This document shows, piece by piece, positions 1 through 64,000 of a stretch of 64,000 nt of DNA; positions within the stretch are counted from its first letter, which is position 1; each line of letters begins with the position of its first letter. The DNA is from Clostridiales bacterium (GTDB lineage: Bacteria > Bacillota > Clostridia > Lachnospirales > Lachnospiraceae), in the NCBI GenBank assembly GCA_029007845.1, contig JAQXIP010000015.1:1-64000 (forward strand), read 5' to 3'. The notes under the pieces are model-generated. The model saw only the letters and a program-made list of their open reading frames with translations. It was not told where the DNA came from and searched no databases. The position numbers and the translations under genes were made by a program.

Positions 1-1
1 G

Positions 2-253
2 TATATAAAGTGGGAGCGGATCCGGCCTTATCTTGTGCAGATTATCAAAGGAAAACAGACACCGGATTATATGAAGATTGTGCTGTTAAGACAGGATGAT
101 TGTGGAACTGGATACCTGAATATCTCCTATGAAGGGCAAAAACTTCAATTGACAACCACATATCAGCCAAAGGAATTTATGCTGGATCATTCCCTGGAAC
201 AGGAGTTTTGTCAGAAAACAGAGGAATTCCTGAAAGATAACCAGATCATATAA
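2..253 (+). CDS. C-terminal part of a DUF5721-like protein (5' end outside window)
   Basis: The frame is open from base 2 to the TAA at 251-253, giving 83 residues of a protein that begins upstream of the window. The GTG at 35 has no ribosome site, so the reading should be treated as a continuing gene. The order W-x-x-IRPY, IIKGKQTP, a YLNI-YEG-L strand pair and a closing LD-SLE helix resembles, from memory, the DUF5721 proteins of Lachnospiraceae, whose function is unknown. No signal peptide or catalytic motif is visible in the part present. It ends 35 bp before the CIRCE element of htpG, so it belongs to a different transcription unit. The family assignment is tentative. Confidence 0.6.
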   Translation, partial: YIKWERIRPYLVQIIKGKQTPDYMKIVLLRQDDCGTGYLNISYEGQKLQLTTTYQPKEFMLDHSLEQEFCQKTEEFLKDNQII

Positions 254-287
254 TTTACTTACTCAAACTTCGGATGACAAAGAACTA

Positions 288-314
288 TTAGCACTCATTT
301 TAAATGAGTGCTAA
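288..314 (+). promoter_or_regulatory. CIRCE element (HrcA operator)
   Basis: A perfect CIRCE inverted repeat: TTAGCACTC at 288-296, a 9-base spacer, and GAGTGCTAA at 306-314. This is the operator bound by the heat-shock repressor HrcA. It ends 7 bp upstream of the -35 box of the htpG promoter, which is an unusual position because CIRCE more often lies at or downstream of the start site. Confidence 0.95.
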
Positions 315-321
315 TTTTCTC

Positions 322-350
322 TTGACAAGGGGAAATTAACGTACTAATAT
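322..350 (+). promoter_or_regulatory. sigma-A promoter of htpG
   Basis: TTGACA at 322-327, 17 bases, TAATAT at 345-350. Transcription would start near 357, giving a leader of about 80 nt before the ATG at 438. This excludes the in-frame ATG at 351 as the translation start, because it lies directly behind the -10 box. Confidence 0.85.
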
Positions 351-437
351 ATGATTACAGTTAATCAAATTAGCAGACTGAATAAGAAACTGCTAGTTTC
401 TAATAAAATTGCAGAAATAAAGTTTGGAGGTTATCGT

Positions 438-2507
438 ATGCAGGAAAAAGGTAGTTTATCAATTAATTCAGAAAATATCTTTCCGATTATCAAGAAGTGG
501 CTTTATTCGGATCATGATATTTTTATCCGTGAGCTGGTTTCTAATGGCTGTGATGCCATCACAAAGGTAAAAAAACTGGACATGATGGGAGAAATATCCA
601 TTCCGGAAGACCATAAATTTGAAGTAAAAGTTCTGGTGAACCCGGAAGAGAAAACCATGAAGTTTATTGATAACGGAATTGGTATGACTGCTGATGAAGT
701 GAAAGAATACATCAACCAGATTGCGTTCTCCGGTGCAGCAGATTTTTTGGAAAAATATAAGGATAAAACAAATGAAGACCAGATTATTGGTCATTTTGGT
801 CTTGGATTCTATTCTGCATTTATGGTGGCAGATAAGGTTACAATTGATACATTAAGCTGGACACAGGGTGCGGAAGGCGTCCACTGGGAATCAGAAGGCG
901 GTACGGATTTTGATATGTCCACCACTGACCGGACTGAAAAAGGAACAGAGATTACCTTGTATCTTAATGAGGATAGTTATGAATTTGCCAATGAATACCG
1001 GGCAAAAGAAGTGCTGGAAAAATATTGTTCCTTTATGTCGGTTCCGATCTATTTTGCAAAAGAAAATGCAGAGCCGGAATATGAAACCATTGATGCTTCC
1101 GAGGTTACGGAGGAAGATACCGTAATTGAAAACATTGTGGAAGAAGCAAAATATGAAGAAAAGGAAAATGAAAAAGGGGAGAAGGAGCAGGTTGAAGTCT
1201 CTCCTCGGAAAGAGAAGGCAAAGATATTAAAACGTCCGGTTCCGGTAAATGATGTGAACCCGTTGTGGAACCGCCATCCAAATGAGTGCAGCGAGGAAGA
1301 TTATAAGAAATTTTACCGCGATGTATTCCATGATTATAAGGAGCCTTTGTTCTGGATTCACTTAAATATGGATTATCCGTTTAATCTGAAAGGAATTTTA
1401 TATTTCCCGAAGTTGAATACGGAATATGACAATCTGGAAGGCGTAATCAAACTTTATAACAATCAGGTATTTATTGCAGATAATATCAAAGAAGTAATTC
1501 CTGAATTCTTGCTTTTGTTAAAAGGGGTGATTGATTGTCCAGATCTTCCGCTGAATGTATCCAGAAGTGCCCTTCAGAATGATGGATTTGTGAAAAAGAT
1601 TTCTGATTATATCGCCAAGAAAGTGGCAGACAAGTTAAGTGGTATGTGCAAGACGGATAAGGAAAGTTATGAGAAATACTGGGATGATATTAGCCCATTT
1701 ATCAAATTTGGCTGCCTAAAGGATGAGAAGTTCCGGGAAAAGATGAAAGACTTTATTATCTATAAAAACCTGGATGGAAAATATGTAACCCTGGAAGAAT
1801 ACCTGGAACAGGCATATGGAAAAGAGGAAGAGGCAAAGGAAGAGGAGAAAAAAGAAACAGAGGAAGAAACAGGGGAAGAGACAACGGAAGAGAAGAAACC
1901 GCAGATTGTTTATTATGTCACTGATGAGAAACAGCAGAGCCAGTACATTAACATGTTTAAAAACAATCAGATGGATGCAGTGATTCTGACACATAATATC
2001 GACCAGCCGTTTGTCCAGCAGATTGAGCAGAGCAAGGAAAATGTGAAATTCATGCGGATTGATGCGGATATCTCAGAGACTTTCCGTGAAGAGACAGATG
2101 AAGATGCGTTGAAAGAAGAGCAGGAAGCATTAACTGAACTGTTCCGCAAAGAACTGGCCAATGACAAGCTGGAAGTGAAAGTAGAAAAGCTGAAAGAAGA
2201 TTCCATTGCTTCCATGGTTACCTTGTCAGAAGAGACAAGAAGAATGCAGGATATGATGAAAATGTATTCCATGGGCGGTATGGACATGAATATGTTTGGC
2301 GGCGGCGAGACGCTGGTACTGAATGTCAATCATCCATTGGTGCAGTATGTGTTTGAACACAAAGACGAGGAAGATAAGTCTATCCATCTGTTCTGCCAGC
2401 AGCTTTATGATCTTGCACTGATTGGAAATCATCCACTGGAATCAGAAGCAATGACCGAATTCTTGAAACGCAGCAATGAGATTATGCTGCTTCTTACACA
2501 AAAATAA
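438..2507 (+). CDS. htpG: molecular chaperone HtpG (bacterial Hsp90)
   Basis: HtpG is the cytosolic ATP-dependent Hsp90 chaperone that acts as a dimer on client proteins under stress. The 689-residue protein carries the GHKL ATPase signatures in order: a helix with NGCDAI (NASDA equivalent), DNGIGMT, the lid region GHFGLGFYSAF and GTEITLYL. These are followed by middle and dimerisation domains. An unusually acidic Glu/Lys-rich insertion lies near residues 460-490, between the middle and C-terminal domains. The start at 438 is chosen because GGAGG at 426-430 precedes it by 7 nt and the promoter lies just upstream; an in-frame ATG at 351 would add 29 residues but sits at the promoter. A CIRCE site implies HrcA control. 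Likely monocistronic. Confidence 0.97.
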   Translation: MQEKGSLSINSENIFPIIKKWLYSDHDIFIRELVSNGCDAITKVKKLDMMGEISIPEDHKFEVKVLVNPEEKTMKFIDNGIGMTADEVKEYINQIAFSGAADFLEKYKDKTNEDQIIGHFGLGFYSAFMVADKVTIDTLSWTQGAEGVHWESEGGTDFDMSTTDRTEKGTEITLYLNEDSYEFANEYRAKEVLEKYCSFMSVPIYFAKENAEPEYETIDASEVTEEDTVIENIVEEAKYEEKENEKGEKEQVEVSPRKEKAKILKRPVPVNDVNPLWNRHPNECSEEDYKKFYRDVFHDYKEPLFWIHLNMDYPFNLKGILYFPKLNTEYDNLEGVIKLYNNQVFIADNIKEVIPEFLLLLKGVIDCPDLPLNVSRSALQNDGFVKKISDYIAKKVADKLSGMCKTDKESYEKYWDDISPFIKFGCLKDEKFREKMKDFIIYKNLDGKYVTLEEYLEQAYGKEEEAKEEEKKETEEETGEETTEEKKPQIVYYVTDEKQQSQYINMFKNNQMDAVILTHNIDQPFVQQIEQSKENVKFMRIDADISETFREETDEDALKEEQEALTELFRKELANDKLEVKVEKLKEDSIASMVTLSEETRRMQDMMKMYSMGGMDMNMFGGGETLVLNVNHPLVQYVFEHKDEEDKSIHLFCQQLYDLALIGNHPLESEAMTEFLKRSNEIMLLLTQK

Positions 2508-2510
2508 AGT

Positions 2511-2540
2511 TTGACTTTTTTGAAAAAATGGTGGTATTAT
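2511..2540 (+). promoter_or_regulatory. probable promoter upstream of the MATE gene
   Basis: TTGACT at 2511-2516 and TATTAT at 2535-2540 with an 18-bp spacer; a TATAAT also occurs at 2538-2543 but at 21-bp spacing. It starts just 3 bp after the htpG stop codon and lies upstream of the terminator hairpin at 2562-2596. Confidence 0.5.
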
Positions 2541-2561
2541 AATTAATAATCGTGTGGCTTT

Positions 2562-2596
2562 AAGGCGTAAATCCAGATTTGGGTTTGCGCCTTTTT
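2562..2596 (+). terminator. intrinsic terminator (or attenuator) between htpG and the MATE gene
   Basis: GGCGTAAATCC at 2564-2574 pairs with GGGTTTGCGCC at 2581-2591 (11 bp including G-U pairs, 6-nt loop), followed by five T. It can end htpG transcripts. Because a plausible promoter lies upstream, it may also act as an attenuator in the leader of the next gene. Confidence 0.8.
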
Positions 2597-2675
2597 GCAG
2601 GTTATGGCAGCTTTCCTCATCTCAAAAAAAGACTCCACTTTAGATCAAAAGAAAACTGGAGGTAAAACAACAATT

Positions 2676-4061
2676 ATGAAAGAACAAGAAACAATGAATA
2701 AGATGGGAACGATGCCGGTTGGCAGGCTGATGTTATTAATGGGGATTCCGATGATTTTATCTATGGTATTACAAGCGGTATATAACATAGTTGACAGCGC
2801 ATTTGTTTCTAATATGAAAGAAAATGGAGAGGCAGCGTTGAATGCGCTGACACTGGCGTTTCCGGTTCAGATGCTGATGGTTGCCATTGGAATTGGAACC
2901 GGGGTTGGAACGAATGCGCTTTTGGCCAAAAGCCTGGGACAGAACAATCAGAAAAAAGCAAGCCAGGCGGCTGGAAATGCTATCTTTCTGGCGGCAGTCA
3001 TTTACTTTGTATTCCTTTTGTTTGGCCTGTTTGGAACGAGGGGGTATATATCATCCCAGACGTCAAATCCATTGGTTTTGGAGATGGCATCTGATTATCT
3101 GAAAATATGCTGTGTTGCTTCGTTTGGAATTGTATTTTTCTCTATATTTGAAAAACTGCTGCAGGCAACGGGGCGGTCATTGTTTTCCACCATTGCACAG
3201 GTGGCAGGAGCAGTTACCAATATTATTTTAGACCCTGTTCTTATATATGGTCTGCTGGGACTTCCTGAATGTGGAGTGGCAGGAGCTGCATATGCCACGG
3301 TAATCGGACAGATCGTTTCCTTTTTACTGGCGCTGTTATTTCATCTGAAATTTGACAAAGAAATAAAGAATAAACTAATTTATATGAAGCCTTCTGGAAA
3401 AATCATCCGGGAAATCTATTCTATTGGGCTTCCGGCAATTATTGCTCAGGCACTTATGTCTGTTATGACCTACGGACTCAATGTGATCTTTGGCAAGATT
3501 GATGAATCGGTGGTTACTGCATATGGTCTGTTCTATAAGATTCAGCAGTTTATTCTTTTTGCTGCATTTGGACTCAGGGATGCCATTACCCCGATTGTAT
3601 CGTTTAACTATGGAATGAGAAGCAAACGAAGAATTCTGGATGGTATTAAATATGGTATGCTTTATACGTTGGTGATCATGGTAGCTGGACTTTTACTACT
3701 GGAGATATTTGCAGAACCGTTTGCTGCTTTATTTGGATTGTCAGGTACAACCCAAAAACTTTGCACCAGCGCCATGAGAATTATTTCAATCAGTTTTGTT
3801 TTTGCAGGGGCTAATATTGCATTTCAGGGAATCTTCCAGGCGCTGGACAGTGGATTGGAATCGCTTGTGGTATCAGTGTGCAGGCAGTTGATTTTTGTGC
3901 TTCCTGTGGCATGGTTTTTCTCACTTTTTGCAAGACAGTCCATGGATCATATGTGGATGGTATGGATGACGTTTCCGATTGCAGAGTTTGTTTCTGCACT
4001 GATTGCTGCCTGCCTTATGAGCAAAATTAATCAACGGGTTATTAGTGGACTGGAGGGATAA
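2676..4061 (+). CDS. MATE family efflux transporter
   Basis: A 461-residue polytopic membrane protein of the multidrug and toxin extrusion family, which exports cationic drugs or metabolites in exchange for Na+ or H+. The N-terminus has the family pattern [30 protein letters not shown] and [11 protein letters not shown], and about twelve hydrophobic segments follow in two repeated halves (second half near [13 protein letters not shown]). The start at 2676 is the first ATG with a ribosome site (GGAGG 2658-2662, 13 nt away); in-frame codons further upstream fall in the terminator hairpin. CTCCA at 2633-2637 could pair with the ribosome site, so translation may be masked. It ends 2 bp before the kinase-like gene and is probably co-transcribed with it. 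The substrate cannot be predicted. Confidence 0.93.
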
Positions 4062-4063
4062 AA

Positions 4064-4660
4064 ATGGAGAAAAAAATCATTACAATCAGCCGGGAATTTG
4101 GAAGCGGTGGCAGATACATCGGTGAGCAGGTTGCAAAGAAACTTGGCATGGCGTACTACGATAAAGATATCATAAAAAAAGTGGCAGAAGAATCTGGTCT
4201 TTCAAAGGAATTTATCGAGAAAAAAGGGGAATACTCTCCGGCAGGAAAAGGTTTTGCATATGCGTTTGTGGGGCGTGACCAGACAGGTGCCTCTTTGGAG
4301 GATTATCTATATTCTCTGCAAAGAAAAATTATTATTGATATTGCAAAAAAGGAATCCTGTGTCATTGTAGGAAGATGCGCAGACTATATTTTAAAAGATT
4401 GCCAGGACTGCATTGATGTATTTATTCATGGAAACCAGGAAGAAAAGTCAGAACGGATTCAGAAATTATTTGAGAAGACAGAAAAAGAAGCTGGAAAGAT
4501 GATGAATCAGATGGACAAAAAGCGTAGCATTCATTACAAATATTATACCGATCAGAACTGGGGGGATGCAAGAAATTACACGCTGTCTCTAAACAGCAGC
4601 GTGCTGGGATATGACAAATGTATTCATATTCTAGCTGATCTGGCAGAAGGACCAATGTAG
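4064..4660 (+). CDS. cytidylate kinase-like family protein
   Basis: A 198-residue P-loop protein of the cytidylate kinase-like family common in clostridia. It begins with the strand-loop ITISREFGSGGRYIGEQ, in which GSGGRYIG takes the place of a classical GxxGxGKS loop, and then YYDKDIIKKV and a central IVGRCADYIL strand. The family has the adenylate-kinase fold but its members are distinct from housekeeping Cmk, and their substrate is generally not established. GGAGGG at 4052-4057 serves the ATG at 4064. It follows the transporter by 2 bp and precedes the CarD-type regulator, suggesting one transcription unit. Nucleotide kinase activity is inferred from fold only. Confidence 0.8.
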   Translation: MEKKIITISREFGSGGRYIGEQVAKKLGMAYYDKDIIKKVAEESGLSKEFIEKKGEYSPAGKGFAYAFVGRDQTGASLEDYLYSLQRKIIIDIAKKESCVIVGRCADYILKDCQDCIDVFIHGNQEEKSERIQKLFEKTEKEAGKMMNQMDKKRSIHYKYYTDQNWGDARNYTLSLNSSVLGYDKCIHILADLAEGPM

Positions 4661-4699
4661 CGTAAGATTTTAGGATGAATGAAAAGGAAGGGAAAAGCA

Positions 4700-5221
4700 A
4701 TGTTTCAGGTAAATGATATCGTAGTGTATGGGAAACATGGTGTATGTAAAGTGACGGATGTGGGAACGTTGTCCATGTCCATGGTGGATAAGGATGAGCT
4801 TTATTATACACTGCGGCCTGTTTATCAAAAAGATGCGGTGATCTATGCCCCTATTGAGAACAATAAAACGGTTATGAGATCTGTGATATCAAAACAGGAA
4901 GCGAAAAAACTCATTAATGAGATTGATGACATAGAAACGGTGCGGACTGGTAATGAACAGGAACGGGAGGCGCAGTACCGGGTCGCTCTGCGCAACTGTG
5001 ACTGCAGGGAACTGGTTAAAATCATTAAAACATTGTATCTAAAAAATAAATCCAGAACCAAAAGTGGAAAAAAAGCAATGGCAGTGGATGAACGGTATTT
5101 CCGTCTGGCGGAAAACCAACTGAATGAAGAACTGGCATATGTTCTGGGGATGAACAAAGAAGAGGTTACGGATTACATTGCAAACTGCGTGTCAGAGAAA
5201 AAGGTTACCATCCATACATAA
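4700..5221 (+). CDS. CarD family transcriptional regulator
   Basis: A 173-residue protein with an N-terminal CarD/TRCF RNA-polymerase-interacting domain. The Tudor-like signature VNDIVVYGKHGVCKV lies at residues 3-17 and is followed by YYTLRPVYQKDAVIYAPI; the remainder is helical and would contact DNA upstream of the -10 box. CarD proteins bind the polymerase beta subunit and stabilise open promoter complexes. The start at 4700 is favoured over the ATG at 4679 because the AGGAAGGG at 4685-4692 lies between them and the domain begins at once. The C-terminal half has the basic, helical ending common to the clostridial members. Target promoters cannot be inferred. Confidence 0.88.
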   Translation: MFQVNDIVVYGKHGVCKVTDVGTLSMSMVDKDELYYTLRPVYQKDAVIYAPIENNKTVMRSVISKQEAKKLINEIDDIETVRTGNEQEREAQYRVALRNCDCRELVKIIKTLYLKNKSRTKSGKKAMAVDERYFRLAENQLNEELAYVLGMNKEEVTDYIANCVSEKKVTIHT

Positions 5222-5301
5222 GGATAAAGCAGATCACCGGCAGGGCATCTTTTGTCTATTGGTGATTTGTGTTATCTTTAAGCTTTAAAAATGTATGGAA
5301 G

Positions 5302-5335
5302 AAAAAAGCAGATAACAAAGTTATCTGCTTTTTTT
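5302..5335. terminator. bidirectional intrinsic terminator
   Basis: GCAGATAAC at 5308-5316 and GTTATCTGC at 5320-5328 form a 9-bp stem with a 3-nt loop, flanked by an A run (5302-5307) and a T run (5329-5335). It would stop the CarD-gene transcript from the left and the tRNA-Leu transcript from the right. Confidence 0.88.
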
Positions 5336-5340
5336 CTTCA

Positions 5341-5424
5341 TGCGGGAAAAGGGACTTGAACCCTCACTCGCATACGCGAACATGAACCTGAATCATGCCT
5401 GTCTGCCAATTCCAGCACTCCCGC
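5341..5424 (-). tRNA. tRNA-Leu, anticodon CAG
   Basis: Read on the minus strand, the acceptor GCGGGAG pairs with TTCCCGC before a discriminator A at 5341. The anticodon stem CATGA/TCATG encloses the 7-nt loop TTCAGGT, whose anticodon is CAG (codon CUG). A long variable arm (CGC-GTAT-GCG type) marks it as class II, and GGTTCAAGTCC forms the T-arm. The 3' CCA is not encoded. It is 84 nt long and is followed by a strong terminator. Confidence 0.95.
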
Positions 5425-5442
5425 AAGTCAAAAACCTTGATT

Positions 5443-5471
5443 ATAATACCATTTATTTAGGAACTTGTCAA
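5443..5471 (-). promoter_or_regulatory. sigma-A promoter of tRNA-Leu
   Basis: On the minus strand, TTGACA (plus coordinates 5466-5471), 17 bases, TATTAT (5443-5448). Transcription would start about 10 nt before the tRNA 5' end at 5424. Confidence 0.75.
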
Positions 5472-5499
5472 TGGGAAATTTTATTTTTTAGAAATCTTT

Positions 5500-5512
5500 G
5501 TAACAGTTCAGC
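5500..5512 (+). repeat. single arm of the GTAACAGTTCAGC palindrome family
   Basis: GTAACAGTTCAGC here is identical to the left arm of the palindrome at 52186-52226. The matching right arm is not visible, so this is at most a decayed remnant. A 13-base match can arise by chance, so confidence is limited. Confidence 0.4.
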
Positions 5513-5547
5513 ATTTCGCCTGATTCCCAGGTGTAAACTGCAATTGT

Positions 5548-5576
5548 TTGACAGCCTTTTCAAATTAACGTATAAT
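5548..5576 (+). promoter_or_regulatory. sigma-A promoter of the aspartoacylase-like gene pair
   Basis: TTGACA at 5548-5553, 17 bases, TATAAT at 5571-5576. The predicted start near 5583 leaves a leader of about 28 nt before the ATG at 5611. Confidence 0.88.
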
Positions 5577-5610
5577 AAACTGACGTATGTTTGTTAATGA
5601 AAGGATGTGA

Positions 5611-6561
5611 ATGGTTGGGATGGAATCGTTACTTTCAATTGAATTGCCTGTTGGCGAGACCCTTCATATAAAGAAAACAAGGTTGAAGCCGGTTAACATA
5701 CATACAGGATTAAAACGGATTTCAATTATTACTGGTATTCACGGTGATGAACTGGAAGGCCAGTATATAGTATATGAGCTGATACGAAGAATCAGGGAAC
5801 AGCCGGAGATGCTTCAAGGAATTGTGGATATTTATCCATGCATTAATCCTCTCGGCATGGAATTAACAACCAGACGTGTTCCTACTTTTGATATTGATAT
5901 GAATTGCAGTTTTCCGGGAAATGAAGAAGGAGATATGGTAGAGCAGATTGCTGCCGGTATCGTGGAAGATATTATGGGTACCGATATCTGTGTAGATATT
6001 CATGCCAGCAATATCTTTATCCGTGAGATTCCCCAGGTGAGGCTTCGGGCAGAAGATAAAGAAAAAACACTGGAATATGCTAAACTCCTGAATACAGAAT
6101 TTATCTGGATCTGTGAATCCCAGACGGTCCTGGAATCCAGTCTTTGTCATACAATGAACCGGTTAGGAGTACCGACCCTTGCAGTTGAAATGGGAGTTGG
6201 TATGCGGATTACAAGACAGTATGGAGAACAGCTGGTAGATGGACTATTTGCCCTGATGAAAGAAGCTGGAATCTGGACGGGCGAAGTATCTAAGATCAAA
6301 TCACCGGTTATTTCATCAGATGGTGAAGTAAAGATGGTTCACGCAGAAAAGTCGGGGATTTTTATTCCGGATATATCCCATTGGGAAGGCCTTGAGGCAG
6401 GAGATGTGGTAGGAGATATTATTGATCCGGCACAGGGAATGGTTCTTGAACACATTCTGGCACCTTGCAGTGGTATTGTTTTTTCTTTAAGAGAATATCC
6501 GGTGGTATATGAAGGTTCCCTGATCGCCCGGATATTAAGTCAGAATGCAGTGAGTGCATAG
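5611..6561 (+). CDS. M14/AstE-AspA family zinc hydrolase (succinylglutamate desuccinylase/aspartoacylase-like)
   Basis: A 316-residue member of the carboxypeptidase-fold family that cleaves N-acyl amino acids or related amides. The zinc and catalytic residues are present: HGDELEG (ligands His and Glu) near residue 48, DIHAS (third ligand) near residue 130, and a later Glu in LAVEMGVG. A C-terminal beta domain with GDVVGDIIDPAQG and LAPCSGIV repeats is reminiscent of a biotinyl/lipoyl-like fold, as in other members. The start at 5611 is preceded by AAAGGATGTGA. A homologous second gene begins 21 bp after its stop. The substrate is not inferable; N-acylated amino acids are the family expectation. 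Confidence 0.88.
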   Translation: MVGMESLLSIELPVGETLHIKKTRLKPVNIHTGLKRISIITGIHGDELEGQYIVYELIRRIREQPEMLQGIVDIYPCINPLGMELTTRRVPTFDIDMNCSFPGNEEGDMVEQIAAGIVEDIMGTDICVDIHASNIFIREIPQVRLRAEDKEKTLEYAKLLNTEFIWICESQTVLESSLCHTMNRLGVPTLAVEMGVGMRITRQYGEQLVDGLFALMKEAGIWTGEVSKIKSPVISSDGEVKMVHAEKSGIFIPDISHWEGLEAGDVVGDIIDPAQGMVLEHILAPCSGIVFSLREYPVVYEGSLIARILSQNAVSA

Positions 6562-6582
6562 TCATTTGGAGGGTATTATTAC

Positions 6583-7518
6583 ATGCGGAAGGAATTAATC
6601 TATACCCTGAAAGCACCTTTTCGGGAAGAATTCAAAATATACGGATATCGGTTTGGACATGGTGAGCCCTCGGCATGTGTTGTAGGGCCTACACGGGGAA
6701 ATGAGATACAGCAGCTTTATGTATGTTCCCAATTGATTCACCAGCTTTCTATTATCGAGCGGAATGATAACATTTTGAATCAAAATGAGATTATGGTAAT
6801 CCCGTCAGTGAATCATTTTTCGGTAAATGTGGAAGAACGGTTCTGGGGCATGGATCATACGGATATTAACCGGTCATTTCCTGGTGATCCGGATGGAGAA
6901 ACAACGCAGCGGATTGCCGCCGGAATATTCGAAAAAATTAAAAATTACAGTTATGGCATCCAGTTCGCAAGCTTTCATACTCCGGGAGAATTTATTCCCC
7001 ATGTGAGGATGATGGAGACAGGACATGAGAATGCCAGTCTGGCAGATTTGTTTGGACTGCCCTTTATCTTGAAGAGAAAACCGGAGCCGGTAGATGTGGG
7101 AACTCTGAATTATAGCTGGCAGATATCGGGAACAAATGCGTTTTCTGTGTATACCAGTGCAACGGATACCATCGATGAGGTTTCCGCAGATCAGGCGGTA
7201 TCGTCTGTACTTCGTTTTTTTACAAGAATGGGATTGATCCGGTATGACTGCCATAACGGATATATTGCTTCTACCATTGAGGAACACAGTCTTATGCCGA
7301 TTCGTGCTGATATGGCGGGAATTTACCGGAGACTTAAGAGTCCTGGAGACGAAGTACGGTTTGGAGAGGTAATTGGCGAAGTGCTTGACCCTTATGAGGG
7401 CGAAGTCCGCTCCCGGATTCTGGCTCCCAGTGACGGGATCATTTTCTTTGCCCACACAAAACCGCTTGTCACGCAAAATGGAGTCATCTACCAGTTGATT
7501 CGACGGATGCACAAGTAA
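6583..7518 (+). CDS. degenerate AstE-AspA family paralog, probable pseudoenzyme
   Basis: A 311-residue protein with the same fold and length as its upstream neighbour, including DINRSFPGDPDG (neighbour: DMNCSFPGNEEG), FIPHVRM and the C-terminal GEVIGEVLDPYEG beta domain. The catalytic positions differ. HGDE is replaced by RGNE, DIHAS aligns with a FASFH segment without the ligand at the same position, and the catalytic Glu of VEMG is replaced in VYTS. The reading frame is intact and has a strong ribosome site (GGAGGG 6569-6574), so it appears maintained and expressed. It may act as a regulatory or structural partner of the intact neighbour. The alignment was made by eye. Confidence 0.8.
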   Translation: MRKELIYTLKAPFREEFKIYGYRFGHGEPSACVVGPTRGNEIQQLYVCSQLIHQLSIIERNDNILNQNEIMVIPSVNHFSVNVEERFWGMDHTDINRSFPGDPDGETTQRIAAGIFEKIKNYSYGIQFASFHTPGEFIPHVRMMETGHENASLADLFGLPFILKRKPEPVDVGTLNYSWQISGTNAFSVYTSATDTIDEVSADQAVSSVLRFFTRMGLIRYDCHNGYIASTIEEHSLMPIRADMAGIYRRLKSPGDEVRFGEVIGEVLDPYEGEVRSRILAPSDGIIFFAHTKPLVTQNGVIYQLIRRMHK

Positions 7519-7563
7519 ATTTCTTAAATAATAAAAGAACCACAGGAAAGGAAAGGAGCCATC

Positions 7564-10500
7564 ATGAGTAACGTAAGAAGAATCTATGTTGAAAAGAAAG
7601 AGCCGTATGCAGTACGGGCAAAGGAGTTAAAAGAAGAATTGAAGAGCTACCTTGGCATCAATACGCTGTCAGGAGTCCGTGTTCTCGTTCGCTATGATGT
7701 GGAGAATCTAAGCCAGGAGACTTATCAGAAAGCACTGGGCATTGTGTTTTCTGAGCCGCCAGTGGACCGGCTGTTTGAGGATACTTTTGACAAAGAAGAG
7801 TCTGACCGGGTATTCTCCGTGGAATATCTTCCGGGACAGTTTGACCAGCGTGCGGATTCCGCAGAGCAGTGTGTAAAGCTTCTGAATGAGAAAGAAGAGC
7901 CAATCATCCGTACTGCCACCACCTATGTATTGTCCGGGACGATATCGGATGAAGAGTTTCAGCGGATTAAAGCATACTGCATCAATCCGGTGGATTCGAG
8001 GGAAACCGATGAAGTGATTCCAAATACACTGGTAACAGAGTATGATGAGCCGGAAGATGTGGCAGTTTTCGCTGGCTTTAAAGATATGGACGAGGCGGAT
8101 TTAAAGACACTTTATGATTCGTTAGGCCTCGCCATGACATTTAAAGATTTTCTTCATATCCAGAATTATTTTGCCGGAGAGGAAAAAAGAGATCCTTCTA
8201 TGACAGAAATCCGGGTTCTGGATACGTATTGGTCTGACCACTGCCGTCATACAACATTCCAGACGGAATTAACGAATGTGGCATTCCAGGATGGATTTTA
8301 CCACGAACCATTTCTGAAAACATATGAAAATTATGTAAAGACCTACGAAGAACTGTATGCAGGACGGGATGACAAATATGTATGTCTCATGGACATTGCC
8401 CTCATGGCTATGAAGAAGCTGAAAAAAGATGGGAAACTCGAAGACATGGAAAAATCAGACGAGATTAATGCCTGCTCCATTGTTGTTCCGGTCGAAATCG
8501 ATGGAAAAGAAGAAGAGTGGCTTGTATTTTTCAAAAATGAAACCCACAACCATCCAACCGAAATCGAGCCATTTGGTGGTGCAGCTACCTGTCTTGGCGG
8601 TGCTATTCGTGATCCATTGTCTGGACGTGGATATGTTTACCAGGCAATGCGTGTAACAGGAGCCGCTGATCCGAGAAAATCAATGAAAGAGACGCTGGAA
8701 GGAAAACTTCCACAGAAAAAGATTGTAACGGGGGCGGCTCATGGTTATAGTTCTTACGGTAACCAGATTGGGCTTGCTACGGGTCTGGTAAGTGAAATCT
8801 ATCATCCAAATTATGTGGCAAAACGTATGGAGATCGGTGCCGTTATGGGTGCAGCTCCGAGAAAAGCGGTAATCAGGGAAAATTCTGATCCGGGTGACCA
8901 GATTATCCTGCTTGGCGGAAGAACAGGACGTGATGGCTGTGGTGGTGCAACCGGATCTTCCAAGGTACACACAACGGAATCGATTCATACATGTGGAGCA
9001 GAGGTTCAGAAAGGAAATGCACCGACAGAGCGTAAGATCCAGCGGTTATTCCGCCGTCCGGAAGTGAGCCATTTGATTAAAAAATGTAATGATTTTGGTG
9101 CAGGTGGTGTTTCCGTTGCCATTGGTGAGCTGGCTGATGGACTTCGGGTGCAGCTTGATAAGGTTCCGAAAAAGTATGCAGGCCTTGATGGAACGGAACT
9201 GGCTATCTCAGAGTCCCAGGAACGTATGGCAATTGTGGTAGATAAAAAAGATGTGGATCAGATGCTACAGTATGCACAGGAGGAGAACCTGGAAGCAGTC
9301 TGCGTGGCAGAAGTGACAGAAGAGCCACGTCTGGTACTGGTTTGGAGAGGAAAAGAGATTGTTAATATTTCCCGTGCATTTCTTGATACGAACGGAGCTC
9401 ATCAGGAAACGGATGTTGTGGTGACTATGCCGGACGAGAAGGAAAATTACTTTAAGAAGAACAGGCCGGTTTCAGATATGAAAGAAGCATGGCTTGCGAA
9501 TCTTTCGGATCTGAATGTCTGCTCTCAGAAAGGGCTTGTGGAGATGTTTGACAGCTCAATCGGGGCAGGAACGGTTGTGATGCCTTATGGCGGAAAATAT
9601 CAGCTTACGCCAACCCAGACAATGATCGCCAAGCTTCCGGTTTTAAAAGGAAACTGCGATACTGTAACAATGATGAGTTATGGATTTGATCCGTTCCTTT
9701 CATCCTGGAGCCCGTACCATGGTTCGGTATATGCAATTATTTCCTCTGTGGCAAAAATTGTTGCCGCAGGTGGCGATATGACAAAAATCCGGTTTACATT
9801 CCAGGAATATTTCCGGAGACTGGGCGATGATCCGACCAGATGGGGAGAGCCGATGGCAGCGCTGCTTGGTGCATTTGACGCCCAGATGAAACTGGGACTT
9901 CCTTCCATCGGAGGAAAGGACAGTATGTCTGGTACGTTTAATGATATTGATGTACCTCCAACCCTTTGTTCCTTTGCGGTTGATGTGGCAAAGATTCAGG
10001 ATGTGCTGACACCGGAATTAAAACAGCCGGGTGACCAGCTTGTTGCATTCCCAATAAAGCGTGATGCGTATGATCTTCCGGATTATGAATACCTGACGAA
10101 TTTGTATAACCAGTTAACGGTTCTGGTGCAGAATAAAACATTCAAGGCGGCTTATGCAGTAGGGTATGGAGGAATCGCAGAGGCTGTATCAAAGATGGCA
10201 TTCGGTAATGGTCTTGGTGTGAAATTAAATGATGCACTGGCAAAAGAAGATTACTTTAAACCAGAATACGGAATGATTATTGCTGAGATATCGAAAGACG
10301 ATCTGGAATGTCTTGCGTCTGTTCAGGCAGAGTACACAGTATTTGCAGAAGTACTCTCCACACCGGAATTTGCAGGACTTTCTATGAACTTGTCTATGGA
10401 AGAAGCTCTGAAAGCATGGAAGGGAACGCTTGAAGGGGTATTCCCGACCAGATCTTTTGTGCCAGAGTCTGACGTGCCAAATCAGGTTTATGAAGAAAAG

Positions 10501-11328
10501 AATGTGCTGGTATGTACAAAGAAGACTGCAACTCCAAAAGTATTTATACCGGTGTTCCCGGGAACGAACTGTGAATATGACCTGACACGTTCTTTTGAAG
10601 AAGCTGGCGCAAAGGTGGAAACCATTGTATTTAAAAACCAGTCAGAACAGAATATCATCGATTCGGTAGCTGCTTTTGAGAGAGCAATTAAAGAATCCCA
10701 GATTATTATGTTCCCTGGTGGTTTCAGCGCAGGTGATGAGCCGGATGGTTCTGCAAAGTTTATTGCATCTATCTTCCGGAATGAGCGGATTAAAGAGGCA
10801 ACCAACGATCTGGTGAAACAGAGAGACGGACTTGTGCTTGGTATCTGTAATGGTTTTCAGGCATTAGTAAAGCTTGGTCTGGTGACTTATGGAGAGATTA
10901 CAGATCTTACAGAGGATTCTCCAACCCTTACCACCAACAGCATTGGCCGTCATATGTCCAAATCGGTTTACACGAAAGTGGTAAGCAATAAATCTCCATG
11001 GCTTGCAAAGGCAGAACTTGGTGGTACGTATGTGATTCCTGCATCTCATGGAGAGGGACGGTTTGTTGCAAATGAGGAATGGCTTAAGAAACTCTTTGCC
11101 AATGGACAGGTAGCAACCCAGTACGCGGATGTAAATGGGGTTCCGACGATGGATGAGGATTTCAATATCAATGGTTCCTATGCAGCAATCGAAGGCATTA
11201 CCAGTCCGGATGGGAGGGTATTTGGCAAGATGGCTCATTCGGAGCGCCGTGGACATGGCGTGGCCCTGAATATTGTGGGTGAACAGAACCAGCATGTATT
11301 TGAAGCTGGAGTGGAGTATTTTCAATAA
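7564..11328 (+). CDS. purL: phosphoribosylformylglycinamidine synthase, single-chain
   Basis: The enzyme makes FGAM from FGAR, ATP and glutamine, the fourth step of purine synthesis. At 1254 residues it is the large fused form: an N-terminal PurS-like region, two AIR-synthase-type halves (YWSDHCRHTTFQT; NETHNHPTEIEPFGGAATC; later GGKDSMSG) and a C-terminal glutamine amidotransferase domain with the nucleophile in GICNGFQALV and the His in SHGEGRF. AAGGAGCC at 7554-7561 serves the ATG at 7564. It starts 45 bp after the degenerate aspartoacylase-like gene without its own visible promoter or purine riboswitch, so it may be read from upstream. The rest of the pur pathway is not in the window. Confidence 0.97.
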   Translation: MSNVRRIYVEKKEPYAVRAKELKEELKSYLGINTLSGVRVLVRYDVENLSQETYQKALGIVFSEPPVDRLFEDTFDKEESDRVFSVEYLPGQFDQRADSAEQCVKLLNEKEEPIIRTATTYVLSGTISDEEFQRIKAYCINPVDSRETDEVIPNTLVTEYDEPEDVAVFAGFKDMDEADLKTLYDSLGLAMTFKDFLHIQNYFAGEEKRDPSMTEIRVLDTYWSDHCRHTTFQTELTNVAFQDGFYHEPFLKTYENYVKTYEELYAGRDDKYVCLMDIALMAMKKLKKDGKLEDMEKSDEINACSIVVPVEIDGKEEEWLVFFKNETHNHPTEIEPFGGAATCLGGAIRDPLSGRGYVYQAMRVTGAADPRKSMKETLEGKLPQKKIVTGAAHGYSSYGNQIGLATGLVSEIYHPNYVAKRMEIGAVMGAAPRKAVIRENSDPGDQIILLGGRTGRDGCGGATGSSKVHTTESIHTCGAEVQKGNAPTERKIQRLFRRPEVSHLIKKCNDFGAGGVSVAIGELADGLRVQLDKVPKKYAGLDGTELAISESQERMAIVVDKKDVDQMLQYAQEENLEAVCVAEVTEEPRLVLVWRGKEIVNISRAFLDTNGAHQETDVVVTMPDEKENYFKKNRPVSDMKEAWLANLSDLNVCSQKGLVEMFDSSIGAGTVVMPYGGKYQLTPTQTMIAKLPVLKGNCDTVTMMSYGFDPFLSSWSPYHGSVYAIISSVAKIVAAGGDMTKIRFTFQEYFRRLGDDPTRWGEPMAALLGAFDAQMKLGLPSIGGKDSMSGTFNDIDVPPTLCSFAVDVAKIQDVLTPELKQPGDQLVAFPIKRDAYDLPDYEYLTNLYNQLTVLVQNKTFKAAYAVGYGGIAEAVSKMAFGNGLGVKLNDALAKEDYFKPEYGMIIAEISKDDLECLASVQAEYTVFAEVLSTPEFAGLSMNLSMEEALKAWKGTLEGVFPTRSFVPESDVPNQVYEEKNVLVCTKKTATPKVFIPVFPGTNCEYDLTRSFEEAGAKVETIVFKNQSEQNIIDSVAAFERAIKESQIIMFPGGFSAGDEPDGSAKFIASIFRNERIKEATNDLVKQRDGLVLGICNGFQALVKLGLVTYGEITDLTEDSPTLTTNSIGRHMSKSVYTKVVSNKSPWLAKAELGGTYVIPASHGEGRFVANEEWLKKLFANGQVATQYADVNGVPTMDEDFNINGSYAAIEGITSPDGRVFGKMAHSERRGHGVALNIVGEQNQHVFEAGVEYFQ

Positions 11329-11339
11329 GTAAAAAAATC

Positions 11340-11387
11340 CACATATAAACCGGGGGGAATTCTGTCATTCCGCCCGGTTTATATGTG
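11340..11387 (+). terminator. long hairpin after purL, weak U-tract
   Basis: CACATATAAACCGGG (11340-11354) and CCCGGTTTATATGTG (11373-11387) form a perfect 15-bp stem, with an inner GGAAT/ATTCC stem in the loop. On the plus strand it is followed by TGGGATC and not by a T run; the A run at 11331-11337 would give a U-tract only for minus-strand transcription. It may end or stabilise the purL mRNA. Confidence 0.55.
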
Positions 11388-11451
11388 TGGGATCAGATTG
11401 TCAATTTTGTAGATAATTTGCTCATTTTTGCTCTTTTTATGTAGCATTTGT

Positions 11452-11480
11452 TTGACAAAAGAGAGAATATGTTTTACAAT
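11452..11480 (+). promoter_or_regulatory. sigma-A promoter of the first chemoreceptor operon
   Basis: TTGACA at 11452-11457, 17 bases, TACAAT at 11475-11480. The start near 11487 leaves a leader of about 113 nt before the ATG at 11600. Confidence 0.85.
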
Positions 11481-11512
11481 TGTTTGTATTAAATTGATAC
11501 AGAATAAGTGTA

Positions 11513-11599
11513 TTTTTACCTTTTTTTATTACAATTCAGCCAAATTAGGCTGGCAAAGATGTACGGGATTCGATAAAGCCGGACAGCAGGGGGTAGCTT
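11513..11599 (+). promoter_or_regulatory. structured 5' leader of the chemoreceptor mRNA, possible riboswitch
   Basis: The leader holds a hairpin CAGCC (11537-11541)/GGCTG (11548-11552), followed by GCAAAG and ACGGG blocks and GGACAGC, ending at the ribosome site AGGGGG. The 5' TACC run could pair with the GGGGGTA at the ribosome site. Some blocks recall the class I c-di-GMP aptamer (GCAAAG...GGG...CAGC), which often precedes chemoreceptors in clostridia. The conserved 5' and 3' portions are not clearly matched, so no class is assigned. Confidence 0.4.
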
Positions 11600-13447
11600 A
11601 TGATTAAGACTGAAAAAAAGAAAAAAATGAACAATAAGAATAAAGAAACTAAAATGGCTCTGAAGAAAAAATTGAAAAAAGAACAGAAAAAGAAACCAAA
11701 GAAGGTTCAGCCTAAAACCCATAAAATTAGGAAACGTACCGGTGTTATGCGTACGATTCTTTTGATCGCGATTCTTCCGTTATTGCTTAGTTCGATTATT
11801 ATTACAGCCCGTTCGTTATCTACATTGAAAAAGACGATGGTGTCGGCAGAAAAGTCCAGATTAAAAGGAATCTGCTATACGGTGATGAAGGCATATGATG
11901 AGAAGGCGGTGGGCATCTACTCGATGGAAGAAGGTATGTTCTTTAAAGGAACACTTGCTATTTCTAATAATAACCAGTTTCTGGACTATACAAAACTTGC
12001 CACTGGAACGGATCTTGCCATGTTTTATGGGGATGAATGCCAGTTGACAACTTATTTGTATAAAGATAATAATAAAAATCGGGCGCTGGATATTGAACTG
12101 CCAGAGGCAGCTAAGAAGAAAGTGCTGGAAGAGGGAAAGGATTATTTTGCCGAGGATGTTAAGTACTGCGGTGTTCATTATTATGGCTATTTTGCTCCTT
12201 TAATTAACAATGCGGATACGACAGAAGACGTGGTTGGTGTATTTTTTGCCGGGACTCCTAGAGAGGAAGTAGATAAAGAGATCACCGCTGCTTTAAGAAA
12301 CCAGGTTATTCTTGCCGTTTTATTCATTGTGGTTGCCGGAGTCGCTGCAAGTGTGATTGCCATGGGACTTGCCAGATCCTTAAAGAAGTCCATTGTTTCT
12401 CTGGAATCGCTGTCCGATGGAAATCTTGCTTTTGACATTGACAAAAAAGTATTAAAACGAAAAGATGAGATTGGACAGATCGGAGTGTCAGTTGGAACAC
12501 TACGGGATTCGTTACAGGAAATAATTGGAAATATGAAAGGAGCTGCGGATGAACTGGTGGATGCGGTGGAGACCTTAAATGAGACCGCCGGACAGACGAG
12601 TGAGACGATGGAAGGAGTTACCAGGGCGATTGGTGATATCTCCCAGGGAGCCGTTTCCCAGGCAGAGGATACTCAGGTAGCATATGCAAATGTAACCAGA
12701 ATGGGACAGTTTGTAGATGAGATGGAAAAAGAAATGCAAGTGCTTTCTGCCAGTGCAAACCGTATGAGAATTGCAGAACAGGAAGCAGTTGATATTATTG
12801 CAGAACTGAACCGGACAAATGATAATACGGTGGAAGCAGTTGAAAAAATTGCCAGCCAGACAGAATCAACCAATCAGTCTGTCCAGAAGATTAAGAAAGC
12901 GATTACGTTAATATCGAACATTGCGGAAGAGACGAATCTGTTATCACTGAATGCCAGCATTGAAGCAGCCCGTGCCGGAGAGCAGGGACGAGGATTTGCC
13001 GTAGTTGCCGGTGAGATTCAGAAACTGGCGGAACAGTCCAACCATTCTGCGATGATGATTGCAGATATTATTAATGTGCTGTTAGAAGATTCCAGACTTT
13101 CTATGGAGGCTATGGAAGCAGTAAAAGTCAGTGTAGGAGAGCAGGCAGAAAAACTGGCAATGACAAGAGAAAAATTTGATGAGGTTAGTGAGGGTGTTAC
13201 GGATTCCATGGGTGGAATTAGGAATATCCGTTCCGTGACCGAGAAAATCGACCAGTCTAAGGATAAACTCATTGAGATTATTAATAATCTGTCAGCTGTG
13301 TCAGAAGAAAATGCTGCATCTGCAGAGCAGACAACTGCGGCTACTGAGAGTCTGAATGAGGCTGTGGCAGATCTTAATGTGGCAGCCCAGGCACTGGAAC
13401 GCACATCAGAATCCCTTAAAAAGAGTGTGGGAGTTTTCCGATTCTAA
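11600..13447 (+). CDS. methyl-accepting chemotaxis protein with extracellular Cache-type sensor
   Basis: A 615-residue transmembrane chemoreceptor. It opens with a very Lys-rich cytoplasmic tail (residues 1-47), then TM1 (about 52-70), an extracellular single-Cache-like domain ([21 protein letters not shown]-like region, [11 protein letters not shown]), TM2 (about 235-257), a HAMP linker and a long helical signalling domain whose hairpin tip reads [18 protein letters not shown]. Ligand binding outside the cell would control CheA through this tip. AGGGGG before the ATG at 11600 is the ribosome site. The sensor domain is recognisably similar to that of the second receptor at 35262. No CheA, CheW or flagellar genes are in the window. 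The ligand is unknown. Confidence 0.93.
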
Positions 13448-13449
13448 AA

Positions 13450-13698
13450 ATGGATCATTATGCATATATACTAAGATGCAGTGATGGGACTCTCTACACA
13501 GGCTGGACGAATAATCTGGAAAAGCGGCTCAAAGCACATAATGCTGGGAAAGGGGCAAAATATACAAAATCAAGAAGACCGGTTACACTGGAATATTATG
13601 AAGCATTTGCAACAAAAAGTGAGGCAATGAAACGGGAAGCACAGATAAAAAAATTATCTCGCAGACAGAAAGAAGCATTAATAAATTGTAAGAACTAA
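13450..13698 (+). CDS. GIY-YIG nuclease family protein (YhbQ/YazA, UPF0213-like)
   Basis: An 82-residue protein that is almost entirely a GIY-YIG domain: [19 protein letters not shown] supplies the two short strands, followed by [22 protein letters not shown] with the conserved Arg and later [11 protein letters not shown] with the conserved Glu. Small stand-alone members like YhbQ and YazA are widespread; some cut DNA in vitro but the role is not settled. It starts 2 bp after the chemoreceptor stop and has no clear ribosome site of its own, so it is likely translated by coupling. Confidence 0.88.
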
Positions 13699-13724
13699 TT
13701 GGGACCTGAATGGAGGGAGATAAG

Positions 13725-14681
13725 ATGCTGAAAAAGAAAATGCCGAAAAAAACAGTCCGCTGTTTGGTAACTGTATTTTTTTCCTGTATTGCATTCCTGG
13801 TAACTGCATGCGGTAAAAAAAGCGATATTACGTCTGCTTCAAAAAACGTGAATACTGCAAAGCCAACAGATGCAGCAGTAGTAACCTCTCCTGCAACGGA
13901 AGTGACGGCAATGCTTGAAGAACCGGAAAACATAAATTATGACCAGTATATTGAAGAATATGCCTCTGATACACCTTTCCAGCTGGAAACCGAACAGCAT
14001 AATATTTTTAGTGGTACATTTGGAAGCGAACAGGTAAAAGTGGATATATGGCCTGAGGCGGATGGAAGCCGTTTTTATGTTCAGGTAGAGGGTGATTTTC
14101 ATTCGGAAGTAATGAAATTTGAGATGCTGCCACAGGAAAATCAGTCTTATGCGATTGAAAAAGAAAATGGTAATTATTTTATGGTAATATGCCAGACGAA
14201 AGACGAAGATGGAAAAACGGTGCTCTCCGGATTGTTTGGAGAAAAAAATGGTCTTGGGGAAGAACCAGTAACGGTTACTCTGAAACTGGCTTATATCAAT
14301 TATACGCCGGATCAGAAACATCTTTATTCTATGGGGGAAGATGAAGAAGTCAGTGATTTTTCCCAGAAAGTTCTGGATGCAATTATGATTGAGGATTCGG
14401 AGACTTTAGCTGATATGATCCAGTATCCGGTAAATATAAAAACTGCTCCTTCAGCTGATAACACAGAGTTTACTACACTTACGATACAGAACCGGGAGCA
14501 GTTTATTTCGTTGAGTTCCAGTCTGGTTTTCACTTCTGAATTTGTTCAAAGCATGTCGGAGTGCTATTCAGATTTTATGTTTAGTAATCAGGATGGAATC
14601 ATGCTTGGAACAGATACGTATAATGTATGGATTTCCCAGAATGAAAAGGGAAAATGGGTGGTTGTTTCTATTAACAATTAA
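13725..14681 (+). CDS. putative lipoprotein of unknown function
   Basis: A 318-residue exported protein. A basic N-terminus and hydrophobic stretch end in a lipobox (LVTAC, Cys29), followed by a Ser/Thr/Ala/Pro-rich linker to about residue 70. The mature domain has beta-rich stretches and an acidic middle; no known domain is recognised, although the C-terminal part (MIEDSETLADMIQYPV, FVQSMSECYSDFMF, NVWISQNEKGKWVV) resembles NTF2-like/DUF-type lipoprotein tails seen in clostridia. The start at 13725 is chosen because GGAGGGAG (13712-13719) lies between it and the ATG at 13710. It sits between the GIY-YIG gene and a membrane-protein gene, probably in one operon. Confidence 0.8.
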   Translation: MLKKKMPKKTVRCLVTVFFSCIAFLVTACGKKSDITSASKNVNTAKPTDAAVVTSPATEVTAMLEEPENINYDQYIEEYASDTPFQLETEQHNIFSGTFGSEQVKVDIWPEADGSRFYVQVEGDFHSEVMKFEMLPQENQSYAIEKENGNYFMVICQTKDEDGKTVLSGLFGEKNGLGEEPVTVTLKLAYINYTPDQKHLYSMGEDEEVSDFSQKVLDAIMIEDSETLADMIQYPVNIKTAPSADNTEFTTLTIQNREQFISLSSSLVFTSEFVQSMSECYSDFMFSNQDGIMLGTDTYNVWISQNEKGKWVVVSINN

Positions 14682-14718
14682 TTCTATGATCCGCCTGTAA
14701 GAGAAAGGGTGGCTGCAA

Positions 14719-15714
14719 ATGAAGTTTTTTAATACTTTGCTATATGGCAGCAGAAAGGCAAAGCAGTGTATTCTTACCATTATTGTGTTAATAATCGCGT
14801 TTTTGGGACTGCTTGCCACATCTGTAGCAGTATCCTCTCTATCATTAGGTGTTGTGGCTATTTTTGTTCTGCTGATCGACTTGTTATATGCCTCATCCAT
14901 TTCATGGAAAGACCTGGAAAGACAGGAGAAAAAGAATCTGGAGCGGAAGAAAAAAATAGAAAAGGCCAGAAAAAAAGAAACTGGGAAAGAGGACTCCCTG
15001 AAAACAGCAGATCCTGATGCATCTGTGAAGTTATACAAAGGAGAGAATATTAAGGAGCTTCTTTATCGGTATAAAGTGAAAAAAAAGCATAAGGCAATTC
15101 TGGTGGACAGGTACCAAAAGTATCAGATTCGGCAGTGTCCGGCATTTATCTGGATTGAAAAAGGAATGCTTCGCTTTTTATTTCTAACAGAAGAGCCATT
15201 GAAAATAGGGATACCGTTGAAGGAAGTATCAAAGATTTCCTATATTCCCAATGTGGAAGCAAACCCAATGGAAGATTACCGGGAAGTCTTTGATTCCAAA
15301 CTTCTTAGCATGATTTTTTCATCTTACCTTCCATCTCAGTTTATGGTGGAAAAGATGGGACGCAGAGTGATGTGTAAAAATTTATATGAGCTGGCGAATG
15401 GAATTCGTATCACAAATCTGTCGGTAAAAGAACTGTTTTCGCTTTTGCCTTTGCAATTAGAAGTACAGGATCCTTTTATGCAGTCTTCCCAAATTGATGC
15501 ATATTCAAAGGAGGCATACCGCTGTTGGCTTCTTTGGAAAGACGGTATTCTTGAGATGGAAGCATATAAAGCAGAGATCAGCCGGATTCTGAAAGGAATG
15601 ATGCAAACTGGAATGCCCCAGACCACTTTTCAGCACAATATACAAAATATGGTGCAACGGCGTTTTATTACAAAAGAATTTGCAGATTACTATATAGAAC
15701 GATATAAAGAATAA
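14719..15714 (+). CDS. membrane-anchored protein of unknown function
   Basis: A 331-residue protein not assigned to a family. Two hydrophobic segments near residues 18-36 and 42-58 form a hairpin anchor. A highly charged Lys/Glu coiled-coil (about residues 63-95) follows, then a soluble domain with strands such as KAILVDRYQKYQIR and FIWIEKGMLRFLFL and a helical C-terminal region. AGAAAGGGTGG upstream of the ATG at 14719 is a plausible ribosome site. It follows the lipoprotein gene by 37 bp and precedes degV by 16 bp, so all are likely co-transcribed from the chemoreceptor promoter. The soluble part is predicted to be cytoplasmic if the hairpin inserts with both ends inside. Confidence 0.75.
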   Translation: MKFFNTLLYGSRKAKQCILTIIVLIIAFLGLLATSVAVSSLSLGVVAIFVLLIDLLYASSISWKDLERQEKKNLERKKKIEKARKKETGKEDSLKTADPDASVKLYKGENIKELLYRYKVKKKHKAILVDRYQKYQIRQCPAFIWIEKGMLRFLFLTEEPLKIGIPLKEVSKISYIPNVEANPMEDYREVFDSKLLSMIFSSYLPSQFMVEKMGRRVMCKNLYELANGIRITNLSVKELFSLLPLQLEVQDPFMQSSQIDAYSKEAYRCWLLWKDGILEMEAYKAEISRILKGMMQTGMPQTTFQHNIQNMVQRRFITKEFADYYIERYKE

Positions 15715-15730
15715 GAAAGAGAGAAAAATT

Positions 15731-16603
15731 ATGGCAGGAAAAGTAGCAGTAATGACAGACAGTAATAGTGGAATTACACCGGAGCAGGGAAAGGAACTTG
15801 GTGTATTTGTTTTGCCTATGCCTTTTATGGTAAATGGTGAGACTTATTTAGAGCATGTGGAGCTTACCCAGGAAGAATTTTATCAGAGATTAAAAGAGGA
15901 TGCAGAGATCTCAACTTCCCAGCCTGCCGCAGGCTCAGTACTTGATTTCTGGAATCAGGCATTGGAATCCGGATATGAAGAAATCGTGTATATTCCGATG
16001 TCCAGCGGATTGAGCGGTTCTTGTCAGACAGCTGTCATGCTTTCCCAGGATTATGATGGAAAGGTGCAGGTTGTGGACAACCAGAGAGTGTCGGTTACGA
16101 TGCGTCAGAGTGTAATTGATGCAAAGCTGATGGCAGACCGGGGGATGAGTGCAAGTGAAATTCGTCAAAAACTGGAAGAAACCAAATTTGATTCCAGTAT
16201 TTATATTATGCTGGATACCTTAAAATATCTGAAAAAAGGTGGACGGATTACGCCGGCCGCTGCCGCTATGGGTACCATTTTAAGATTAAAACCCGTGCTT
16301 CAGATTCAGGGTGAGAAGCTGGATGCATATGCAAAAGCCCGAAATTTAAAACAGGCCAAAAGCATTATGTTAGATGCCATGGAGAAAGATTTTAAAGAGC
16401 GCTTTTCGGAAAAAGAAGATTACAGCGACATGAAGATCTGTGTGGTACATTCGAATAATCTGGAAGAAGCAATGATTTTTAAGAAAGAAGTGGAAGAACG
16501 TTTTCTGGGTCACGATGTTTATGTAGATTGTCTTGCGTTAAGCATTGCCTGTCATATTGGAAGTGGTGCGCTTGCCATTGCCTGTACAAAAGACATTCTG
16601 TAA
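15731..16603 (+). CDS. DegV family fatty-acid-binding protein
   Basis: A 290-residue DegV-family protein. Relatives (FakB in Staphylococcus) bind a fatty acid and present it to the kinase FakA for phospholipid synthesis. Family landmarks are TDSNSGI at residue 9, TSQPAAG near residue 60 (Ser contacting the carboxyl group), IPMSSGLSGSCQTA, DTLKYLKKGGRI near residue 165 and a C-terminal HIGSGALA. Clostridial genomes carry several DegV paralogs, so the particular lipid or partner cannot be stated. The ribosome site is GAGAG just before the ATG at 15731. It is the last gene of the unit before the terminator at 16644. Confidence 0.92.
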   Translation: MAGKVAVMTDSNSGITPEQGKELGVFVLPMPFMVNGETYLEHVELTQEEFYQRLKEDAEISTSQPAAGSVLDFWNQALESGYEEIVYIPMSSGLSGSCQTAVMLSQDYDGKVQVVDNQRVSVTMRQSVIDAKLMADRGMSASEIRQKLEETKFDSSIYIMLDTLKYLKKGGRITPAAAAMGTILRLKPVLQIQGEKLDAYAKARNLKQAKSIMLDAMEKDFKERFSEKEDYSDMKICVVHSNNLEEAMIFKKEVEERFLGHDVYVDCLALSIACHIGSGALAIACTKDIL

Positions 16604-16643
16604 GGATTAGAATGGAAATCAGACAAAAGAAATTACAGTATAA

Positions 16644-16684
16644 AAAATGCCGGGGGTACAATTCATGTTGCCCCCGGCATTTTT
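16644..16684. terminator. bidirectional terminator between degV and arcC
   Basis: AAAATGCCGGGGG (16644-16656) and CCCCCGGCATTTTT (16671-16684) form a long GC-rich stem with A and T tracts on both sides. It serves both convergent genes. Confidence 0.92.
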
Positions 16685-16687
16685 AGT

Positions 16688-16707
16688 CGTGCGCCTAGCG
16701 GCGCACG
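16688..16707. repeat. small perfect palindrome
   Basis: CGTGCGCC (16688-16695), loop TAGC, GGCGCACG (16700-16707), located between the terminator and the arcC stop codon. It could add to termination of arcC transcripts; no second copy was noticed. Confidence 0.5.
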
Positions 16708-16719
16708 CTTCTATAAGGC

Positions 16720-17664
16720 TCAGCCTTCCGTGATAATCGTTCCGCACCGGCCCTTCATAGCTGATTTTGCTTTTGAAAGAGAGGTAATAATTGTTTTTCT
16801 TTCCGGATGGTTTGCTACAAAAGTACATGCTGACTGGATTTTTGGCAGCATGGAATGCTCTGGAAAATGTCCTTCTGCAATGTATTCTCTTGCTTCGGCA
16901 GAGGTAAGGGAACTGAGTGGCTGTTCTGCAGGCTGTCCATAATTGAGACATACCCGGTCTACACCGGTAAGGAACAAAAGAGTGTCAGCACTTAACAGTT
17001 CTGCCATTTTTTCAGCCGTATAGTCCTTTTCGATTACAGCACTGGCACCTTTCAGTTTTACACCCTGCTCTAATACCGGAATACCACCGCCTCCTGCTGC
17101 GATTACAATCTGTCCGGCATCCGAGAGTGCACGGATTGCATCAATTTCGTAGATATCCAGTGGCATAGGTGATGCCACAATCCGGCGGAAGCCTTTTCCT
17201 TCTTTGATTACATGGTTTCCTTTCTTTTCTTCTTCTTTTGCCTCTTCCTCACTCATGGAGCGTCCAATGATTTTTGTAGGATTTGCAAAAGCCTGGTCAA
17301 ATGGATCAACCCGTACCTGGGTGATCAGGGTTGATACAGGACAGAAGATTCCTCTTGTGATTAATTCAGAACGAATGGCATTCTGCAGGTCATATCCGAT
17401 ATATCCCTGACTCATGGCACTGCAGACCGACATTGGTGCAACGGTATAGGTGGAATCCAGTCTGGAGAATTCTGTCATGGCTGTATGAACCATGCCGACC
17501 TGAGGGGCATTGCTGTGGGTAATTACGATCTGATACTTTGCTTCCACCAGATCCGCAACGGCCTTTGCTGCCTCTTTCACTGCACTTTGTTGTTCTGGAA
17601 GGGTTCTTCCGAAAGAAGTACGTCCAAGAACAACAACCACTTTTTTGTTTGACATATCATTCAT
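16720..17664 (-). CDS. arcC: carbamate kinase
   Basis: A 314-residue amino-acid-kinase-family protein. Carbamate kinase makes ATP and carbamate (then CO2 and ammonia) from carbamoyl phosphate at the end of arginine, agmatine or ureide fermentation. It shows VVVVLGRTSFG at the N-terminus where many members have LGGNALG, then ITHSNAPQVGM, RRIVASPMP, IVIAAGGGGIPV (nucleotide-binding Gly-rich loop) and FLTGVDRVCLNYG. Start choice between 17664 and an ATG three codons later is open. No arginine deiminase, carbamoyltransferase or transporter is adjacent, so the source of carbamoyl phosphate is unknown. A -10-like TATAAT (minus strand, 17711-17716) lies upstream. Confidence 0.9.
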   Translation of the reverse strand: MNDMSNKKVVVVLGRTSFGRTLPEQQSAVKEAAKAVADLVEAKYQIVITHSNAPQVGMVHTAMTEFSRLDSTYTVAPMSVCSAMSQGYIGYDLQNAIRSELITRGIFCPVSTLITQVRVDPFDQAFANPTKIIGRSMSEEEAKEEEKKGNHVIKEGKGFRRIVASPMPLDIYEIDAIRALSDAGQIVIAAGGGGIPVLEQGVKLKGASAVIEKDYTAEKMAELLSADTLLFLTGVDRVCLNYGQPAEQPLSSLTSAEAREYIAEGHFPEHSMLPKIQSACTFVANHPERKTIITSLSKAKSAMKGRCGTIITEG

Positions 17665-17710
17665 CTCGCTTTCAAAAGAATAGTTATGATGTGAGGCTCA
17701 CATTTATCTT

Positions 17711-17739
17711 ATTATACCATAAAAATTGTTGTTAGGAAA
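17711..17739 (-). promoter_or_regulatory. probable arcC promoter
   Basis: TATAAT on the minus strand (17711-17716) with a poor -35 (TTTCCT, 17734-17739) at 17-bp spacing that overlaps the end of the upstream ABC-F gene. A 46-nt leader would precede the start at 17664. Confidence 0.4.
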
Positions 17740-19648
17740 TCAAAGTTTCCCATAATTCCATTAATTGTTCCAGGCGTTCTTCATTTGCTTTTTTTTCGTT
17801 TCCAAGATCGGATAGCTTAGAAAGATTCGAATAGATATCTGCCTGGGAAAGAAGCTGGTCAATCTCTTCATTTCGCTTTTCTAACTCCTCGATCTCTTTT
17901 TCACATTTCTTCAGGTCGTTTTCCCGTTTCCGTTCTTTTGCCTGCTGTTCCTTCTGCTGTTTCCAGTCTGCCTTTGTACTGCTTTCCGTAGTATGGGAGG
18001 CAGGAGAGGCGGAAGTGTTTTCTTCCGGGATAGTCTGTATCAGGGTGTCCTTTTTTTCCAGATAATAGTCATAGTTGCCCAGATAATTTAGGAAAGTCTG
18101 GTGGGTAAGTTCCAGAATCCGGGTGGCTGTCTGGTTGATAAAATACCGGTCATGAGAAACGTAAAGTACCGTTCCGGTGTAAGATGTAAGCGCCCGTTCC
18201 AGAATCTCTTTTGACACCATATCCAGATGGTTGGTTGGCTCGTCCAGAATCAGGAAATTTGCTTTGCTAAGCATAAGCTTTGCCAGAGAGACTCTTCCTT
18301 TCTCACCACCGCTTAAGCTGCCAATCTGTTTGAAGACATCATCCTCAGTAAATAGAAAAGCAGCAAGAATCGTTCGAATCCGGGTATTTCCAAGATCTGG
18401 ATAAGCGTCCTGCAGCTCTTCGATAATCGTTTTATTCTGGTCAAGAACCTGATGTTCCTGATCGTAATAGCCAATCGTAACATTAGAGCCAAGACGGAAC
18501 AGTCCGTGATCTGCAGGAAGCTGTCCATTCAGGATCTTTAACAGGGTTGTTTTTCCGGTTCCGTTATTGCCAATAATGGCGACCCGTTCTCCCCGTTTTA
18601 TATCGAAAGAGAGGTTGGAGAATAGAACGTTTCTGTCAAAGGATTTGGAGAGATCTTCCACATGCAGAACATCATTTCCACTGATAATCTGGGGATCAAA
18701 TGAGATACGCATAGAGCCGGAATCTTCCTGGGGTTTTTTAATGACTTCCATTTTATCCAGCATTTTGACACGGCTTTCTGCCCGCTTGATCGATTTTTCA
18801 CGGTTAAAGGAACGGAGTTTTTCGATTACTTCCTCCTGATGTTTCATCGTGCGCTGCTGGTTTTCGTATTCCCTTTGTTCCTGAATCCTGATCTGTTCCC
18901 TTTTTTGGGAAAACTGGGTATAGTTTCCTTCATATGTTCTGGCAGTGTGGTGCTCAATGGAAACCACTTTTGTTACAATCCGGTCCAGAAAATAGCGGTC
19001 ATGAGAGATAATCAGTACCGCTTTCGGATAAGTTACAAGATAAGACTCCAGCCAGTGGATCGATTCCATGTCCAGATGATTGGTAGGCTCGTCTAAAAGT
19101 ATCAGATCCGGAACCGTGAGCAGCAGTTTTCCAAGACAGAGCCTTGTCTTCTGGCCTCCGGAAAGGGAAGAGACAGGGCGGGAAAACTCTTCCTCAGAAA
19201 ATCCAAGCCCCTTCAGAATGCCTGTCAGTTCACTACGGTAGGCGTAGCCATTTTCCCGTTCATAGAGATGAACAGCGTCTGTGTACTGTTTCATCTTTTG
19301 CTCCAGTTCGGTGCCTGAGCTTTCCTTCATCTCGGCTTCCAGACGGCGAATGGTTCGTTCTAATTCGATCAAATGCTGTTTGGCTTTGGCAACTTCATCA
19401 TAGATCGTTTCATCGGAAGTGATATCCTGATGCTGGGCAAGGTAACCAACGGTGCAGTCTTTGGCAAAAACAATCTCTCCGCTGTCGGGTTCATACTCTT
19501 TTACAAGCATTTTAAATATAGTTGACTTACCACAGCCGTTGATGCCAACAAGAGCGGCCTTTTCCCGCTCATTTATATGGAAAGATACATCCTTAAGAAT
19601 GTCCTCGCCTTGAAATGATTTTTTAATATGACTGCAAGATAAAATCAT
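17732..19648 (-). CDS. ABC-F family ATP-binding protein
   Basis: A 638-residue soluble protein with two ABC ATPase domains and no membrane segment, the ABC-F architecture. These proteins act on the ribosome in translation control or antibiotic resistance. Walker A motifs are GINGCGKST and GNNGTGKTT; signature motifs are LSGGQKTR and LSGGEKGR; both Walker B regions read LLDEPTNHLDM or LILDEPTNHLDM. The charged inter-domain linker (about residues 240-300) is the tRNA-contacting region, and a C-terminal coiled coil (about 560-630) follows an acidic Ser/Thr-rich stretch. The combination suggests a YdiF/Uup-like housekeeping member, not a specific resistance protein. AAGGAGAA precedes its ATG, and its promoter is back to back with that of rex. 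Confidence 0.93.
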   Translation of the reverse strand: MILSCSHIKKSFQGEDILKDVSFHINEREKAALVGINGCGKSTIFKMLVKEYEPDSGEIVFAKDCTVGYLAQHQDITSDETIYDEVAKAKQHLIELERTIRRLEAEMKESSGTELEQKMKQYTDAVHLYERENGYAYRSELTGILKGLGFSEEEFSRPVSSLSGGQKTRLCLGKLLLTVPDLILLDEPTNHLDMESIHWLESYLVTYPKAVLIISHDRYFLDRIVTKVVSIEHHTARTYEGNYTQFSQKREQIRIQEQREYENQQRTMKHQEEVIEKLRSFNREKSIKRAESRVKMLDKMEVIKKPQEDSGSMRISFDPQIISGNDVLHVEDLSKSFDRNVLFSNLSFDIKRGERVAIIGNNGTGKTTLLKILNGQLPADHGLFRLGSNVTIGYYDQEHQVLDQNKTIIEELQDAYPDLGNTRIRTILAAFLFTEDDVFKQIGSLSGGEKGRVSLAKLMLSKANFLILDEPTNHLDMVSKEILERALTSYTGTVLYVSHDRYFINQTATRILELTHQTFLNYLGNYDYYLEKKDTLIQTIPEENTSASPASHTTESSTKADWKQQKEQQAKERKRENDLKKCEKEIEELEKRNEEIDQLLSQADIYSNLSKLSDLGNEKKANEERLEQLMELWETLIS

Positions 19649-19698
19649 ATCTGTTCTCCTTTGCGTGGGCAGATTTCCAAGTCATTCGCCCATTACCG

Positions 19699-19727
19699 AT
19701 TATAAGGAGAAACGGGGAAAATGTCAA
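19699..19727 (-). promoter_or_regulatory. sigma-A promoter of the ABC-F gene
   Basis: On the minus strand TTGACA (19722-19727), 17 bases, TATAAT (19699-19704). Its -35 box lies 11 bp from the -35 box of the divergent rex promoter. Confidence 0.85.
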
Positions 19728-19738
19728 CGAATGGAACA

Positions 19739-19767
19739 TTGACACCTTTTTCACATACTTGTATAAT
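19739..19767 (+). promoter_or_regulatory. sigma-A promoter of rex
   Basis: TTGACA at 19739-19744, 17 bases, TATAAT at 19762-19767, a consensus promoter. The start near 19774 gives a 25-nt leader to the GTG at 19799 and rules out the in-frame ATG at 19721, which is upstream of the promoter. Confidence 0.9.
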
Positions 19768-19798
19768 AGAAAGAGACATTATTGAAGGAGGATTTGCG

Positions 19799-20434
19799 GT
19801 GAACGAAAAAGAAATTTCGTTGGCAGTTATTAAACGTCTTCCCCGGTATTACCGTTATTTAGGAGAGTTAAGGGAAAAAGGGGTAGAGCGGATTTCTTCC
19901 AAGGAGTTAAGTGAACAGATGCAGGTTACGGCATCCCAGATCCGGCAGGATTTTAATAATTTTGGAGGATTTGGCCAGCAGGGATATGGGTACAATGTAA
20001 AATACCTTTACGAAGAGATTGGTAAAATATTAGGACTTGACCGGAATTACCGGGTTATTATAGTAGGTGCCGGAAACTTGGGACAGGCATTATCCAACTA
20101 CTCTGATTTTGCAAAAAGGGGGTTTTTAATTGAAGCAATCTTTGATGTAAAACCAGAGTTGATTGGGAAGAAAGTGGGACATCTTACTGTTTGGGATGCC
20201 TCTTTGATGGAAGAATATGTTACTGCTGGAAAATGTGATATCGCGGCTTTAACCCTTCCAAAAGAAAATGCCCCGGCAATCGCAGCAAAACTGGTTTCCT
20301 GGGGAATTAAAGCAATCTGGAATTTTGCGCCGACGGATTTAAATGTTCCGGATCATGTTGTGGTGGAGAATGTACATCTTGCGGAAAGCCTGATGAGAAT
20401 TTCATATAATCTTACGGAAAAGCTGAAGCGATAA
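19799..20434 (+). CDS. rex: redox-sensing transcriptional repressor Rex
   Basis: Rex senses the NADH/NAD+ ratio and represses fermentation and redox genes when NADH is low. The 211-residue protein has an N-terminal winged-helix domain (RLPRYYRYL, SSKELSEQM, SQIRQDFNNFGGFGQQGYGY) and a Rossmann domain with IVGAGNLGQAL and the closing helix of the dimer. Translation starts at a GTG with AAGGAGG (19785-19791) 7 nt upstream. Likely targets in the same window would be fermentative genes such as nifJ, but no convincing Rex operator was seen there. It leads an operon that continues into the coiled-coil gene, nnr and alr. Confidence 0.95.
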   Translation: MNEKEISLAVIKRLPRYYRYLGELREKGVERISSKELSEQMQVTASQIRQDFNNFGGFGQQGYGYNVKYLYEEIGKILGLDRNYRVIIVGAGNLGQALSNYSDFAKRGFLIEAIFDVKPELIGKKVGHLTVWDASLMEEYVTAGKCDIAALTLPKENAPAIAAKLVSWGIKAIWNFAPTDLNVPDHVVVENVHLAESLMRISYNLTEKLKR

Positions 20435-20459
20435 AGGAACGAGGGATGGAGGAATTAAG

Positions 20460-21086
20460 ATGTTTGGCAGTAACGGGAAAAAGAATGAAAAACCGGAGCT
20501 TGTGCTAAAAGATGCGCTGAATCACAAAAAGCTCCCTATCCTTACCTTAGACGGACAATGGTATGAGCTTTTTTTACATCTTGAGAAGACATCCCGGTTA
20601 TCCCAGTTAGAAGAAAAACTTAATGACCAGTTAAAGCAGCAGGGAAAGCTGGTCAATGACATGAAGGATATGAAAAAGCTGAAACAAAAGCTGATGAACG
20701 GGATTGTTGAGAATATGGAAGAACATCCACAACAAAGCAACCGTCTAAGGATCAAAAAGCAGGAAACAAGCCAGCGTCTGATTTTGGATATTAATGGGAA
20801 AATGGAAAATTCCAAGGAAGAATTGATGGAGATTCCGTATCAGATGAGGGATACCAATGCGGATCTGGCAGAGGAAAGCATCCGTATTATGTATAAAAAA
20901 ATGAGGGAAAATCAGGACCAGATTCAAAAGGCTGACCAGTGGATCTCTGAGTATGAGAAGAAGCTGCGTATCAAACAGCAGAAACGAAAGGAGGCAGAAG
21001 ATCAGAACCAGGCACTATATTCTTATCTGCACAAGCTGCTAGGTTCCCAGATGATGGAACAGTTGGACAGGCATTTCGGTGAGTAG
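20460..21086 (+). CDS. coiled-coil protein of unknown function
   Basis: A 208-residue, highly charged, cytoplasmic protein that is mostly alpha-helical. A short strand region (LPILTLDGQWYELF) at residues 28-41 is followed by two long coiled-coil stretches (about residues 43-90 and 135-190). There is no signal peptide, membrane segment or recognised catalytic motif. The start at 20460 is preceded by GGATGGAGGAA. It sits 25 bp after rex and 15 bp before nnr, and the arrangement suggests a conserved but uncharacterised clostridial gene. No function is proposed. Confidence 0.75.
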   Translation: MFGSNGKKNEKPELVLKDALNHKKLPILTLDGQWYELFLHLEKTSRLSQLEEKLNDQLKQQGKLVNDMKDMKKLKQKLMNGIVENMEEHPQQSNRLRIKKQETSQRLILDINGKMENSKEELMEIPYQMRDTNADLAEESIRIMYKKMRENQDQIQKADQWISEYEKKLRIKQQKRKEAEDQNQALYSYLHKLLGSQMMEQLDRHFGE

Positions 21087-21101
21087 ACAGGAGATGATCT
21101 T

Positions 21102-22637
21102 ATGAGAAAATTATTTGACGCAAAGCTGGCAAAGGAACTGGATGTGCTGACTCAGGATACATATGGAATACAGGGCATGGTGCTGATGGAGAGAGCAGCA
21201 CTTATTCTTGCAGAGCAGGTGGAAAAGGAAATGTCATCGCCGCAGGATGCGGTTCTTTGTATCTGTAGTTCTGGAAATAATGGCGGGGACGGCATAGCCT
21301 GTGCCCGTATTCTTTTGGAAAAAGGATACGCGGTATCCATCCTTATGGCAGGAAATGAATCCAAGGCAACCAACGAGAACCGTAAGCAGCTTGAGACAGC
21401 AAAACGGTGTGGGGTAAACGTATTAACGGAATGCCGGTTAAAAGAATATGATATTCTAGTGGATGCATTATTTGGTATCGGACTTTCCAGAAAAGTTGAG
21501 GGGACTTATGCGGATCTGATCACTAAGATCAACCAAAGTGGACGAAAAGTAATTGCAGCAGATATCCCGTCTGGAATTGATGCTTCCACAGGAAAGGTGT
21601 GGGGCGTGGCGGTTCAAGCAGATGTAACCGTTACCTTTGGAACAGAAAAATTAGGGCACGTTTTGTACCCGGGGAGAGATTATTGCGGAAGAATGGTAGT
21701 GGGGGATATTGGATTTCCGAAAAAGGCTGTGGATCAGATTGCTACACCTTATTTTACTTATGAACTCGAAGATTACACAGAAAAGATGCCAAAGCGTCCT
21801 TCCTATTCCAATAAAGGCACCTTTGGAAGAGTGCTTGTAATTGCCGGTTCCAGAGAAATGTTTGGTGCGGCATATCTGGCTGCAAAGGCAGCATACCGGA
21901 TGGGAGCAGGACTAGTCAAAGTGCTGACAGAAGAATCTAATGTGCCAATCTTAAAAGGGAAGCTGCCAGAAGCGCTGGTTGCATCTTATTCCAGCCAGTT
22001 TTACCGGAATCCGGAACAGGAAAAACAGATTCTATCCCATCTGAACTGGGCGAGTGTTGTGTTAATCGGACCGGGAATTGGCATGGGGGAAGAGGCAAAG
22101 CGCCTGATGGAACTGGTGCTTTCTTCTGTACATGTGCCGATTGTGGTGGACGCAGATGGAATTAACCTTCTTGGACGCTTTGCAGAACTTCAATTGCCAG
22201 AAAATGCGGTTATTACCCCGCATTTGATGGAAATGTCCCGTCTGATCGGAAGGGAAGTTCCGGATATCCGGGAGAATCTGATTCAGGCTGCAAAGGAAAC
22301 AGCGCGAAATAAACGGATTTGCGTTGTATTAAAGGATGCCTGTACGATTGTGACGGATGGAGAACAGATTTATCTAAATAATGGAGGAAATTCCGGTCTG
22401 GCAACTGGCGGTTCGGGTGATGTGCTTGCTGGAATCGTAGCTGGTCTGATTGCACAGAAAATGACGCCGTTTGAGGCAGCATGTCTTGGAACAGGATTAC
22501 ATGCGGCGGCAGCAGATGCTGCGCTTGGAGAGGGAAAACAATCGGAATATTCCCTGATGGCAGGGGACATTTTGGAGACACTTACTACTTTAGGAGGAAA
22601 ACATGAAATCATATTACCGGGTATGGGCCGACATTGA
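21102..22637 (+). CDS. nnr: bifunctional NAD(P)H-hydrate epimerase / ADP-dependent NAD(P)H-hydrate dehydratase
   Basis: This enzyme repairs hydrated NAD(P)H: the N-terminal YjeF domain epimerises the hydrate and the C-terminal ribokinase-like domain dehydrates it using ADP. The 511 residues fit the fused form. Visible motifs are SSGNNGGDGIACAR (epimerase), DALFGIGL, AADIPSGIDASTGK, then NKGTFGRVLVIAGS and the late GGSGDVLAGIVAGL loop with the catalytic Asp. It follows the coiled-coil gene by 15 bp and its 3' end overlaps alr by 35 bp. Placement behind rex fits a redox-cofactor theme. Confidence 0.94.
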   Translation: MRKLFDAKLAKELDVLTQDTYGIQGMVLMERAALILAEQVEKEMSSPQDAVLCICSSGNNGGDGIACARILLEKGYAVSILMAGNESKATNENRKQLETAKRCGVNVLTECRLKEYDILVDALFGIGLSRKVEGTYADLITKINQSGRKVIAADIPSGIDASTGKVWGVAVQADVTVTFGTEKLGHVLYPGRDYCGRMVVGDIGFPKKAVDQIATPYFTYELEDYTEKMPKRPSYSNKGTFGRVLVIAGSREMFGAAYLAAKAAYRMGAGLVKVLTEESNVPILKGKLPEALVASYSSQFYRNPEQEKQILSHLNWASVVLIGPGIGMGEEAKRLMELVLSSVHVPIVVDADGINLLGRFAELQLPENAVITPHLMEMSRLIGREVPDIRENLIQAAKETARNKRICVVLKDACTIVTDGEQIYLNNGGNSGLATGGSGDVLAGIVAGLIAQKMTPFEAACLGTGLHAAAADAALGEGKQSEYSLMAGDILETLTTLGGKHEIILPGMGRH

Positions 22638-23793
22638 TCTGGATGCAATCCGGGGAAATGTGGCTGCAGTAAGAAAAAAAATCAATCCAGAAACAAAAAT
22701 TTTTGCGGTTATTAAAGCAGACGGTTATGGACATGGAGCCATTCCCATTGCAAAAGTGATCGATGATATAGCAGATGAATATGGAGTGGCTGTTCTGGAA
22801 GAGGGAATTGCACTTCGCAAAGCAGGAATTACAAAGCCTGTTTTAATTCTGGGTTATAGCGCAAAACAGCAGTATGCAGAGATGATAAAATATGATATAA
22901 TGACCACGGTCTTTCACTATAATATGGCAAAGGACATATCCAGTGAAGCAGTGAAGCAGAATATAACAGCAAAGATTCATCTGGCACTTGACACCGGCAT
23001 GACACGGATTGGATTTTTGCTGAATGAGGACAGCATTTATGAGATAAAACGGATTGCTGCACTTCCAAATGTAGAGATTGCAGGGTGTTTTACCCATTTT
23101 GCAAAAGCAGATGAGAAAGATCCTTCTTTTACAAAAGTCCAGTTTCAACGTTATATGGATTTTGTGTCCAGGTTGAAGAAGGAGGGTGTGGAAATTCCGG
23201 TCTGCCATGTAGCAAACAGTGCTGCAATAATGGAATTTCCTGAAATGCAGCTTGATATGGTGCGAAGCGGTATTATCACCTATGGGCTGTATCCATCTGA
23301 GGAAGTTTTAAAAGAACATCTCACGATCCGGCCGGCTATGTCAATCCGGGCACATGTTTCCCATGTAAAAGAAGTGGAAGCGGGCGTGGGAATCAGTTAT
23401 GGTTCCACGTTTGTGACGAAAAAGAAGACGGTGGTTGCAACCATTCCGGTCGGATATGCAGACGGATATCCAAGAGCACTTTCTAATGTTGGAAGAGTAT
23501 TGATTCACGGTCAGACAGCACCGATTATAGGCCGGGTTTGTATGGATCAGTTTATGGTGGATGTGACAGAAATCAAAGGGGTAGAGCCGGAGGATGTGGC
23601 GACTCTTGTCGGAAAAGACGGTCAGGAAGAAATTACGGTAGAAGAGCTGGCCGGCCAGGCACATTCGTTTAATTATGAGTTTGTCTGTGACGTAGGTAAG
23701 CGGGTTGCACGTATCTATCATTATAAGAACCAGACCGTAGGAACGATGGATTATTATGATGGGGATGGAAGCGATCTTCAATTGGAGCTTTAA
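22603..23793 (+). CDS. alr: alanine racemase
   Basis: A 396-residue PLP-dependent fold-III racemase supplying D-alanine for peptidoglycan. The PLP lysine is in AVIKADGYGHG near residue 38, the partner tyrosine in GVGISYGSTFV near residue 266, and GYADGYPR and GRVCMDQFMVDVT follow. The ATG at 22603 lies inside the 3' end of nnr, with AGGAGG (22592-22597) before it, and the domain begins at once with YYRVWADIDLDAI. The 64-bp gap to mazF keeps the alr-mazF order known from Bacillus. Confidence 0.96.
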   Translation: MKSYYRVWADIDLDAIRGNVAAVRKKINPETKIFAVIKADGYGHGAIPIAKVIDDIADEYGVAVLEEGIALRKAGITKPVLILGYSAKQQYAEMIKYDIMTTVFHYNMAKDISSEAVKQNITAKIHLALDTGMTRIGFLLNEDSIYEIKRIAALPNVEIAGCFTHFAKADEKDPSFTKVQFQRYMDFVSRLKKEGVEIPVCHVANSAAIMEFPEMQLDMVRSGIITYGLYPSEEVLKEHLTIRPAMSIRAHVSHVKEVEAGVGISYGSTFVTKKKTVVATIPVGYADGYPRALSNVGRVLIHGQTAPIIGRVCMDQFMVDVTEIKGVEPEDVATLVGKDGQEEITVEELAGQAHSFNYEFVCDVGKRVARIYHYKNQTVGTMDYYDGDGSDLQLEL

Positions 23794-23825
23794 GCTGGAA
23801 TACTTTCTGAAAAATGGGTAATAAT

Positions 23826-23861
23826 ATGAAAAAATCCATGAAACGGAGAGTGAAAGATTGA
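23826..23861 (+). promoter_or_regulatory. possible 11-codon leader minigene overlapping the mazF start
   Basis: ATG at 23826 opens [11 protein letters not shown] and stops with TGA at 23859-23861, sharing TTGA with the TTG start of mazF. Such an overlap is typical of translational coupling. The ribosome site before the ATG is weak, so translation is uncertain. Confidence 0.25.
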
Positions 23862-24199
23862 ATATCAGGCGTGGCGATATTTTTTATGCAGATTTGCGTC
23901 CGGTCGTTGGTTCTGAACAGGGAGGAATCCGTCCTGTGTTAATCGTTCAGAATGATGTGGGAAACCGGCACAGCCCGACCGTAATCTGTGCGGCCATTAC
24001 GTCAAAGATGAATAAGGCAAAACTGCCTACCCATGTGGAGATTCACGCATGTGACTATGGAATTGTGAAAGACTCCGTAATTCTGTTAGAGCAGGTTCGG
24101 ACGATTGATAAAAAAAGACTGAAAGAGAAGGTGGGACAGCTTGATGAGAACGCAATGGAAAAGATAAATGAGGCATTGCGGATCAGTTTGTCTATATAA
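23858..24199 (+). CDS. mazF: MazF/PemK family mRNA interferase
   Basis: A 113-residue CcdB/PemK-fold toxin that cuts mRNA at short sequence motifs. It begins [15 protein letters not shown] and contains [16 protein letters not shown] and VICAAITSK, all family hallmarks, and ends with the dimerisation helix. A rare TTG start with ACGGAGAG (23843-23850) upstream is used. In Bacillus the antitoxin gene lies between alr and mazF; here only 64 bp separate them and no antitoxin-sized frame exists. The antitoxin must be elsewhere, replaced, or absent, as in many clostridia. Confidence 0.92.
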
Positions 24200-24218
24200 G
24201 AGAAAAGGAGAAAATAAA

Positions 24219-25520
24219 ATGGATGATGGACACCCCTTGTATTTTTATCAGATTTTATTCTGCCTATTATTACTGATGATTGAAGCATTGGTGTCTTATG
24301 CAGAATCGGCACTTTACAATTTAAGTGAGAATAAGCTGGAAAAACAGGCTGAGGTTCACAAGCATGGAGAAGAAAAGGTACAAAGAATGCTTGAACGGCG
24401 GGAACGTTACATAGATGCAATTGAATTAACACTTGCAGGAACCAGCATTCTGATTGGTATGTTAGTTGCCGGACTTTTGTTTATGAACCAAAGTACCCAG
24501 ATGCAGCAATGGATTCCTGCGGTGGTGCTTATCTTTGCAGTCGTTTTATTTGGCAATATTTTACCGAAAAAACTGGCACTTCGCAATCCAGAAAAGGGGT
24601 TCTGGTTGACAGCTGCTTTTGTGAATGCATTATATACGGTTTTGATGCCGCTTACCGTACTGTTGAATGGAGCAAAGACGGTTATTTTCTTTTTTCTTGG
24701 CATTCGGCCGGAAGAACTGAAAGATAATGTGACAGAAGAAGAGATTATGTCCGTGTTAAATGAAGGGCATGAACAGGGGATTCTTGAAGATAATGAAGCG
24801 GAAATGATATCAAACATTATTTCTTTTGATGAGAAGGAAGTAAAAGATGTGATGACCTACCGCAGTAAAGTGGTTTGTCTCGATGGCAACCGGTCTGTGG
24901 AGGAAGCTTTCCGTTTTGCTGCCAGAGAGAATTATTCCAGATATCCGGTATTTGAAGAGGATGAAGACCAGATTATCGGAACAGTTCATATTAAAGATCT
25001 TGCCAACTATTATCTGTCTGGAAAAGATGCATCGATTCCGGTGAAGGAGATTGCCAAAGAGCCTTACTTTGTGCCGGACACCCAGGATATTGACATTCTG
25101 TTTGACGATATGCAGTTGAAAAAGATACATATGGCAATTGCAGTTGATGAATATGGACAGACGGTGGGCGTTGTAGCCATGGAAGATATTTTGGAAGTGA
25201 TTGTTGGAAATATCTTTGATGAGCATGATGAAGATGAAAAACTGATTATCCGTCAGGGGGATGGCCGTTATCTTGTGAAAGGGCATACTTCTTTGGAAGA
25301 ACTTCACGAAGTGACCGGAATTGAAATCGATGAAGAAGAGTTTGAAACCGTAAACGGATTTCTGATCTCCCAGATGGGACATCTGCCAGAGGCGAATGAG
25401 CATACGGTAATCAGCTACCACGGGTTCCGGTTTAATATTGTTGATGTAAAGGACAAGACAATTCGTTATGTCCGTATGGTAAAAGAAAAACCGGCTGTGG
25501 ATTTCGGAGCAGCCAGCTAA
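24219..25520 (+). CDS. CNNM/CorC-type hemolysin family membrane protein
   Basis: A 433-residue protein with an N-terminal DUF21 (CNNM) membrane domain of about four helices (residues 10-150), a pair of CBS domains (YRSKVVCLDGNRSVEEAF; RYPVFEED; VKEIAKEPYFVPDT; MAIAVDEYGQTVGVVAMEDILEVIVG) and a C-terminal CorC_HlyC domain. Relatives take part in magnesium or cobalt efflux; hemolytic activity is historical naming. The start at 24219 with AAAGGAG (24204-24210) is preferred to an ATG 17 codons earlier inside mazF. A strong terminator follows at 25534. Confidence 0.93.
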   Translation: MDDGHPLYFYQILFCLLLLMIEALVSYAESALYNLSENKLEKQAEVHKHGEEKVQRMLERRERYIDAIELTLAGTSILIGMLVAGLLFMNQSTQMQQWIPAVVLIFAVVLFGNILPKKLALRNPEKGFWLTAAFVNALYTVLMPLTVLLNGAKTVIFFFLGIRPEELKDNVTEEEIMSVLNEGHEQGILEDNEAEMISNIISFDEKEVKDVMTYRSKVVCLDGNRSVEEAFRFAARENYSRYPVFEEDEDQIIGTVHIKDLANYYLSGKDASIPVKEIAKEPYFVPDTQDIDILFDDMQLKKIHMAIAVDEYGQTVGVVAMEDILEVIVGNIFDEHDEDEKLIIRQGDGRYLVKGHTSLEELHEVTGIEIDEEEFETVNGFLISQMGHLPEANEHTVISYHGFRFNIVDVKDKTIRYVRMVKEKPAVDFGAAS

Positions 25521-25533
25521 GAAGGCGCAGGCG

Positions 25534-25579
25534 CATCAAAAGGCGTTCCGGTGAGGAACGCCTTTTGATGTGTTCATTT
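25534..25579 (+). terminator. intrinsic terminator after the CNNM/CorC gene
   Basis: A perfect 16-bp stem: CATCAAAAGGCGTTCC (25534-25549) with GGAACGCCTTTTGATG (25555-25570) around a 5-nt loop, then TGTTCATTTTT. Confidence 0.88.
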
Positions 25580-25662
25580 TTATTATGATGCTAGGGTCAC
25601 AAGGTCATACGTTTCATGCTTGCATGAAAAAGTATGACCTTGTGACCCCAACATCTTATTAT
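25580..25662. mobile_element. short palindromic MITE-like element with 7-bp flanking repeats, copy 1
   Basis: The 69-bp element at 25587-25655 begins GATGCTAGGG and ends CCCCAACATC. Its arms GGGTCACAAGGTCATAC (25594-25610) and GTATGACCTTGTGACCC (25632-25648) are perfect inverted repeats, and an inner TTTCATG/CATGAAA stem follows. It is bordered on both sides by TTATTAT (25580-25586 and 25656-25662), which looks like a target-site duplication. It carries no gene. A related copy lies at 31292-31474. With the flanking stretch 25521-25866 this makes up a 346-bp gap without genes. Confidence 0.75.
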
Positions 25663-25690
25663 AAGTGAAGGAAGAAAAGATTTGGAATTT

Positions 25691-25719
25691 AAAAAAGACC
25701 GCCAAGATCGGTCCTTTTT
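25691..25719. terminator. weak bidirectional terminator-like hairpin
   Basis: A six-A run, GACCG (25697-25701), 7-nt loop, CGGTC (25709-25713), C, then five T. A short stem, but with tracts on both sides. Confidence 0.5.
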
Positions 25720-25787
25720 AAACGTTCATATCTAAATAAGTAAGGGAGATAGGTCTTTTCTTAACCTATGAGTACATTATAGCGGTC

Positions 25788-25820
25788 AAATATGAGGAAA
25801 ATATGAGGAAATTATGAACA
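25788..25820 (+). repeat. three phased 11-bp direct repeats upstream of rlmH
   Basis: AAATATGAGGA at 25788-25798 and again at 25799-25809, then the diverged AATTATGAACA at 25810-25820. The 11-bp period is one helical turn, the arrangement bound by OmpR/PhoB-type response regulators. No clear -35/-10 pair was recognised between the repeats and rlmH. Confidence 0.6.
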
Positions 25821-25866
25821 AAATAAAAACATTTTATGCATCTTTACTAAAAAAGGAGATAATAAT

Positions 25867-26355
25867 ATGAAAATAAGAATATTATGTGTTGGAAAAGTGA
25901 AGGAAGCTTTTTTTTCGAACGGAATTGAAGAATATCAAAAACGGCTCAGCCGGTATTGTAAATTGGAGGTCATTGAGGTTGGTGATGAAAAGACACCGGA
26001 TGGTGCCAGCCAGGCTTTCGAACGTCAGATTAAGGAGAAAGAGGGGGAGAGACTGCTAAAATATATGAAGGAATCCGGATCTGATAGTTACACGATTGCA
26101 CTGGCTATTCAGGGAAAACAGATGGATTCGGTTGCCTTTTCCGAGAAGATCCAGATGCTTGGAGTCCGTGGGGTGGGGCAGATTACCTTTGTGATAGGGG
26201 GCTCGCTTGGACTTTCAGACGCCGTTATGAATCAGGCGGATGAAGCCTTAAGCTTTTCGAAAATGACATTTCCACATCAGATGATGCGCATGATTCTTCT
26301 GGAACAGATTTACCGGGGATTCCGTATTATGAAAGGGGAGCCGTATCACAAGTAA
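25867..26355 (+). CDS. rlmH: 23S rRNA (pseudouridine1915-N3)-methyltransferase
   Basis: RlmH is a SPOUT-fold methyltransferase that methylates pseudouridine 1915 in helix 69 of 23S rRNA. The 162-residue protein shows KIRILCVGKVKE at the start, the knot region FVIGGSLGLSDAV, and SFSKMTFPHQMMRMILLEQIYRGFRI leading to the typical C-terminal GEPYHK. AAAAAAGGAGATAATAAT precedes the ATG at 25867. It is the first gene after a repeat-rich intergenic region. Confidence 0.97.
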   Translation: MKIRILCVGKVKEAFFSNGIEEYQKRLSRYCKLEVIEVGDEKTPDGASQAFERQIKEKEGERLLKYMKESGSDSYTIALAIQGKQMDSVAFSEKIQMLGVRGVGQITFVIGGSLGLSDAVMNQADEALSFSKMTFPHQMMRMILLEQIYRGFRIMKGEPYHK

Positions 26356-26403
26356 CCACGGACGGTATCTGGACCTTTTGAACTGGTATCATAAAAAAGG
26401 AGT

Positions 26404-27591
26404 ATGAAAACCAATATGGGAAATATTATGGATTATCTTGCGTGGCGGGGAGATCTGCCGTTTGAACTTGTTCCATTTTGTGAAGTGGATGCTTTGGTGC
26501 TTTCCTTTCTGTCCTATGTAAATTTTCGTGATATTCTGAGTGAGGAAGACCAGAAAACGAAAGTTCCTTTAAAGGAAGCCAGCCGGCTGTTTTTTGAAAA
26601 GTATTCGGTGGAAGAGATTATGGCACCGGTTTTGAGCATCAAGATGGCAGCATTTGTTATGAAAAAAATGGTTGAGACAAAGAGGTTTGGAGATCTTTAT
26701 CTGTCCCATTACATTGACCGGGTGGATGAAGAACAGGAAAAACAGTTTGCGGCTGTAACCATTCATCTGCCAGATGGAACCTGTTATGTGTCTTTCCGTG
26801 GAACGGATGACTCTGTAGTCGGGTGGAAAGAGGATTTTAATATGAGCTTTAAAACGCCGGTTCCGGCTCAGGAAGAGGCAGTAGTCTATCTGGAAAAAGC
26901 GGCAGCATATACAAGCGGTCCGCTGATAGCAGGCGGCCACTCAAAAGGGGGGAATCTGGCAGTATATGCATCCGTATACGCTGATATTTCCGTCCAGAAC
27001 CGGATTGTAAAAGTATATAATCACGATGGTCCCGGCTTTCATGACGATATGCTTAAAAAGAAGGAATATAAAAGAATCCGGCAGCGCATTACAACGATTA
27101 TTCCGGAATCGTCTGTTGTGGGAATGCTTTTGGAGCATGAGGAAGAGTACAAAGTGGTGAAAAGCACTGCCAACGGTCTTTTGCAGCATGACGCTTTAAG
27201 CTGGGAAGTGGAAGGACCGGACTTTATTTATGTCCAGGAACGGTCAAAAGAAAGCCGGATTGTGGATCATACAATTCATTCCTGGATTTACCACATGGAG
27301 CCAAAGCAGAGAGAAGAATTTGTAGATGCTTTATTTGGAATTCTGAAAGAAAGCGAGGTTGTTTCGCTGAATGATTTAAATGAAAGCAAATGGAAAAAAA
27401 TTACAGAAGTTTTACGGGTAATGGGAAATATGGCTCCTGAGACAAAAGAAATCCTTTTCGGCACGGTAAAACAGCTGTTTCATGAAGCAAATCAGGCAGT
27501 GAGGGATGCAGTGAAGGAATGCAGGCGGATTGTACCCCCAGAAGTACAGTCTGAAATCTTTACATCTGGTTCATTTAATGATAAAATATGA
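26404..27591 (+). CDS. Mbeg1-like (DUF2974) alpha/beta-hydrolase family protein
   Basis: A 395-residue predicted cytosolic alpha/beta-hydrolase. The lipase-type nucleophile elbow reads GGHSKGGNLAVYA near residue 182, preceded by SFRGTDDSVVGWKEDF and followed by YNHDGPGF, the arrangement of the DUF2974/Mbeg1-like group found in clostridia and lactobacilli. The Ser in GHSKG is intact; a later Asp/His pair is plausible but not pinned. A helical C-terminal region follows. AAAAGGAG precedes the ATG at 26404. Substrate and role are unknown; a lipase or esterase activity is only inferred. Confidence 0.85.
   Translation: MKTNMGNIMDYLAWRGDLPFELVPFCEVDALVLSFLSYVNFRDILSEEDQKTKVPLKEASRLFFEKYSVEEIMAPVLSIKMAAFVMKKMVETKRFGDLYLSHYIDRVDEEQEKQFAAVTIHLPDGTCYVSFRGTDDSVVGWKEDFNMSFKTPVPAQEEAVVYLEKAAAYTSGPLIAGGHSKGGNLAVYASVYADISVQNRIVKVYNHDGPGFHDDMLKKKEYKRIRQRITTIIPESSVVGMLLEHEEEYKVVKSTANGLLQHDALSWEVEGPDFIYVQERSKESRIVDHTIHSWIYHMEPKQREEFVDALFGILKESEVVSLNDLNESKWKKITEVLRVMGNMAPETKEILFGTVKQLFHEANQAVRDAVKECRRIVPPEVQSEIFTSGSFNDKI
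27559..27587 (+). promoter_or_regulatory. probable nifJ promoter inside the end of the hydrolase gene
   Basis: TTTACA at 27559-27564, 17 bases, TAAAAT at 27582-27587, followed by a leader of about 40 nt with AAAGGAGG before the nifJ ATG. Confidence 0.6.
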
Positions 27592-27633
27592 CACAAATAG
27601 GCCGAAAAGACCTTTTAAAAAAGGAGGATAATT

Positions 27634-30600
27634 ATGTCTAGAGCGAAACAATCAATGGACGGTAATACCGCTGCTGCTCATGTAGCATATGCCTACACAG
27701 ATGTAGCTGCAATTTACCCAATTACACCATCCAGCCCAATGGCAGATTCCGTTGACCAGTGGTCCGCTGCAGGTCTGGAAAACATTTTTGGCAATCAGGT
27801 GAAAGTATGTGAGATGCAGTCCGAGGCAGGCGCTGCAGGTACGGTTCACGGTTCTTTGGCTGCTGGTGCCATTACCACTACTTTTACTGCTTCACAGGGA
27901 CTTCTTCTTATGATCCCGAATATGTACAAGATTGCTGCTGAGCAGCTTCCTTGCGTATTTGATGTATCTGCACGTACTGTTGCAACACAGTCTCTGAATA
28001 TTTTTGGTGACCACAGCGACGTATATGCATGCCGTCAGACTGGTTTTGCAATGCTGGCTGAGACAAACCCACAGGAAGTAATGGACTTAAGCCCGGTTGC
28101 CCATCTGTCTGCAATCGAAGGAAAAGTTCCATTCATCAACTTCTTTGATGGTTTCCGTACATCCCATGAGATTCAGAAGATTGAAAAATGGGATTATGAA
28201 GATCTGAAAGAAATGTGCAATATGGATGCGGTAAAAGCATTCCGTGAACATGCACTGAATCCGGAACATCCTGCAATGCGCGGTTCTCATGAGAATGGGG
28301 ATGTTTTCTTCCAGCATCGTGAAGCATGTAACACAGCTTATAATGAACTTCCAGCTGTTGTTCAGAAATATATGGGCAAAATCAATGAAAAGCTTGGAAC
28401 CAATTATGACTTATTCAATTACTACGGAGCAGAAGATGCAGACCGTGTTATCATTGCTATGGGATCTATCTGTGACGTGGCAGAAGAAGTAATTGACTAT
28501 TTGACCGCAAAAGGGGAGAAAGTTGGACTTGTAAAAGTTCGTCTGTATCGTCCATGGGTTTCCGAAGGACTCTTAAAAGTGCTTCCTAAGACTACAAAGA
28601 AAGTTGCTGTACTTGACCGTACAAAAGAGCCAGGTGCTTTAGGCGATCCGTTATATCTGGATGTAGCTGCAACACTTCGTGAAGCTGGTTTGAATGACAT
28701 CGTATTAACTGGCGGACGTTATGGACTTGGTTCCAAAGATACGCCTCCTTCAAGTGTATTTGCAATCTATAAAGAGTTAGAGAAAGACGCTCCAAAATCA
28801 CGTTTTACCATCGGTATTGTAGATGATGTGACAAACTTAAGCTTACCAGAAGTAAAACCTGCTCCGATCACATCCGCTCCAGGTACTGTAGAATGTAAGT
28901 TCTGGGGACTTGGCGGTGATGGTACCGTAGGTGCAAATAAAAACTCCACGAAGATCATCGGTGACCATACGGATAAATTTATTCAGGCATACTTCCAGTA
29001 TGACTCTAAGAAAACCGGTGGTGTTACCATTTCCCATTTAAGATTTGGTGACAAGCCAATCAAGAGCCCATACTATATCAATCAGGCTGATTTCGTTGCA
29101 TGCCATAATCCATCTTATGTAACAAAGGGATTCAAGATGGTTCAGGACGTGAAGCCGGGCGGTGTATTCCTGATTAACTGCCAGTGGTCTGATGAAGAAT
29201 TAGATTCGAAATTAAATGCAGAAGCGAAAAAATATATTGCAGACAACAACATCCAGTTATATACCATCAATGCCATTGACAAAGCAATTGAGATCGGTAT
29301 GGGCAAACGTACCAATACAATTTTACAGTCTGCATTCTTCAAACTGGCAAATGTTATGCCAATTGATGATGCGGTAGAATTCATGAAAGCTGCAGCAAAG
29401 AAGTCCTACGGTAAGAAGGGTGATGCTGTCGTAGAAATGAACTACAAAGCAATCGACGCTGGTGTAGATGCGGTTCATAAAGTAGAGATTCCTGCTTCCT
29501 GGTCTAACCCGGCTCCAGATCCGGCTCCGGCAGAACTCACCGGACTTCCAGAGACTGTAAAACTGGTTAAGAACCTGTTGAACCCAATCTCTTTGATGGA
29601 TGGTGACAGCCTTCCGGTTTCTGCATTTGCTGAAAATCCAGACGGACAGTTTGTAACCGGTGCGTCTGCATATGAGAAACGTGGTACTGCCGTTACGGTT
29701 CCTACCTGGGATGCAGAAAAATGTATCCAGTGTAACCAGTGTGCATTTGTATGTTCTCATGCAACAATCCGTCCATTTATGTTAAGTGACGAAGAGGTAA
29801 AAGCTGCACCAGCCCAGATTAAGCTTGCAGATATGAAGCCAAAAGCTGGCGAATACAAGTATACCATGAGCGTATCTCCTTTAGATTGTATGGGATGCGG
29901 CGAGTGTATTACCGTCTGCCCGGTTGGCGCAATTGAAATGGTTCCACAGGAATCACAGGCAGAAGAACAGCCAGTATTTGATTATCTGGTTGCCAATGTT
30001 GGTAAGAAACCAGGTATGCCGGCTGATAATACCGTAAAAGGTTCTCAGTTCAACCAGCCATTACTGGAGTTCTCCGGTTCTTGTGCAGGATGTGCAGAGA
30101 CTTCTTACGCTCGTCTGATTACACAGTTATTTGGTGAGCATATGTATATCTCCAACGCAACCGGATGTTCCTCTATCTGGGGTGGCCCGGCTGCAACAAG
30201 CCCATATACGGTAAACAAAGATTCCAAGAAAGGTCCTGCATGGTCAAACTCCTTATTCGAGGATAACGCAGAGCATGGTTTAGGTATGTATCTTGGACAG
30301 AAAGTACTCCGTGACCAGGCAATTGCCAGTGCAGAAAAATGTGCTTCTTCTGATAAGTCCAGCCAGGAATTAAAAGATGCATTTGCAAAATTTGTTGAGA
30401 CCAAGGATGATACAAAAGCCAATTCACCTGCTGCAGAAGCTCTCATTGCAGAGTTAGAGAAAGCCGCTGCTGCTGGCTGTGACAATGCAAAAGCTGCACT
30501 GGAGAAGAAAGATTACCTTGCTAAGAAATCTGTATGGATTCTTGGTGGTGACGGCTGGGCATACGATATCGGATTCGGTGGTCTCGATCACGTACTCGCA

Positions 30601-31179
30601 TCTGGTGAGAATGTAAATGTTATGGTATTTGATACTGAGATGTACTCCAACACAGGTGGACAGGCATCAAAAGCTTCCAATATCGGTGAAGTATGTCAGT
30701 TTGCTGCTGCTGGTAAAGATATGAGCAAGAAGAGCCTTGCTGAGATTGCCATGAGTTATGGCTATGTATATGTTGCACAGATTGCACTTGGTGCAAATCC
30801 AGCTCAGGCTGTAAAAGTTCTTGCAGAAGCAGAAGCATACAACGGACCTTCCTTAATCATTGGTTACGCTCCATGTGAACTTCACGGAGTAAAAGGTGGT
30901 ATGAACCATTGCCAGGATGAGATGAAGAAAGCCGTAGCTGCCGGTTATTGGAATCTGTTCTCCTTCAACCCAGCGTTAAAGGCAGAAGGAAAGAATCCAT
31001 TTACCCTGACTTCAAAACCAGGTGACGGAACTTATCAGGAATTCTTAAATAACGAGACACGTTACAGCCGTCTGACACGTTCCTTCCCGGATCGTGCTGA
31101 GAAACTGTTTGCTGCTTCTGAGGAGGCTGCAAAGGCTCGTTATGAGCACTTACTGAAATTAGTAGAGCTTTATAAATAA
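27634..31179 (+). CDS. nifJ: pyruvate:ferredoxin (flavodoxin) oxidoreductase
   Basis: The enzyme splits pyruvate to acetyl-CoA and CO2 and reduces ferredoxin, the central energy step of clostridial fermentation. The 1181-residue single chain has all domains in order: the pyrimidine-binding TPP domain (AAIYPITPSSPMAD, EMQSEAGAAGTVHG), the gamma domain around residue 420 (WGLGGDGTVGANKNS), a two-cluster ferredoxin domain (CIQCNQCAFVCSHATIRPF and CMGCGECITVCPVGAIEM), a further Cys pair (CAGCAETSY) for the third cluster, and the pyrophosphate-binding TPP domain (GGDGWAYDIGFGG). AAGGAGG precedes the ATG. Codon choice is strongly biased, as expected for a highly expressed gene. Confidence 0.98.
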   Translation: MSRAKQSMDGNTAAAHVAYAYTDVAAIYPITPSSPMADSVDQWSAAGLENIFGNQVKVCEMQSEAGAAGTVHGSLAAGAITTTFTASQGLLLMIPNMYKIAAEQLPCVFDVSARTVATQSLNIFGDHSDVYACRQTGFAMLAETNPQEVMDLSPVAHLSAIEGKVPFINFFDGFRTSHEIQKIEKWDYEDLKEMCNMDAVKAFREHALNPEHPAMRGSHENGDVFFQHREACNTAYNELPAVVQKYMGKINEKLGTNYDLFNYYGAEDADRVIIAMGSICDVAEEVIDYLTAKGEKVGLVKVRLYRPWVSEGLLKVLPKTTKKVAVLDRTKEPGALGDPLYLDVAATLREAGLNDIVLTGGRYGLGSKDTPPSSVFAIYKELEKDAPKSRFTIGIVDDVTNLSLPEVKPAPITSAPGTVECKFWGLGGDGTVGANKNSTKIIGDHTDKFIQAYFQYDSKKTGGVTISHLRFGDKPIKSPYYINQADFVACHNPSYVTKGFKMVQDVKPGGVFLINCQWSDEELDSKLNAEAKKYIADNNIQLYTINAIDKAIEIGMGKRTNTILQSAFFKLANVMPIDDAVEFMKAAAKKSYGKKGDAVVEMNYKAIDAGVDAVHKVEIPASWSNPAPDPAPAELTGLPETVKLVKNLLNPISLMDGDSLPVSAFAENPDGQFVTGASAYEKRGTAVTVPTWDAEKCIQCNQCAFVCSHATIRPFMLSDEEVKAAPAQIKLADMKPKAGEYKYTMSVSPLDCMGCGECITVCPVGAIEMVPQESQAEEQPVFDYLVANVGKKPGMPADNTVKGSQFNQPLLEFSGSCAGCAETSYARLITQLFGEHMYISNATGCSSIWGGPAATSPYTVNKDSKKGPAWSNSLFEDNAEHGLGMYLGQKVLRDQAIASAEKCASSDKSSQELKDAFAKFVETKDDTKANSPAAEALIAELEKAAAAGCDNAKAALEKKDYLAKKSVWILGGDGWAYDIGFGGLDHVLASGENVNVMVFDTEMYSNTGGQASKASNIGEVCQFAAAGKDMSKKSLAEIAMSYGYVYVAQIALGANPAQAVKVLAEAEAYNGPSLIIGYAPCELHGVKGGMNHCQDEMKKAVAAGYWNLFSFNPALKAEGKNPFTLTSKPGDGTYQEFLNNETRYSRLTRSFPDRAEKLFAASEEAAKARYEHLLKLVELYK

Positions 31180-31188
31180 TTTCATGTT

Positions 31189-31226
31189 TGCGGACTGCCG
31201 AGGCACGAAGTGCATGGCTATTCGCA
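31189..31226. repeat. nested hairpin of the GCACGAAGTGC repeat family, copy A
   Basis: Nested stems TGCG/CGCA, GCC/GGC and GCAC/GTGC around GAA. The core and right side (GCACGAAGTGC, then ATTCGCAG) closely match the segment at 31413-31436, so the two form a local repeat family. Confidence 0.55.
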
Positions 31227-31234
31227 GATATTAG

Positions 31235-31276
31235 GAAAGACTGCTGTTGGGGGGATGATCCGGCAGCAGTCTTTTT
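31235..31276 (+). terminator. intrinsic terminator after nifJ
   Basis: AAAGACTGCTG and CAGCAGTCTTT form the stem (left arm about 31237-31246, right arm about 31264-31273), followed by a T run to 31276. Confidence 0.85.
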
Positions 31277-31284
31277 GCTAGAAA

Positions 31285-31481
31285 ATAATATGATGCCAGG
31301 GTCAAAAGGTCATACGTTTCGTGCTTGCATGAAAAAGTATGACATTGTGCCCCGTAAAACATGAGAAAGTAGCCCAAACAGGGCGGATTTCGAATGTTTT
31401 AGAATTGCGAGAGCACGAAGTGCGTAGCAATTCGCAGGCATCATGGGGGCAAAAGACCTTTTGACCCCAACACCATAATAT
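31285..31481. mobile_element. MITE-like element with 7-bp flanking repeats, copy 2 (longer, composite)
   Basis: The 183-bp element at 31292-31474 begins GATGCCAGGGTCAAAAGGTC and ends GACCTTTTGACCCCAACACC, giving inverted ends. Its first ~60 bp match copy 1 at 25587 closely. It is bordered by ATAATAT on both sides (31285-31291 and 31475-31481). The interior holds a GCCC/GGGC hairpin, a GAATTGC/GCAATTC hairpin with a GCACGAAGTGC core, and a second GGGGGCAAAAG/CTTTTGACCCC palindrome. It carries no convincing gene and fills most of the 325-bp gap between nifJ and fprA. Confidence 0.75.
31401..31436. repeat. hairpin of the GCACGAAGTGC repeat family, copy B (inside the mobile-like element)
   Basis: GAATTGC/GCAATTC outer stem and GCAC/GTGC inner stem around GAA. 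The core GCACGAAGTGC (31413-31423) and following bases match copy A at 31203 with few differences. Confidence 0.55.
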
Positions 31482-31504
31482 GACAAAAAGGAGAGAGCAG
31501 GCAA

Positions 31505-32662
31505 ATGAAGAAAAATGTAACGGAAAGCGTATTCTATGTAGGGGTAGATGATAAAACACTGGATCTATTTGAAGGACAGTACATCATTCCAAATGGAGTT
31601 TCCTATAATTCCTATGTAATTATGGATGACAAGATTGCCATTATGGATATGGTGGATAAGAGAGCTGCAAAAGACTGGTTTCACAATCTGGATGAAGTGC
31701 TGGGAGACAAACAGCCAGATTATCTGATTATCTCTCATCTGGAGCCGGATCATTCTGCCAATCTTTCCGAAGTATTACAGAAATATCCGGACATCAAACT
31801 GGTATCCAATGCAAAATTATTTGGCATGCTTCCAAATTTCTTTGAGGTTCCGGTAAAAGAGAGAAGTGTTGTGATAAATGAAGGAGATACACTGGAACTT
31901 GGTAAGCATACATTGAACTTTGTTATGGCACCTATGGTACATTGGCCAGAGGTTATGGTCACCTATGAACAGACCGACAAGATTTTATTCTCAGCTGACG
32001 GATTCGGAAAATTTGGTGCATTAGATACCGAGGAAGACTGGGCATGTGAAGCAAGAAGATATTATTTTAATATTGTTGGAAAATATGGAATGCCTGTTCA
32101 GACCTTACTGAAAAAAGCAGCAGCTCTTGATATTCAGATTATCTGTCCGTTACATGGACCAGTTCTTTCAGAAAATCTGGAATATTATATCGGAAAATAT
32201 CAGGTATGGAGCAGTTATGAGCCTGAGGACAAAGGAGTATTTATCGCCTATTCTTCTCTGCATGGCAATACGGCACAGGCAGCGAAAGAATTAGCTCAGA
32301 TGCTGGAAAAACAGGGGGTAGAAAAGGTGGCAATTTCCGATCTGGCAAGAGAAGATATGGCAGAGTGTATCGAAGATGCGTTCCGCTATGACCGTCTTGT
32401 AGTGGCAGCACCAACCTATGACGGTGCAGTTATGCCGGTTATGACTGATTTCATCCATCATTTAAAACTGAAAACATACCAGAACCGTAAAGTTGCCTTT
32501 ATTGAAAATGGTTCCTGGGCACCAATGTCTGGAAAACTTATGAAAGAACAGTTTGAGGCAATGAAAAATATCACAATTGTAGATCCAGTCGTAACCATTC
32601 GCTCTACGGTTAAGGATGCAGATAGACAAAACCTGATGAAACTGGCGGAAGCACTGGCTTAA
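31505..32662 (+). CDS. fprA: FprA family A-type flavoprotein (flavo-diiron protein)
   Basis: A 385-residue flavo-diiron protein that reduces O2 to water (or NO) to protect anaerobes. The N-terminal metallo-beta-lactamase-like domain carries the diiron ligands in ISHLEPDHS near residue 80, VHWPE near residue 145, and a Leu-His-Gly segment (CPLHGPVLS). The C-terminal flavodoxin domain starts near residue 252 with AYSSLHGNTAQAA for FMN. Downstream of nifJ, reduced ferredoxin or rubredoxin could feed it. GGAGAGAG precedes the ATG at 31505. Its promoter was not identified in the repeat-filled upstream gap. Confidence 0.94.
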   Translation: MKKNVTESVFYVGVDDKTLDLFEGQYIIPNGVSYNSYVIMDDKIAIMDMVDKRAAKDWFHNLDEVLGDKQPDYLIISHLEPDHSANLSEVLQKYPDIKLVSNAKLFGMLPNFFEVPVKERSVVINEGDTLELGKHTLNFVMAPMVHWPEVMVTYEQTDKILFSADGFGKFGALDTEEDWACEARRYYFNIVGKYGMPVQTLLKKAAALDIQIICPLHGPVLSENLEYYIGKYQVWSSYEPEDKGVFIAYSSLHGNTAQAAKELAQMLEKQGVEKVAISDLAREDMAECIEDAFRYDRLVVAAPTYDGAVMPVMTDFIHHLKLKTYQNRKVAFIENGSWAPMSGKLMKEQFEAMKNITIVDPVVTIRSTVKDADRQNLMKLAEALA

Positions 32663-32743
32663 TTTTGAATTTCCCATATATCATTATGTATGAAACCGGA
32701 TTTTTCAACATAGATTAAAAGGAGAAGAGTTCGGAGCGAAAAC

Positions 32744-33571
32744 ATGCATAAACATATGAGTATAACAAGGAAGAAGCTTGTTTCGGTTGCAGCAGTTCTT
32801 GCACTGGGGGTACTGATGTACCTTGCGGGAGCAGGAACTGCCATGAAAGTAAATGAAATGAAAGGTGCAACGCTGGAAACATCCACAGGAGAAAACTGGG
32901 GACTGGGCTTTGGGGCAGAAGGACAGACTCCTACCGGAACGAAAACAGCAGAAGAATTAAAAACGATGGATGCATATTATGTGGGGGATACTACTGAAAA
33001 AGTACTCTATCTTACGTTTGATGCTGGCTATGAAAATGGCAATACCGGAAAGATACTGGACGCACTGAAAAAACATCATGCCCCGGCTACATTCTTTGTA
33101 GTGGGAAATTATCTGGAGACCAGTCCGGATCTGGTACAGCGTATAGTGGCTGAAGGACATACGGTAGGAAACCATACGTACCATCACCGGGATATGTCTG
33201 CAATCTCGGATAAAAGTGCTTTTGAGTCCGAGATGACATCGGTGGAAGAGAAATTTAAAGAGATTACCGGTCAGGATATGATCAAGTATTACCGGCCCCC
33301 TCAGGGAAAATACAACGAAAACAATCTGAAGATGGCAAAGGAGATGGGATATCATACTTTTTTCTGGAGCCTTGCTTATGTGGACTGGGAAGAGAATAAC
33401 CAGCCAACGAAAGAGGAAGCCTTCAAAAAACTGTTGACAAGAGTCCATCCGGGAGCAATTGTGCTTTTACACAGCACGTCCAGTACAAATGGAGAGATTC
33501 TGGACGAACTGTTGAAAAAATGGGAAGAGATGGGATATTCTTTTAAATCCCTGTCTGAGATTACCGGTTAA
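32744..33571 (+). CDS. PdaA-like polysaccharide deacetylase
   Basis: A 275-residue secreted or membrane-anchored NodB-type deacetylase, with an N-terminal hydrophobic segment (residues 12-30). The motif TFDAGYENG near residue 90 and WSLAYVDWEENNQP near residue 205 are typical of the delta-lactam-biosynthetic PdaA group, which removes acetyl groups from muramic acid in spore cortex; canonical NodB proteins have TFDDG. The metal site GNHTYHH and the RPPQGKYN loop are present. This suggests a role in cortex or wall modification. GGAGCG lies before the ATG at 32744; the strong terminator at 33574 ends the unit. Confidence 0.88.
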   Translation: MHKHMSITRKKLVSVAAVLALGVLMYLAGAGTAMKVNEMKGATLETSTGENWGLGFGAEGQTPTGTKTAEELKTMDAYYVGDTTEKVLYLTFDAGYENGNTGKILDALKKHHAPATFFVVGNYLETSPDLVQRIVAEGHTVGNHTYHHRDMSAISDKSAFESEMTSVEEKFKEITGQDMIKYYRPPQGKYNENNLKMAKEMGYHTFFWSLAYVDWEENNQPTKEEAFKKLLTRVHPGAIVLLHSTSSTNGEILDELLKKWEEMGYSFKSLSEITG

Positions 33572-33573
33572 TG

Positions 33574-33618
33574 AAAAAGTGCACACCATTCCAATGATGC
33601 GTGGTGTGCACTTTTTTT
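33574..33618 (+). terminator. intrinsic terminator after the deacetylase gene
   Basis: AAAAAGTGCACACCA (33574-33588) and TGGTGTGCACTTTTT (33602-33616) form a 15-bp stem followed by T. Confidence 0.9.
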
Positions 33619-33958
33619 GCTGTTATCTTATTTCTGTACATGGGCTTTGATTGTTTCAAAGCTTTCTTTGCTAAAGACATGTTCAATGCGGCAGGCATCT
33701 TCTGTGGCAATGTCCAATGGAACCCCAATCAAATTCTTTGTTATAAACACACCTGCAGACTACCATCCGCAGGAGCGAAAGCGGGTATTTCATAATACCT
33801 GAGATTCTGCGGACTTTCAGAGACTGTGCATTCGTCACGGCTGAACTGTCACAGAATTTTTTTATACTGCAAAAAATTATCCTTTTGAATAGTTCCCTTT
33901 TTTCTGGTCTTTTGGTAAAATAGGAAATATGGTAAGAAATAAGGGGGGAGAAAAGAAA
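33619..33958. other. intergenic region without a convincing gene, repeat-rich
   Basis: About 340 bp with no frame that has both a ribosome site and protein-like composition. It holds an interrupted palindrome (CCGCAG near 33765 pairing with CTGCGG near 33807, with GGTATT/AATACC inside) and the repeat at 33824-33852. A promoter for the downstream operon is expected here, but no -35/-10 pair of proper spacing was recognised. Confidence 0.6.
33824..33852 (-). repeat. partial copy of the GTRACAGTTCAGC palindrome family
   Basis: Read on the minus strand this is GTGACAGTTCAGCCGTGACG followed by AATGCACAG, matching the palindrome at 52186 (GTAACAGTTCAGCCGTGACG then AGCGCACAG) apart from three bases. 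The second arm is missing, so this copy is truncated or decayed. Confidence 0.65.
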
Positions 33959-34042
33959 ATGAGCAAACGGATATTAGTGGCGGATGATGATGTCATGGTT
34001 TTTTTGAAACGGGTTGAGAAAGTGCTGGAAAATAAAAGATAA
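33959..34042 (+). pseudogene. truncated response-regulator receiver domain (N-terminal 27 codons only)
   Basis: ATG at 33959 opens a 27-codon frame that reads like the first strand and helix of a CheY-type receiver: RILVADDD carries the conserved acidic pair, followed by a helix with FLKRVEKVLE. It stops at TAA 34040-34042 where strand 2 and the phospho-acceptor Asp should follow. The next reading frame is the binding lipoprotein at 34063. GGGGGGAG (33942-33949) is a good ribosome site, so the remnant could be translated. It most likely marks a deletion of a response-regulator gene. Confidence 0.6.
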
Positions 34043-34062
34043 TTCATATGAGGAGGAAAAAA

Positions 34063-35250
34063 ATGAAACGAAAAGTATTAAGTCTGATTATGGTATTTGT
34101 TCTGGTTATGCTGGGGGGATGCGGTCAGGGACAGGTTGCAAAGCTTGACGATTATGCCACAAATGAAGGATATGAGCAGTCAGGTTCGGGCACAGCAGAA
34201 GAGTCGGAAAGTACAGCTGGAATTGCAAAAGAGGACATTAAGATCGGAGTGCTGCATTTGACAGACCCGGCGGAGGGAAGCGGTTATACATATACACATG
34301 ATCTGGGAATCCAGGGAATGCAGGATAATCTGGGACTTTCTGATGAACAGATCGTCCGGAAGATCAATGTGAATGACAGCGATGAGGATGCTACTGAAAA
34401 GGCTATCGAAGAGTGTATTAACGATGGCTGTAATATTATTTTTACTACCAGCTGGGGATATATGGATACAACCGAAAAGATGGCAGAGAAATACCCGGAT
34501 GTCTATTTCTTTCATGGAACCGGATACAAAAGCAACGGAAAAAATTTCAGCAATTATTTTGGCAGAATCTATCAGGCAAGATATTTAAGTGGAATTGTGG
34601 CAGGAATGAACACGAAAAGTAATAAAATCGGATATGTGGCAGCCATGGATTCGTCTAATTCAGAGGTGACGGGAGGAATTGACGCGTTTGCCCTGGGGGT
34701 TGCATCGGTGAATAAGGATGCAGTTGTCTATGTAAAAGTGACCAATAGCTGGTATGCACCGGATGAGGAAAAAGCCGCATCAAAGAAACTATTAGACATG
34801 GGGTGTGACGTAATGGCACAGCACTGCGATACCCCGTACCCTCAGACCATGGCAAGTGAAGCAGGGGTATATGGAATCGGCTATAATTCCGATATGGGAA
34901 AAGAAACGCCGGATTCCTGCCTGTGCAGTGTAATCTGGAACTGGAGTGCCTATTATACATCAGCCGTACAGAGTATCATAGATGGAACTTACGCAGGCGA
35001 AAACTATTACGGCGGTATGCAGGAAGGATTAGTTGGAATTACCAGTCTGGCTGACTTCTGTAAAGAAGGAACACAGGAGAAAGTGGATGCGGCAAAATCA
35101 GCTATCCTTTCCGGGGAATTTAATGTTTTTGACGGAGTAATGAAAACCAATACAGGAGAAACGGTTGGAAAAGAAGGCGAGACACTGGATGATGGAACCA
35201 TTACCGGTGGAATTAACTGGTATTGCGAAAATGTACAGGTTGTAAAATAG
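34063..35250 (+). CDS. BMP family (basic membrane protein) substrate-binding lipoprotein
   Basis: A 395-residue exported lipoprotein with lipobox LGGC (Cys20), a short Ser/Glu/Gly linker and a periplasmic-binding-protein type 1 fold: [83 protein letters not shown] proteins such as TmpC and Med bind nucleosides or related ligands for ABC uptake. AGGAGG (34049-34054) serves the ATG at 34063. No ABC permease or ATPase is adjacent; a chemoreceptor follows at 12 bp, so it may work as a ligand-binding partner of that receptor. Confidence 0.9.
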
Positions 35251-35261
35251 GAGGGAGAGTT

Positions 35262-36977
35262 ATGAAGAAAACAGTTCGTATCAATCTGAAAACAAAGATA
35301 TTTGCATTAACCGTTCTTCCACTTCTGATTCTGGGGACGGTGACGATGTTAATTGCCACAGATTATGTGAAAGATGCGTTGTTAGATGAGATCCGGGAAG
35401 CTTTGCAAAGTGCAGCGACAGCTACCTTTGCCGCTTATGACCAGAATTCTGGCGACTATATTCTGGCAGATAATGGTGACGTGTGGAAGGGAAGCTATAA
35501 CATATCAAAATCAGAAAGCATTGTAGACAGTATTAAAGAAAAATCTGGTATGGAAGTCACCTTTTTCTACGGGGATAAGCGGATCATGACTTCTGCTAAG
35601 GATAAGAATGGAAAACGTATCCTTGGTTCACCGGCAGGAGAAACGGTGAAGAAAAAAGTTCTGGAACAGGGAAAAGAATACTTCAGTAAGGCAGTGTCTA
35701 TTGACGGAATAATACATTATGGCTATTATATGCCGGTTTATCAGACCGGGCAGGAAAAACCAATTGGTATGATTTTTGTTGGGACGAATAAGGGAGAGAA
35801 AGATGCGACCATTAACCGGATTGTAAATACCATTATTCTGGTGGTACTTGTTGTAATGCTGATCTGTGTAGGTGCTGCAGCGGTCTTTGCCATATCGACC
35901 ACAAGGTCTTTGAAAAAAAGCATCCGTTCCGTACAGCTTGTTGCTTCCGGTGATTTGAATGGAAATGTAGATGCAAAGCTTTTTAAGCGGGGGGATGAAA
36001 TCGGAGATCTGTCCAGAGCCGTTGTGGAACTGCAGGAAGAGATGAAGAAAAGTATTTCGGCCATTTCAACCCATGCCCAGGAGGTATTAAGTGCATCGGA
36101 TGAACTTAGGGATACTGCAAAGGAAACTACGTCCTCAATGGTGGAAGTGGAAAATGCGGTAAACAGTATTGCCCAGAGTGCTACAGACCAGGCAGAGATG
36201 TCCGGGCGTGCTTCGGATCATATAACGGATATGGGAGAAAAAATACAGCAGACATCAGAAGAAGTCAAGCTTATGGAGAAAAATGCAAAAGCCATGCGTT
36301 TATCTGAGGAGAAAACAGCAGATACCATACAGAAGCTGTTACAAAGCAATCGGGAAGTTCAGGAATTGATCGGGGAGATTGCAAGACAGACAAAAGAAAC
36401 GAATGAGTCGGCAAAGAAGATCAATGAAGTGGCTCAGATGATTGCTTCGATTGCAGATGAAACAAACCTGCTAAGTTTAAATGCAGGAATTGAAGCAGCA
36501 AGGGCCGGGGAAAGCGGAAGAGGCTTTGCGGTTGTGGCGAACCAGATACAAAATCTTGCAAACCAGTCTAATGATTCGAGCAGACGGATTGAGGAAATCA
36601 TTCATCAACTGATGGAAGATTCTGACCAGGCGGTTGCTACTATGGAAAAAGTAACAGAAACAATAAATACCCAGACAAATCATATGCAGGAAACGGAGCA
36701 GATGACCGGGGAAGTAATGCATTGTATTATGGAATCCGTAGGCAGTATGAAGGCAATTGAAAAAAGGGTTAGCAATCTGGACGGTTCCCGGCAGGCAATT
36801 GTTGCTACAATGGAGGAGTTATTAGATATTGCAAGGCAGAATGCCGCTACCACCCAGGAAGTATGTGCGACTGCCAACGTGGTGAATGAGAACGTGGAAC
36901 AGGTGGCCGGAAGTACAGATGGCCTGAAAGAGATTGCAGACGGATTAAAAGCCAGCATGCAGCACTTTCAGATTTAG
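35262..36977 (+). CDS. methyl-accepting chemotaxis protein, second receptor
   Basis: A 571-residue chemoreceptor: TM1 (about 12-33), an extracellular single-Cache-like domain ([35 protein letters not shown]), TM2 (about 189-211), HAMP, and a signalling domain whose tip reads [19 protein letters not shown] (Gly where most receptors have Ser). The extracellular part resembles that of the receptor at 11600, so the two are paralogs. AGGAGGGAG (35249-35257) decides the start at 35262, 11 bp after the binding protein. The pair suggests that the lipoprotein hands a ligand to this receptor, which is an inference from context. Confidence 0.93.
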
Positions 36978-36995
36978 TTGAAGGAGCGAATAGGG

Positions 36996-37922
36996 ATGGA
37001 TGAAAAACGATATGCAGTGCTCATTGATTCTGATAACATATCGGCAAAATATATTGCGCTGATTCTGGATGAGATGACAAAGTACGGGGTAATTACTTAT
37101 AAACGGATCTATGGAGACTGGACCAGCACCCAGGCCAACAAATGGAAAAATGAATTGTTGGAAAACTCCATCACGCCAATCCAGCAGTTTAATAATACGG
37201 TGGGGAAAAATGCCACTGATTCAGCGCTGATTATTGATGCCATGGACATTTTATATACAAAAAATGTAGATGGGTTCTGTATTGTGTCCAGTGACGGGGA
37301 CTTTACCCGGCTGGCAAGCCGGCTTCGGGAATCTGGTATGGAAGTGATTGGAATGGGGGAGAATAAAACCCCTCGTTCCTTCCGGGCAGCCTGCTCTGTA
37401 TTTACCAATCTGGAGATCCTTCTGGAGCAGGATGAAGAAGGGGATGACAATCGGTCTGTCATTGCCAAAACCACCATCGAAACGGCAATCAGGGAGATTA
37501 TTACCGAGAATGAAAATAAAGGCCGGCAGACCGGTCTTGGAGAACTGGGAAGCCGCCTGTTAAAGAAATATTCTGATTTTGATGTACGAAATTATGGATA
37601 CAGTTCCCTTTCTAAGTTCTTAGAAGAGATGGACGGATTTACCTTAACTAAGATTAACAGTACATTCCTTGTAAGCAATCAGGATAATGAGGACTCCCGG
37701 GAAAAATTGAATCAGTATGTGATTTCCTGTGTGCGGCAGGCCGGAAAAAATGGTATGGAACTGGGTGTTCTTGGTCAAAGAGTCCACAAGCAGTACCCGG
37801 ATTTCAAGGTGAAGGATTTCGGATATTCCGCCTTTATCAAATTTGTGCAGTCCATCAAAGAACTGGAAGTCCGGGAGAATAAACAGGACAGCAAAATGGT
37901 ATATCTGGTGGGGGAAGTTTAG
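36996..37922 (+). CDS. NYN domain protein with two OST-HTH/LOTUS domains
   Basis: A 308-residue predicted RNase of the LabA/NYN type. The PIN-like active site is intact: LIDSDNIS, NATDSALIIDAMD and SSDGDFTRL supply the Asp residues. Two C-terminal LOTUS (OST-HTH) modules, each about 70 residues, repeat the pattern of an L-G-L/LG core with YPDF or YSDF and a GYS-FIKF or GYSSLSKFL helix; these modules bind RNA (notably G-rich or structured). AAGGAG (36981-36986) lies before the ATG at 36996, 18 bp after the chemoreceptor stop, so the genes are co-transcribed. The target RNA is unknown. Confidence 0.87.
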   Translation: MDEKRYAVLIDSDNISAKYIALILDEMTKYGVITYKRIYGDWTSTQANKWKNELLENSITPIQQFNNTVGKNATDSALIIDAMDILYTKNVDGFCIVSSDGDFTRLASRLRESGMEVIGMGENKTPRSFRAACSVFTNLEILLEQDEEGDDNRSVIAKTTIETAIREIITENENKGRQTGLGELGSRLLKKYSDFDVRNYGYSSLSKFLEEMDGFTLTKINSTFLVSNQDNEDSREKLNQYVISCVRQAGKNGMELGVLGQRVHKQYPDFKVKDFGYSAFIKFVQSIKELEVRENKQDSKMVYLVGEV

Positions 37923-37933
37923 AACGGTTAGTA

Positions 37934-37984
37934 CTGCTGTCCGGTATTTGATCTAAAGAGGATGAAATACCGGACGGCGGTTTT
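37934..37984 (+). terminator. intrinsic terminator after the NYN-LOTUS gene
   Basis: CTGCTGTCCGGTATTT (37934-37949) pairs with AAATACCGGACGGCGG (37965-37980), with three G-U pairs, then TTTT. It overlaps the 3' end of the convergent PHP gene. Confidence 0.85.
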
Positions 37985-38759
37985 CATAGGTGGTATAGGA
38001 ATCAAATCCAAGGGATAACAGAAGTGCTTCTGCACGGGAAAAGTCTGCACCAAGATGGTCATGGGAATGGGCATCAGAGCCAATGGTAAGTATAGTTCCA
38101 CCTAGTTCCCGGTAGCGGGCAAGAACTTCGTGCTGGGGATTTGGCTCTGCTCCAATGACCCGATAGCCGCTTGTATTCAGTTCGATTCCTTTCCCGAGCC
38201 GGATGAGGGTAGTAAGGATATCGTCTAACTGGTCTTTGTAATCCTCATAGGAATACGTGCGGATGCCGGAAGGGGCATACCGCACCACATAGTCTAAATG
38301 TCCGTAGATGTCAAAGGACTGAAAAACTGCCAGATTGGATCGAATCGTTTCAAAATAAGCCCGGATACTGTGGGCTTCTTCTTTTCCCTGCCAGTACTGT
38401 GGATAATACGGATCCTCATCGTCAATCAGATGGGAGGAGCAGATGACAAAATCAAAAGGATAAGAGGAAACTAATTTCTCACACCGGCTGGCAAGATGAG
38501 GCCGCATTCCAAGCTCGATTCCGGCACGGATAGACAGATCGTTATGATAAATTTTTCGCAGTCTTTGGATCTCCTCAAAATAGGCATCCACATCAAATTC
38601 AAAACGCTCGGTATAACGCAGGGGGTAATCATAATCCATATGGTCTGTAAAGCATAACTCGGTCATTCCCTGCCGGATTGCCTCCTGTACCTGGGCCTCC
38701 ATTTTTTCTTTGGAATCATCCGAAAAGAAGGAATGGAGGTGATAATCTGCCTGAATCAT
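37953..38759 (-). CDS. PHP domain phosphatase of the histidinol-phosphatase (HisJ) family
   Basis: A 268-residue PHP-type metallophosphatase. The N-terminal metal motif DYHLHSFFSDDS, the TDHMDYDYP segment near residue 42, GIELGMRPH, and a late GSDAHSHDHLG match the HisJ/HisK-type histidinol-phosphatase family. The last histidine step of B. subtilis is carried out by such an enzyme, but other PHP phosphatases share the motifs. AAAGGAGA precedes its ATG. It lies 17 bp downstream of the unknown 419-residue protein gene and is probably co-transcribed with it. No other his gene is in the window, so the substrate is uncertain. Confidence 0.82.
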   Translation of the reverse strand: MIQADYHLHSFFSDDSKEKMEAQVQEAIRQGMTELCFTDHMDYDYPLRYTERFEFDVDAYFEEIQRLRKIYHNDLSIRAGIELGMRPHLASRCEKLVSSYPFDFVICSSHLIDDEDPYYPQYWQGKEEAHSIRAYFETIRSNLAVFQSFDIYGHLDYVVRYAPSGIRTYSYEDYKDQLDDILTTLIRLGKGIELNTSGYRVIGAEPNPQHEVLARYRELGGTILTIGSDAHSHDHLGADFSRAEALLLSLGFDSYTTYENRRPVFHPL

Positions 38760-38776
38760 GTAAGGTCTCCTTTCCT

Positions 38777-40036
38777 TTATGGCCCCTGAATGACCGGTTC
38801 CTCTTTCTTAGGCTGTGTCTGAGCTTTTTGAGCCTGCACTTCCGGTTCTTGAGCCTGCTGCTGTTGTTCTCTGTTTTTAACGGCATCCGGATTCCAGACT
38901 TCTGCAGTATCTCTTAAAAATTGATACATTGTTTCTGGGGATTTGATTGCAAAAAGTTTACCTTTTTCTATTAGTTCGTCCATATTTATATTTGTGTCAA
39001 AATACACATCGGCAGCATCAGAGCATTCAGATTTTATCTGCTGCAAATTATTAGTAGGCCATTTCATGTTAGATATTGTAAGAGGGAGTCTTTTTTGTAT
39101 GAGCATTGAGGTGAATGCTTCTTTCAGATGCTCAGATGCTGCATTGGTCAGCTCCGTAGCTATGTTTTTATTCCGGCATGTTTTTAATTGTCTTATGCAG
39201 TTAAATGCATTCTCGGAATGCTTTTTTGCATCTAATTCTAATTTTGCGGCAACGACATAACGCGGGGGTGCCATTGTAGTAAAATCAAGCTGTTCTAAAA
39301 CGTCCTTTGCATCGTTAAGGCACTCTTTTTGGGTCTCACTTTGGAAGAGCGGTTTTTTTGAAGCTGCCAGGTCAATTGAATCGCTATATGGTAAACTCTC
39401 TGACAGTTCAGCCTGAAGATTATCGAAGATATCCCGGTTATCCTTATAGCGAGTATTCCAGTTATCTGCTAATTGTTTTATCGCTTGTTGGGAACTTTTC
39501 GCATTATTTACAAGTTCACGATGCCTGGTTTGAAGCGTGTTATATTCCTCTTTACTGCGCATATTCTTAGTAAAAACCTTGAAGAATCTGGCTATTTTTT
39601 CCCAGATAGTAAACTCTTTTTGAAGAGGCTGGCTGTTGGCAGCATGAGTATTCTCATCACTAAGTGTCAGTTCTTCAGGTCCATCTACGCCGAAAGGAGT
39701 TACAAAAGTTGCTGGAACATTCATATGATTGCAGACTCCCACAAACAGGACAGCACATTTACGAATACTGTCTTCACGGAGTGTCGTTGGATCTTTTCCC
39801 AGATCTTTAATACATTGTGCCAGTGTTTTATCACCCACATAAAGATAATCTTCCATCCGAATTCCTTTTTGGAACTTATTATTTTTTCTTAGCCTATCCT
39901 GAAGTGACTGGAGTGTTGTGTCCAGTTCTTTGGCCGTGTCGGAATCTAATGCGTCTGTTAGGGCAACTTCAAGGTCGGTGCTTTGAAGTTCAGATAAAGT
40001 TTTATTCATTTGATACTTATACGATTCTTTTGGCAT
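38777..40036 (-). CDS. protein of unknown family, 419 aa, with Gln-rich tail
   Basis: No known family is recognised. The protein is soluble (no signal peptide or membrane segment), mostly helical, with a conserved-looking central segment (RMEDYLYVGDKTLAQCI, FVGVCNHMNVPATFV, APPRYVVAAKLELDAKK) and a C-terminal tail rich in Gln, Glu and Pro (about residues 390-419). The start at 40036 is preferred because AAAGG lies 9 nt upstream; an ATG at 40045 has no spacing. Its base composition looks more A+T-rich than its neighbours and it sits between two housekeeping-type genes, which may indicate acquisition. It precedes the PHP gene by 17 bp. Confidence 0.75.
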   Translation of the reverse strand: MPKESYKYQMNKTLSELQSTDLEVALTDALDSDTAKELDTTLQSLQDRLRKNNKFQKGIRMEDYLYVGDKTLAQCIKDLGKDPTTLREDSIRKCAVLFVGVCNHMNVPATFVTPFGVDGPEELTLSDENTHAANSQPLQKEFTIWEKIARFFKVFTKNMRSKEEYNTLQTRHRELVNNAKSSQQAIKQLADNWNTRYKDNRDIFDNLQAELSESLPYSDSIDLAASKKPLFQSETQKECLNDAKDVLEQLDFTTMAPPRYVVAAKLELDAKKHSENAFNCIRQLKTCRNKNIATELTNAASEHLKEAFTSMLIQKRLPLTISNMKWPTNNLQQIKSECSDAADVYFDTNINMDELIEKGKLFAIKSPETMYQFLRDTAEVWNPDAVKNREQQQQAQEPEVQAQKAQTQPKKEEPVIQGP

Positions 40037-40168
40037 AGTAATCATCCTTTCTTTTATTTACTCAAACCTCGCACATGTGAATCAGATGGTATGCCACTAT
40101 CATAGCATATCATCCATGACAAATTAGTGACAGATATTCAAACTTTGCATGTGGATAATTTGAAACAG

Positions 40169-41926
40169 TTATTCTACCTGGGTTAGGGAAGAAATATCGG
40201 GTGTGGCAATCATGGAGTAATTGGTATAGTAAATGACAAATCCTGGTTTGCTTCCGTTTGGCTTTTTGACCTGTTTTTTCTCCACATAATCAATTTCCAC
40301 TTTTCCCATCTCCCGGCCTTTGGAGTAATAGGCAGCAAGGGCAGCTGCTTCCTCGAAGACCCGGTCAGGAAGCTCTTCTCCCTGGCTTTTTACGATGACA
40401 TGGGAGCCTGCCATTCCCTTTGCATGAAACCACCAGTCGTTTCCACTGGCAAAGTGAAAGGTGAGTTCATCGTTCTGATAGTTATTCTTTCCTACATAGA
40501 TATCATATCCGTCACTGGAGCGGTAGTGCAGTGGCTTGCTGGTCACCTTTTCTTTCCGGGACTTTTTCTTGCCGCTGTCGCCATGGTTGTGGTATTTCAG
40601 ATAGCCGTAATCAGTCAGTTCCTGGCGAAGCTGGACAAGATCACTCTCTACCAGGGCAATGTCCAGGGCATTGCTTATGGATTCCAGATGTTCCAGCTCT
40701 TCACAGGTTTCCTTTAACTGGATGGTAACGGCTTCATTGGTCCGTTTTAATTTGTTGTATTTATCAAAATAATGCCTGGCATTTTCCATGGCATTTTTCG
40801 CAGGATCAAGGGGAATGCGGATTGGCTCATTAGTGTAATAATTCACGCATTCCAGTTCCCTGGCACCTTCTTTTAATTCATAGCCGTAAGTGGTGAGCAT
40901 TTCACCGTATATTTTAAACTTGTCCCGTTTTTCGGTGTCTTTCAGCTGCTTTTCCTGAATGTCCTTTTTTTTCTGGACACGCTCTAAGGCTGTGTTGACG
41001 ATACGGCGAAGATCCGATGATTTCTGCCGGATCCGGGTAATGGTATCCCGCATGGAGTAGTAGTCTGACAGCAATGCCGAGATGGATTCATAAGGCTTCT
41101 GGTTCTCTTTCGGATAAAGTGCCAGGGGAAATGAGGCATATTCACAAGGAGTACTTTCTTCCATAATCATTACCGGCTGGTAGCTGTGGCTGAGGATATC
41201 TTCCACGAACCGTTCAAAGTTGTGGGACAGGTGCAGAAGCTCTGCCTCGGTTAGGGAAGAGACTGCACGGTCGCTTTCGATGGAAGCCCGGCAGCAGATT
41301 TCATTTGCCATAAGGGGGCTGATTCCGGTAAGGGAAGTATAGATGGCCTTTCCAATGCTGGCAGCCTTACTGGTGATGACAGAAAGAAACTGTTCCTGGG
41401 TGATGGTCAGCGGATTTTCTTTGTGCTGTGTCTCAGGGATAAAATAATCTCTTCCCGGCAGAACTTCCCGGACGGAGCTTACCAGACCGGAGATATGCTT
41501 AATGCTGTCCACGATATGGTTCTCATCATCGCAGAATATAATGTTACTATGCTTACCCATCAGTTCAATCATCAGGTGCTTCTTACAGGTATCCCCCATC
41601 TCGTTTAAATGCTCAATGGTAAGATCTACAATCCGTTCTAACCCCGGCTGTGTTACGGATAGAATCCGGGCGCTGTTTAGATGCTTCCTCAGCAGCATAC
41701 AGAAGTTCGGGGCGGTCATAGGACTTGGTTTGTTGGTGTCTGTCAGATACAAAAGAGGCAGGCTTGCATCTGCAGAGGCAAACAGCCGGTACTGCCGACC
41801 GTTATTTTTGATTGTAAACAGGAGTGCATCATTTTCCGGCTGGGCGATTTTTACAATGCGTCCCCCGGTAAGAGTGGTATCCAGTTCATAAACCAGGTTG
41901 GAGATTACCGTTCCGTCAAATGCCAT
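40169..41926 (-). CDS. rqcH: NFACT family protein, RqcH (Rqc2 homolog)
   Basis: RqcH binds the stalled 50S subunit with peptidyl-tRNA and adds alanine tails so that proteases remove the chain. The 585-residue protein has the NFACT-N domain (AFDGTVISNLVYELDTTLTG), central helix-hairpin and coiled-coil regions (about 250-430), and the C-terminal NFACT-R domain (FHFASGNDWWFHAKGMAG, LAAYYSKGREMGKVEIDYV). It is labelled a fibronectin-binding protein in older annotation. AGGAGCC (41934-41940) sets the start at 41926. The gene ends 120 bp before the start of the unknown 419-aa gene on the same strand. Confidence 0.93.
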   Translation of the reverse strand: MAFDGTVISNLVYELDTTLTGGRIVKIAQPENDALLFTIKNNGRQYRLFASADASLPLLYLTDTNKPSPMTAPNFCMLLRKHLNSARILSVTQPGLERIVDLTIEHLNEMGDTCKKHLMIELMGKHSNIIFCDDENHIVDSIKHISGLVSSVREVLPGRDYFIPETQHKENPLTITQEQFLSVITSKAASIGKAIYTSLTGISPLMANEICCRASIESDRAVSSLTEAELLHLSHNFERFVEDILSHSYQPVMIMEESTPCEYASFPLALYPKENQKPYESISALLSDYYSMRDTITRIRQKSSDLRRIVNTALERVQKKKDIQEKQLKDTEKRDKFKIYGEMLTTYGYELKEGARELECVNYYTNEPIRIPLDPAKNAMENARHYFDKYNKLKRTNEAVTIQLKETCEELEHLESISNALDIALVESDLVQLRQELTDYGYLKYHNHGDSGKKKSRKEKVTSKPLHYRSSDGYDIYVGKNNYQNDELTFHFASGNDWWFHAKGMAGSHVIVKSQGEELPDRVFEEAAALAAYYSKGREMGKVEIDYVEKKQVKKPNGSKPGFVIYYTNYSMIATPDISSLTQVE

Positions 41927-41964
41927 GATTGTTGGCTCCTTTCTTGTCAAGTATTGCTATTATA

Positions 41965-42201
41965 TCACGATTTTAGCTGCCGGTACAATTCCTTTCTTTT
42001 CACCCCGTTTGCTTTCGCACGGGGATACCAGACAAACAAAGAGGCCTGAATCTTCCATAACAGACGGGGCCAGTTTGGAGAAACCATAAGATCAGGCTTG
42101 GTTTTTCTGCATAATATAGCATGGGAAGCCTGTTTTATGGCGGTTCCTATATTTTTATTTGGTCCATGTCCAAGAGGGATATCTTTTAGAAATGGAAGCA
42201 T
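41965..42201 (-). CDS. possible small protein, 78 aa, upstream of rqcH
   Basis: A frame with coding-like composition fills most of the 368-bp gap between rqcH and yicC. It reads MLPFLKDIPLGHGPN and later SPNWPRLLWKIQASLFVWY, ending in a basic RKELYRQLKS. It lies on the same strand as rqcH, 38 bp upstream. No recognised family and no well-spaced ribosome site (AAAGGG abuts the ATG), so it may be a chance frame. The yicC promoter starts 8 bp beyond its 5' end. No other content was seen in this gap. Confidence 0.3.
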   Translation of the reverse strand: MLPFLKDIPLGHGPNKNIGTAIKQASHAILCRKTKPDLMVSPNWPRLLWKIQASLFVWYPRAKANGVKRKELYRQLKS

Positions 42202-42208
42202 CCCTTTC

Positions 42209-42237
42209 TTGACGAATACACAGAAAAACATTATAAT
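42209..42237 (+). promoter_or_regulatory. sigma-A promoter of the yicC-remA-gmk-rpoZ operon
   Basis: TTGACG at 42209-42214, 17 bases, TATAAT at 42232-42237. The start near 42244 leaves a 51-nt leader and excludes the in-frame GTG at 42241 as translation start. Confidence 0.85.
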
Positions 42238-42294
42238 AAGGTGATCTGGGCTTATGCCTGTGGAAATGAAGGAAAGGACACTGGTGTACAGGAT

Positions 42295-43173
42295 ATGATT
42301 AAGAGCATGACCGGGTTTGGCCGGAGTGAGAAGACAACAAAAGAATGCAAGATAACCGTTGAGATAAAAGCGGTCAACCACCGTTACTGCGATCTTTCCA
42401 TCCGTCTTCCGAAAAAGTTTAATTTTTTTGAAGCTGGAATCCGCACGGTATTGAAAGAATATATTGAAAGAGGCAAGGTGGACGTCTTTATCAGTTATGA
42501 AGATTATACAGAAGGCGCCGGGTGCGTGAAGTTAAATGAGGAGCTGGCAAAAGATTACCAGAGACAATTAGAACGGCTGGCTGAGATTACAGGGCTTGCG
42601 AAAGACATTACCGTAAGCGGATTGTCCCGCTATCCGGATGTGCTCTCCCTGGAAGAACAGAGTGTGGATGAAAAGCAGCTGTGGGCTGAACTGGAAGAAG
42701 TTGTCCGGGACGCTGCTGCTCATTTTGTAGAGTCCAGGGAACGGGAAGGTGAGAACCTGAAACAGGATCTTCTGGAAAAGCTGGATGACATGGCCTCTCT
42801 GGTGGCAGAAGTGGAAAAACGTTCTCCGGAGGTGTTAGCAGAATACCGGGAAAAATTAACGGCCAAGGTTGGGGAACTGCTGGGAGATACCAAACTGGAT
42901 GAAGGAGTTCTTGCAACGGAGCTGACCATCTTTGCAGATAAAATCTGTGTGGATGAGGAGACGGTACGGCTAAAAAGCCATATTTCCAATATGAAAGCAG
43001 AGCTTGAGAAAAAAGATGCCGTGGGAAGAAAACTGGATTTTATTGCCCAGGAGATGAACCGGGAAGCCAACACCACCCTTTCCAAGGCAAATGATATGGA
43101 AGTGACCAATCTGGCGATTGAACTGAAAACGGAGATTGAGAAGGTTCGGGAACAGATTCAGAATATTGAATAA
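42295..43173 (+). CDS. yicC: YicC/YloC family endoribonuclease
   Basis: A 292-residue member of the YicC family, recently recognised as endoribonucleases acting in RNA turnover. The strongly conserved N-terminus IKSMTGFGRSEK, the AVNHRYCDLSIRLP segment, RGKVDVFI and the C-terminal DFIAQEMNREANTTLSKAND helix are all present. The start at 42295 matches the family's universal beginning, although the ribosome site is poor (ACAGGA). It leads the conserved operon yicC-remA-gmk-rpoZ. Confidence 0.93.
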   Translation: MIKSMTGFGRSEKTTKECKITVEIKAVNHRYCDLSIRLPKKFNFFEAGIRTVLKEYIERGKVDVFISYEDYTEGAGCVKLNEELAKDYQRQLERLAEITGLAKDITVSGLSRYPDVLSLEEQSVDEKQLWAELEEVVRDAAAHFVESREREGENLKQDLLEKLDDMASLVAEVEKRSPEVLAEYREKLTAKVGELLGDTKLDEGVLATELTIFADKICVDEETVRLKSHISNMKAELEKKDAVGRKLDFIAQEMNREANTTLSKANDMEVTNLAIELKTEIEKVREQIQNIE

Positions 43174-43198
43174 AATGTATGCAGGAGGTGGCGATTGG

Positions 43199-43435
43199 GT
43201 GAACCGTATGGTAAATATTGGTTTTGGTAATATTGCCAATGCAGATAAAATCATCAGCATTATCAGTCCGGAAGCGGCACCGGTAAAACGGCTGGTGCAG
43301 GCGGCAAAGGATGATGGAACAGCTATTGATGCCACCTGTGGACGTAAGACGAAATCAGTACTGGTTATGGAGAACCGGAGTGTGGTACTTTCCGCGTTGC
43401 TGCCGGAGACGATTGCCAGCCGGATTAATCAATAA
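43199..43435 (+). CDS. remA: RemA family (DUF370) extracellular-matrix regulator
   Basis: A 78-residue DNA-binding protein of the RemA family; in B. subtilis it activates matrix and osmoprotection genes by forming rings on DNA. The typical VNIGFGNIANADKIISIISP, PVKRLVQAAKDDGTAIDAT and GRKTKSVLVM segments are visible. Translation starts at GTG with AGGAGGTG (43183-43190) 8 nt upstream; a later ATG is possible. It lies between yicC (25 bp) and gmk (16 bp), the classical location in Firmicutes. Confidence 0.94.
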   Translation: MNRMVNIGFGNIANADKIISIISPEAAPVKRLVQAAKDDGTAIDATCGRKTKSVLVMENRSVVLSALLPETIASRINQ

Positions 43436-43451
43436 ATGGAGGTAGCACAAG

Positions 43452-44132
43452 ATGAAACAAAGAGGAATCTTAACCGTTGTGTCAGGATTTGCTGGTTCTG
43501 GAAAAGGAACGGTTATGAAAGCACTGCTTAGCAAGTATGACTATGGCCTGTCCATCTCTGCCACAACCCGAAGCCCGAGACCGGGTGAAGAACATGGACG
43601 GGAGTATTTCTTTTTGACAAGAGAGCAATTTGAGAGTATGATAAAAGGCGACCAGCTGATTGAATATGCGGAATATGTGGGAAACTATTATGGAACACCA
43701 CGCCAATACGTGGAAGAGCAGCTGGAACAGGGGCGAAATGTAATCCTGGAGATTGAAGTGCAGGGCGCATTAAAGGTGAAGGAAAAATATCCGGATACTT
43801 TGCTCTTGTTTTTGACACCTCCTTCTGCGGATGAATTAAAAGCACGTCTGGTTGGAAGGGGAACCGAAGATGCATCGACCATTGCAAAAAGAATGGAGCG
43901 TGCTGCAAAAGAAGCGGAAATGATTGAAAAGTACGATTATCTTGTGGTCAATGACCAGGTGGAAAGATGCGTGGAAGAAGTAAACCGCATTATTACCAGC
44001 CGGCAGGCTGCCGTATCTAACAATATGGAACTGGTAGCAGAACTGACGGAAGAATTGGTGCGTATGGCATCGGAATCTGGCAATGGCGAAAAGAAAAAAT
44101 TGGCTGTTTCGCCGGATAGGAAAGCGAAGTAG
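43452..44132 (+). CDS. gmk: guanylate kinase
   Basis: The enzyme phosphorylates GMP to GDP with ATP. At 226 residues it is about 20-30 longer than typical (extra charged C-terminal tail). The P-loop reads SGFAGSGKGTV, where most members have GPSGVGKGT, followed by the GMP-binding region SATTRSPRPGE and GREYFFLTREQFE, YGTPRQYVE and VILEIEVQGALKVK. AATGGAGG precedes the ATG at 43452. It is part of the yicC-remA-gmk-rpoZ operon. Confidence 0.96.
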   Translation: MKQRGILTVVSGFAGSGKGTVMKALLSKYDYGLSISATTRSPRPGEEHGREYFFLTREQFESMIKGDQLIEYAEYVGNYYGTPRQYVEEQLEQGRNVILEIEVQGALKVKEKYPDTLLLFLTPPSADELKARLVGRGTEDASTIAKRMERAAKEAEMIEKYDYLVVNDQVERCVEEVNRIITSRQAAVSNNMELVAELTEELVRMASESGNGEKKKLAVSPDRKAK

Positions 44133-44175
44133 TTGATTCATTTATATTATGTGGAGTCTGAAAGGAGACAAATTT

Positions 44176-44424
44176 ATGTTACATCCATCTTACAGAGATC
44201 TTATGGCAGTGGTAAACAGTGAGGTAGAACCAGGCGAACAGCCAGTGGTAAACAGCCGTTATGCAATCGTTATGGCAACCGCAAAAAGGGCAAGACAGCT
44301 GATTGACGGAGCAGAACCGCTTGTTGACGTAGATTGCCCGAAGCCGTTATCGATTGCGGTAGATGAAGTATACCAGAATAAAGTAACCATCGTTGGCGAT
44401 GGAGAAGAAGAGATTCAGGCATAG
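44176..44424 (+). CDS. rpoZ: RNA polymerase omega subunit
   Basis: The 82-residue omega subunit supports folding of the beta-prime subunit. It begins MLHPSYRDLM and has the NSRYAIVMATAKRARQL helix, the conserved core of RpoZ, then a KPLSIAVDEV segment and a short acidic tail. The start at 44176 is set by AAAGGAGA (44161-44168); an ATG nine codons earlier lacks a site. It follows gmk by 43 bp in the usual order. Confidence 0.95.
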   Translation: MLHPSYRDLMAVVNSEVEPGEQPVVNSRYAIVMATAKRARQLIDGAEPLVDVDCPKPLSIAVDEVYQNKVTIVGDGEEEIQA

Positions 44425-44446
44425 GGAAAGATAACAGGGGGCTGTC

Positions 44447-45046
44447 ATGAGCGATTTTGAGTCAGTGAAGGAAACAGAAGAAAGAGCAGAAACAGAAGAA
44501 AAAGAAAACCGGAGAAGCAAACTTAAGGGCTTTTTTTTAGAACTGATCATTTATGCCCTGATTCTGGTTGCCTGTGTAACGGTAATTCCTAACTATGTGC
44601 TTCAGAGAACGATTGTAAGTGGACATTCCATGGAGGATACCTTACAGGACGGTGACAATCTGTTAGTAGAAAAAGTAAGTTACCATTTTACACAGCCGAA
44701 ACGCTTTGACATCGTGATGTTTTATCCTTATGGAAAAGAAGCAAAAGAATATTATGTGAAACGAGTAATCGGACTGCCAGGTGAGACAATCCAGATTAAA
44801 GGGGAAGACATTTATATTAATGGGAGTATTCTTGAGGAACATTATGGAAAAGATCCCATTGATTACAGTGGAATTGCAGAACATCCCCTGACTCTTGGAG
44901 AAGATGAATATTTCCTGATGGGGGATAACCGGGAGGTAAGCCTGGACAGCCGTTACGAAGAGGTGGGACCCGTACATAAAAAATTAATTAGTGGCAGGGC
45001 TCTTATTCGGATCTGGCCGTTTTCCGAATTTGGTTCGGTAGAATAA
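44447..45046 (+). CDS. lepB: signal peptidase I
   Basis: A 199-residue membrane protease that cleaves signal peptides outside the membrane. One N-terminal transmembrane segment (about residues 27-47) anchors it, after a charged cytoplasmic tail. The Ser nucleophile is in SGHSMEDTLQDGD near residue 64, the Lys base in YYVKRVIGLPG near residue 105, and the late GDNREVSLDSR box is present. Clostridia carry several signal peptidases, so the symbol refers to the family. It follows rpoZ by 22 bp. Confidence 0.94.
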   Translation: MSDFESVKETEERAETEEKENRRSKLKGFFLELIIYALILVACVTVIPNYVLQRTIVSGHSMEDTLQDGDNLLVEKVSYHFTQPKRFDIVMFYPYGKEAKEYYVKRVIGLPGETIQIKGEDIYINGSILEEHYGKDPIDYSGIAEHPLTLGEDEYFLMGDNREVSLDSRYEEVGPVHKKLISGRALIRIWPFSEFGSVE

Positions 45047-45077
45047 GAGTCACATCCGCTTTAGGAGGAAAACAGAT

Positions 45078-46067
45078 ATGGATATGCAGATAAATGATAA
45101 TCAGTCAGAATTCTCTCCCATGAGAAGTCCCATTGACTCAGAAAAACAGGCTCGTCATACGTTTAATTATATGTTATTGTGCGTATTCGGGCTTTTTGTT
45201 TATGTAAATGTGGCAGAACTTCTTCTGGCACTTTTGATTCGCAATACCGTTCCATCCTTTGAAGAAAGTTCCTGGTATCAGCTTGTATTGACGGCAGCTG
45301 CCTTTTATGCAACCGGGATTCCTTTCTTTTATTTATTGTCAAAACATATTCCGGATGGACAGAAACGAAAAGAGCAAAAGCTTGCGTGGTGGAAAGTCGC
45401 CTGTATGGCACTGATTTCTTTTTTCTTAATGTATCTTTCCAATTTTATTTCACTTGCCTTTAATTTTGGAATTGGAAAACTTTTTCATCTGAATCTTACC
45501 AATCCGTTGGAAGACACACTTACCGGAATGAATATGTGGGTTGTGTTCCTTTTAACGGTCGTGCTGGCTCCAATCTTCGAAGAACTGACGTTCCGGAAAA
45601 TATTACTTGGAAAGCTGCTTCCATACGGAGAGGGAGTTGCCATTATTGTATCTGGTGTTGCATTTGGGCTGTTTCATGGCAATCTGTTCCAGTGCCTGTA
45701 TGCTGCAGTGCTTGGCATTATTTTTGGGTATGTAGTGGCAAAAACCAACCGGATCCGCTATACCATTCTTCTGCATATGATTGTGAACTTCGTGGGCAGC
45801 ATAGTGGCGTTAAATGTATTGAAATCAGAAAGCCTTGTGATTATTGGTTTATTTGGCATGACGGTTATGGCCGTTTTTTTTTCAGGAATGATTTTGTTTG
45901 TGTTAAGCATTGTCTTTAAAAAAATCAAGTTGGAGCCGACGGAAGCTGAGATTCCAAAGGGATTCCGTTTCCGGATTGCTGTATGCAACCCTGGAATGAT
46001 TTTATTTTTCATTGCTACGGTAATTTCAAGTATTTTATATGTGGTAAGTGCGTATGCAGCCGGTTAA
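45078..46067 (+). CDS. CPBP family intramembrane metalloprotease
   Basis: A 329-residue protein with about eight membrane segments and the CPBP (Abi) motifs: EELTFRKILLG near residue 170, FGLFHGNLFQCLYA near 196, and HMIVNFVGS near 232, which supply the Glu and His residues. Members are related to CAAX proteases Rce1; bacterial ones are often of unknown substrate, some linked to bacteriocin self-immunity. AGGAGG precedes the ATG at 45078. It sits between lepB (32 bp) and dapF (67 bp), likely in the same unit. Confidence 0.9.
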   Translation: MDMQINDNQSEFSPMRSPIDSEKQARHTFNYMLLCVFGLFVYVNVAELLLALLIRNTVPSFEESSWYQLVLTAAAFYATGIPFFYLLSKHIPDGQKRKEQKLAWWKVACMALISFFLMYLSNFISLAFNFGIGKLFHLNLTNPLEDTLTGMNMWVVFLLTVVLAPIFEELTFRKILLGKLLPYGEGVAIIVSGVAFGLFHGNLFQCLYAAVLGIIFGYVVAKTNRIRYTILLHMIVNFVGSIVALNVLKSESLVIIGLFGMTVMAVFFSGMILFVLSIVFKKIKLEPTEAEIPKGFRFRIAVCNPGMILFFIATVISSILYVVSAYAAG

Positions 46068-46095
46068 TGGCTGCAACGTTTGTTTTGCTGTTATG

Positions 46096-46112
46096 GCCGG
46101 TCTTTAACCGGC
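46096..46112 (+). repeat. small hairpin upstream of dapF
   Basis: GCCGGT (46096-46101), 5-nt loop, ACCGGC (46107-46112), just before the dapF ribosome site. No T run follows, so it is not a terminator; it might affect translation or be neutral. Confidence 0.4.
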
Positions 46113-46133
46113 TCGCAAGGAGGAGGAGATTGG

Positions 46134-46976
46134 ATGAGATTTACAAAGATGCATGGCTGTGGAAATGACTATGTCTATGTGAACTGTTTGAAAGAAAATG
46201 TTCCAGATCCGGAGAAGGTGGCAAAACTTGTAAGCGACCGGCATTTTGGAATTGGCTCTGATGGACTGATCTTAATTCAGGCGTCCGATGTGGCAGATTT
46301 CCGTATGAGTATGTATAACGCAGACGGTTCAGAGGGAAAAATGTGTGGGAATGGAGTCCGGTGTATTGCAAAATATGTGTATGACAACCGGATGACGGAT
46401 AAAAAAACAATAACGCTGGAGACAAAAGGCGGTATTAAAACACTCAATCTCACGGTTGGAGAAGATAACCTAGTTTCCCAGGTAGAAGTAGATATGGGAA
46501 AGCCGATCCTAAAGCCGGAGGATATACCAGTGGCAATTCCAGGGGATCTTGTAATCAGCGAGCCGATTGAAGTAAATGGAAAGTCTTATGATATTACCTG
46601 CGTTTCCATGGGAAATCCCCATGCAGTGGTATTTGTGAAAGATACAGAGGCAATTGATATTGAAAAGCTGGGACCTTGTTTTGAACACCATCCGGTGTTT
46701 CCAGACCGGGTAAATACAGAATTTGTCCAGATTATGAATGAACATACGATAAAAATGCGTGTATGGGAACGGGGAGCAGGAGAAACCCTTGCCTGTGGAA
46801 CCGGAGCCTGTGCCAGCGTTGTGGCAAGCTTTTTAAACGGATTTACAGAGGATACGGTTCTTGTTCATCTGCGGGGTGGTGATCTGAAGATTCATTATGA
46901 TCATGACAATGAAAAAGTAATGATGACCGGACCGGCAGCCACTGTATTTAGCGGTGAGATTTTGCTGGACGAATGA
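46134..46976 (+). CDS. dapF: diaminopimelate epimerase
   Basis: The enzyme turns LL-diaminopimelate into the meso form used for lysine and peptidoglycan. The 280-residue protein has the two catalytic cysteines in KMCGNGVRCIAKYV and LACGTGACASV, and the start MRFTKMHGCGNDYVYV is typical. AAGGAGGAGGAG sets the start at 46134. The mesoDAP product is the substrate of the MurE encoded 22 bp downstream, so the two are functionally linked. Confidence 0.96.
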   Translation: MRFTKMHGCGNDYVYVNCLKENVPDPEKVAKLVSDRHFGIGSDGLILIQASDVADFRMSMYNADGSEGKMCGNGVRCIAKYVYDNRMTDKKTITLETKGGIKTLNLTVGEDNLVSQVEVDMGKPILKPEDIPVAIPGDLVISEPIEVNGKSYDITCVSMGNPHAVVFVKDTEAIDIEKLGPCFEHHPVFPDRVNTEFVQIMNEHTIKMRVWERGAGETLACGTGACASVVASFLNGFTEDTVLVHLRGGDLKIHYDHDNEKVMMTGPAATVFSGEILLDE

Positions 46977-46998
46977 AAGAAGAAAGAGAGGAACGCAG

Positions 46999-48477
46999 AT
47001 GATATTAAAGCAGTTATTGGAACGGATGGAAGCTCATATTGTGACCGGTTCTAAAGAAACAAAAGTAAACAAACTTGTATATGATTCCAGAAAAGTTCAG
47101 AAGGGAGACTTATTTGTCTGCATCCGGGGAGCCGTTTCAGACGGACACCAGTATATTCCTCAGGTCTTGGAAAAAGGTGCTGGTACACTGGTTGTAATGG
47201 AGGATGCTTTAGAGGAAAGTCTGGAACAATGTAAAGCATTTCCGGTCACAGTCGTTTCCGTAAAAGATACCCGCCTTGCTCTGGCATGTCTGTCAGCTGC
47301 TTACTTTGGGTATCCGGCAGAAGAGCTTACCACTATTGGAATTACAGGAACAAAAGGAAAAACCACCACTACCTATATGGTGCGTTCGATTCTTGAAAAT
47401 GCCGGAATTAAGACAGGGCTGATCGGAACGATTGAGACAATTGTGGGAGAGGAAAAGACTCCTGCAGCTAACACAACTCCGGAATCCTATCTGGTACAAG
47501 AGTCCTTCCGTAAGATGGTGGATGCAGGCTGTAAAGCAGTTGTAATGGAAGTGTCTTCCCAGGGACTTATGCTTCACCGGGTTGGTGGCTTTACCTTTGA
47601 TTATGGTATTTTTACCAATCTGGAACCGGATCATATCGGACCAAATGAACATAAAGACATGGATGAATATATTGCCTGTAAAGGGATGTTGTTTAAACAG
47701 TGTAAAACAGGTATTGTGAATCTGGATGACGAGCATACCAGCCGGGTATTGGAGGGACACACCTGTACGGTGGAAACGTACGGCTTTGATGAAAAGGCAG
47801 ATCTGCGGGCAAAGAACGTTCAATTGCTGAAAAAGCCGGGATATCTGGGTGTGTCTTACGACACAAGCGGATTGTTTAACCGTCATGTAGAGATTGATAT
47901 TCCAGGACGTTTTAGTGTATATAACTCTCTGACTGCCATAGCAGTCTGCCGTCATTTTGGGGTATCGGATGAAGAGATCCTGACTGCCCTTGAGGATGTA
48001 AAGGTAAAGGGAAGAGTCGAACTTGTGAAGGTATCCGACCGTTATACAATGATGATTGATTATGCCCACAATGCCATGAGTCTTAAAAGCCTTCTGACTA
48101 CGTTGAAGGCATATGAACCAAAGCGTCTGGTCTGTTTATTTGGATGCGGCGGAAACCGTTCTAAGCTAAGAAGATATGAGATGGGTGAGATATCTTCCAC
48201 TCTGGCAGATCTTACGGTTGTCACTTCGGATAACCCGCGAAATGAAGATCCGATGGCGATCATTGAAGATATCCTGACTGGTGTGAAAAAGGCTTCCGGG
48301 GCATATGTCACGATACCGGATCGGAAAGAGGCTATCCGATATTGTATGGAACACGCACAGGATGGAGATGTGGTTGTTCTTGCCGGAAAAGGACATGAGG
48401 ATTACCAGGAAATTAATGGAATAAAGTATCATATGGATGAACGGGAACTGATTCAGGAAATATTGGAAGGAAAATAA
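46999..48477 (+). CDS. murE: UDP-N-acetylmuramoyl-tripeptide synthetase, mDAP-type
   Basis: The 492-residue Mur ligase adds the third amino acid to the peptidoglycan precursor. ITGTKGKTTTTYM is the ATP loop, NTTPES and MEVSSQGLMLHRV the precursor-binding region, and VTSDNPRNEDPMAI carries the DNPR box that marks meso-diaminopimelate specificity (lysine enzymes have D-D-P-N). It is preceded by GAGAGGAA and follows dapF by 22 bp. murF begins 1 bp after its stop. The combination shows mDAP-type peptidoglycan. Confidence 0.95.
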   Translation: MILKQLLERMEAHIVTGSKETKVNKLVYDSRKVQKGDLFVCIRGAVSDGHQYIPQVLEKGAGTLVVMEDALEESLEQCKAFPVTVVSVKDTRLALACLSAAYFGYPAEELTTIGITGTKGKTTTTYMVRSILENAGIKTGLIGTIETIVGEEKTPAANTTPESYLVQESFRKMVDAGCKAVVMEVSSQGLMLHRVGGFTFDYGIFTNLEPDHIGPNEHKDMDEYIACKGMLFKQCKTGIVNLDDEHTSRVLEGHTCTVETYGFDEKADLRAKNVQLLKKPGYLGVSYDTSGLFNRHVEIDIPGRFSVYNSLTAIAVCRHFGVSDEEILTALEDVKVKGRVELVKVSDRYTMMIDYAHNAMSLKSLLTTLKAYEPKRLVCLFGCGGNRSKLRRYEMGEISSTLADLTVVTSDNPRNEDPMAIIEDILTGVKKASGAYVTIPDRKEAIRYCMEHAQDGDVVVLAGKGHEDYQEINGIKYHMDERELIQEILEGK

Positions 48478-48478
48478 A

Positions 48479-49936
48479 ATGAGAATAACAGTACAGGATA
48501 TTGTTGCTGCTACAGGGGGGACTCTGGTATGCGGTGACAAGGATGGCGTTGTGACATCTGCTTCTACAAATTCAAAAGAAATCACACCGGGAGCTCTGTT
48601 TATTCCGATTATTGGAGAACGGGTGGATGCCCACCGTTTTATTCCGCAGGTAATGGAACAGGGGGCTGCGGCTGCCCTGATCTCCCATGAAGCAGAACCA
48701 CAATGGAAGAAGGAGGCATCCTCATTTGCCTGCATCAAGGTTGAGGATACGCTTTTCGCCCTGCAGAAGCTGGCATCTTGGTACCGGAGCTGTTTTTCAA
48801 TACCCGTAATCGGTATAACCGGAAGCGTGGGGAAGACGACTACGAAAGAGATGATTGCCGCAGCGCTTGAGACTGAAAAAAAGGTTTTAAAGACCGAAGG
48901 AAACCAGAACAGCCAGATCGGCGTTGCCATGATGATGCTACGGTTAGAAAAGGAGCATGAACTGGCGGTTATCGAGATGGGGATGAGCGAAGTTGGAGAA
49001 ATGAAACGGCTTGCTAAGATTGCAAGACCGGAAACGGCGGTGATGACCAACATTGGTGTGTCACACATCGGTCAGTTAGGATCCAAAGAGAATATCCGGA
49101 AGGAGAAACTGAATATTATCAATGAGATGTCCGGACAGGGCAGCTTATACTACAATGGGGATGATGAACTTCTTTCCCGGCTTCCGGAATTAAAACAGGA
49201 CAAGCCGGAAGAATACCTGAATGAGGAAACAAGAAAAGAACTTCCAAAGGTTACCCTGCATTCTTTTGGAATGGATGAGACTTGTGAATTCTATGCAACG
49301 GATATCCTTATAAAAAATGGGAAAACATCATTTCGTTGTGTCTATCCTGAGGGAACGGTAGAGGTGTGTTTATCGGTTCCGGGACTGCATAATGTGGGAA
49401 ATGCGCTGGTAGCGCTTGCCATCGCCTATCAATACGGGGTATCCATAGAACATGCTGCAAAAGGTCTTTTTTCCTACCGTCCTCTTGACATGCGCGGCCA
49501 GGTTACGAATATAGATGGCAGAATCCTGATTGATGACACTTATAATGCCAGTCCGGATTCCATGAAAAGTGCCATTCAGGTTTTACTTGCCACGGAACCT
49601 GCTAGCCAGCGGATTGTTGTATTTGGGGATGTGCTGGAACTGGGTGAGGTGTCTGAACGCTGTCACGAAGAAGTGGGTGTTTATCTGGCAAATGCCGTTT
49701 TTAACGGACAGAGAGTAACGGAGTTGGTTACGCTTGGAAATCAGGCAAAATACATTGCAAAGGGCGCAAAAAATACCAATCCTTCTCTTCTGGTTCACAG
49801 CTTTGATACAAAAGAAGATGTGGTATCCTATCTGAAGGAACGGGTTAAAGAGCATACGGCTGTGGTATTTAAGGCTTCCCGTGGAATGCATATGGATGAG
49901 ATCGTGAAGGAGTTAACCGCATGTTTGCAGAAGTAA
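48479..49936 (+). CDS. murF: UDP-N-acetylmuramoyl-tripeptide--D-alanyl-D-alanine ligase
   Basis: The 485-residue Mur ligase adds D-Ala-D-Ala to the tripeptide precursor. Motifs are ITGSVGKTTTKEM (ATP loop), EGNQNSQIGV, AVIEMGMSEVGEM, IDDTYNASPDSM and GDVLELGE. It starts immediately after murE and its last 16 bp overlap priA. D-Ala comes from alr, encoded at 22603. The strong ribosome site of murE-murF coupling is the AAGGAAAA at the end of murE. Confidence 0.96.
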   Translation: MRITVQDIVAATGGTLVCGDKDGVVTSASTNSKEITPGALFIPIIGERVDAHRFIPQVMEQGAAAALISHEAEPQWKKEASSFACIKVEDTLFALQKLASWYRSCFSIPVIGITGSVGKTTTKEMIAAALETEKKVLKTEGNQNSQIGVAMMMLRLEKEHELAVIEMGMSEVGEMKRLAKIARPETAVMTNIGVSHIGQLGSKENIRKEKLNIINEMSGQGSLYYNGDDELLSRLPELKQDKPEEYLNEETRKELPKVTLHSFGMDETCEFYATDILIKNGKTSFRCVYPEGTVEVCLSVPGLHNVGNALVALAIAYQYGVSIEHAAKGLFSYRPLDMRGQVTNIDGRILIDDTYNASPDSMKSAIQVLLATEPASQRIVVFGDVLELGEVSERCHEEVGVYLANAVFNGQRVTELVTLGNQAKYIAKGAKNTNPSLLVHSFDTKEDVVSYLKERVKEHTAVVFKASRGMHMDEIVKELTACLQK

Positions 49937-52167
49937 TTGTGGATATTTCTCTTGAAAAATTAGATCGGATCTTTCAGTATATCATTCCGGAGGTTCTTGT
50001 GGAACAGGCAGTTCCCGGAGCCCAGGTAAAAGTTCCGTTTGGTAACGGCAACCGGATCGTGGATGGTTTTATTGTCAGCCTTTCAGAAAAGGCAGATTAT
50101 CCGGTAGAACGGATGAAACCAATTGCAGAGATTCCCAGAAAAGCAGTTGTTATGGAGTCACAATTAATCGCTCTGGCTTATTGGATCAAAAAACATTATG
50201 GCGGAACGATGAATGATGCGCTCCGGACAGTGCTTCCAGTGAAAAGAACGGTGAAAGCGGTGGAGAAGCGATATCTCCACCGTTTGGCGTCTGAGGAACA
50301 ATTCATACAGTTTCAGAAAGATTGTGAAAAAAAACACCGGACTGCCCAGGGGCGTCTCGCTGCTGCACTCCTTGAAAAAGACCGGTGGGAACTTCAGGAG
50401 TTAAAAAAGACATATGGGATTACAATGCCGGTAATTCATGCATTGGAAGACCGGAAGCTGGTTTCTATAACTTCAGATCAGATCTACCGGAATCCAAGGA
50501 CTTGGAATGTGGATGCGGATCAGAAACAACAGCCTGTTACTTTGAATGAGGAACAGTCAAATGCCGTTTCGGACATTATGAGGGCATATGAGAGTGGTGT
50601 ACGGACGCCATGGCTTCTTCATGGGGTAACCGGAAGTGGAAAAACAGAAGTCTACATGGAGTTAATCCGCAGAATGATGTTACTTGGGAAGCAATGTATT
50701 GTACTGATTCCAGAGATCTCTCTTACCTTTCAGACGGTACAGCGTTTTAAAAGACAGTTTGGCAATAAAGTATCCTTTTTACATTCCAGACTATCTCAGG
50801 GAGAACGCTATGACCAGTATATACGGGCGAAACAGGGTGAGATCTCGGTTATGATTGGTCCCCGGTCTGCGCTGTTTACCCCTTTTTCCAGACTGGGACT
50901 GATTATTGTGGACGAAGAGCAGGAAAACAGCTATAAAAGTGAGTCCGTTCCCCGTTATCACGCAAGGGAAGCTGCAATATACCGCAGCACGCTGTGTGAT
51001 GGAATGGTTGTGCTTGGGTCAGCTACACCGTCGGTAGAAACTTTTTATCATGTGCAAAAGGGTGATTATGCAATCGCCCACCTTACAAAGAGAGCTGTCT
51101 TGCATGCGGTTCTTCCAAAGGTACATGTAGCGGATATGAGGAAAGAACTCGAAGAAGGAAACCGTTCGATTTTCAGCCGTAGTCTGAAAATTCTGATTCA
51201 GGATCGTCTTTCAAAAAAACAACAGATTATGCTGTTTTTAAACCGCAGGGGGTTTGCAGGCTTTGTATCCTGCAGAAGCTGCGGTCAGGCGATGAAATGT
51301 CCCCATTGTGATGTGTCCCTTACCTTTCACCAGAAAAGAAAAGGGGATAGAGGGACACTGGTCTGCCATTATTGTGGCTATGAGACAGAGATGGTCATGC
51401 GCTGTCCGGACTGTGGATCCCCCTATGTGGGAACCTTTGGAATCGGAACCCAGAAAGTGGAGCAGTATCTGGCTAAGGAGTTTCCAGAAGCCAGAATTCT
51501 CCGCATGGATGCGGATACGACCCGTGGAAAAGAAGGACATGAGAAGATTCTTCTGGCTTTTCAAAAGCATGAAGCAGATATTCTTGTGGGAACCCAGATG
51601 ATTGTAAAAGGACATGATTTTCCCAATGTGACACTGGTAGGTGCGATTGCAGCAGATCTATCTTTAAATGGATCAGATTATACGGCTGCGGAGAAAACAT
51701 ACCAGCTGCTTGCCCAGGCTGCCGGCAGGGCAGGAAGGGGAAGCATTCCGGGGGATGTGGTAATCCAGACATACCAGCCGAATCATTACAGTATCTGTGC
51801 GGCAGCCGCTAACGATTACCAGTCTTTTTATGAGAACGAGATTTCTTTCCGGACTATGGCAGGATATCCGCCAGTCCAGCATCTTCTGGCTGTGTTTGTA
51901 AGCGGTGGGGATGAGAGTGCGGTAACCGGGTGCGCAAGAGCAGCGGCGGACTTTTTAAAGAGAGACCGGGACATACAGGTGTTAGGACCGATGAAAGCTT
52001 CGTTGTACCGGGCAAACGACCAGTACCGCAATGTTATCTATGTGCGAAATACGGATCCCGAACGTTTGATCTTATTAAAAGATGGTCTGGAGGAATGGAT
52101 GAAGGAGCAGATGGCATACCGGGAAATCAGTGTCACCTATGATTTTGATCCATGCCATTCATATTGA
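49921..52167 (+). CDS. priA: primosomal protein N' (replication restart helicase)
   Basis: A 748-residue 3'-5' DNA helicase that reloads the replisome at collapsed forks. It has the N-terminal DNA-binding region (ISLEKLDRIFQYIIP), Walker A LHGVTGSGKTEVY, Walker B IIVDEEQENSYK (DEEQ in place of the usual DEEH), GSATPSVET, and a zinc region with Cys pairs around SCRSCGQAMKCPHCD, CHYCGYE and CPDCGS, then motifs GTQMIVKGHDFPNVT and AGRAGRG. It overlaps the murF end by 16 bp, so is translationally linked. Confidence 0.96.
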   Translation: MFAEVIVDISLEKLDRIFQYIIPEVLVEQAVPGAQVKVPFGNGNRIVDGFIVSLSEKADYPVERMKPIAEIPRKAVVMESQLIALAYWIKKHYGGTMNDALRTVLPVKRTVKAVEKRYLHRLASEEQFIQFQKDCEKKHRTAQGRLAAALLEKDRWELQELKKTYGITMPVIHALEDRKLVSITSDQIYRNPRTWNVDADQKQQPVTLNEEQSNAVSDIMRAYESGVRTPWLLHGVTGSGKTEVYMELIRRMMLLGKQCIVLIPEISLTFQTVQRFKRQFGNKVSFLHSRLSQGERYDQYIRAKQGEISVMIGPRSALFTPFSRLGLIIVDEEQENSYKSESVPRYHAREAAIYRSTLCDGMVVLGSATPSVETFYHVQKGDYAIAHLTKRAVLHAVLPKVHVADMRKELEEGNRSIFSRSLKILIQDRLSKKQQIMLFLNRRGFAGFVSCRSCGQAMKCPHCDVSLTFHQKRKGDRGTLVCHYCGYETEMVMRCPDCGSPYVGTFGIGTQKVEQYLAKEFPEARILRMDADTTRGKEGHEKILLAFQKHEADILVGTQMIVKGHDFPNVTLVGAIAADLSLNGSDYTAAEKTYQLLAQAAGRAGRGSIPGDVVIQTYQPNHYSICAAAANDYQSFYENEISFRTMAGYPPVQHLLAVFVSGGDESAVTGCARAAADFLKRDRDIQVLGPMKASLYRANDQYRNVIYVRNTDPERLILLKDGLEEWMKEQMAYREISVTYDFDPCHSY

Positions 52168-52177
52168 AGCAATAAGG

Positions 52178-52234
52178 AACAGTAGGTAACAGTTCAGCCG
52201 TGACGAGCGCACAGCTGAACTGTTACAACAGTAG
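52178..52234. mobile_element. 41-bp palindrome with 8-bp flanking direct repeats
   Basis: GTAACAGTTCAGC (52186-52198) and GCTGAACTGTTAC (52214-52226) are perfect 13-bp inverted arms around a 15-nt centre (GTG/CAC with loop). AACAGTAG lies directly on each side (52178-52185 and 52227-52234), as expected of a target-site duplication. There is no T run, so it is not an intrinsic terminator. Related arms occur at 5500 and 33824. Confidence 0.75.
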
Positions 52235-52255
52235 CGAACAATTTGGTGGCAGGAC

Positions 52256-52284
52256 TTGAGTTTTATTGGAAAACATGGTAATTT
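52256..52284 (+). promoter_or_regulatory. probable promoter of the def operon
   Basis: TTGAGT at 52256-52261, 17 bases, TAATTT at 52279-52284. Start near 52291; leader of about 34 nt. Confidence 0.6.
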
Positions 52285-52324
52285 AGAAAGAACGGATTAA
52301 TTTAATGATTGAAGGAGATTGAAT

Positions 52325-52822
52325 ATGGCTTTAAGAAATATTCGTACGATGGGGGATCCCTGTCTGACCAAAATATGTAGAGAGGTAACATCGTTAACGG
52401 ATCGCGACCGGATTCTGATTGAGGATATGCTGGATACGATGTATGATGCCAGTGGAGTTGGGCTTGCTGCACCTCAGGTTGGAATTTTAAAACGGATTGT
52501 AGTTGTTGATGTAAGTATGGATGGAGATCAGCCGCTTGTTCTGATTAATCCGGAGATTCTTTCGAAAGACGGAGAACAGACCGGATATGAAGGATGCTTA
52601 AGTGTTCCTGGCAAATCCGGATTGGTAACAAGACCGGATCATGTAGTGGTGAAAGCCTATAATGAGAATATGCAGGAGATCCGGGTGGAAGGAACAGAAC
52701 TTCTTGCCAGAGCACTCTGTCATGAGATCGAGCATCTGGATGGACATCTTTATGTGGAACGGGTGGAAGGCGGACTCATTACGAATGAAGAACTCGAACG
52801 CATCATGAATGAAGAAAGTTAA
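52325..52822 (+). CDS. def: peptide deformylase
   Basis: The metallo-enzyme removes the formyl group from nascent N-terminal methionine. The 165-residue protein has the three signature blocks: GVGLAAPQVG near residue 44, EGCLSVPG near residue 87 (Cys metal ligand), and HEIEHLDG near residue 129 (two His ligands and catalytic Glu). AAGGAGAT (52312-52319) decides the start at 52325, and MALRNIRTMGDP is a typical beginning. It forms the def-fmt start-modification pair with the next gene. Confidence 0.96.
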   Translation: MALRNIRTMGDPCLTKICREVTSLTDRDRILIEDMLDTMYDASGVGLAAPQVGILKRIVVVDVSMDGDQPLVLINPEILSKDGEQTGYEGCLSVPGKSGLVTRPDHVVVKAYNENMQEIRVEGTELLARALCHEIEHLDGHLYVERVEGGLITNEELERIMNEES

Positions 52823-52857
52823 GAAGAATTCGTAAGATGGAAAGGATGGCGGATCAA

Positions 52858-53787
52858 ATGCGGGTTGTATTTATGGGAACACCAGATTTTGCGGTTCCGG
52901 TACTTTCGGCACTGGCAGAATCAAGACATGAAGTTTGTGCCGTTGTGACACAGCCGGATAAGCCAAGAGGACGAGGGAAAAATATGCAGTTTCCACCGGT
53001 AAAAGAGAAAGCACAAGAGTATGGCATTCCGGTGTACCAGCCGGTCCGGGTGAAAGAACTGGAATTTGTGATTACACTTAGGGAACTTGCGCCGGATATG
53101 ATTGTTGTAGTGGCATTTGGACAGATTCTTTCAAAAGATATTTTAGATATTCCAAAGTATGGATGTGTAAATGTTCATGCTTCCCTTCTTCCAAAGTACC
53201 GTGGTGCCGCGCCAATCCAATGGGTGATCCTTGACGGGGAAGAAAAGACCGGGATTACCACGATGCTGATGGATGTGGGGCTGGACACTGGTGATATGCT
53301 GGAGAAAGTGGAGGTTGAGATTGCACCGGATGAAACCGGAGGCAGCCTTCATGACAAACTGGCATCCAAAGGCGGGGCGCTTCTATTAAGCACACTGGAC
53401 AAAATAGAAGCTGGAAGCATTGTCCGTACGAAACAGGACGATTCCCAGTCCTGTTATGCAAAAATATTAACAAAAGATATGGGAAAAATTGACTTTTCAA
53501 AATCAGCGGTTGTACTGGAGCGCCAGATTCGTGGATTAAATCCATGGCCAAGCGCATACTGTACACTAGATGGAAAGACTATGAAAATATGGCGCGCCCA
53601 GATTGAAGATGAGAACAGTTCCGGTACGCCTGGGCTCATTTTATCGGCGGATAAACGGGGAATCCGTGTTCAGACCGGACAGGGAATTTTGTGCATTAAA
53701 GAGCTTCAAATGGAAGGAAAGAAACGTATGGATTCAGATGCCTTTTTAAGAGGGTATCCGATGAAAGATGGGATGATCTTGTTATAG
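52858..53787 (+). CDS. fmt: methionyl-tRNA formyltransferase
   Basis: The enzyme formylates Met-tRNA(fMet) for translation start. The protein is 309 residues from MRVVFMGTPDFAVPVL, the usual beginning; upstream in-frame ATGs at 52837 and 52846 would add 7 or 4 residues and cannot be excluded. Motifs are QPDKPRGRGK, the tetrahydrofolate-binding NVHASLLPKYRGAAPIQW, the catalytic GETKTGITTM-like EEKTGITTM and C-terminal OB fold starting near NPWPSAYC. It follows def by about 35 bp (14 bp from the upstream ATG). Confidence 0.95.
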   Translation: MRVVFMGTPDFAVPVLSALAESRHEVCAVVTQPDKPRGRGKNMQFPPVKEKAQEYGIPVYQPVRVKELEFVITLRELAPDMIVVVAFGQILSKDILDIPKYGCVNVHASLLPKYRGAAPIQWVILDGEEKTGITTMLMDVGLDTGDMLEKVEVEIAPDETGGSLHDKLASKGGALLLSTLDKIEAGSIVRTKQDDSQSCYAKILTKDMGKIDFSKSAVVLERQIRGLNPWPSAYCTLDGKTMKIWRAQIEDENSSGTPGLILSADKRGIRVQTGQGILCIKELQMEGKKRMDSDAFLRGYPMKDGMILL

Positions 53788-53802
53788 GAAGGGGATATTT
53801 TT

Positions 53803-54501
53803 ATGCCGTATGTATCTTATTATGATCCAACTTATGTGCTGATTATTCTGGCAATGGTGCTGTCACTTCTGGCATCGTTTTTCATGAACAGCACATTTTC
53901 AACTTATTCCAGAGTTCAAAGCCGGACTGGAATGACTGGTGCAATGGCTGCTGAACAGATTCTTCGCTATTCAGGAATCTATGATGTCCGGATTGAGCAT
54001 ATTCGTGGAAACCTTACGGACCATTATGATCCTAGAACAAAAACGCTCCGCCTTTCTGATTCTGTTTTTCAGTCCGGTTCTGTAGCAGCAATCGGAGTGG
54101 CAGCTCATGAGTGTGGTCATGCGGTTCAGCATGCTAAGGGCTATGTCCCATTAAAAATTCGTTCTGCCCTTGTTCCTATAGCTAATTTTGGCGCCAAGAT
54201 TGCATGGCCGTTATTTGTTGTCGGTTTTTTGATTCGTGGAAGCATGGGATATACGGTTGTTTATCTTGGCATTATTTTATTCAGCTTGTCCGTGCTCTTT
54301 CAGCTTGTGACACTTCCGGTAGAATTCAATGCATCCCACCGGGCACTTGTAATGCTTAAGGAGTGTCATATTCTGTCCCAGCAGGAAGCTTCAATGACAC
54401 GGAAAGTGCTTTGTGCAGCCGCCATGACGTACGTGGCCGCAGCGGTCGGCTCTCTGTTACAATTAATGCGTCTTGTGTTATTAAACCGCCGTCGGGACTG
54501 A
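53803..54501 (+). CDS. neutral zinc metallopeptidase family membrane protein (YugP-like)
   Basis: A 232-residue integral membrane protein with an N-terminal helix, a central AHECGHAVQHAKGY zinc-binding HExxH-like motif near residue 105, and three further hydrophobic segments (about 125-190 and 205-225). It belongs to the Zn_peptidase_2 (YugP) family found between fmt and rsmB in many clostridia. The motif HECGH is a variant of HExxH with intact His and Glu. Substrates are unknown. GGAAGGGG precedes the ATG, 15 bp after fmt. Confidence 0.9.
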   Translation: MPYVSYYDPTYVLIILAMVLSLLASFFMNSTFSTYSRVQSRTGMTGAMAAEQILRYSGIYDVRIEHIRGNLTDHYDPRTKTLRLSDSVFQSGSVAAIGVAAHECGHAVQHAKGYVPLKIRSALVPIANFGAKIAWPLFVVGFLIRGSMGYTVVYLGIILFSLSVLFQLVTLPVEFNASHRALVMLKECHILSQQEASMTRKVLCAAAMTYVAAAVGSLLQLMRLVLLNRRRD

Positions 54502-54540
54502 TTGGCATTAAGATCAACAAGCAGACAGAAAGGAAATACA

Positions 54541-55962
54541 ATGGCTAGAAATGGGAATCAGACTGTTTCCGTGCGGGAACTGGCATTAGAGGCAATGCTT
54601 TCTATTATTGAGAAAGAGGAGAATGCCTCCGTTGTAATTAAGGAAACACTGGTGAAATACCAATATCTTCCAAAAGAAGACCGGGCTTTTTTCAAAAGGC
54701 TGACACAGGGAACACTGGAACATCTGTTGGAACTGGATTACCTCATTAATCAGGTGTCCAAAACAAAAGTAAAGAAAATGAAGCCGGTGATCCGAAATAT
54801 CTTGCGCCTTGGAGCCTATCAGCTGAAATACATGGATGCGGTTCCGGATCGTGCAGCCTGTAATGAGGCGGTGAATCTGGCTGTAAAAAAAGGATTTTCC
54901 GGCTTGCGGGGATTTGTGAATGGAGTAATGAGAAGCCTGGCAAGAGGCTTTTTGGATGGCAGTGTTGCGCTTATGGAGCCGGACAGCAAATCTCTTGACT
55001 GGTTATCCATCCGTTACTCCATGCCAATGTGGCTGTGTGAACGATGTACCAGACAATACGGAATCGAAATGACAGAAACGTTTTTTCAGTCTTTTTTGGC
55101 AGAATCCTATACGACCCTGCATATTTCCCAAAGTAAAATAAAGGTGGATGCATATGAAAAGCTTCTTCTCGAAGCAAAAAAGAATTCCCCCTATCTGTCT
55201 GGCCTTCAAGTAAAAAAAGCAGCTTATCTTGCTGAACAGGCAGTCCGGATAAAGGGATATGATCTTCTGGAGGATCTTCCGGGGTATGAGGAAGGAATGT
55301 TCTGGGTACAGGATGAAAGTTCCATGCTGGCAGTTGCAGCTGCCTGCATAAAGCCAGGGCAGACTGTGGTGGATGTATGTGCAGCCCCCGGTGGAAAAAG
55401 TCTTCTGGCCTGTGAGTATGCAGGAAAAAATGGTCTGGTACATTCCTTTGATGTTTCCGAAGCAAAAGTAGAACGGTTGAATGAGAATAAAGAACGTATG
55501 AACTTTTTGATGATGACACCAAAGGTAAGGGATGCGAGACGTGCAGTTCCCCATGAGGAACTGGCTTGTGCTGATGTAGTGATTGCGGATGTGCCTTGTT
55601 CAGGTCTTGGCGTTATTGGGAAAAAGGCGGATATCCGTTATAAGATAAAGCCGGAAAGCATTCGTTCCTTAATTACCTTGCAACGGGAAATTCTCTCTAA
55701 TGCCATGACATATGTAAAGCCGGGTGGGATACTGCTTTTTAGCACCTGCACGATAAACAAAGAAGAAAATGAGGCCAATGTTGAGTGGATCCTAAAACAG
55801 GGCGGATTTTCATTACAGCCGGATCAGGTATGTTATCTTACGAAACTTGGATTTCTTCCAGAACCTTGGCAGGAGGAGCAGATGAAAAAGGGGTATCTCA
55901 CCCTGATTCCCGGAATTAACGATTGTGATGGATTCTTTTTTGCATGTTTTCGAAGGGAGTGA
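54541..55962 (+). CDS. rsmB: 16S rRNA (cytosine967-C5)-methyltransferase
   Basis: RsmB methylates C967 of 16S rRNA. The 473-residue protein combines an N-terminal NusB-like RNA-binding domain (AYRFFKRLTQGTLEH-type region) and a C-terminal SAM domain with VDVCAAPGGKSLLAC, DVSEAKVERL, the active Cys in DVPCSGLGVIGKK and TCTINKEENE. It also has a C-terminal domain consistent with the YebU/RsmB group. The start at 54541 follows AAAGGAAA. The gene lies in the fmt-rsmB-rlmN block. Confidence 0.95.
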   Translation: MARNGNQTVSVRELALEAMLSIIEKEENASVVIKETLVKYQYLPKEDRAFFKRLTQGTLEHLLELDYLINQVSKTKVKKMKPVIRNILRLGAYQLKYMDAVPDRAACNEAVNLAVKKGFSGLRGFVNGVMRSLARGFLDGSVALMEPDSKSLDWLSIRYSMPMWLCERCTRQYGIEMTETFFQSFLAESYTTLHISQSKIKVDAYEKLLLEAKKNSPYLSGLQVKKAAYLAEQAVRIKGYDLLEDLPGYEEGMFWVQDESSMLAVAAACIKPGQTVVDVCAAPGGKSLLACEYAGKNGLVHSFDVSEAKVERLNENKERMNFLMMTPKVRDARRAVPHEELACADVVIADVPCSGLGVIGKKADIRYKIKPESIRSLITLQREILSNAMTYVKPGGILLFSTCTINKEENEANVEWILKQGGFSLQPDQVCYLTKLGFLPEPWQEEQMKKGYLTLIPGINDCDGFFFACFRRE

Positions 55963-55966
55963 TCCG

Positions 55967-57022
55967 ATGGACGAGAGACAGGAAGAGAAAAAAGATATTC
56001 GTTCCATGACACTTGAAGAATTAACAAAAGATATGGAAAAAATGGGAGAAAAAGCATTCCGGGCAAAACAGGTCTATCAGTGGCTTCATGAAAAACTTGT
56101 GGAACAGTTTGAAGATATGACAAATCTTTCCAAGCCTCTCCGGGAAAAGCTGATGGAAAACTACCGAATACCCCGGATGACGATTTTGTCTGTTCTTACT
56201 TCGGAAAACAACGATACCAAAAAGTACCTGTTTCAGTTAGAAGACGGAAATGTAATTGAAAGTGTATGGATGCGCTATCATCATGGAAACAGTGTGTGTA
56301 TTTCGTCCCAGGTTGGATGCCGTATGGGATGCCGGTTCTGTGCTTCTACACTGTTAGGACTCGAAAGGAATCTGTTCGCCTCAGAAATGCTTGGACAGAT
56401 TTATGCGATTCAGAATGAGACAAAAGAGAGGGTATCGAATATTGTGGTCATGGGAACGGGGGAACCGCTGGACAATTATGAGAATCTGTTGCGTTTTATT
56501 CATCTGATCAGCCGGGAGCCGGGACTTCATATCAGCCAGAGAAATATTACTGTGTCTACCTGTGGAATTGTGGAAAAAATCAGGGAACTGGCAAAAGAGA
56601 AGCTTCAGATTACTTTAGCGGTATCTCTTCATGCTCCCAATACCGAAAAAAGGCGGGAACTGATGCCGGTTGCGAACCGTTATGGGGTGGAAGAACTGTT
56701 AGCAGCATGTAAGGATTATTTTTCAGAAACCGGCAGACGGATTACCTTTGAATACAGTCTGGTGGCGGGGGTTAATGACAACCGGGAAGAGGCACTTGAA
56801 CTTGCAAGTCTGTTGAAAGGCTTTCCGTGCCATGTGAACCTGATTCCGGTAAACCCCATTAAAGAGCGCAGTTATACCCACTCCGGCAGAAAAGAAATTG
56901 AGGCTTTCAAATTAATACTTGAAAAATATCATATAAATGTTACTATAAGAAGGGAAATGGGCGCAGATATTAATGCAGCCTGTGGTCAGTTAAGAAAGAG
57001 TTATATGGATCAAAAACAGTAA
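55967..57022 (+). CDS. rlmN: dual-specificity 23S/tRNA adenine-2-methyltransferase
   Basis: A radical-SAM enzyme that methylates C2 of A2503 in 23S rRNA and A37 of tRNAs. The 351-residue protein shows the cluster motif in GCRMGCRFCASTLLG, VMGTGEPLDNYEN (SAM contacts), STCGIVEKI with the catalytic Cys, and the C-terminal DINAACGQLR with the second catalytic Cys. AAGGGAGT (55952-55959) sets the start at 55967; the gene overlaps nothing but starts 4 bp after rsmB. Confidence 0.96.
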   Translation: MDERQEEKKDIRSMTLEELTKDMEKMGEKAFRAKQVYQWLHEKLVEQFEDMTNLSKPLREKLMENYRIPRMTILSVLTSENNDTKKYLFQLEDGNVIESVWMRYHHGNSVCISSQVGCRMGCRFCASTLLGLERNLFASEMLGQIYAIQNETKERVSNIVVMGTGEPLDNYENLLRFIHLISREPGLHISQRNITVSTCGIVEKIRELAKEKLQITLAVSLHAPNTEKRRELMPVANRYGVEELLAACKDYFSETGRRITFEYSLVAGVNDNREEALELASLLKGFPCHVNLIPVNPIKERSYTHSGRKEIEAFKLILEKYHINVTIRREMGADINAACGQLRKSYMDQKQ

Positions 57023-57040
57023 GGGAGGAGACGGATACAC

Positions 57041-57766
57041 ATGCAGTCATTTTCAATCACTGACATCGGACAGAAGCGGTCTGTGAATCAGGATTATGTA
57101 TATTGCCATGATGACCCAATTGGAAACCTCTCGAATCTTTATCTTGTAGCAGATGGTATGGGAGGGCATAAAGCCGGGGATCTTGCTTCCCATTGTGCAG
57201 TCGATACAATGGTGGAAGAAGTGAAACAGATTACCTTAAAAACTCCCGTCAGTATTTTAAGCGAAGCGATTGCGAAGGCAAACCAGGCAGTAATTGAAAA
57301 AGCCAGTTCCAGTGAAGATTATGAAGGAATGGGCACTACTTTAGTTGCAGCCACTGTGATGAATGATATGCTATATGTAGCCAATATCGGGGATTCCAGA
57401 TTGTATCTGATACGGGATGGGGAGATTACCCAGATAACCGTGGATCATTCTCTGGTTGAAGCGATGGTACAGACAGGATCGTTACTGAAAGAAGATGCAA
57501 GATTTCATCCACATAAGAATGTCATTACCAGAGCGGTAGGCACGAATCCTTTTGTTGAGGCAGATTATTTTGAAATTCACCTTAAAACAGATGATGTCAT
57601 CGTCATGTGTACCGATGGATTATCTAATATGCTTTACGACAGTGAGATCAAGAGGGCAGTCAGTGAGTCAGGGGAAGATATGGAAGCTGCCGGAAGGCTG
57701 CTGGTAAAGAGAGCAAACGAGGAAGGCGGCCGGGATAATATCGGTGTAGTTCTGGTAAGGATATGA
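57041..57766 (+). CDS. prpC: PP2C-type serine/threonine phosphatase
   Basis: A 241-residue Stp1/PrpC-family Mn-dependent phosphatase that reverses the action of PrkC. The metal-binding VADGMGGHKAGD near residue 36, the GMGTTLVAA block near 91, ANIGDSRLYL and VMCTDGLSNM and the terminal RDNIGVVLV are all present. It follows rlmN by 18 bp and precedes prkC by 22 bp; this pairing is nearly universal in Firmicutes. Confidence 0.96.
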   Translation: MQSFSITDIGQKRSVNQDYVYCHDDPIGNLSNLYLVADGMGGHKAGDLASHCAVDTMVEEVKQITLKTPVSILSEAIAKANQAVIEKASSSEDYEGMGTTLVAATVMNDMLYVANIGDSRLYLIRDGEITQITVDHSLVEAMVQTGSLLKEDARFHPHKNVITRAVGTNPFVEADYFEIHLKTDDVIVMCTDGLSNMLYDSEIKRAVSESGEDMEAAGRLLVKRANEEGGRDNIGVVLVRI

Positions 57767-57788
57767 GATTAAAGGAGGATCAGAAAAG

Positions 57789-59828
57789 GTGAAACCAGGA
57801 GTATTAATCAGTGACAGATATGAGATAATTGAAAAAGTCGGATCTGGTGGAATGGCAGATGTATATAAAGCAAAAGATAACCGGTTGAACCGGTTTGTTG
57901 CCATTAAGATTCTGAAAAGAGAATATAGCGAAGATGAGAAATTTGTTACGAAGTTTCAGGCAGAAGCCCAGTCGGCAGCCGGACTGTCCCACCCGAATGT
58001 AGTAAATGTATATGATGTGGGAGAGGATGACGGTCTGCGTTATATTGTCATGGAACTTGTAGAAGGGATTACCCTGAAAAGCTTCATTGAGAGGAAAGGA
58101 CGCTTAGAAGTAAAAGAAGCAATCGGAATTGCAATCCAGATTGCCCAGGGAATGGAAGCTGCCCATGCAAACCATATTATCCACCGTGATATTAAACCTC
58201 AGAATATTATTATATCAAGAGAAGGAAAAGTAAAGGTCACCGATTTTGGAATTGCAAAAGCGGTTACTTCTGATACGATTACCTCAAATGCCATGGGATC
58301 GGTACATTATATTTCGCCAGAACAGGCAAGAGGCGGATATAGCGATGAAAAAAGTGATATTTATTCCTTAGGAATTACCATGTATGAGATGCTTACCGGA
58401 CAGGTGCCGTTCGTAGGGGATAATACTGTGTCAGTAGCCCTGCTTCACATTCAGGGAGAGGCAACTCCGATCCGGGATCTGCAGCCGGATGTCCCGATTA
58501 GTCTGGAACGCATTGTAGAAAAATGTATGCAGAAAAAGCCGGAACGCAGATATTTAAGTGCCGGGGAACTGATTGCAGATTTAAAGAAATCAATCTTAAA
58601 CCCGAATGTGGACTTTGTTTCCACACCGGTTGTGGTGAACGATTCACCAACAATCAGCATTTCGGATGATGAGTTAAATCATATTAAGTCAGCTGCGAAA
58701 AATGGGCAGAGTGTTGTCATGCACGATCCGGAGAAAGAGATAGAGGAACCGGATGAGGAAGAGGAAGACGAAGGGGAAGTGGATCCGAAACTGGAGAAAC
58801 TGATGGTTGCAGGTGGAATTATTGCAGCTGTCATTTTGGTGCTTGTTGTGTTGTTCCTTGTATCTAAGCTGTTTTTCCGTGGCTCTGGTATTGATCATAC
58901 ACTCCCGTCTGAGCCGACAGCAGGCGTGACGACATCGGATGTTTCTTCCAAACCGGAAGACGAAAAAGTAATGCCAAAACTGGTTGGTACTACTTATGAA
59001 GAGGCAGAGAAAACATTAAAAAAATATAATATAAAAATAAATAAAGTAGAAGAACCATCCGATCTTTATAAGGCTGGCGAGGTCATTGACCAGAATCCGG
59101 AAGAAGGAACAAAACTGGAAGCGGGTATGGAAGTTACTTTGACGGTCAGTACAGGAAAAGATCTGACCGTATCGGATGTGTATGGGATGTCAAAAGATGC
59201 GGCTCAGAATACACTGTTAAATGAAGGATTGAAAGTACGTTTCCAAGAAGAGCCAAGTGATACTGTAGAGGCAGGAAAAGTCATCCGTACCAATCCGGAA
59301 AAAGGGAGCAAAGTAGCAGATGGTGACACGGTTACGGTTGTTGTTAGTACCGGAAGAGAAACGAAGAAAGTGTATGTGCCGGATCTGGTTGGTATGACAG
59401 AAGAGAAAGCAAAAGAAAGAATAAAGGCTTCAAAATTAACGGTGGGCAAGACCCAGTATGTGAATTCGGATAAATATCCGGAAGGTCAGGTGATTAAGCA
59501 AAGCTATTCGGTTAACACGGAAGTGGATGAAGGAACTGCTATCGAATTAACGGTGAGCCTTGGACCGTCTGCAACTTATAAATATGAGGCAAATGTGACT
59601 ATCAGCAATAGTCCGTTTGACAGTGATGAGGAAGAGGGAGCGGTTAAGATTGTGCTGTCTCAGGATGGTAAGAAAACGACGGTTTATAATTCGGTATGTG
59701 ACAGCTCGGATTTTCCGTTAGATCTGTATGTGGAAGGCAGCAGTGCGTCTGCAGGTACCCTTACTGTTTATCTGGACGGAAAACAGGTGGATTCCATCGG
59801 TGTGTCATTTAAAAAGGTGGCACAGTGA
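57789..59828 (+). CDS. prkC: PASTA domain serine/threonine protein kinase
   Basis: A 679-residue membrane kinase that senses muropeptides or lipid II and controls growth, division and germination. Kinase residues 10-270 show the Gly-rich loop GSGGMADVYKA, AIKIL, HRDIKPQNIII and DFGIAKA. An acidic juxtamembrane stretch, a transmembrane segment (about 338-361) and three PASTA repeats (about 394-590) follow. An extra domain of about 85 residues after the PASTA part (beta-rich) is a feature of many clostridial members. A GTG start with AAAGGAGG (57771-57778) is used. Confidence 0.96.
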   Translation: MKPGVLISDRYEIIEKVGSGGMADVYKAKDNRLNRFVAIKILKREYSEDEKFVTKFQAEAQSAAGLSHPNVVNVYDVGEDDGLRYIVMELVEGITLKSFIERKGRLEVKEAIGIAIQIAQGMEAAHANHIIHRDIKPQNIIISREGKVKVTDFGIAKAVTSDTITSNAMGSVHYISPEQARGGYSDEKSDIYSLGITMYEMLTGQVPFVGDNTVSVALLHIQGEATPIRDLQPDVPISLERIVEKCMQKKPERRYLSAGELIADLKKSILNPNVDFVSTPVVVNDSPTISISDDELNHIKSAAKNGQSVVMHDPEKEIEEPDEEEEDEGEVDPKLEKLMVAGGIIAAVILVLVVLFLVSKLFFRGSGIDHTLPSEPTAGVTTSDVSSKPEDEKVMPKLVGTTYEEAEKTLKKYNIKINKVEEPSDLYKAGEVIDQNPEEGTKLEAGMEVTLTVSTGKDLTVSDVYGMSKDAAQNTLLNEGLKVRFQEEPSDTVEAGKVIRTNPEKGSKVADGDTVTVVVSTGRETKKVYVPDLVGMTEEKAKERIKASKLTVGKTQYVNSDKYPEGQVIKQSYSVNTEVDEGTAIELTVSLGPSATYKYEANVTISNSPFDSDEEEGAVKIVLSQDGKKTTVYNSVCDSSDFPLDLYVEGSSASAGTLTVYLDGKQVDSIGVSFKKVAQ

Positions 59829-60721
59829 TGCAGGGAAAAATAATAAAGGGCATTGCCGGGTTTTATTATGTCTATGTTGAATCGGAAGGCTTGTTTTGCT
59901 GTAAGGCAAAAGGAGTTTTCCGGAACCAGAACCAGAAACCTCTTGTGGGGGATCTGGTAGACATAGAAGTGATTGATCCGGAGGAAAAGACTGGTACGGT
60001 GAGCAGGATCCTCCCCCGTACCAATCAGTTGCTCCGGCCGGAAGTAGCCAATATTGATCAGGCATTGGTTATTTTTGCTGCGGCAAAACCGATGCCTAAC
60101 TTTCATTTATTGGACCGCTTTCTCGTTATGATGGAAAAACGCCATATACCAGTGGTAATCTGTCTGAATAAAAGGGATCTGGTAACAGACAAAGAACTAG
60201 AAGAGATGAAAAAGCCATATATTCTTGCCGGATATCCGGTTATTTCATCGGATACCTATTCTTCTTCTGGAGTAGAAGAGATTGAATCGGTACTGAATGG
60301 AAAGACATCTGCACTTGCCGGACCATCCGGGGTGGGGAAATCGTCGATTCTGAACTGCTTTGTTCCAGATGCCAATATGGAAACAGGAGATATCTCAAAA
60401 AAGCTGAAACGGGGAAAACATACAACAAGGCATTCGGAACTGTTTCTTGTGAATGAACATACGTTTCTGATGGATACTCCCGGATTTACTTCTTTGATGG
60501 TGGATGCAGTCACAAAGGAGGAACTGCCACGCTATTACCGGGAATTCTCAACATATGAACCATACTGCCGGTTTCAGGGCTGTATGCACCAGAGTGAACC
60601 GGAGTGTGGGGTGAAAGAAGCGGTAGAAAGAGGAGAAATCAGTCCATTACGCTATGAAAATTACTGCCAGATGCTGATGGAAATCAAAGAACAAAAACGA
60701 TATGGAGGAAAAGGAAAATGA
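59828..60721 (+). CDS. rsgA: small ribosomal subunit biogenesis GTPase RsgA
   Basis: RsgA is a circularly permuted GTPase that helps 30S maturation. The 297-residue protein has an N-terminal OB fold, G4 NKRDLV before G1 GPSGVGKSSI, G3 DTPGF, and a C-terminal zinc knuckle (YCRFQGCMHQ, PECG). The ATG at 59828 overlaps the prkC TGA by one base (a GTG one codon earlier is possible). It runs into rpe with a 4-bp overlap, so translation is coupled. Confidence 0.96.
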   Translation: MQGKIIKGIAGFYYVYVESEGLFCCKAKGVFRNQNQKPLVGDLVDIEVIDPEEKTGTVSRILPRTNQLLRPEVANIDQALVIFAAAKPMPNFHLLDRFLVMMEKRHIPVVICLNKRDLVTDKELEEMKKPYILAGYPVISSDTYSSSGVEEIESVLNGKTSALAGPSGVGKSSILNCFVPDANMETGDISKKLKRGKHTTRHSELFLVNEHTFLMDTPGFTSLMVDAVTKEELPRYYREFSTYEPYCRFQGCMHQSEPECGVKEAVERGEISPLRYENYCQMLMEIKEQKRYGGKGK

Positions 60722-61377
60722 ATTATCTGTCACCGTCGTTATTATCTGCAGATTTTGCAACTTTAGGAGAACAGGTTCAGGTGCTGGACAAGGCAGGAGC
60801 ACAGTTTGTTCATATTGATGTGATGGATGGAATGTTTGTGCCAAGCATCTCATTTGGAATGCCTGTAATGAAATCGATCCGTCCATTGACAAAACGGTTA
60901 TTTGACGTACACCTGATGATTGGGAATCCGGATCGATATTTTACGGATTTTAAGGAGGCAGGTGCAGACCTGATTACCGTCCATGCGGAAGCCTGCACCC
61001 ATCTGAACCGGTCAATCCAGGCAATCCATGATCTGGGACTAAAAGCAGCCGTTGCCTTAAATCCGGCCACATCGCTTCATACACTGGATTATATATTGGA
61101 AGACCTGGATATGGTGCTCATCATGAGTGTGAATCCGGGCTTTGGTGGTCAGGCATTCCTTCCTTCCTCTCTGGATAAAATAAGAGAATTAAAGGAACGG
61201 ATTAACCGGACTGGAAAAGAGATTGCAATCGAGGTGGACGGGGGAGTGAATCTTTTGAATGCAAAAGAAGTACTGGATGCCGGAGCAAATGTGCTTGTCT
61301 CTGGAACAGGAGTGTTCAAAGGAGATATCTGGGAGAATGTTCAGAATTTTTTGCAAATAATGCGAGAAGCGGAGTAA
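60718..61377 (+). CDS. rpe: ribulose-phosphate 3-epimerase
   Basis: A 219-residue TIM-barrel enzyme interconverting ribulose- and xylulose-5-phosphate in the pentose phosphate pathway. LSPSLLSADFA is at the N-terminus; HIDVMDGMFVPSISFG carries metal ligands; HLMI, TVHAEAC, LIMSVNPGFGGQAF and IEVDGGVN follow. It overlaps rsgA by 4 bp (ATGA-type) and precedes thiN by 7 bp, a common Firmicutes gene order. Confidence 0.97.
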   Translation: MNYLSPSLLSADFATLGEQVQVLDKAGAQFVHIDVMDGMFVPSISFGMPVMKSIRPLTKRLFDVHLMIGNPDRYFTDFKEAGADLITVHAEACTHLNRSIQAIHDLGLKAAVALNPATSLHTLDYILEDLDMVLIMSVNPGFGGQAFLPSSLDKIRELKERINRTGKEIAIEVDGGVNLLNAKEVLDAGANVLVSGTGVFKGDIWENVQNFLQIMREAE

Positions 61378-61384
61378 AAATAAT

Positions 61385-62062
61385 ATGACTAAGAAGAGAG
61401 AAGTAATGATTTTAACCGGAGGGGATCTTTCAAAAGAATTGTTTCTTCATGTACAAAAAAAACATACCGGCTGTCTGGTACTATGCGTAGATGGAGCTTT
61501 GGAAAAAGCATATGAATGGCATATTCCGGTGGATATCATTTTAGGAGATTTTGATACGGTATCGAATGAAGTGCTGGAAAAATACCGGGAAAAGCAAGTG
61601 GAGGAAAGTCGTTCTGTTCAGATTGAATCCTATTGCCCGGAAAAGGATCTGACGGATACGCATCTTGCCATTCTCCGGGCAATGCAGGAGGATCCGGAGC
61701 AGATTCTTGTCCTTGGTGCAACCGGCAGCCGTCTTGATCATGTGCTGGGCAGTCTTCATGCAATGTATGACTGCATAAGACAGGGAATCAGAATCTGTTT
61801 TCTGGATGCAGTCTGCCGAATTTCCATGACGACAGATTCCCGGATCATTGAAAAAAAAGAAGCATATGGTTCGTATCTCTCCGTTCTGCCTTTTTCTGGA
61901 ACAGCAAAACGGGTGACACTTTCTGGTGTAAAATATCCGGTGGAGAACCGGGATTTTTTATATGGGGAAAGCATTGGAATTAGCAATGAGATTGTGGAAA
62001 AACAGGCGGAGATTAAGGTAGGGGAAGGCTGTCTTTTAATAATTGAAGCAAAGAAAGCATAA
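61385..62062 (+). CDS. thiN: thiamine diphosphokinase
   Basis: The enzyme makes thiamine diphosphate from thiamine and ATP. The 225-residue protein has VDGALEKAYEWHIPVDIILGDFDTV (Asp residues of the metal and nucleotide site), YCPEKDLTDTHLAI with the conserved KDxTD motif, and GATGSRLDHVLGSLH. No TPP riboswitch is seen. It is the last gene of the prpC-prkC-rsgA-rpe-thiN block. The stop is followed by a promoter region for the YARHG gene. Confidence 0.95.
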   Translation: MTKKREVMILTGGDLSKELFLHVQKKHTGCLVLCVDGALEKAYEWHIPVDIILGDFDTVSNEVLEKYREKQVEESRSVQIESYCPEKDLTDTHLAILRAMQEDPEQILVLGATGSRLDHVLGSLHAMYDCIRQGIRICFLDAVCRISMTTDSRIIEKKEAYGSYLSVLPFSGTAKRVTLSGVKYPVENRDFLYGESIGISNEIVEKQAEIKVGEGCLLIIEAKKA

Positions 62063-62079
62063 AACTTAGAATTTTGTCA

Positions 62080-62112
62080 TTTTCATATGTCAGTTTTTGT
62101 GGTATACTGACA
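62080..62112 (+). promoter_or_regulatory. promoter and 7-bp inverted repeat upstream of the YARHG gene
   Basis: A -10 box TATACT at 62103-62108 with a weak TTTTCA -35 at 62080-62085 (17-bp spacing). TGTCAGT (62088-62094) and ACTGACA (62106-62112) form an inverted repeat with an 11-bp gap that covers the -10 box, consistent with a repressor operator. The binding protein is unknown. Confidence 0.5.
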
Positions 62113-62165
62113 AGTGGTTTAAACAAAAGAATAAATTGTTAGGGTAAAGGAGGAAAAGACAGAAG

Positions 62166-62708
62166 ATGAAAGAAAAGCTGCTAATGGTTTTACTTGCCTT
62201 GTGTGTTGCTGTTTTTGCAATTCCCGATGTTTTTCTTATGGTCGAACTGAATCGGAGTTCGAAAATCGGCTCATATTCAGAGAAACAGTCAGAAGATCAA
62301 GACAGCATACCGTCTGGGAATGAGGACGAAGACGAAATAGAAGAAAATGTGATCCAGTCATCAATGGATGGATTTTTGGTAAGCCGTTCTGGAGTGTCTG
62401 GGAAAAATGAAGAAGAGAATGGTGAAAATGATGATGCGGACTACATTCTTCCGGACAGTGACAAAAAGTATTACAAAAAAGAAGATTTAGAAAGTCTGAC
62501 TAGAGAAGAAGTGAAACTTGCCAGAAATGAAATCTATGCCAGACACGGTAGAATATTCAAAAAGGATATGAAGGTGAAAGAATACTTTGAAAGTAAGGAC
62601 TGGTATAAAGGAACGGTAGATGAAGTTTCGGACAGTGAATTAAACAAATATGAGATCGCAAACAGGGACTTAATTGTAAAATATGAGGAAGAGAAGAACT
62701 GGAAATAG
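62166..62708 (+). CDS. YARHG domain-containing exported or anchored protein
   Basis: A 180-residue protein with an N-terminal hydrophobic signal/anchor (about residues 4-24), a long acidic, disordered-looking middle (about 35-95) and a C-terminal YARHG domain (about 108-178) with the defining NEIYARHGRIF and the trailing WYKGTVDE pattern. The domain is extracellular and may bind wall components; its function is not established. AAAGGAGG precedes the ATG. It precedes the zinc-ribbon gene by 11 bp and the two may be co-transcribed. Confidence 0.85.
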   Translation: MKEKLLMVLLALCVAVFAIPDVFLMVELNRSSKIGSYSEKQSEDQDSIPSGNEDEDEIEENVIQSSMDGFLVSRSGVSGKNEEENGENDDADYILPDSDKKYYKKEDLESLTREEVKLARNEIYARHGRIFKKDMKVKEYFESKDWYKGTVDEVSDSELNKYEIANRDLIVKYEEEKNWK

Positions 62709-62719
62709 GGGGTGAAATT

Positions 62720-63997
62720 GTGTTTTGCGAAAAGTGTGGAAAAAAATTACCAGATCAGGCATTATTTTGCGACAACTGCGGATATAAGATTGAAATTCGA
62801 AATAAGGTACAGCCAATGCCGCATCCGCAGATGCAGCCAAAACCGCAGCCAAAACCGCAGCCAATGCCACAGCAAAGACCCGTGGCTAAGAAGATTTCTC
62901 TGTTTACAAAAGTAATTGCAGTTGAAGTCATTGCGCTTGTTGTTTTAGCTGGTGTTTTTTATACAAAAATGAAGGAATATACTTCGCCGGAAATGGTTGC
63001 GAAAGAATATTTTGTATCCGTTATGTCAGGAGATACAAAAAAAGCATATGGACTAGTCGAGGTAGATGAAACAGAATTTGTGAATGAAACCTTTTTTGAA
63101 AAGGTAGTGGATCAGATTGGATGCAAAAATATAAGTAATTATAAAGTGAAGAAAGCAAAAACAAATAAGGATGATTATTCAAAAGAAATCCAGATTACAT
63201 ACCGCATGAAAGAAGATACACAGGACTATTCCTTTTCTGTGAGACTGGATAAGGCATCTGATAAGAAATTCTTTTTGTTTGATCAATGGAAGGTTAATGT
63301 AGGAGATTATATTCAAAAAGATGTGAGCCTTAGAGTATTAAAAGATTCAAAAGTAAAACTTGAGGGGATCGAATTGGGCGCAAAGTACTTTGATTCTGTG
63401 GATGAGGGAGAAAATGACTGTTATCTGATTCCAAAAATGTTTGTTGGTTCTTACAAGGCAGATGTCACTCATGATGTTTATGAAGACGTGGCAATGTCGT
63501 TTGAACTGACGGAAGATGATGATACGTTTTATGAGGTATATTATGGTACCATCTGCATAAAACCGGAAATCTTTGAAACTGTTGTAAAACAGGCTGAGGC
63601 AGATTTTAAATCAGTGTGGGAAGGTGCAGTACATCAAACCGGGCTGAATGAAATCAGCGATCTGAAATTGGCTGAGGATAACTTTTCTGAATTGTCTCAA
63701 GAGTATGAAGATCTGAAAGGATGCTTTTATTCTGATGATGGTACTGGTTTAAAGAAAGTCAATTTCAGTAATTTTGCAGTGGATGCTGAGGAAGGAGACA
63801 CCGATTATGGATATCCATCCATTGAAGTGGCGTTTACTGCCCCATTTACATGCGTCTCGACTTCAAAAGACTGGTGGACCGGTGAATTGGAAGACTATGA
63901 CAAAAGTGGCAGCTATTATGGAACCATGTTTTATACAAACTGGGATGGAGAATGGACATTACGCTCCATGGAGATAAGTGAAATTTACTATTATTAA
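62720..63997 (+). CDS. zinc-ribbon membrane protein, TcaA/YvbJ-like
   Basis: A 425-residue protein with an N-terminal zinc ribbon (CEKCG and CDNCG at residues 3-20), a Pro-Gln-Lys linker with repeated QPKP units, one transmembrane segment (about 64-81) and a large extracytoplasmic part. This order matches the TcaA/YvbJ family, in which S. aureus TcaA influences glycopeptide susceptibility and wall stress. The outer part has alternating alpha/beta segments (SPEMVAKEYFVSVMSGD, YGLVEVDETEFV, then repeated domains). A GTG start with GGGGTG (62708-62713) is used. The gene is complete, ending 3 bp from the window edge. Confidence 0.8.
   Translation: MFCEKCGKKLPDQALFCDNCGYKIEIRNKVQPMPHPQMQPKPQPKPQPMPQQRPVAKKISLFTKVIAVEVIALVVLAGVFYTKMKEYTSPEMVAKEYFVSVMSGDTKKAYGLVEVDETEFVNETFFEKVVDQIGCKNISNYKVKKAKTNKDDYSKEIQITYRMKEDTQDYSFSVRLDKASDKKFFLFDQWKVNVGDYIQKDVSLRVLKDSKVKLEGIELGAKYFDSVDEGENDCYLIPKMFVGSYKADVTHDVYEDVAMSFELTEDDDTFYEVYYGTICIKPEIFETVVKQAEADFKSVWEGAVHQTGLNEISDLKLAEDNFSELSQEYEDLKGCFYSDDGTGLKKVNFSNFAVDAEEGDTDYGYPSIEVAFTAPFTCVSTSKDWWTGELEDYDKSGSYYGTMFYTNWDGEWTLRSMEISEIYYY
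62834..62869 (+). repeat. 12-bp tandem repeat in the zinc-ribbon gene
   Basis: CAGCCAAAACCG at 62834-62845 and 62846-62857, then CAGCCAATGCCA at 62858-62869, encode a Gln-Pro-Lys-Pro-type hinge. In-frame copy changes would vary the linker between the zinc ribbon and the membrane segment. Confidence 0.7.
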
Positions 63998-64000
63998 AAA

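Follow-up and report, generated by a model that had tools for sequence, protein, structure and literature searches.

A 41-bp palindrome between priA and def read as a short deletion form of a MITE family with 8-bp target-site duplications

Does the perfect palindrome that stands between priA and def belong to the host, as a terminator or a regulatory hairpin, or has it arrived there as a mobile element? We have addressed this question in a stretch of 64,000 nucleotides, the whole of which is referred to as the window. The layout of positions 52178-52234 is AACAGTAG / GTAACAGTTCAGC / CGTGACGAGCGCACA (15 nt) / GCTGAACTGTTAC / AACAGTAG; neither the 8-bp repeats nor the 13-bp arms contain a mismatch, and the coordinates and letters given for them in the initial annotation are correct. 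The palindrome falls inside the 157-bp gap between the stop of priA at 52167 and the ATG of def at 52325, and the identities assigned earlier to these two genes are upheld by their Pfam domains (Table 1). On folding, the 41-bp palindrome forms a stem of 13 pairs (−23.2 kcal/mol, z = −7.5). Matches to the arm at ≤2 mismatches number 8 in the window versus 1.0 expected, a count reached in 0 of 100 shuffles. We read the palindrome as a MITE insertion, with a probability of roughly 0.93.

Table 1. Coordinates of the palindrome, its parts and related features in the window.
Feature	Position	Strand	Basis
priA, upstream neighbour	49921..52167	+	Pfam PriA domains
Left 8-bp target-site duplication, AACAGTAG	52178..52185	+	same letters as 52227-52234
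Left terminal inverted repeat, GTAACAGTTCAGC	52186..52198	+	perfect 13-bp reverse complement of 52214-52226
Residual interior, CGTGACGAGCGCACA, extending the left arm of the 216-bp MITE	52199..52213	+	consensus fit, 0 mismatches
Right terminal inverted repeat, GTAACAGTTCAGC	52214..52226	-	perfect complement of left arm
Right 8-bp target-site duplication, AACAGTAG	52227..52234	+	same letters as 52178-52185
def, peptide deformylase, downstream neighbour	52325..52822	+	Pfam Pep_deformylase
Second copy, truncated half of the 216-bp element, single terminus GTGACAGTTCAGC, no duplication	33770..33852	-	nhmmer E = 2.9e-21

The terminal 12-mer GTAACAGTTCAG has 119 exact matches in the source genome, versus 0 for a reversed control pattern, and the interior sequence GTGACGAGCGCACAG has 126 at ≤2 mismatches. 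At least 54 copies have two ends, most of them hairpins with opposed termini 216-218 bp apart; these copy counts are lower bounds, drawn from the first 100 places among the matches listed, and the assembly is fragmented (115 contigs, 88% complete), with a number of copies at contig ends. The consensus of 30 full copies (mean pairwise identity 91%) is 216 bp long and makes a nearly perfect hairpin (−179.8 kcal/mol, z = −27); forms shorter than 165 bp, of 41-144 bp, are also present. The elements thus have what is expected of a MITE: terminal inverted repeats common to all copies, multiple dispersed copies, and a length (41-220 bp) below ~500 bp with no transposase gene.

Exact 8-bp direct repeats flank 20 of the 54 two-ended copies, and 32 of the 54 have such repeats at ≤1 mismatch (among the matches listed); in swapped-flank controls, in which the left flank of a copy was compared with the right flanks of other copies, the corresponding means were 0.02 and 0.13. 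Exact direct repeats of 5-7 or 9-11 bp were found at 0 of these 54 copies, and the duplication has a fixed length of 8 bp, with an A-rich, then T-rich composition. About 15 of the 54 copies show no recognisable duplication (≥3 mismatches) and may be older, rearranged or wrongly paired at their ends. A dispersed family with fixed ends and 8-bp duplications is established. The initial annotation had suggested that a mobile element was inserted here with duplication of 8 bp, and had named flanks that do not vary between genomic copies as an observation that would speak against it; the genome-wide palindrome search with flank comparison that it suggested gives the opposite picture, because the flanks differ from copy to copy and many copies carry a duplication of their own. 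Duplications of 8 bp are what a DDE transposase with an 8-bp stagger leaves behind; the target duplication at this locus is exact, and the palindrome therefore appears to have arrived by transposition. In the mechanism that we propose, a DDE transposase, which we infer to be supplied in trans, would bind the ends of ~12-14 bp, GTAACAGTTCAG(CC), and the unit would have been inserted into AACAGTAG through an 8-bp staggered cut, the repair of which would leave the flanking AACAGTAG repeats. The priA-def junction before insertion would read ...AATAAGGAACAGTAGCGAACAA..., with a single AACAGTAG.

A stable 13-pair stem could also be expected of a functional element of the host, either an intrinsic terminator of priA or a regulatory hairpin of def. 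We consider this very improbable: a T-run 3' of the stem is absent, so that the pattern of an intrinsic terminator (a G+C-rich stem, then a T-run) is incomplete, the consensus scan reported neither a promoter nor a terminator at the palindrome site, and the copies of the family adjoin unrelated genes, with unrelated flanks. The −35 box that had been placed nearby can be located as TTGAGT-17-TAATTT starting at 52256, but it is weak as a promoter and was not recovered by the consensus scan. We expect the insertion to be near-neutral, with a possible side effect of the palindrome on read-through, which may change slightly from priA into def-fmt; the finding is a warning against calling such palindromes terminators or regulators. 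Next to no probability attaches to a REP-like palindrome moved by a RAYT/TnpA-REP (HUH) transposase. REP and BIME palindromes are likewise short, intergenic and present in many copies, but single-strand transposition by HUH enzymes leaves no target duplication, and none is expected of REP or BIME sequences; this reading is contradicted by the 8-bp duplications that are frequent in the family.

With respect to the 216-bp consensus, the MITE copy between priA and def consists of positions 1 to 28-30 followed by the last 11-13 bases, with 0 mismatches, and the deletion junction lies near the right end of the residual interior, at a 2-base microhomology. The deletion relation to the 216-bp form is established: as judged from the alignment, the 41-bp unit is a deletion form of an almost fully palindromic MITE, of which an end of ~29 bp and an end of ~12 bp have been kept. 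The earlier description of the palindrome as a second family is to be revised accordingly, as the 41-bp unit does not constitute a separate family: it is the 216-bp MITE with an internal loss of ~175 bp. The companion statement, that it is unrelated to two other copies (numbered 1 and 2), is consistent with the nhmmer search of the window with the 30-copy profile, in which the sole other significant place is the truncated copy of Table 1. A lone exact GTAACAGTTCAGC, a remnant or a chance match, occurs at 5500-5512 of the window in an apparently non-coding stretch, with no opposed partner.

Of 299 genomes sampled from the same bacterial family, 56 contain the terminus GTAACAGTTCAGCC, one of them as many as 154 times; the reversed control pattern has one match in all 299. 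In a class-wide sample, 5 of 391 genomes match it: the source genome, three genomes with single matches that lie in coding frames, as expected by chance, and a genome of another family (G666), in which seven occurrences belong to a MITE relative of ~260 bp with 8-bp duplications. The terminus is rare in the class outside the same bacterial family. MITE ends with 8-bp duplications recur in other genomes, and the family, which is now defined by sequence, spans numerous genera within a single bacterial family that is common in the gut. The 216-bp consensus had no match among phages and plasmids, and Rfam gave none. Among viral contigs the 14-mer gave many single matches, judged to be mostly chance, two longer terminus patterns gave none, and a single 30-bp palindrome, with no clear duplication, matched the palindrome pattern. 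No description of the terminal sequence was found in a text search of open-access papers.

How the short form reached this site can be read in two ways. A full 216-bp MITE may have been inserted and its palindromic interior lost later by replication slippage, leaving an immobile remnant. Long perfect palindromes are deletion-prone, and the junctions lie at microhomologies of 2-3 bases; we regard this account as possible, if somewhat doubtful. Against it, a copy on contig C109 has a 41-bp junction identical to that of the window copy and a different duplication (one mismatch), and the three copies of a 55-bp form, like the two of a 110-bp form, have a junction in common and stand at different sites with different duplications. 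Catenibacillus scindens (G091) carries units of 42-43 bp at six sites, each with a different duplication, which suggests that units as small as this may be mobile; its copies of 42-43, 32 or 28 bp with exact duplications number seven, and one further 42-bp copy has a duplication with a single mismatch. Movement of the very short forms is the simplest reading, and we infer that the 41-bp unit was itself transposed and did not shrink in place. The odds seem to us about even that the units of 28-43 bp, which consist of little more than a pair of transposase ends placed back to back, can move in this form and are multiplying in these genomes. If so, they would be among the smallest transposable elements, and the point ~12 bp from the terminus at which deletions repeatedly end would mark the minimal transposase site.

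The ends of the IS66 family start with GTAA. In related genomes, the ends of divergent IS66-like elements (GTTACTGTTCA, GTTACAGTTCAC, GTAACTGTTCAG) resemble those of the MITE, and some of these elements are flanked by exact 8-bp repeats: an IS66-like transposase is flanked by GTTACTGTTCA in G127 (duplication GCCGGAAT), by GTTACAGTTCACACCC in G318 (duplication GTATTAGA) and by GTAACTGTTCAGAACCCCC in G014, and divergent IS66-like elements with GTTACTGTTCA are also present in G006, G321, G326 and G093. All four divergent IS66-like proteins scanned match Pfam DDE_Tnp_IS66. The MITE shares the 8-bp duplication with these elements and with IS66, a group with ends that begin with GTAA or GTTAC; its own GTAAC ends have near matches, none exact, in G014, G318 and G127, the best being GTAACTGTTCAG (G014) and GTTACAGTTCA (G318). 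The MITE of G666 has GTTACAGTTCAGCC at one end and GTAACAGTTCAGCC at the other, and the inner ends of classical IS66 copies (GTAAGCGTC, GTAAACGC) in the same bacterial family are different, which speaks against an IS66-type mobiliser. Given the similar IS66-like ends, the mixed ends in G666 and the different ends of classical IS66, the assignment is likely, not proven, and the mobiliser is probably an IS66-type transposase. Duplication length alone cannot separate the families that make 8-bp duplications (e.g., IS256-, ISL3- and IS1595-type), and a transposase from another of these is an unlikely but serious alternative. In its favour, no exact autonomous partner was found: IS66 and IS66-like elements carry a DDE transposase, and no such gene was found between exact GTAACAGTTCAGCC ends in the genomes searched by ends. 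It is opposed by the terminal GT(A/T)AC.GTTCA, common to the MITE and to IS66-like elements of the same bacterial family. Two further observations weigh against the IS66 assignment: IS66 or tnpC had no match in the source assembly (88% complete), and most MITE-rich genomes are without a divergent IS66-like protein. The natural deletion series, which runs from 216 down to 28 bp and in which ends and duplications persist, would make the minimal DNA need of an IS66-like transposase directly testable. A set of divergent IS66-like elements (L362, L363, L367, L482, L483) has GTTAC ends and a transposase of ~560-590 aa; the members scanned score under the NCBIfam IS66 cut-off.

Several candidates for the autonomous partner were rejected. 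A terminus of C. scindens (L380) lies just after the stop of an IS66 tnpC; comparison with related IS66 loci places the true end at GTAAACGC..., so that the most plausible reading of this locus is a MITE remnant joined to a fragment of IS66, the L380/L387 junction being that of a fused fragment. At 2146-2480 of L380 the MITE end adjoins a truncated tnpC at an apparent deletion or recombination junction. In C. scindens (C3) two termini lie in opposed orientation at a distance of 3.3 kb, and the flanking sequence that was read contains ordinary genes, with no transposase seen; the genes adjoining single termini in 10 relatives are not transposases; and in G325 a terminus is separated from the transposase fragment 5' of it by an unrelated gene as well as a gap in the assembly.

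As an element type the MITE is already known, and this family is a further member. Like other prokaryotic MITEs, for example QMITE2 of Coxiella and Chunjie of Geobacter (PMC10969869), it is noncoding, with terminal inverted repeats, flanking direct repeats (7-9 bp in QMITE2; PMC10969869), many copies, a stable hairpin and deletion derivatives. It differs from MITEs of the QMITE2/Chunjie type in sequence and host, and its deletion series reaches 28-43 bp with ends and duplications intact. The source genome also holds a second subfamily of 165 bp (L075, L082, L085), with shared ends and a different interior, and a related interior is found in other genera (L217, L229).
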